Assembly: GCA_010671965.1 (NCBI GenBank)
Contig: JAAHIC010000004.1
Coordinates: 12,100 to 28,806, forward strand
Reading direction: 5' to 3'
DNA from: Leptolyngbya sp. SIO4C5
GTDB taxonomy: Bacteria > Cyanobacteriota > Cyanobacteriia > Phormidesmidales > Phormidesmidaceae
Length of the DNA: 16,707 nt
Shown: piece by piece, positions 1-16,707 of the stretch
How positions within the stretch are numbered: position 1 is the first letter of the stretch
Layout of the letters: each line of letters opens with the position of its first letter
The notes under the pieces: model-generated
Seen by the model: only the letters and a program-made list of their open reading frames with translations
The model's database searches: none
What the model was told of the DNA's origin: nothing
Program-made: the position numbers and the translations under genes

Positions 1-1
1 T

Positions 2-46
2 CTCGCCGATTTGCAAGACCTGCCTGCCTACGTGCTGCCAGACTGA
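2..46 (+). CDS. C-terminal end of an upstream gene (partial)
   Basis: An open frame enters from the left edge and ends at TGA 44-46, encoding LADLQDLPAYVLPD. Only 14 residues are visible, so the product cannot be identified. The stop lies two bases before the hisC ATG, which suggests the two genes are co-transcribed and that hisC translation may be coupled to this gene. Confidence 0.55.
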   Translation, partial: LADLQDLPAYVLPD

Positions 47-48
47 TT

Positions 49-1098
49 ATGAGTTACTTTCGCCCTGCTATTGACGCCACCTCTGGGTACATTCCCGGCG
101 AGCAGCCCAAGCCTGGGACCCCTTTTCTCAAACTCAACACCAACGAAAATCCTTATCCGCCCTCCCCTCAGGCCATTCAGGTACTGCGATCGCTCGATAG
201 CGAATGGCTGCGGCGCTACCCGGATCCCTACGCTAAATCTTTTTGTCAGGCGGTGAGCCGAGTTTTGGCCGTGCCGCCGGACTGGGTGATTGTGGGCAAC
301 GGCAGTGATGAGCTGCTAAACGTGATTATTCGCGCCTGTGCTGAGGGAGGCGATCGCCCAGTCGTTTACCCCATGCCGACCTATGTGCTCTACCGCACAC
401 TGGCGGCGCTGCATCCGGCGACAGCAATTGAAGTGCCCTATGGCGAGAATTTTCAGCTTCCCCTAGAGGCCCTAGTTGCGGCCCAAGGGGCAGTGACGTT
501 CATTGCTTCGCCCAACAGCCCCTCTGGGCATGTTGTACCGCTGACCCAATTGCGAGAACTGGCAGCCCAGCTGGCGGGTGTCCTGGTGGTTGATGAAGCC
601 TATGTGGATTTTGCTGAAAGTTCGGCTCTGCCGTTGGTGCATGAATTTGAGAACGTAATTGTATTACGCACGCTATCAAAAGGTTATTCCCTGGCCGGGT
701 TGCGGCTGGGATTTGGAGTTGCTCAACCTTCGCTACTGGCCGGCTTATTTAAGGTGAAAGACAGCTATAACATCGACGCGATCGCCACGCAGGTTGCCAC
801 CGCTGCCATGCAGGATCAGGCTTACAAAAATGCCTGCGCGGCAAAGGTAAAAGCCGCTCGCGCTCAGCTGACGCTAGATCTCAAGAATCTGGGATTTGCA
901 GTGCTGGAGTCTCAGGGCAATTTTGTGCTGTCAGCGCCGCCAGCGGGAAATGCGGCCTACTTGCAGGCGGCCCTAAAGCAGCGGGGAGTTTTGGTGCGTT
1001 ATTTCGATCAGCCAGGGCTAGCTGACAAGCTGCGGATTACGGTAGGGACGCCAGCTCAGAACCAAATGCTGCTGGAGGCTTTGGTCAGCTTGATATAA
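49..1098 (+). CDS. hisC: Histidinol-phosphate aminotransferase
   Basis: This is a PLP-dependent fold-type I aminotransferase of 349 residues, the usual length for HisC. It converts imidazole-acetol phosphate and glutamate to histidinol phosphate in histidine synthesis, in the cytosol. Visible motifs are the substrate-side NTNENPYPPSP (residues 30-40), the cofactor segment NGSDE (84-88), SPNSPSG (154-160, the NPNNPTG-like loop), VDEAYVDF (181-188), and the Schiff-base lysine K211 in LSKGYSLAGLRLGF with the carboxylate-binding arginine R219. The ATG at 49 is two bases after the previous stop and has no clear Shine-Dalgarno, consistent with translational coupling. No other his genes are in view. 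Related aromatic or cobalamin-pathway aminotransferases (CobD/CobC) share the fold, but the motifs fit HisC best. Confidence 0.93.
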   Translation: MSYFRPAIDATSGYIPGEQPKPGTPFLKLNTNENPYPPSPQAIQVLRSLDSEWLRRYPDPYAKSFCQAVSRVLAVPPDWVIVGNGSDELLNVIIRACAEGGDRPVVYPMPTYVLYRTLAALHPATAIEVPYGENFQLPLEALVAAQGAVTFIASPNSPSGHVVPLTQLRELAAQLAGVLVVDEAYVDFAESSALPLVHEFENVIVLRTLSKGYSLAGLRLGFGVAQPSLLAGLFKVKDSYNIDAIATQVATAAMQDQAYKNACAAKVKAARAQLTLDLKNLGFAVLESQGNFVLSAPPAGNAAYLQAALKQRGVLVRYFDQPGLADKLRITVGTPAQNQMLLEALVSLI

Positions 1099-1215
1099 GC
1101 TGTGGCAGCTAGGCACTGGACAAGGCGATCGCAGGCATCAAACAGCCTTAATTCATTTTGGACCAAGTGTTAGCCTGAAGGGGTACCAAACTCTCAAAAA
1201 TCGCCTGCTTCAACC

Positions 1216-2886
1216 GTGTCTACTGCTGATTTTGCCGCTGAGCGGCTGCTGTTTACCCCTGCCGTTCCGAACGCCAAAGCCGTTCCGGTCATTTTTGGTT
1301 TTCCTAATACCTACAGTGTCGGCATCACCAGCTTGGGCTATCAGCTTGTATGGGCGACTCTGGCCCAACGGAGCGACCTGCAGGTCGGGCGTCTGTTTAC
1401 GGATGCTAGCCAGTCTTTGCCCCCCCAACCAGAGCTAGTCGGCTTTTCCGTCTCCTGGGAACTGGACTATGTCAATATTTTGGCGCTGCTGGAGCAGCTA
1501 CAGGTACCGTTACTCGCTGCCGAACGACAGGAGGACCATCCCCTCATTTTCGGCGGTGGCCCCGTGCTGACGGCTAACCCAGAACCCTTTGCCGACTTTT
1601 TTGACCTGATTTTGCTAGGGGATGGGGAAACGCTGTTAGACGAGTTCATAGATGCTTATCAGCAGGTACGCCACGCCGATCGCCAGCGTCAACGGCTGCA
1701 TTTAGCCCAGGTACCGGGGGTCTATGTGCCCAGCCTGTACGAGGTGAGCTACGCTAGCGCCGATGGCCCGGTGGCGGCAATTGGGGCGATCGCAGAGGTG
1801 CCTGCCCAGGTGCAGAAGCAAACCTATCGCGGCAACGTGCTTTCAGCTTCAACTGTTGTCACGGAGCAGGCCGCTTGGGAAAACATCTATATGGTAGAGG
1901 TGGTGCGGAGCTGTCCGGAGATGTGCCGCTTTTGCTTAGCTAGCTATCTGACGCTGCCGTTTCGCACTGCCAGCTTGGAAGGTTCGCTGATACCGGCGAT
2001 CGAGCGGGGACTGAGCGTGACGCGGCGGCTAGGACTGCTGGGCGCTTCTGTGACTCAGCATCCTGAGTTTGAGGCGCTGCTGGACTATCTCAACCAGCCA
2101 GAGTATGACGATGTGCGCTTGAGTATTGCTTCGGTGCGGACAGGGACGGTGAACCAGAAGCTGGCGGCAACTTTGGTAAAGCATGACACGCGATCGATCA
2201 CGATCGCCGTTGAGAGCGGTTCAGAGCGGCTGCGGCAGATTATCAACAAGAAGCTAGACAATGACGAAATTGTGGCAGCGGCAGTCAATGCTAAAGCCGG
2301 AGGGCTGAGCGCCGTCAAACTCTACGGCATGGTGGGGATTCCGGGGGAAGAGGCAGCGGATCTCGATCTGACGGTGGAGATGATGAAGCGGCTGAAAAAG
2401 GCGGCTCCCGGTCTGCGGCTGACTCTGGGCTGTAGCACTTTTGTGCCCAAGGCTCACACGCCGTTTCAGTGGTTTGGCGTTAACCGAGAGGCCGAGAAGC
2501 GACTAAAGCTGTTGCAAAAACAACTGCGATCGCGCGGTATTGACTTTCGCCCAGAAAGCTATAGCTGGTCGGTGATCCAGACTCTAATTTCCAGAGGCGA
2601 TCGCCGCCTTTCTAAGCTGCTGCTGCTGGTACGGCACTATGGCGAGTCCCTAGGCAGCTATCGCCGCGCCTTCAAGGAGCTGAAAGGGCAGATACCGCCC
2701 CTAGAGTTTTACGTGCATCAAGATTGGGAACCCCAGCAGGTTTTACCCTGGGATCATATTCAGGGGCCGCTGCCGAAGGCGACGCTGCTCAAGCACCTAG
2801 CGGCAGCAACCGAGCAGTTTCCGGCAGCGCAGAAAACGGCGCGATTGGTGTTGGCAAATCCTGCTGCGCCGACTGCACTGGTTTAA
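1216..2886 (+). CDS. B12-binding-domain radical SAM protein
   Basis: The product is 556 residues. The N-terminal part (about 20-150) has a B12-binding-like Rossmann layout: FGFPNTYSVGITSLGYQ, then the stretches around LVGFSVSWELDY and IFGGGPVLTANPEPFADFFD, and LLGDGE at 133-138. The radical SAM core follows, with its cluster motif C233-x3-C237-x2-C240 (SCPEMCRFC). Downstream are SIASVRTGTV and IAVESGSERLRQIINKK, typical of the B12-dependent radical SAM class. The family acts on unactivated carbon or sulfur centres by radical chemistry, but the substrate of this cyanobacterial subfamily is not known to me. The start is a GTG. The frame is closed by a TAG at 1171-1173, no ATG exists between, and the next residues match the expected family N-terminus (ERLLFTPA). 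A 117-bp gap separates it from hisC. Confidence 0.85.
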   Translation: MSTADFAAERLLFTPAVPNAKAVPVIFGFPNTYSVGITSLGYQLVWATLAQRSDLQVGRLFTDASQSLPPQPELVGFSVSWELDYVNILALLEQLQVPLLAAERQEDHPLIFGGGPVLTANPEPFADFFDLILLGDGETLLDEFIDAYQQVRHADRQRQRLHLAQVPGVYVPSLYEVSYASADGPVAAIGAIAEVPAQVQKQTYRGNVLSASTVVTEQAAWENIYMVEVVRSCPEMCRFCLASYLTLPFRTASLEGSLIPAIERGLSVTRRLGLLGASVTQHPEFEALLDYLNQPEYDDVRLSIASVRTGTVNQKLAATLVKHDTRSITIAVESGSERLRQIINKKLDNDEIVAAAVNAKAGGLSAVKLYGMVGIPGEEAADLDLTVEMMKRLKKAAPGLRLTLGCSTFVPKAHTPFQWFGVNREAEKRLKLLQKQLRSRGIDFRPESYSWSVIQTLISRGDRRLSKLLLLVRHYGESLGSYRRAFKELKGQIPPLEFYVHQDWEPQQVLPWDHIQGPLPKATLLKHLAAATEQFPAAQKTARLVLANPAAPTALV

Positions 2887-2984
2887 GTTGATTGGCTCTG
2901 GTATCAGGCTTCAGAATGCACCTGGTTGGCCTCTAGTGAAAGACGGCGGTGCCATACTGTCAATCCAGCCGCCCAATCGTTTCA

Positions 2985-3006
2985 GCAATGTCTGTCAAGA
3001 CATTGC
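2985..3006. repeat. Perfect 9-bp hairpin between convergent genes
   Basis: GCAATGTCT (2985-2993) is followed by the loop GTCA and the exact reverse complement AGACATTGC (2998-3006). It sits in the 161-bp gap between the convergent radical SAM and antiporter genes. It could serve as a two-way terminator stem, but no T-tract follows on either strand. It also lies inside a coding-looking minus-strand frame, so it may be incidental. Confidence 0.45.
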
Positions 3007-3047
3007 GGATGCCTTGGATATCACCTAATCCAGGTACTGGCAACGGC

Positions 3048-4286
3048 TTAACTAGATTCAGAAACTGCCTGACCGGGACGGCGATTCTTGTACCACTGCA
3101 TCAGCGGTGTGGCACTGATACCATGCAGCACGATAGAAACAGTCACCACAATATAGATAATCCATGAAAGCCGCTCTGACACAGCGCTGCCAATGTCATG
3201 GCCCAGCGCATAGGTCAGGTAGTAGATTGAGCCAATACCGCGAATGCCAAACCAGCCTACCAGTCGCCGGGTTGCCTTGGGCAAGCGGCAGCCTAAAAAG
3301 CTGAGCCAGGCACCGATAGGCCGGACAAAGAACAGCAGGACTGCGGTAATAATCAAGCCATCGTAGCCGTAGCGTACTAGGGAAGAAAACTGCAGCAGCG
3401 ACCCCAGCAGCAAGATGGTGGCGACCTCCAATAGCTTTTCAATCTGTTCGGTGAATTCAAGCTGGGCTAAACGCTTACCGGGGTCACAGTGGGCGTTGCG
3501 GCGAATCGTGATGCCGGCAACAAAGACAGCCAAGAAGCCATAGCCGTTGACCAGCTCCGTCAGCGAGTAAGTCAGCAAAATCGCGCTCAGCGCTAGCAAA
3601 TCTTCCATCAGGTCATCTGCTGGGCGCTGCTGCTGCAGCTTGCCGTCAATCCAGGCGATCGCCTTAGCTACGCCTATTCCCATCCCAATCCCCGCCGCGA
3701 TCGCCCAAATTAGGTCAACTGCTACCCACTGGGTAAACCAGTCCTGCCAGTTGCCCTTCGTCAGCCAGTAGATGCCAAAATAAACAAACGGAAAGGCTAG
3801 GGAGTCGTTCAGCCCTCCTTCCGAGGTAAGGCCAAACCGCAGCTCATCGCCATCGTCAGGGTTTTCCATCTGCACCTCTGAGGCCAATACCGGATCGGTC
3901 GGGGCCAAGCAGGCTCCTAGTAAAATAGCCGCCCCCCAGTCCAGCTTCAGCAGCCAGTGACTGGCAAATGCGATCGCCACGATTGACAGCGGCATTAAAA
4001 AGCCAATCAGCCGTGCTGTTGACTGCCAGGCCCAGGGTTTCAGGGGGCGGTTCATCTTCAGACCACAGCCGAAGACCGAGACAATGACGACAAACTCGGT
4101 GAGGCGCTCTATGAGTTCAGCATCGGGCCGCAGGGCAATCCAGCCTGTTCCCTGTGGTCCCAAAGCAATACCGACCACTAGGTAAAGAATGGCGTAGGAA
4201 AAGGGCAGGCGAGCAATCCAGCCAGATCCCAGCGTCACCACCAGCAAAAGCAGCCCCAGAATTAGCAAAAGTGAGATATAAGTCAC
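3048..4286 (-). CDS. CPA1-type cation:proton antiporter
   Basis: This is an integral membrane protein of 412 residues. Hydrophobic segments fill most of its length (for example 3-20, 29-43, 62-74, 93-110, 117-134, and the stretches near ILLTYSLTELVNGYGFLAVFVAGI and LIITAVLLFFVRPIGAWLSFLG). Diagnostic CPA1/NhaP-like signatures are LGACLAPTDPVLASEVQ (123-139, with T130-D131) and SEGGLNDSLAFPF (155-167), whose N160-D161 pair is the likely ion-binding site. It would exchange Na+ or K+ for protons and serve pH or salt homeostasis. The long hydrophilic C-terminal domain of some CPA1 members is absent. The start is a GTG with no clear Shine-Dalgarno, but the first helix would be cut by any later start. 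It is convergent with the radical SAM gene and divergent from the peroxiredoxin gene. The transported ion cannot be told from sequence. Confidence 0.88.
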   Translation of the reverse strand: MTYISLLLILGLLLLVVTLGSGWIARLPFSYAILYLVVGIALGPQGTGWIALRPDAELIERLTEFVVIVSVFGCGLKMNRPLKPWAWQSTARLIGFLMPLSIVAIAFASHWLLKLDWGAAILLGACLAPTDPVLASEVQMENPDDGDELRFGLTSEGGLNDSLAFPFVYFGIYWLTKGNWQDWFTQWVAVDLIWAIAAGIGMGIGVAKAIAWIDGKLQQQRPADDLMEDLLALSAILLTYSLTELVNGYGFLAVFVAGITIRRNAHCDPGKRLAQLEFTEQIEKLLEVATILLLGSLLQFSSLVRYGYDGLIITAVLLFFVRPIGAWLSFLGCRLPKATRRLVGWFGIRGIGSIYYLTYALGHDIGSAVSERLSWIIYIVVTVSIVLHGISATPLMQWYKNRRPGQAVSESS

Positions 4287-4701
4287 GTAGTAAAGCCGCT
4301 TTTATCAGAAAAAAATTGAACGTCTTTCAGTCTAGAAAGCAAGTGCGGCTGCTTCCATCGTCTAAAAGCTAGATTGCGCTGCTAAAACGCTTACCGCTGG
4401 CCGCAAATCTGCGATCGCCCTAAAGTCTCTCTTGCAGATGAGTCATCGCTATCTCCACTCAGCCACCTTACTTTGTAGAGATATTAAGTGTTGCAAAGCA
4501 ATTTCATTTTTGAGGCTCAAAGGCGGGCTTGATTGATTAAACTTGCGATACACAAACTCGTGATGAGTATGACTTGATGGAGATGCTGGTTTCTTCAGCT
4601 TAATGGCACTGGCTATCTCTTGGCTTTGCCGAGGCGACTCGCCAGGGATGAGAGCAAGCTACTGCTGTTCCGAGGGTAATGTCTTTACTCATCAATCTCG
4701 T

Positions 4702-4717
4702 AGTTAGGAGTCTAACT
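4702..4717. promoter_or_regulatory. Dyad AGTTAG-N4-CTAACT upstream of peroxiredoxin
   Basis: AGTTAG (4702-4707) and CTAACT (4712-4717) are exact reverse complements around GAGT. The dyad ends 16 bp before the Shine-Dalgarno of the peroxiredoxin-katG pair. It could be an operator half-site pair or a small 5'-UTR hairpin. There is no direct evidence for a binding protein. Confidence 0.35.
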
Positions 4718-4733
4718 GATGCTGAATGCGAGT

Positions 4734-4739
4734 AAGGAG
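4734..4739 (+). promoter_or_regulatory. Strong Shine-Dalgarno of the peroxiredoxin gene
   Basis: AAGGAG lies eight bases before the ATG at 4748. It fixes the start and suggests strong translation, which is notable because most genes in this window have weak or no such site. Confidence 0.75.
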
Positions 4740-4747
4740 ATGGGCAA

Positions 4748-5308
4748 ATGCTCTTAAATCATGAGGGCCAACGTGTTCCTCAGGTCATTTTTCGGATGTT
4801 TGCAGCAGGAGATTGGTACCAGCTTTCCACAGCAGATCTCTTTGAAGATAGAACCGTGGTGGTGTTTGCGGTGCCAGGAGCCTTTACCTGCCCGTATTCT
4901 CCGATTCAACTATTAGGCTACAACGAGTATGCCGAGGTGTTTCGCGCGAACGGCGTTGATGAAATTCTTTGCATTTCGGTCAACGATCCGTTTTCCCTAG
5001 CGACCTGGGCGCAAGCAGAAGGAGCCGATCAGGTGCGCTTTATCCCTGATGTGAACGGAGACTTTACCCGCGCGATGGGGATGCTGATGAACCTCTCGGA
5101 GCGGGGCATGGGATACCGATCTTGGCGCTATTCCATGCTTGTGAAAGACGGAGTTATTAAAAAAATGTTTGTGGAACCCGATGGCTTTGAGGCCATGCCC
5201 GTGGTTTCCAATGCCGAGACTTTGTTGAACTATCTCAATCCAACGGCGCAGAAACCTGAGCAAACGGCTGTGCTGATGCAAGTGTGGCGAACAATGCTTT
5301 CTGTCTGA
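4748..5308 (+). CDS. Peroxiredoxin-II-like protein with displaced active-site cysteine
   Basis: The product is 186 residues with a thioredoxin fold of the Prx5/type II group. Conserved landmarks are VVVFAVPGAFT (37-47), ILCISVNDPF (73-82), FIPDVNGDFTRAMGM (98-112), RSWRYSM (124-130) and MFVEPD (140-145). Ordinary members have PGAFTPTC, with the peroxidatic Cys three residues after Thr. Here the text is P43-G-A-F-T47-C48-P-Y50: the Cys sits directly after Thr, and Tyr occupies the usual Cys position. The second Cys of the type II group (C75 in CISVND) and the arginine in RSWRYS are kept. There is also a C-terminal tail of about 20 residues beyond the family end. It lies 56 bp before katG on the same strand, so a role in peroxide or thiol chemistry is likely, but classical peroxidase activity is uncertain. 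Confidence 0.82.
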   Translation: MLLNHEGQRVPQVIFRMFAAGDWYQLSTADLFEDRTVVVFAVPGAFTCPYSPIQLLGYNEYAEVFRANGVDEILCISVNDPFSLATWAQAEGADQVRFIPDVNGDFTRAMGMLMNLSERGMGYRSWRYSMLVKDGVIKKMFVEPDGFEAMPVVSNAETLLNYLNPTAQKPEQTAVLMQVWRTMLSV

Positions 5309-5334
5309 GAAAAAGCAGGGCAGAGACACCATAG

Positions 5335-7737
<2,403 letters not shown>

Positions 7738-7751
7738 TTGCAGTGAAATAG

Positions 7752-7773
7752 AGGGCGGGCAGTTGTCCGCCCT
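7752..7773 (+). terminator. GC-rich hairpin after katG
   Basis: AGGGCGG (7752-7758) pairs with CCGCCCT (7767-7773) across an eight-base loop, starting 15 bases after the katG stop. No T-run follows directly; a TTTTT occurs about 18 bases later. A terminator or mRNA 3'-end stabiliser is the likely role. Many cyanobacterial terminators lack a clear U-tract. Confidence 0.5.
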
Positions 7774-7899
7774 ATCAAACCGCCTGCACTATTTTTGTGA
7801 TACAGATCTACTTCGATGCGGGCGGAACTGACGAGTAGGTAGTCTTGCCGGGCTGGGTTGCGGCGGTGTTGTGTTAGCGATCGCACACGCCAGCTTCGC

Positions 7900-7982
7900 A
7901 ACACAAATCTGTTATTGACGACATCAAAACAGTGATGATGACACAAATCTGTCATGGATGACAGATCAAGTGCTATTCAACA
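7900..7982 (-). mobile_element. Possible remnant of a Tn7-like/CAST transposon left end
   Basis: Read on the minus strand, directly after the 3' end of tRNA-Pro(CGG), the DNA starts with TGT and then carries clustered motifs TGTCAT, ATGACAGATT, GTGTCAT, TGTCGTC and AACAGATTTGTGT. On the plus strand this appears as a 22-bp imperfect direct repeat at 7901-7922 and 7941-7962, with 19 of 22 positions identical and a 40-bp period. From memory this closely resembles the TnsB-binding repeats at the left end of type V-K CAST elements, which insert beside tRNA genes. No transposase, Cas12k, crRNA repeat or right end is present in the window, so at most this is a relic. An unrelated repeat remains possible. 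Confidence 0.4.
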
Positions 7983-7984
7983 AA

Positions 7985-8058
7985 TCGGGATGACAGGATT
8001 CGAACCTGCGGCCCCTTCGTCCCGAACGAAGTGCGCTACCAAGCTGCGCTACATCCCG
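7985..8058 (-). tRNA. trnP-CGG: tRNA-Pro(CGG)
   Basis: The reverse strand folds as a complete 74-nt cloverleaf. It has acceptor CGGGATG/CATCCCG, a D arm with AGCTTGGTA, anticodon stem CTTCG/CGAAG with loop TTCGGGA (anticodon CGG), T arm GCAGG-TTCGAAT-CCTGT, and discriminator A at 7985. C1-G72 with A73 is the bacterial proline identity set. CCA is not encoded. It reads CCG codons. Confidence 0.97.
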
Positions 8059-8230
8059 TAATACCCGATCAATCTATCACATATTGACGGGCACTGTGCA
8101 GAATCAGACAGTGGCGATCGCCTACAGACCGAGACAATTTGATTAGTGACACAGGCAGGTCAGTATCTATGCGTAAAGCAGCCGATCCTTTCTGTAGGAG
8201 TCATCGTCACCAATCAGGGAACCCACTGCC

Positions 8231-8749
8231 GTGTATAGTCAAACTATTCCTAAATCAGCTTTTAGCCCTCAGTTTCAGTATCCGCTCTCTCACCAGTCTC
8301 AGTCAGCTACTTTTTGCTATCAGCCCTATCGGCTACAGCCTGATTTTAAGCAGCTACAGCAGTTTCAGCCAGTAGGCGATCGCTGGCAAAAGTTAGGGCT
8401 TGTTTTTGAAGGGGCGATCGCCCTGTATCCCTCTAATCCTCGATATTATGACCAGACCGCTCCCCTAGTAATCATGCCGCTGGAAGAGCAGGGCAATATT
8501 AGCATTCAGCTCCATCGGCCTTTCTCGCAAATCAAGGTTCGGGTACGCAGCCTGGGCGAAGTTTCTCTGACGGCGTTAGATAGCTGCGGCCACTGTATTG
8601 CCCACGGCTATACGCGCGAGTTGTCCCAGACCTCCCCGTCGTCGCCAACAATAGGGTCTGCGTGGCTCAGCGTCACAGCGTCTCAGATGGCTAGCCTAGT
8701 TTTAAGTGCTAGGGCACCTTTTGTCGTTGAAGCGGTGCGACTGGCCTAG
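8231..8749 (+). CDS. Conserved-looking small protein of unknown function
   Basis: The product is 172 residues and I do not recognise the family. The first 50 residues are rich in Gln, Tyr, Ser and Phe and look disordered. Residues 55-172 alternate hydrophobic and polar positions (VFEGAIALYPSNPRYY, LVIMPLEEQGNISIQLHR, IKVRVRSLGEVSLTALD, SLVLSARAPFVVEAVRL), which suggests a compact all-beta domain. Two cysteines form a CGHC motif in LDSCGHCIAHGY (about 116-127), possibly redox or metal binding. No signal peptide or membrane segment is evident. The start is the GTG at 8231, since the frame is closed by TAG at 8195 and no ATG lies between. AGGGA at 8216-8220 is a plausible ribosome site. It stands alone between tRNA-Pro and the phosphomutase gene and is followed by a hairpin, so it is probably monocistronic. 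Confidence 0.7.
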   Translation: MYSQTIPKSAFSPQFQYPLSHQSQSATFCYQPYRLQPDFKQLQQFQPVGDRWQKLGLVFEGAIALYPSNPRYYDQTAPLVIMPLEEQGNISIQLHRPFSQIKVRVRSLGEVSLTALDSCGHCIAHGYTRELSQTSPSSPTIGSAWLSVTASQMASLVLSARAPFVVEAVRLA

Positions 8750-8758
8750 CTTTTTGAC

Positions 8759-8785
8759 TATTGAGGCTTGAGGTCAAGCTCAATA
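8759..8785 (+). terminator. Long hairpin after the 172-residue gene
   Basis: TATTGAG-g-CTTGA (8759-8771) pairs with TCAAG-CTCAATA (8774-8785), giving a 12-bp stem with one bulged G and a very short loop, nine bases after the stop codon. There is no T-tract downstream, so it is either a weak terminator or a 3'-end structure. Confidence 0.5.
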
Positions 8786-8899
8786 ATGAGGCGAGCAAAA
8801 TGAATTCTTTATGGATTTGAGCGTGAAACCTAGTAGGGATTACAAGCAACTCGCTAAACTCGTGAAAGCGGTTTAGGTTTTCCCACTAAAGGTATTTTT

Positions 8900-10372
8900 A
8901 TGGCGGTCGCTCTCTCTCCCACCTCGTTTATTGGCAAGCCCATTCAGTTTGGTACGGATGGCTGGCGCGGCATGATGGCGGCAGACTTTACGTTTGAGCG
9001 GGTGGTGCAGGTAGCGCAGGTGGCGGCTCAGGTACTGCAGCAGCGCTATGGTGAGATGACCGGCAGCAACACGGTAATTGTGGGTCACGATCGCCGCTTT
9101 CTCTCCCCTGAGTTTGCCCGCGCCGCGGCTGAGGCGATCGCTCGTACGGGCTTCGATGTCATGCTGAGTGATACCTACGCGCCTACCCCCGCCTTTAGCT
9201 GGGCGGCTAAGGCCGAGAAGGCGCTAGGCGCGATCGTAATTACCGCTAGCCATAACCCAGCCATTTATTCCGGTCTAAAGATTAAAGGGGCCTTTGGCGG
9301 TTCCGTACCGCCAGAAGTGACCAAAGAAGTAGAAGCTCAGCTCCAGACTGACATTCCCCCAGCGGCAACATCCGGTCGGCTATCAACCTTCGATCCGTGG
9401 CCTAGCTACTGCCAGGGGCTGCAGGCCAAGGTGAATCTAGAGCCGATTCGGGCCGCGATCGCCAGCGGCAAGCTGACGGTGTTTGCCGATGTCATGCATG
9501 GAGCCGCCGCAACCGGACTAGAGCGACTGCTGGAAATGCCGATTGATGAGCTAAATGGGGCTGCCGATCCGCTATTTGGCGGCGGTTCCCCGGAGCCTCT
9601 ACCTAAATATTTAGCGAAAACCTTGGAAACGATCAAAGCCTATCAGCCCCAGGTTGACGGTGGGTTGACGGTAGGACTGGTCTTTGATGGGGACAGCGAT
9701 CGGATTGCGGCTGTAGACGGTCAGGGCAACTTTCTAAGCTCGCAAATTTTAATTCCGGTTTTGATTGATCATCTGGCAACTCGTCAGGGCTTGAAAGGCG
9801 AGGTGATTAAAACCATTAGCGGCTCTAACCTGATTCCCGCTGTTGCCAATATGCACGGCCTGTCGCTGCATGAAACGGCGATTGGCTACAAGTACATTGC
9901 CGATCGGATGCAGTCTCATCACGCCCTGATTGGCGGTGAGGAGTCAGGCGGTGTGGGCTACGGTCATCATATCCCTGAGCGGGATGCGCTGATGTCGGCG
10001 CTTTACGTGCTGGAGGCAGTCGTCATGTCTGGCCTCGATCTGAGCGACTATTACAGTCAGCTACAGCAGGCCACAGGCTACCAGTCTGAATACGATCGGA
10101 TTGACCTCCCCCTAGCCAGCATGGAAGTGCGATCGCGGCTGCTGGACGAGCTGAAAACCAATTTGCCTCAAACCGTAGCCGGTAAAGCGGTTAAAGACTG
10201 TCTGACCATTGACGGCTACAAGTTCACCCTGGAAGACGGCAGCTGGCTGCTGGTGCGTTTTAGCGGCACGGAACCGGTGCTGCGGCTTTACTCGGAAGCC
10301 AGCAGTTTAGAAGATGTCCATCGCCGTCTGAGCTGGGCCAAAGACTGGGCCGAAGCTGTGAGCAACGCCTGA
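8900..10372 (+). CDS. Phosphoglucomutase/phosphomannomutase family protein
   Basis: The product is 490 residues of the alpha-D-phosphohexomutase superfamily. All four domain signatures are present: FGTDGWRG (17-24), the phosphoserine loop TASHNP (115-120, catalytic S117), the metal-binding VFDGDSDR (261-268), the sugar-specificity loop GGEESGG (345-351), and the phosphate-binding RFSGTEP (453-459). It interconverts hexose-1- and hexose-6-phosphates, probably glucose phosphates for glycogen, sucrose or cell-envelope sugar supply. The GEESGG form is common to both Glc and Man/Glc enzymes, so substrate preference is open. The ATG is preceded by a weak AAGG about ten bases upstream. The gene converges on the epimerase-type reductase with only nine bases between stop codons, leaving no room for separate terminators. 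Confidence 0.92.
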   Translation: MAVALSPTSFIGKPIQFGTDGWRGMMAADFTFERVVQVAQVAAQVLQQRYGEMTGSNTVIVGHDRRFLSPEFARAAAEAIARTGFDVMLSDTYAPTPAFSWAAKAEKALGAIVITASHNPAIYSGLKIKGAFGGSVPPEVTKEVEAQLQTDIPPAATSGRLSTFDPWPSYCQGLQAKVNLEPIRAAIASGKLTVFADVMHGAAATGLERLLEMPIDELNGAADPLFGGGSPEPLPKYLAKTLETIKAYQPQVDGGLTVGLVFDGDSDRIAAVDGQGNFLSSQILIPVLIDHLATRQGLKGEVIKTISGSNLIPAVANMHGLSLHETAIGYKYIADRMQSHHALIGGEESGGVGYGHHIPERDALMSALYVLEAVVMSGLDLSDYYSQLQQATGYQSEYDRIDLPLASMEVRSRLLDELKTNLPQTVAGKAVKDCLTIDGYKFTLEDGSWLLVRFSGTEPVLRLYSEASSLEDVHRRLSWAKDWAEAVSNA

Positions 10373-10381
10373 AGCTAAGCA

Positions 10382-11341
10382 CTAGGAAACAGCCAGCTCT
10401 TGCAAAATTTCTGAGACGGCTCGTGGCTGCCAGCCCAGCTCTCGCTGAGCCTTGCTGGCGTCAATCCGCACACAGCGATCGTAGATATAGTGAACCCGCT
10501 CGCGGCTGAGGGGCGGGTTCCAGTTGAACAATCGTCCTACCGGATCGAGCAGGTTGCCGAGCAGCCTAACCAGCGTGGCGGGTGGTTCAGCCGGGGGGGC
10601 AATGCCTGTCTGCTGGCTCAAAATCTGAAACATCTCGCGGGTGGAGAGTTCTCCGGCAGAGATGATGTAGTGGGCTCCGGCGGGCGCTTTTTCAGCCGCA
10701 AGCAGCAGCGCGGCTACCAAATCATCGACATGGACGACGCCGGTAATGCGATCACCTCCCGGCCACAGCTTCAGCCGTCGCCGGCGGAAAAGCTGAATCA
10801 CCGGGCCAAAATGGGGGTCATCGGGGCCGAGGATACCGGCGGGCATGAGGCTAACCGTGTGTAGCCCCTCAGTTGCGGCCTGATCGACAAGCTGCTGGGC
10901 CTGGTATTTGGTGCGATCATAGGCGGAGGAAAAATCAGCCTGGGTGCGCTGGAAGGTTTCATTGACCACTTGGCCCTGGGTGTCACCGTAAATGCCAATG
11001 GTGCTGCAGTAAATGACTTGAGGCTGAGGATTAGCCGCCGCCGCCGCTGCTAAAACCGTACGGGTTCCTTCCACGTTGACCCGCTGCATCCGAGCGGCAT
11101 CCACCAGCCCTAGATCTACATAGGCAGCAATGTGAAACACCACGTCAACGCCCTGCATCGCTTTTTCCAAGGCGGGGCGATCGCCAATGTCACCGTAAAC
11201 CAGCTTAATATCCGTATCGGCTAGCCGCGCAAGATCGCTGGTTTGGCGGACAAAGCCAATCACTTCATCACCGCGATCGCGCAGGGCTTTAACCAAGTGC
11301 GATCCGGTAAAGCCATTGGCTCCGGTAACTAAAGCTTTCAT
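10382..11341 (-). CDS. NAD-dependent epimerase/dehydratase-type reductase (CerR-like candidate)
   Basis: The product is 319 residues, an extended short-chain dehydrogenase. The dinucleotide site is G7-x2-G10-x2-G13 in VTGANGFTGSH. The catalytic set is S111-T112 (YCSTIGIYG) with Y139-x3-K143 (SAYDRTKY). HIAAYVDLG (68-76) is typical of the dihydroflavonol-reductase/HpnA-like branch. The ATG overlaps the stop of the upstream acyltransferase gene in an ATGA arrangement (11338-11341), so the two are translationally coupled. In Caulobacter an enzyme of this class (CerR) reduces the keto group in ceramide synthesis. With an oxoamine synthase and an acyltransferase in the same operon, I infer a 3-keto-sphingoid or 3-keto-ceramide reductase. 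Alternatives are a sugar-nucleotide epimerase or another ketoreductase. Confidence 0.85.
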   Translation of the reverse strand: MKALVTGANGFTGSHLVKALRDRGDEVIGFVRQTSDLARLADTDIKLVYGDIGDRPALEKAMQGVDVVFHIAAYVDLGLVDAARMQRVNVEGTRTVLAAAAAANPQPQVIYCSTIGIYGDTQGQVVNETFQRTQADFSSAYDRTKYQAQQLVDQAATEGLHTVSLMPAGILGPDDPHFGPVIQLFRRRRLKLWPGGDRITGVVHVDDLVAALLLAAEKAPAGAHYIISAGELSTREMFQILSQQTGIAPPAEPPATLVRLLGNLLDPVGRLFNWNPPLSRERVHYIYDRCVRIDASKAQRELGWQPRAVSEILQELAVS

Positions 11342-12474
11342 AGCGCTTTTTCGTAAATGCGATAGGTCTTAGTAATGTGGGCCCCCGAAGCCTCAATAAT
11401 CTTGCGCGAGGGCAGATTGTCTTCAAACACCCAAGACAGCTCCGCCTGCTTGTAAGGCTTTTGCTTTTTAGTGCCGCCTTTCATGCCCAGATAGACCAGC
11501 GCCAGCGGCACCATCTTACGGCGATACTCCGGCAGGGCGCAGATGGCAATCACCCGGCCTCGGTCAATCTGGCGGCGATACCAGAGAAACTTGAGAATCC
11601 CCAGCCAGTTGAGCCGACCGTTGACCTGCTTTAAGGGAATGTTGTAGTCCGGTAGCCCCATAAAAAAGCCAATCATTTGGCCCTGATCTTCCGCAATAAC
11701 AAAGACATCTGGATCGACAAGCTGCTGTAGCTCTTTGGCCTCTGCCATAAACTCCGCCTCAGTCCGGGCCGAAGAACTCCAGTTGTGGGCAAAGGCGGTC
11801 GTGAAAAGCTGATAAAGGCTGCGGCAGTCCTGCTCGAAGGCTTCACCCTTGGTGTGGATGGGCCGAAAAGTAATGCCCGCTTTCTGGGCAATCTGGCAGG
11901 CGCGCTCAAACTGGCTAGGCAATGTGTGAGCTAGGGGCAAGTCATAGGCGTAGGCGTCTTTGGCTTTGTGCCAGCCCGCCCGCTGCATAAACTCATCGTA
12001 GTAGGGCGGATTGTAGGGCATCATCACCATCGGCGGCGTATCAAATCCATCGACTAAAAAGAAGCAGTTATTGTGGGTGGACAGATCGATGGGGCCACGG
12101 GCGAGGGGAATGTCGCGATCGCGCAGCCATTGACAAGCCTGTTCTAGCAGCGCTTCAGCGATCGCAAACTCTTCTATACATTCAAAAAAACCGAACAGAC
12201 CCACAGGCTGCTCTTCTCGCTCAATCAGCCGCTGATTGATAGCCGCCACAATTCGGCCTACGGGCTGTTCTGCAGAGAAGGCGACAAACTGCTGCAGCTC
12301 GCCGTAGCCAAAGAACGGATTGCTGGGCTGAAACTGCTTAGCAATGCTGGATTTGAGCGGCTGCACCCAGTTTGGATCGCCCTGATAGACGCGATCGGGT
12401 ACCGCGAGAAAGGCGGCCTGCTCGTCAGGGGTGGTAACAGGTTTGATTTCAAACTGGGTTTTAACTGCGGTCAT
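11338..12474 (-). CDS. GNAT-fold acyltransferase (bacterial ceramide synthase-like candidate)
   Basis: The product is 378 residues with two GNAT-like halves. The N-terminal half includes VAFSAEQPVGRIVAAIN (64-80). It leads to a conserved-looking block at 127-159 (GPIDLSTHNNCFF, then DGFDTPPMVMM and PYNPPYY). The second half includes FVIAEDQGQMIGFFMGLPDYN (about 256-276) and the C-terminal RKIIEASGAHITKTYRIYEK. No transmembrane helix is evident, unlike eukaryotic ceramide synthases. From memory, bacterial ceramide synthase bCerS of Caulobacter belongs to this type of soluble or peripheral acyltransferase. With the oxoamine synthase upstream and the reductase overlapping downstream, I infer N-acylation of a sphingoid-like amine. 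Other amines cannot be excluded. A 123-bp gap with two palindromes separates it from the synthase. Confidence 0.8.
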   Translation of the reverse strand: MTAVKTQFEIKPVTTPDEQAAFLAVPDRVYQGDPNWVQPLKSSIAKQFQPSNPFFGYGELQQFVAFSAEQPVGRIVAAINQRLIEREEQPVGLFGFFECIEEFAIAEALLEQACQWLRDRDIPLARGPIDLSTHNNCFFLVDGFDTPPMVMMPYNPPYYDEFMQRAGWHKAKDAYAYDLPLAHTLPSQFERACQIAQKAGITFRPIHTKGEAFEQDCRSLYQLFTTAFAHNWSSSARTEAEFMAEAKELQQLVDPDVFVIAEDQGQMIGFFMGLPDYNIPLKQVNGRLNWLGILKFLWYRRQIDRGRVIAICALPEYRRKMVPLALVYLGMKGGTKKQKPYKQAELSWVFEDNLPSRKIIEASGAHITKTYRIYEKAL

Positions 12475-12518
12475 AACAGATCACCGGGCAGCATCACCGT
12501 CATTGTCGCGGAAAAGGC

Positions 12519-12543
12519 GTAGAGTGGGCAATGCCCACCCTAC
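12519..12543. repeat. Dispersed palindrome, copy 1
   Basis: This is a 25-bp inverted repeat centred on 12531, with core GTGGGCA-A-TGCCCAC, extended by GTAGA on the left and CCTAC on the right, and one mismatch in twelve pairs. The GTGGGCA...TGCCCAC palindrome is, from memory, of a type scattered through many cyanobacterial intergenic regions. In the operon mRNA it would form a stable stem. Confidence 0.85.
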
Positions 12544-12565
12544 AATCTGCGCCGCGTAATTAACC

Positions 12566-12590
12566 AGAGAGTGGGCAATGCCCACCCTAC
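12566..12590. repeat. Dispersed palindrome, copy 2
   Basis: This copy has the same core GTGGGCA-A-TGCCCAC centred on 12578, exactly 47 bp from copy 1 and in the same orientation, ending just before the oxoamine synthase stop codon. The outer two pairs are degenerate. The pair could stabilise or process the mRNA between the synthase and acyltransferase coding parts, or attenuate downstream transcription. Confidence 0.85.
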
Positions 12591-12597
12591 ACCGCAA

Positions 12598-13884
12598 TTA
12601 GGCTGTGTACTGGACCACTGAGCCGCACAGCTTTTCACGGACGGCCATCATCGCCTCGACGAGCTGATCCATCTCCGCCTGAGTATGGAGGGCGTTGGCG
12701 GTAATGCGCAGCCGCGGCTTGGCGATAAACCAAATCGGTGAAACCCAGAGGCCGAACTCTTCCATCAGACAGCGGGCAAAGGGCTTGGGCTTGAGTTCGG
12801 GGGGCAAGATCACCGGAATGACGTTGGTTTCACCAATTGCCTCAAATCCGGCGTCAACCAGGCGCGATCGCAGATAGCGGGTATTAGACTGCAGCGTTGC
12901 CACCAGTTCCGGATGTTGGCGAACTTGGCGAATGCTTTCTAGGGCAGCGGCTGTGACCGGCGGCGGCAGCGAAATCGTGCCAATTGAGGTAGGAGAAACA
13001 TCCAGCAGGTCGATCAGTTCCCGGTTGGGAGCGCTGATGGCAGCCCCGGCCGATCCGGCAAACTTCGAGAAGGTCGTCATGATTAAGGGCACAATGCCGC
13101 GATCGATTACCGATTGGGGCGAAATGCCAAAGTGATCGTAGATTCCTTCGCCTTTGGGACCAATGGCACCGCTGGCATGGGCTTCATCCATAACCACAAC
13201 GCTGCCGGGATGACTTTCTAAAATGTCAAGCATCTGAGGCAGAGGCACCACGTCCCCGTCCATCGAGAACACAGCGTCCGAGATGACCATAACGCGATCG
13301 CCCGGACGCGCATAGCGCCGTACTTTTCGAGCGAGATCGTCCATATCACAGTGCCGATAAGCCTTCACCCGCACGTTGGGACTGTGGCTAAACATCTTGC
13401 CAGAGCGATTGCTAGCGTTGACCACGGCTGAAATAATACAGCCATGATTGAGTACGTCAGTGAAGATGACGGTTTCTCGCGTATGCTCAAAGCCAGGGAC
13501 GGGCACCGCCAAATGGCAAAAACCATCCATCAGCGCCTGCAGCGCCATCCAGGCATTGAGAAATAAATGGGTATGGGGTAGATGCTTAAAGGCGGAAATT
13601 TCTTGCTCTAGCTGTCGATGCAGATCAATCCGACCGCTGAGAACCGAGCAAGAGCTATTGGAAGTACCGTATTGAAGAATCGACTCAATTGCGGCCTGCT
13701 TCACAGGTTCAGCCTGAGCCAGTCCCAACACATCGTTCGTGCAAAAAGTTAAGACCTTGTGATGCTTGCCAGTCGTCTGTTCTTCAATCTCGACCAGATT
13801 ACCCTGCTTTTGATGGCAGATAAACTTATCGGGATAGAGGCCACTGGCATAAAGATGCTGCATGTAGTCATTAACGACGTCCAC
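12598..13884 (-). CDS. Alpha-oxoamine synthase (serine palmitoyltransferase-like)
   Basis: The product is 428 residues, a PLP-dependent fold-type I enzyme of the family that condenses an amino acid with an acyl thioester and releases CO2 (Spt, BioF, Kbl, HemA, CqsA). Visible sites are YGTSNSSCSVLSG (72-84), H147 of DVLNHG (cofactor-stacking His), ISDAVFSMDGD (201-211), VMDEAHASG (231-239, D233) and the lysine K274 in TTFSKFAGS. The glycine-rich segment differs from the usual YGxGxxGSR, and there are extra residues around 124-140 and 164-171 (KMFSHSPN). The start is GTG 13884, with AGAGGA seven bases upstream overlapping the Rieske stop. There is no biotin or threonine-degradation neighbour; the neighbours suggest sphingoid-base synthesis. 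The exact amino acid and acyl substrate are inferred only. Confidence 0.88.
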   Translation of the reverse strand: MDVVNDYMQHLYASGLYPDKFICHQKQGNLVEIEEQTTGKHHKVLTFCTNDVLGLAQAEPVKQAAIESILQYGTSNSSCSVLSGRIDLHRQLEQEISAFKHLPHTHLFLNAWMALQALMDGFCHLAVPVPGFEHTRETVIFTDVLNHGCIISAVVNASNRSGKMFSHSPNVRVKAYRHCDMDDLARKVRRYARPGDRVMVISDAVFSMDGDVVPLPQMLDILESHPGSVVVMDEAHASGAIGPKGEGIYDHFGISPQSVIDRGIVPLIMTTFSKFAGSAGAAISAPNRELIDLLDVSPTSIGTISLPPPVTAAALESIRQVRQHPELVATLQSNTRYLRSRLVDAGFEAIGETNVIPVILPPELKPKPFARCLMEEFGLWVSPIWFIAKPRLRITANALHTQAEMDQLVEAMMAVREKLCGSVVQYTA

Positions 13885-13891
13885 AATCTAT

Positions 13892-13897
13892 TCCTCT
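13892..13897 (-). promoter_or_regulatory. Shine-Dalgarno of the oxoamine synthase
   Basis: AGAGGA on the minus strand lies seven bases before GTG 13884 and shares a base with the TGA stop of the Rieske gene. It selects the GTG over the in-frame ATG seven codons later and implies coupling of the two genes. Confidence 0.75.
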
Positions 13898-15018
13898 CAC
13901 CTACACTTAGAATCCTGAACTAATTCGAAATCACGGTCGCTTGCAATCTCAGTTGGTGGGTTCAATGACCGATCTGATTGTTGCATGAACTTTTCGTACT
14001 GGCCGATAATCACTCGCTGCAGGGCAATAATGGCAGGATTAACTTCCACATAGCTGCGCTGGGGATTGGCCGTATAGTTGCGCTGCTCACTTTCCATCAT
14101 CTCAACATCTTGATGGAGAAACTTGAGAAAGATTTGATGCAGCACCGCTTTTTCTAGCAGATTGCCAAGCTTACCCTGACGTAGCCAGCGAGGAATTGGC
14201 AGCTTCAGAAACAGCATGGAAAAAGAGCGCGTCAGCGTCGGGCCTACAGGTAGCCGCATCAAGTACAGCGAGGAAACTCCCTCTAAAGAGCTGTGATAGT
14301 GCGGATACTGATAGTGAATTGAAACAGTGCGAGTCGTCACCCCACTGCCCGTGCCCAGTCCCATCAGCTTGGTCAATACACCCCGGTAGGACACCTGATA
14401 GTCTGCATAGACATCGGCCTCGGTTTGCTTCAGCTTCAGCAAAACTGGATCAAACCAGCCCTGCAGTTCTTTGTGCAAAAAGCCGTGAAACACATCCATT
14501 GTGTTTTCGTTGCAGATGGAAAAATGAGCCTGGAACTCGCCTGGAATTCGCACCATAAACCATTCTTTGGCATCGTACTCAGGCACTGCGGGCGGCTGAT
14601 GCAAACTGGCTAAATCCGGATCGCCGGGAAAGAGCCAAAGAATGCCATACTTTTCTTGAGTGGGATAGCTGCGAGCCTGAGCGCAGGGTAGCTTTTGATC
14701 CGCTGGAAAGTAGGGAATTTGAACACATTTTCCAGCGCTATCAAATTCCCAGCCGTGATAGGGACAGGTGAGATGAGAGCCATGAACCTCGCCTTTGTGC
14801 AGTTCGACCCCCTTGTGAGGGCAGGCATCCTCTAAGGCATGAACTTGCCCAGAAGCATCGCGATAAATCGCAATTTTTTGCTGCCAAATGGTGACAGGCA
14901 TAACTTCGCCGGGTTTGAGCTGTTCGGCCCAGCCAGCGGGATACCAGTAGTTGGGATTGATGCTAGTTTCGCGAACACGCCGGTAAATAGATTGGCCTTT
15001 GAGAACAGCTAGTTCCAT
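13897..15018 (-). CDS. Rieske non-haem iron oxygenase, alpha-subunit type
   Basis: The product is 373 residues from ATG 15018; an in-frame TTG at 15030 would add four. The N-terminal Rieske [2Fe-2S] domain has C66-x-H68 (CPHKG) and C85-x2-H88 (CPYHGW). The C-terminal catalytic domain has a mononuclear iron site N172..D175-x2-H178-x3-H182 (ENTMDVFHGFLH) and the carboxylate D304 (LHQDVEMMESEQ). Such enzymes use O2 and electrons from a reductase for hydroxylation, desaturation or demethylation. The domain order resembles the PaO/Tic55/CAO-like cyanobacterial group and other single-component oxygenases. No reductase or ferredoxin gene is in view. It is the first gene of the putative lipid operon, with 12 bases to the synthase, so I infer that its substrate is the sphingoid- or ceramide-like product or its fatty acyl chain. 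No HIP1 site occurs in it. Confidence 0.88.
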   Translation of the reverse strand: MELAVLKGQSIYRRVRETSINPNYWYPAGWAEQLKPGEVMPVTIWQQKIAIYRDASGQVHALEDACPHKGVELHKGEVHGSHLTCPYHGWEFDSAGKCVQIPYFPADQKLPCAQARSYPTQEKYGILWLFPGDPDLASLHQPPAVPEYDAKEWFMVRIPGEFQAHFSICNENTMDVFHGFLHKELQGWFDPVLLKLKQTEADVYADYQVSYRGVLTKLMGLGTGSGVTTRTVSIHYQYPHYHSSLEGVSSLYLMRLPVGPTLTRSFSMLFLKLPIPRWLRQGKLGNLLEKAVLHQIFLKFLHQDVEMMESEQRNYTANPQRSYVEVNPAIIALQRVIIGQYEKFMQQSDRSLNPPTEIASDRDFELVQDSKCR

Positions 15019-15040
15019 AGATAAGGGCAAGACTGTAACG

Positions 15041-15079
15041 TAAAGATAAATTTTACGAAATAAAGCTTAATTATCTTTA
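15041..15079. promoter_or_regulatory. Inverted repeat TAAAGATAA-N21-TTATCTTTA in the operon promoter region
   Basis: Perfect 9-bp half-sites at 15041-15049 and 15071-15079, with centres 30 bp (about three helical turns) apart, lie just upstream of the Rieske start. The block is strongly AT-rich compared with its surroundings. A second smaller dyad, CGTAAA (15039-15044)/TTTACG (15052-15057), is nested in it. This looks like an operator for a dimeric or tetrameric regulator, or a promoter island. No regulator gene is in the window. Confidence 0.5.
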
Positions 15080-15258
15080 TTAGACCATTTTGAGAGAGCA
15101 ATTGGTTTTTTTGCTACACCCAAGGTAGGTTAATCCCTAGAAAATTAGCATCATTCCACTGTTTGATCCAAGTTTTCTCGTCAGCAGCAAATCCAATCGA
15201 GAGAACATAGAATGGTTAGTCACCCCCGCCGAGTTATACAAACTGACCGCGATCGCCC

Positions 15259-16035
15259 TTAAAAAGTTGCGCTGACGCCCTGTAGCTGCAGAACTGCTGG
15301 CTGGCGAACCTGGACAATCAGCAGTGAAAAATAGGGCAGCTTGAGATCATGATGCTGACTGAGACCAGCATAGATCACCTGATTCGATCCTGTGGCATTC
15401 TGCACGATAAAGCTGCGGTCTAAAAGCTGATGCTGCTGCAGAATCGACCAGACCTGCTGATAGACTGAACTCATTTTCAGTAAAACAATAACGTCCGCCC
15501 AGGCAATTACTTGCTCTAGCTGTTCTGGGGCATAAAGGGCTGGCAGAACGGCCAGGTTTTGGGCCTGAATTGTCAGGGGGATGCCCAGAGCTGCTGCCGC
15601 TGCCAGAGGCGAACAGATCCCTGGAACCGCTTGAATCTGACTTTGCGGATAGCAATGATGCAGGGTTTGGGCCAGATAGGAGAAGGTGCTGTAGAAGCTG
15701 ATATCGCCTTCGCTGGCGAATACCACGTCTTTTCCCTGCTGTAGATAGGCCCAGACCTGGGCTGCTGCCTGCTGCCAAGCCGCCTGCAGCTCGGCTTCAT
15801 CCTGCACATAGGGAAATCTTAGGGGTAACTGGATCTGCTGGGGGGACAGCCACTGGGCGATCGCCTGCTGCGCCATGCCGGGTCGATTTCCGCTGCCTGC
15901 CGGAAACGCCACCACTGCTGCCGCTTGCAAATGCCGCAACGCCTTTAGCGTAATGAGTTCTGGATCACCTGGCCCCACCCCAATGCCATACAGCGTTCCC
16001 AGTCTCCGATCTGATGCCTGATCAAACTCTGTCAC
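15259..16035 (-). CDS. cobI: Precorrin-2 / cobalt-factor II C20-methyltransferase
   Basis: The product is 258 residues from GTG 16035, in the family's usual range. It is a SAM-dependent tetrapyrrole methylase acting at C20 in cobalamin ring synthesis. The SAM/tetrapyrrole motif GIGVGPGDPELITLKA is at 17-32, the family hallmark SEGDISFYSTFSYL at 108-121, and VPGICSPLAAAAALGIPL at 137-154. The open frame extends to TTG 16068 (269 residues), but a purine-rich GAGGGAGAGGG precedes GTG 16035, and the extra residues are acidic and non-conserved in appearance. Whether the substrate carries cobalt (CbiL) or not (CobI) is unclear; cyanobacteria are generally thought to use the cobalt-early route. It is separated from the Rieske operon by 240 bp and lacks adjacent cob genes. 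Confidence 0.92.
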   Translation of the reverse strand: MTEFDQASDRRLGTLYGIGVGPGDPELITLKALRHLQAAAVVAFPAGSGNRPGMAQQAIAQWLSPQQIQLPLRFPYVQDEAELQAAWQQAAAQVWAYLQQGKDVVFASEGDISFYSTFSYLAQTLHHCYPQSQIQAVPGICSPLAAAAALGIPLTIQAQNLAVLPALYAPEQLEQVIAWADVIVLLKMSSVYQQVWSILQQHQLLDRSFIVQNATGSNQVIYAGLSQHHDLKLPYFSLLIVQVRQPAVLQLQGVSATF

Positions 16036-16421
16036 TTCACTATTTCCCTCTCCCTCGTTGCCATCCAATCCCTATTTAACTGATGAGCTACGGAGTTTAG
16101 AGTTTGAGACGCTAGTAGTAGTGAAAAAATCTCTCCCTTGCTTCTGCTTAGTAAGGGGCATAGCGACAGCGGGGCAGATCTCGCAATTAGCTGAAACCTC
16201 GTCAAGTGCCTAAGTCCTGTTAATCATTAATTGGTTAACTTGGTTAATCTCCAATAAAGACCCCTAGTCACTATTACAGATGCTTTTACCCCTTGTCACT
16301 TTGCCGGGTGATTTAGCTGGCGCAGTGTCCTCTAGAAACAGCGCAGCGCCAACCGGGGGATTTGTCAGGCTAGAGCACAGCCGTTTCACTCAAAGCAGGC
16401 TATACTAAAAAGCGGAATTAA
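16036..16421. other. 386-bp non-coding region between cobI and tRNA-Pro
   Basis: No gene is seen. It holds three GTTAA-containing units (16220-16249, including TTGGTTAA twice at a nine-base period, 16231-16238 and 16240-16247), a 6-bp-arm inverted repeat TGGCGC/GCGCCA (16318-16323 and 16346-16351), and TATACT at 16401-16406, a likely -10 element for the tRNA. A cobalamin riboswitch was looked for upstream of cobI and not supported. Confidence 0.55.
16401..16406 (+). promoter_or_regulatory. Probable -10 element of tRNA-Pro(TGG)
   Basis: TATACT lies 15 bases before the mature tRNA 5' end and matches the sigma-70 -10 consensus at five of six positions. I could not find a -35 with good spacing. 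Confidence 0.5.
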
Positions 16422-16495
16422 CGGGATGTAGCGCAGCTTGGTAGCGCGCCTGCTTTGGGAGCAGGATGTCGCAGGTTCAAATCCTGTCATCCCGA
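16422..16495 (+). tRNA. trnP-TGG: tRNA-Pro(TGG)
   Basis: This is a complete 74-nt cloverleaf with acceptor CGGGATG/CATCCCG, the same D arm as the CGG tRNA, anticodon stem CCTGC/GCAGG with loop TTTGGGA (anticodon TGG), T arm GCAGG-TTCAAAT-CCTGT and discriminator A. CCA is not encoded. A T-rich stretch follows directly. Confidence 0.97.
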
Positions 16496-16529
16496 TTTAT
16501 TTTATCTTCGTTATCGCTTGGAGGCTAAC

Positions 16530-16543
16530 CGCCGAAGTCGGCG
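16530..16543 (+). terminator. Small GC hairpin after tRNA-Pro(TGG)
   Basis: CGCCGA (16530-16535) and TCGGCG (16538-16543) are exact reverse complements, 35 bases after the tRNA. No T-tract follows. A role in termination or 3' processing is possible but weakly supported. The rest of 16496-16707 shows no gene. Confidence 0.3.
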
Positions 16544-16707
16544 TCAATCAAGGTTTATCCTGAAGCTGGCCGATTGCTGTGAACAATAGAACAGGCGTAG
16601 CGCAGCACACGGATGGCGGAACTCTTGTTAGCATCTTTATGTCAAATGTTTAATGAAAACTAACGTAAAATTTTCAGAGACATTTTGTGACGTAAGCGCA
16701 TAAGTCA

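Follow-up and report, generated by a model that had tools for sequence, protein, structure and literature searches.

Do cyanobacteria carry a gene set for sphingolipid synthesis? Two ceramides have been reported from them, with no genetic basis given (Belton et al., 2022; PMC8895605), and this agrees with the remark in the initial annotation of the locus studied here that sphingolipids are not standard lipids of cyanobacteria. That annotation had nevertheless read four adjacent genes of Leptolyngbya sp. SIO4C5 as a ceramide-type operon. We followed up this proposal within the window, i.e. the whole analysed stretch of 16,707 nucleotides, and consider that the operon probably encodes a divergent ceramide-type pathway.

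ORF calls and domain matches confirmed the layout as annotated: four ORFs, all on the minus strand, for a Rieske oxygenase (RO), an alpha-oxoamine synthase (AOS), a GNAT acyltransferase and an extended SDR (Table 1). The RO and AOS genes are separated by 12 bases and the AOS and GNAT genes by 123 bases, while the GNAT and SDR genes overlap by four bases (ATGA). The repeat copies in the longer gap differ by 0 mismatches, and shuffled sequences gave a mean of 0.00 matches. A promoter and terminator scan returned no signal exceeding the shuffled mean.

Table 1. Features of the operon (window coordinates).
Feature	Position	Strand	Remarks
RO (Rieske non-haem iron oxygenase)	13897..15030	-	First gene; PF00355 (E 2e-25), VanA_C (E 5e-6)
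RO start alternatives	TTG 15030 or ATG 15018	-	15018 is the start in the initial annotation
AOS	12598..13884	-	GTG start at 13884; Aminotran_1_2 (PF00155), E 3e-34
AOS-GNAT gap, 123 bp	12475..12597	-	Palindromic 20-base repeat, present in two identical copies (12524-12543 and 12571-12590)
GNAT-fold acyltransferase, bCerS/YghO family	11338..12474	-	Acetyltransf_1; putative N-acylation
Extended SDR, NAD-dependent epimerase/dehydratase type	10382..11341	-	Epimerase (PF01370), E 5e-40; predicted keto reduction

Among 386 genomes of the phylum, 28 possessed the window-type AOS. Orthologues of the GNAT were found in 28/28 AOS-positive versus 1/117 of the AOS-negative genomes tested, and those of the SDR in 28/28 versus 0/6; both accompany the AOS even in genomes where the genes are unlinked. 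RO orthologues occurred in 18/28 AOS-positive and 1/37 AOS-negative genomes. Because the trio co-occurs in all 28 genomes and the RO in 18, AOS, GNAT and SDR are a module to which the RO is accessory, so that the annotated view of the last three genes as one set, with the oxygenase as an addition, was borne out across the cyanobacterial genomes tested. Two Rhodobacteraceae loci (L066 and L067) carry the same AOS, GNAT and SDR set with no RO on the locus, and one member of the AOS clade (L069) has no GNAT on its locus. A single AOS-negative genome (G296) possesses the GNAT, SDR, RO and a GH3 gene; in place of the window-type AOS it encodes a PKS whose terminal AOS domain falls on the Spt side of the tree. 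The SDR that follows this PKS matches TSC10, a 3-ketodihydrosphingosine reductase, best among PDB entries.

These distributions also bear on whether the RO and SDR could act together on sterols or hopanoids as oxidising enzymes in the manner of SdmA/SdmB, with the AOS and GNAT being separate. SdmA is indeed the best NCBIfam model for the RO (235 bits) and SdmB the second best for the SDR (141 bits), both under the cut-off of 600, but the SDR is kept in all 10 AOS-positive genomes without the RO, and likewise in the two Rhodobacteraceae. Since the SDR tracks the AOS and not the RO, we set this reading aside as very unlikely.

Co-location was surveyed at the 61 loci whose AOS match was strong (four of an initial 65 were removed as weak), and the arrangement recurred: a same-strand RO lay immediately upstream of the AOS in 44 loci, the GNAT immediately downstream in 33, and the SDR within the locus in 26. 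A stricter count, restricted to loci with sufficient flanking sequence and hence with denominators that differ per gene, gave 43/57 for the RO, 28/50 for the GNAT, 21/44 for the SDR and 14/43 for all three. The four-gene arrangement exceeds chance. Prochloron, Richelia, Leptothoe and Adonisia are among the named carriers, and several of these are host-associated; if sphingolipids were exported there, they could matter to the host. Carriers in culture include Baaleninema simplex PCC 7105. Among the matches listed, Scytonema has a GNAT match at 71%; published ceramides come from Scytonema julianum and Moorea/Moorena.

Membership of the GNAT in the bCerS (YghO/CC_1154) family held up. With E. coli YghO rather than Caulobacter CC_1154 as the comparison sequence, the match was full-length (30% over 380 residues, 170 bits), and the protein was 30-35% identical to bCerS in seven of the 10 alphaproteobacterial Spt loci fetched; the Acetyltransf_1 profile barely passed its cut-off (24.2 versus 20.7 bits). 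In the tree, window-type GNATs and proteobacterial bCerS separated, each with 100/100, the former being a sister subfamily outside the proteobacterial clade. Among 50 alphaproteobacterial genomes, the bCerS family was found in 12/13 Spt-positive versus 1/35 Spt-negative ones, and in this single Spt-negative genome an Spt-clade AOS adjoins the bCerS gene. One distant bCerS-family gene (29%, genome G278) adjoins DevB/DevC-like genes, and the 19 kb of sequence read there contain no AOS; the family is thus tied to AOS with exceptions.

The initial interpretation as a whole was supported in part. For the AOS, orthology with Spt was not supported: the protein missed three curated Spt cut-offs (NF047600, 170/640 bits; NF047599, 150/500; NF047603, 108/670) and its type forms a clade of its own (100/100). 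Grouping with Spt was not rejected (AU test, p 0.44), the best PDB match is the Sphingobacterium Spt, and identity to Spt is 26%, with 111 bits to the E. coli enzyme. Residues H147, D233, H236, K274 and R393 are invariant over 25 rows and aligned with Spt; these PLP/substrate residues (His, Asp-x-x-His, Lys and Arg) are common to AOS enzymes in general.

The initial annotation had also raised the question of whether the AOS would group with BioF or Kbl. Its clade stands apart, with a cyanobacterial BioF-type clade weakly nearest (58/71), and neither grouping was rejected (cyanobacterial BioF, p 0.50; Kbl, p 0.13); moreover, TIGR00858 bioF is the top NCBIfam match, at 220 bits versus a cut-off of 426. 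The AOS stays under the NCBIfam cut-offs for Spt, BioF, Kbl and HemA. That it simply is a BioF or Kbl enzyme is, however, a reading to which we give hardly any credence, because the window genome encodes, apart from this AOS, both a Kbl (64% to the E. coli enzyme) and a gene of BioF type; a type confined to just 28 genomes, with the GNAT and SDR in every one, argues in the same direction.

A different amino acid is another matter: the AOS might use alanine, glycine, cysteate or some other substrate, yielding a 1-deoxy-ceramide, a sulfonolipid-like compound or some further N-acylated amino-ketone lipid in place of a serine-derived ceramide. AOS-bCerS pathways most commonly use serine and the sequence points to no particular amino acid, which weighs against this option, and we regard it as unlikely. 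It draws on the separate clade with its two conserved insertions, absent from Spt, Kbl, BioF and ALAS, on a sulfotransferase-family neighbour at both Rhodobacteraceae loci, and on published work according to which Spt can use alanine, with lysine proposed as well (PMC11334938).

The SDR, in which the motifs TGxxGxxG and YxxxK are visible in the translation, had been taken for CerR. Here too orthology was not supported: the best NCBIfam model is HpnA (187 bits versus a cut-off of 368), identity to CerR is 22%, and in the tree the SDR forms a clade closer to HpnA-like cyanobacterial paralogues (94/86) than to CerR, although grouping with CerR was not rejected (p 0.425).

For the RO, which may provide an accessory oxidation step, the best PDB matches are the saxitoxin-pathway oxygenases SxtDIOX and SxtT. 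Together with the AOS domains that related genomes carry as fusions with parts of a PKS or a fatty acyl-AMP ligase, this would suit a specialised metabolite (pigment, alkaloid or signal) that borrows AOS, GNAT and Rieske enzymes and is no membrane or envelope lipid. We judge such a product improbable: ORFs and domain searches of the window revealed no PKS or NRPS gene adjoining the operon, the GNAT is in the bCerS family, and recurrent neighbours in relatives are of lipid type, namely an OlsC-like hydroxylase, an OlsH-like GH3 and DevABC. DevA-family genes lie near the AOS in 13 loci, and at L066 the DevB family exceeds its cut-off, with DevA and DevC marginally under theirs. The OlsC-like hydroxylase was considered as a core part and rejected, occurring in 7/28 AOS-positive genomes at 61% or more and giving 48-51% matches in three AOS-negative ones (G118, G360 and G070).

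The divergent ceramide-type pathway that we favour has in its support the observed gene content, the acyltransferase homology, the co-occurrence of the trio (at L066 and L067 too), the PKS-AOS of G296, the conserved AOS residues and the lipid-type neighbours. Against it weigh the scores and tree positions of the AOS and SDR, the lack of a dedicated acyl carrier protein or acyl-ACP synthetase at the loci compared, the bCerS-family gene of G278, the locus L069 and the Nostoc punctiforme AOS that gave no keto-base. We infer the individual reactions, their order, substrates and export as follows. The AOS would join an amino acid, most likely serine, and a fatty acyl thioester to yield a 3-keto long-chain base, on whose nitrogen the bCerS-family GNAT would place a second acyl chain, and the SDR would reduce the ketone, these three forming the core. 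In some species, that of the window among them, the RO would then oxidise the lipid, by hydroxylation or by conversion of a methyl or alcohol group to an acid. Many relatives have additional lipid genes, be it for hydroxylases or a desaturase, for an amide synthetase of GH3 type or for a DevBCA-type exporter, so that the product is probably modified and perhaps exported. More tentatively, cyanobacteria and some marine Rhodobacteraceae might share an unrecognised pathway built on a new AOS clade, its N-acylated base finished by oxygenases and the OlsH-like GH3, an amino-acid ligase, and exported by DevBCA; under the same tentative proposal, with the Rieske step in cyanobacteria, the products would be outer-membrane lipids of a new ceramide-type subclass, oxidised and perhaps carrying an amino-acyl group.

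Among the papers listed in our literature search, none linked these genes to cyanobacterial sphingolipids, the phyla list of the 2022 convergent-ceramide study in Nat. Chem. Biol. lying outside its scope. A Black Sea screen applied thresholds of E ≤ 1e-70 to known Spt and 1e-30 for bCerS (PMC11334938). By our own arithmetic, the 111 bits of the AOS to E. coli Spt correspond to ~1e-23 at the database size of that screen, so Spt-first surveys would probably miss the locus; the GNAT, at 170 bits to YghO, would clear the bCerS limit, the screen's queries being other sequences. The locus is a different, testable gene set, in which the genetic basis that cyanobacterial sphingolipids have so far lacked could lie.

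How does it compare with known systems? Like the SgaAB PKS-AOS sphinganine cluster of Pseudomonas fluorescens MYb115 (PMC12134224), it would offer a sphingoid-base route with an AOS other than classical Spt; unlike SgaAB, the window operon is without a PKS, and the PKS-AOS gene of G296 is found where the window-type AOS is missing. The Npun_R3567-clade BioF-type AOS is likewise cyanobacterial and weakly nearest in the tree, but the window genome has both types, which are 35% identical; according to PMC8895605, a Nostoc punctiforme AOS of that clade gave no keto-base when tested. SdmA/SdmB of sterol C4-demethylation supply the nearest named model for the RO and the second-nearest for the SDR, yet the scores are far under cut-off and the window-type SDR tracks the AOS and GNAT. 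The heterocyst DevBCA exporter finds a parallel in the DevB- and DevA-family neighbours described above, in contrast to the window, which has none. The ceramide set of Caulobacter and E. coli BL21 consists of Spt (CC_1162, ECD_02854), bCerS (CC_1154, YghO), CerR (CC_1164, ECD_02852), AcpR and AasR (PMC9386255), with Caulobacter CerR being periplasmic and peripheral to the inner membrane (PMC11087976). The window operon differs from it in its RO, in an AOS and an SDR that are distant from Spt and CerR (26% and 22%) and each in a clade of their own, and in that matches above 60 bits to the dedicated AcpR or AasR were absent from the four loci L013, L060, L066 and L067. What it has in common with the Caulobacter and E. 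coli BL21 set is a shared neighbourhood in which the AOS gene lies with those for an acyltransferase of the bCerS family and a reductase of the NAD-dependent epimerase type.

The four-gene layout claimed in the initial annotation, a minus-strand series encoding a Rieske oxygenase (RO), an alpha-oxoamine synthase (AOS), a GNAT-fold acyltransferase (GNAT) and an extended SDR of the epimerase type, was borne out, including the spacing: 12 bp between RO and AOS, 123 bp between AOS and GNAT, and an ATGA overlap of GNAT and SDR. Sequence comparisons make a divergent ceramide-type pathway the best-supported reading of this operon, and a probable one. The window sits on contig C538 of a 5.6 Mb genome that is 98.8% complete. 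A 20-base palindromic repeat occurs in two exact copies within the AOS–GNAT gap (window 12519-12590), where none is expected by chance.

Genes of the operon and its flanks (window positions)
Feature	Position	Strand	Remarks
RO	15018/15030-13897	minus	alternative starts 15018 or 15030
AOS	13884-12598	minus	
GNAT	12474-11338	minus	
SDR	11341-10382	minus	
cobI	15259-16068	minus	upstream of RO; NF004614 above cut-off
phosphoglucomutase-family gene	end at 10372		convergent, downstream of SDR

Window-type AOS was found in 28 of 386 genomes of the phylum (67-100% identity; next matches ≤39%). All 28 carried GNAT orthologues (56-100%), in contrast to one of 117 genomes lacking this AOS (37 hand-picked, 80 added later), namely G296; weaker relatives occurred in G278 (29%, full length), G008 (28%, partial) and G211 (23%, partial). 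Likewise, SDR orthologues (59-100%) were present in 28/28 AOS-positive and 0/6 AOS-negative genomes, the best match among those six reaching 35%. AOS, GNAT and SDR therefore travel together, even where unlinked (e.g. in G116 and G011); Fisher tests on these counts gave p-values that overstate the significance, since the genomes are related by descent. RO (≥56%; 18/28 versus 1/37, again G296) and a GH3-family gene (49-60%; 22/28, also G296) are frequent partners. The other 36 AOS-negative genomes lacked GH3 at such identity, five having weak partial matches; in the window's own genome it is split into two pieces (49% and 42%), both at contig ends.

In G296, GNAT and SDR are adjacent and RO and GH3 are present, while window-type AOS is missing, possibly through an assembly gap. 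The GH3 contig, C55, carries a fatty acyl-AMP-ligase-like gene, a PKS-AOS and an SDR in a row (locus L111, 603-12295). The 2760-residue PKS has ketosynthase, acyltransferase, dehydratase, ketoreductase and carrier domains and a C-terminal AOS domain, which fell on the side of the tree with serine palmitoyltransferase, Spt (97/95 branch support); the best PDB match of the SDR was TSC10, a 3-ketodihydrosphingosine reductase. These genes may constitute a cyanobacterial sphinganine cluster of the PKS type, and replacement of window-type AOS by another route to sphingoid bases would be the simplest explanation. In G002, a single 1151-residue ORF (L127, 3355-6810) likewise joins a fatty acyl-AMP ligase with an AOS domain.

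A scan with one genome per species gave 65 AOS loci, 61 after removal of four weak matches; the nearest named one was that of Leptolyngbyaceae cyanobacterium RM1_1_2 (94%). RO lay directly upstream of AOS in 44/61, GNAT directly downstream in 33/61, and SDR within the locus in 26/61; recounted over loci with sufficient flank, the figures were 43/57, 28/50 and 21/44, with all three in 14/43. Recurrent neighbours in the 65 loci, with families assigned from representatives, were MFS (34), GH3 (17), OlsC-like Asp/Asn hydroxylase (14), DevA (13), JmjC-like cupin (11), fatty-acid-hydroxylase family (10), B12 radical SAM (10), fatty acid desaturase (8) and DevC (7). The MFS gene, possibly a lipid transporter, is often divergent and just upstream of RO (e.g. 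L013, 5355-6596). This Vasconcelosia locus gathers hydroxylase, MFS, RO, AOS, GNAT, SDR, DevA, DevC, GH3 and FA-hydroxylase genes within ∼13 kb. In Rhodobacteraceae EL53 and Shimia abyssi (L066 and L067), AOS and GNAT lie near radical SAM, SDR, DevB-family (above its cut-off in L066), DevA/DevC-like, sulfotransferase-family and GH3 genes, possibly an alphaproteobacterial version of the pathway. Of the NCBIfam models, OlsH scored highest for GH3 (100 bits, under the cut-off of 620); its founding member is described as coupling fatty acids to ornithine (PMC12493201).

The AOS has the expected invariant residues, scored below the Spt model cut-offs and shares 26% identity with E. coli Spt. When its grouping was tested against Spt, cyanobacterial BioF and Kbl, the tree favoured none of the three decisively, so that a BioF- or Kbl-type grouping, named in the initial annotation as refuting the idea, was neither confirmed nor dismissed; Kbl and BioF-type genes exist separately in the window genome. 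The AOS formed its own clade, joined by two Rhodobacteraceae (56-58%) and one Bacteroidia sequence (43%). Downstream of the latter lie genes for a TauD-type dioxygenase and an ATP-grasp protein (L069, 7947-11350). GNAT is absent from that locus despite its AOS being of the window clade, which counts against the ceramide-type reading; the clade may serve other products as well. The main rival, the same pathway logic with an amino acid other than serine, appears unlikely. The SDR clade was closer to cyanobacterial paralogues, termed HpnA-like after the window SDR's own best model rather than theirs, than to the ceramide reductase CerR, a CerR grouping not being rejected. For RO, the nearest model was SdmA (score under its cut-off) and the nearest structures SxtDIOX/SxtT; CxH..CxxH, the Rieske motif, and DxxHxxxH are visible in its translation.

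According to Padilla-Gomez et al. (PMC9386255), E. coli BL21 yghO (ECD_02850), located near aasR, cerR, acpR and spt, is the counterpart of the Caulobacter ceramide synthase gene CC_1154 (bCerS). Loci L013, L060, L066 and L067 yielded no match above 60 bits to AcpR or AasR, which, like the indecisive Spt and CerR assignments, counts against the ceramide-type reading. The proposed kinship of the window acyltransferase with bCerS was supported: it aligned to YghO over its whole length (30%, 170 bits). In a tree of 29 sequences, window-type GNAT and the proteobacterial proteins formed two distinct, fully supported groups. In G278, a distant member of the bCerS family (28% identity with YghO) adjoins HlyD and FtsX-type genes (L157, 6139-10042); the 19 kb read there held no AOS, which counts against the ceramide-type reading. 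Among 115 alphaproteobacteria, 13 matched the Spt model NF047603 at E ≤1e-90. In a 50-genome subset, YghO relatives occurred in 12/13 Spt-model-positive versus 1/35 other genomes, and also in the two Rhodobacteraceae carrying window-type AOS, which were counted apart. In this single exception, G422, an AOS–bCerS pair precedes genes for an ABC ATPase that carries a fused cNMP-binding domain and for an FtsX-type permease (L108, 2913-9752); the AOS adjoining bCerS grouped in the Spt clade (98/94). The operon offers a direct handle on the question of cyanobacterial sphingolipids.
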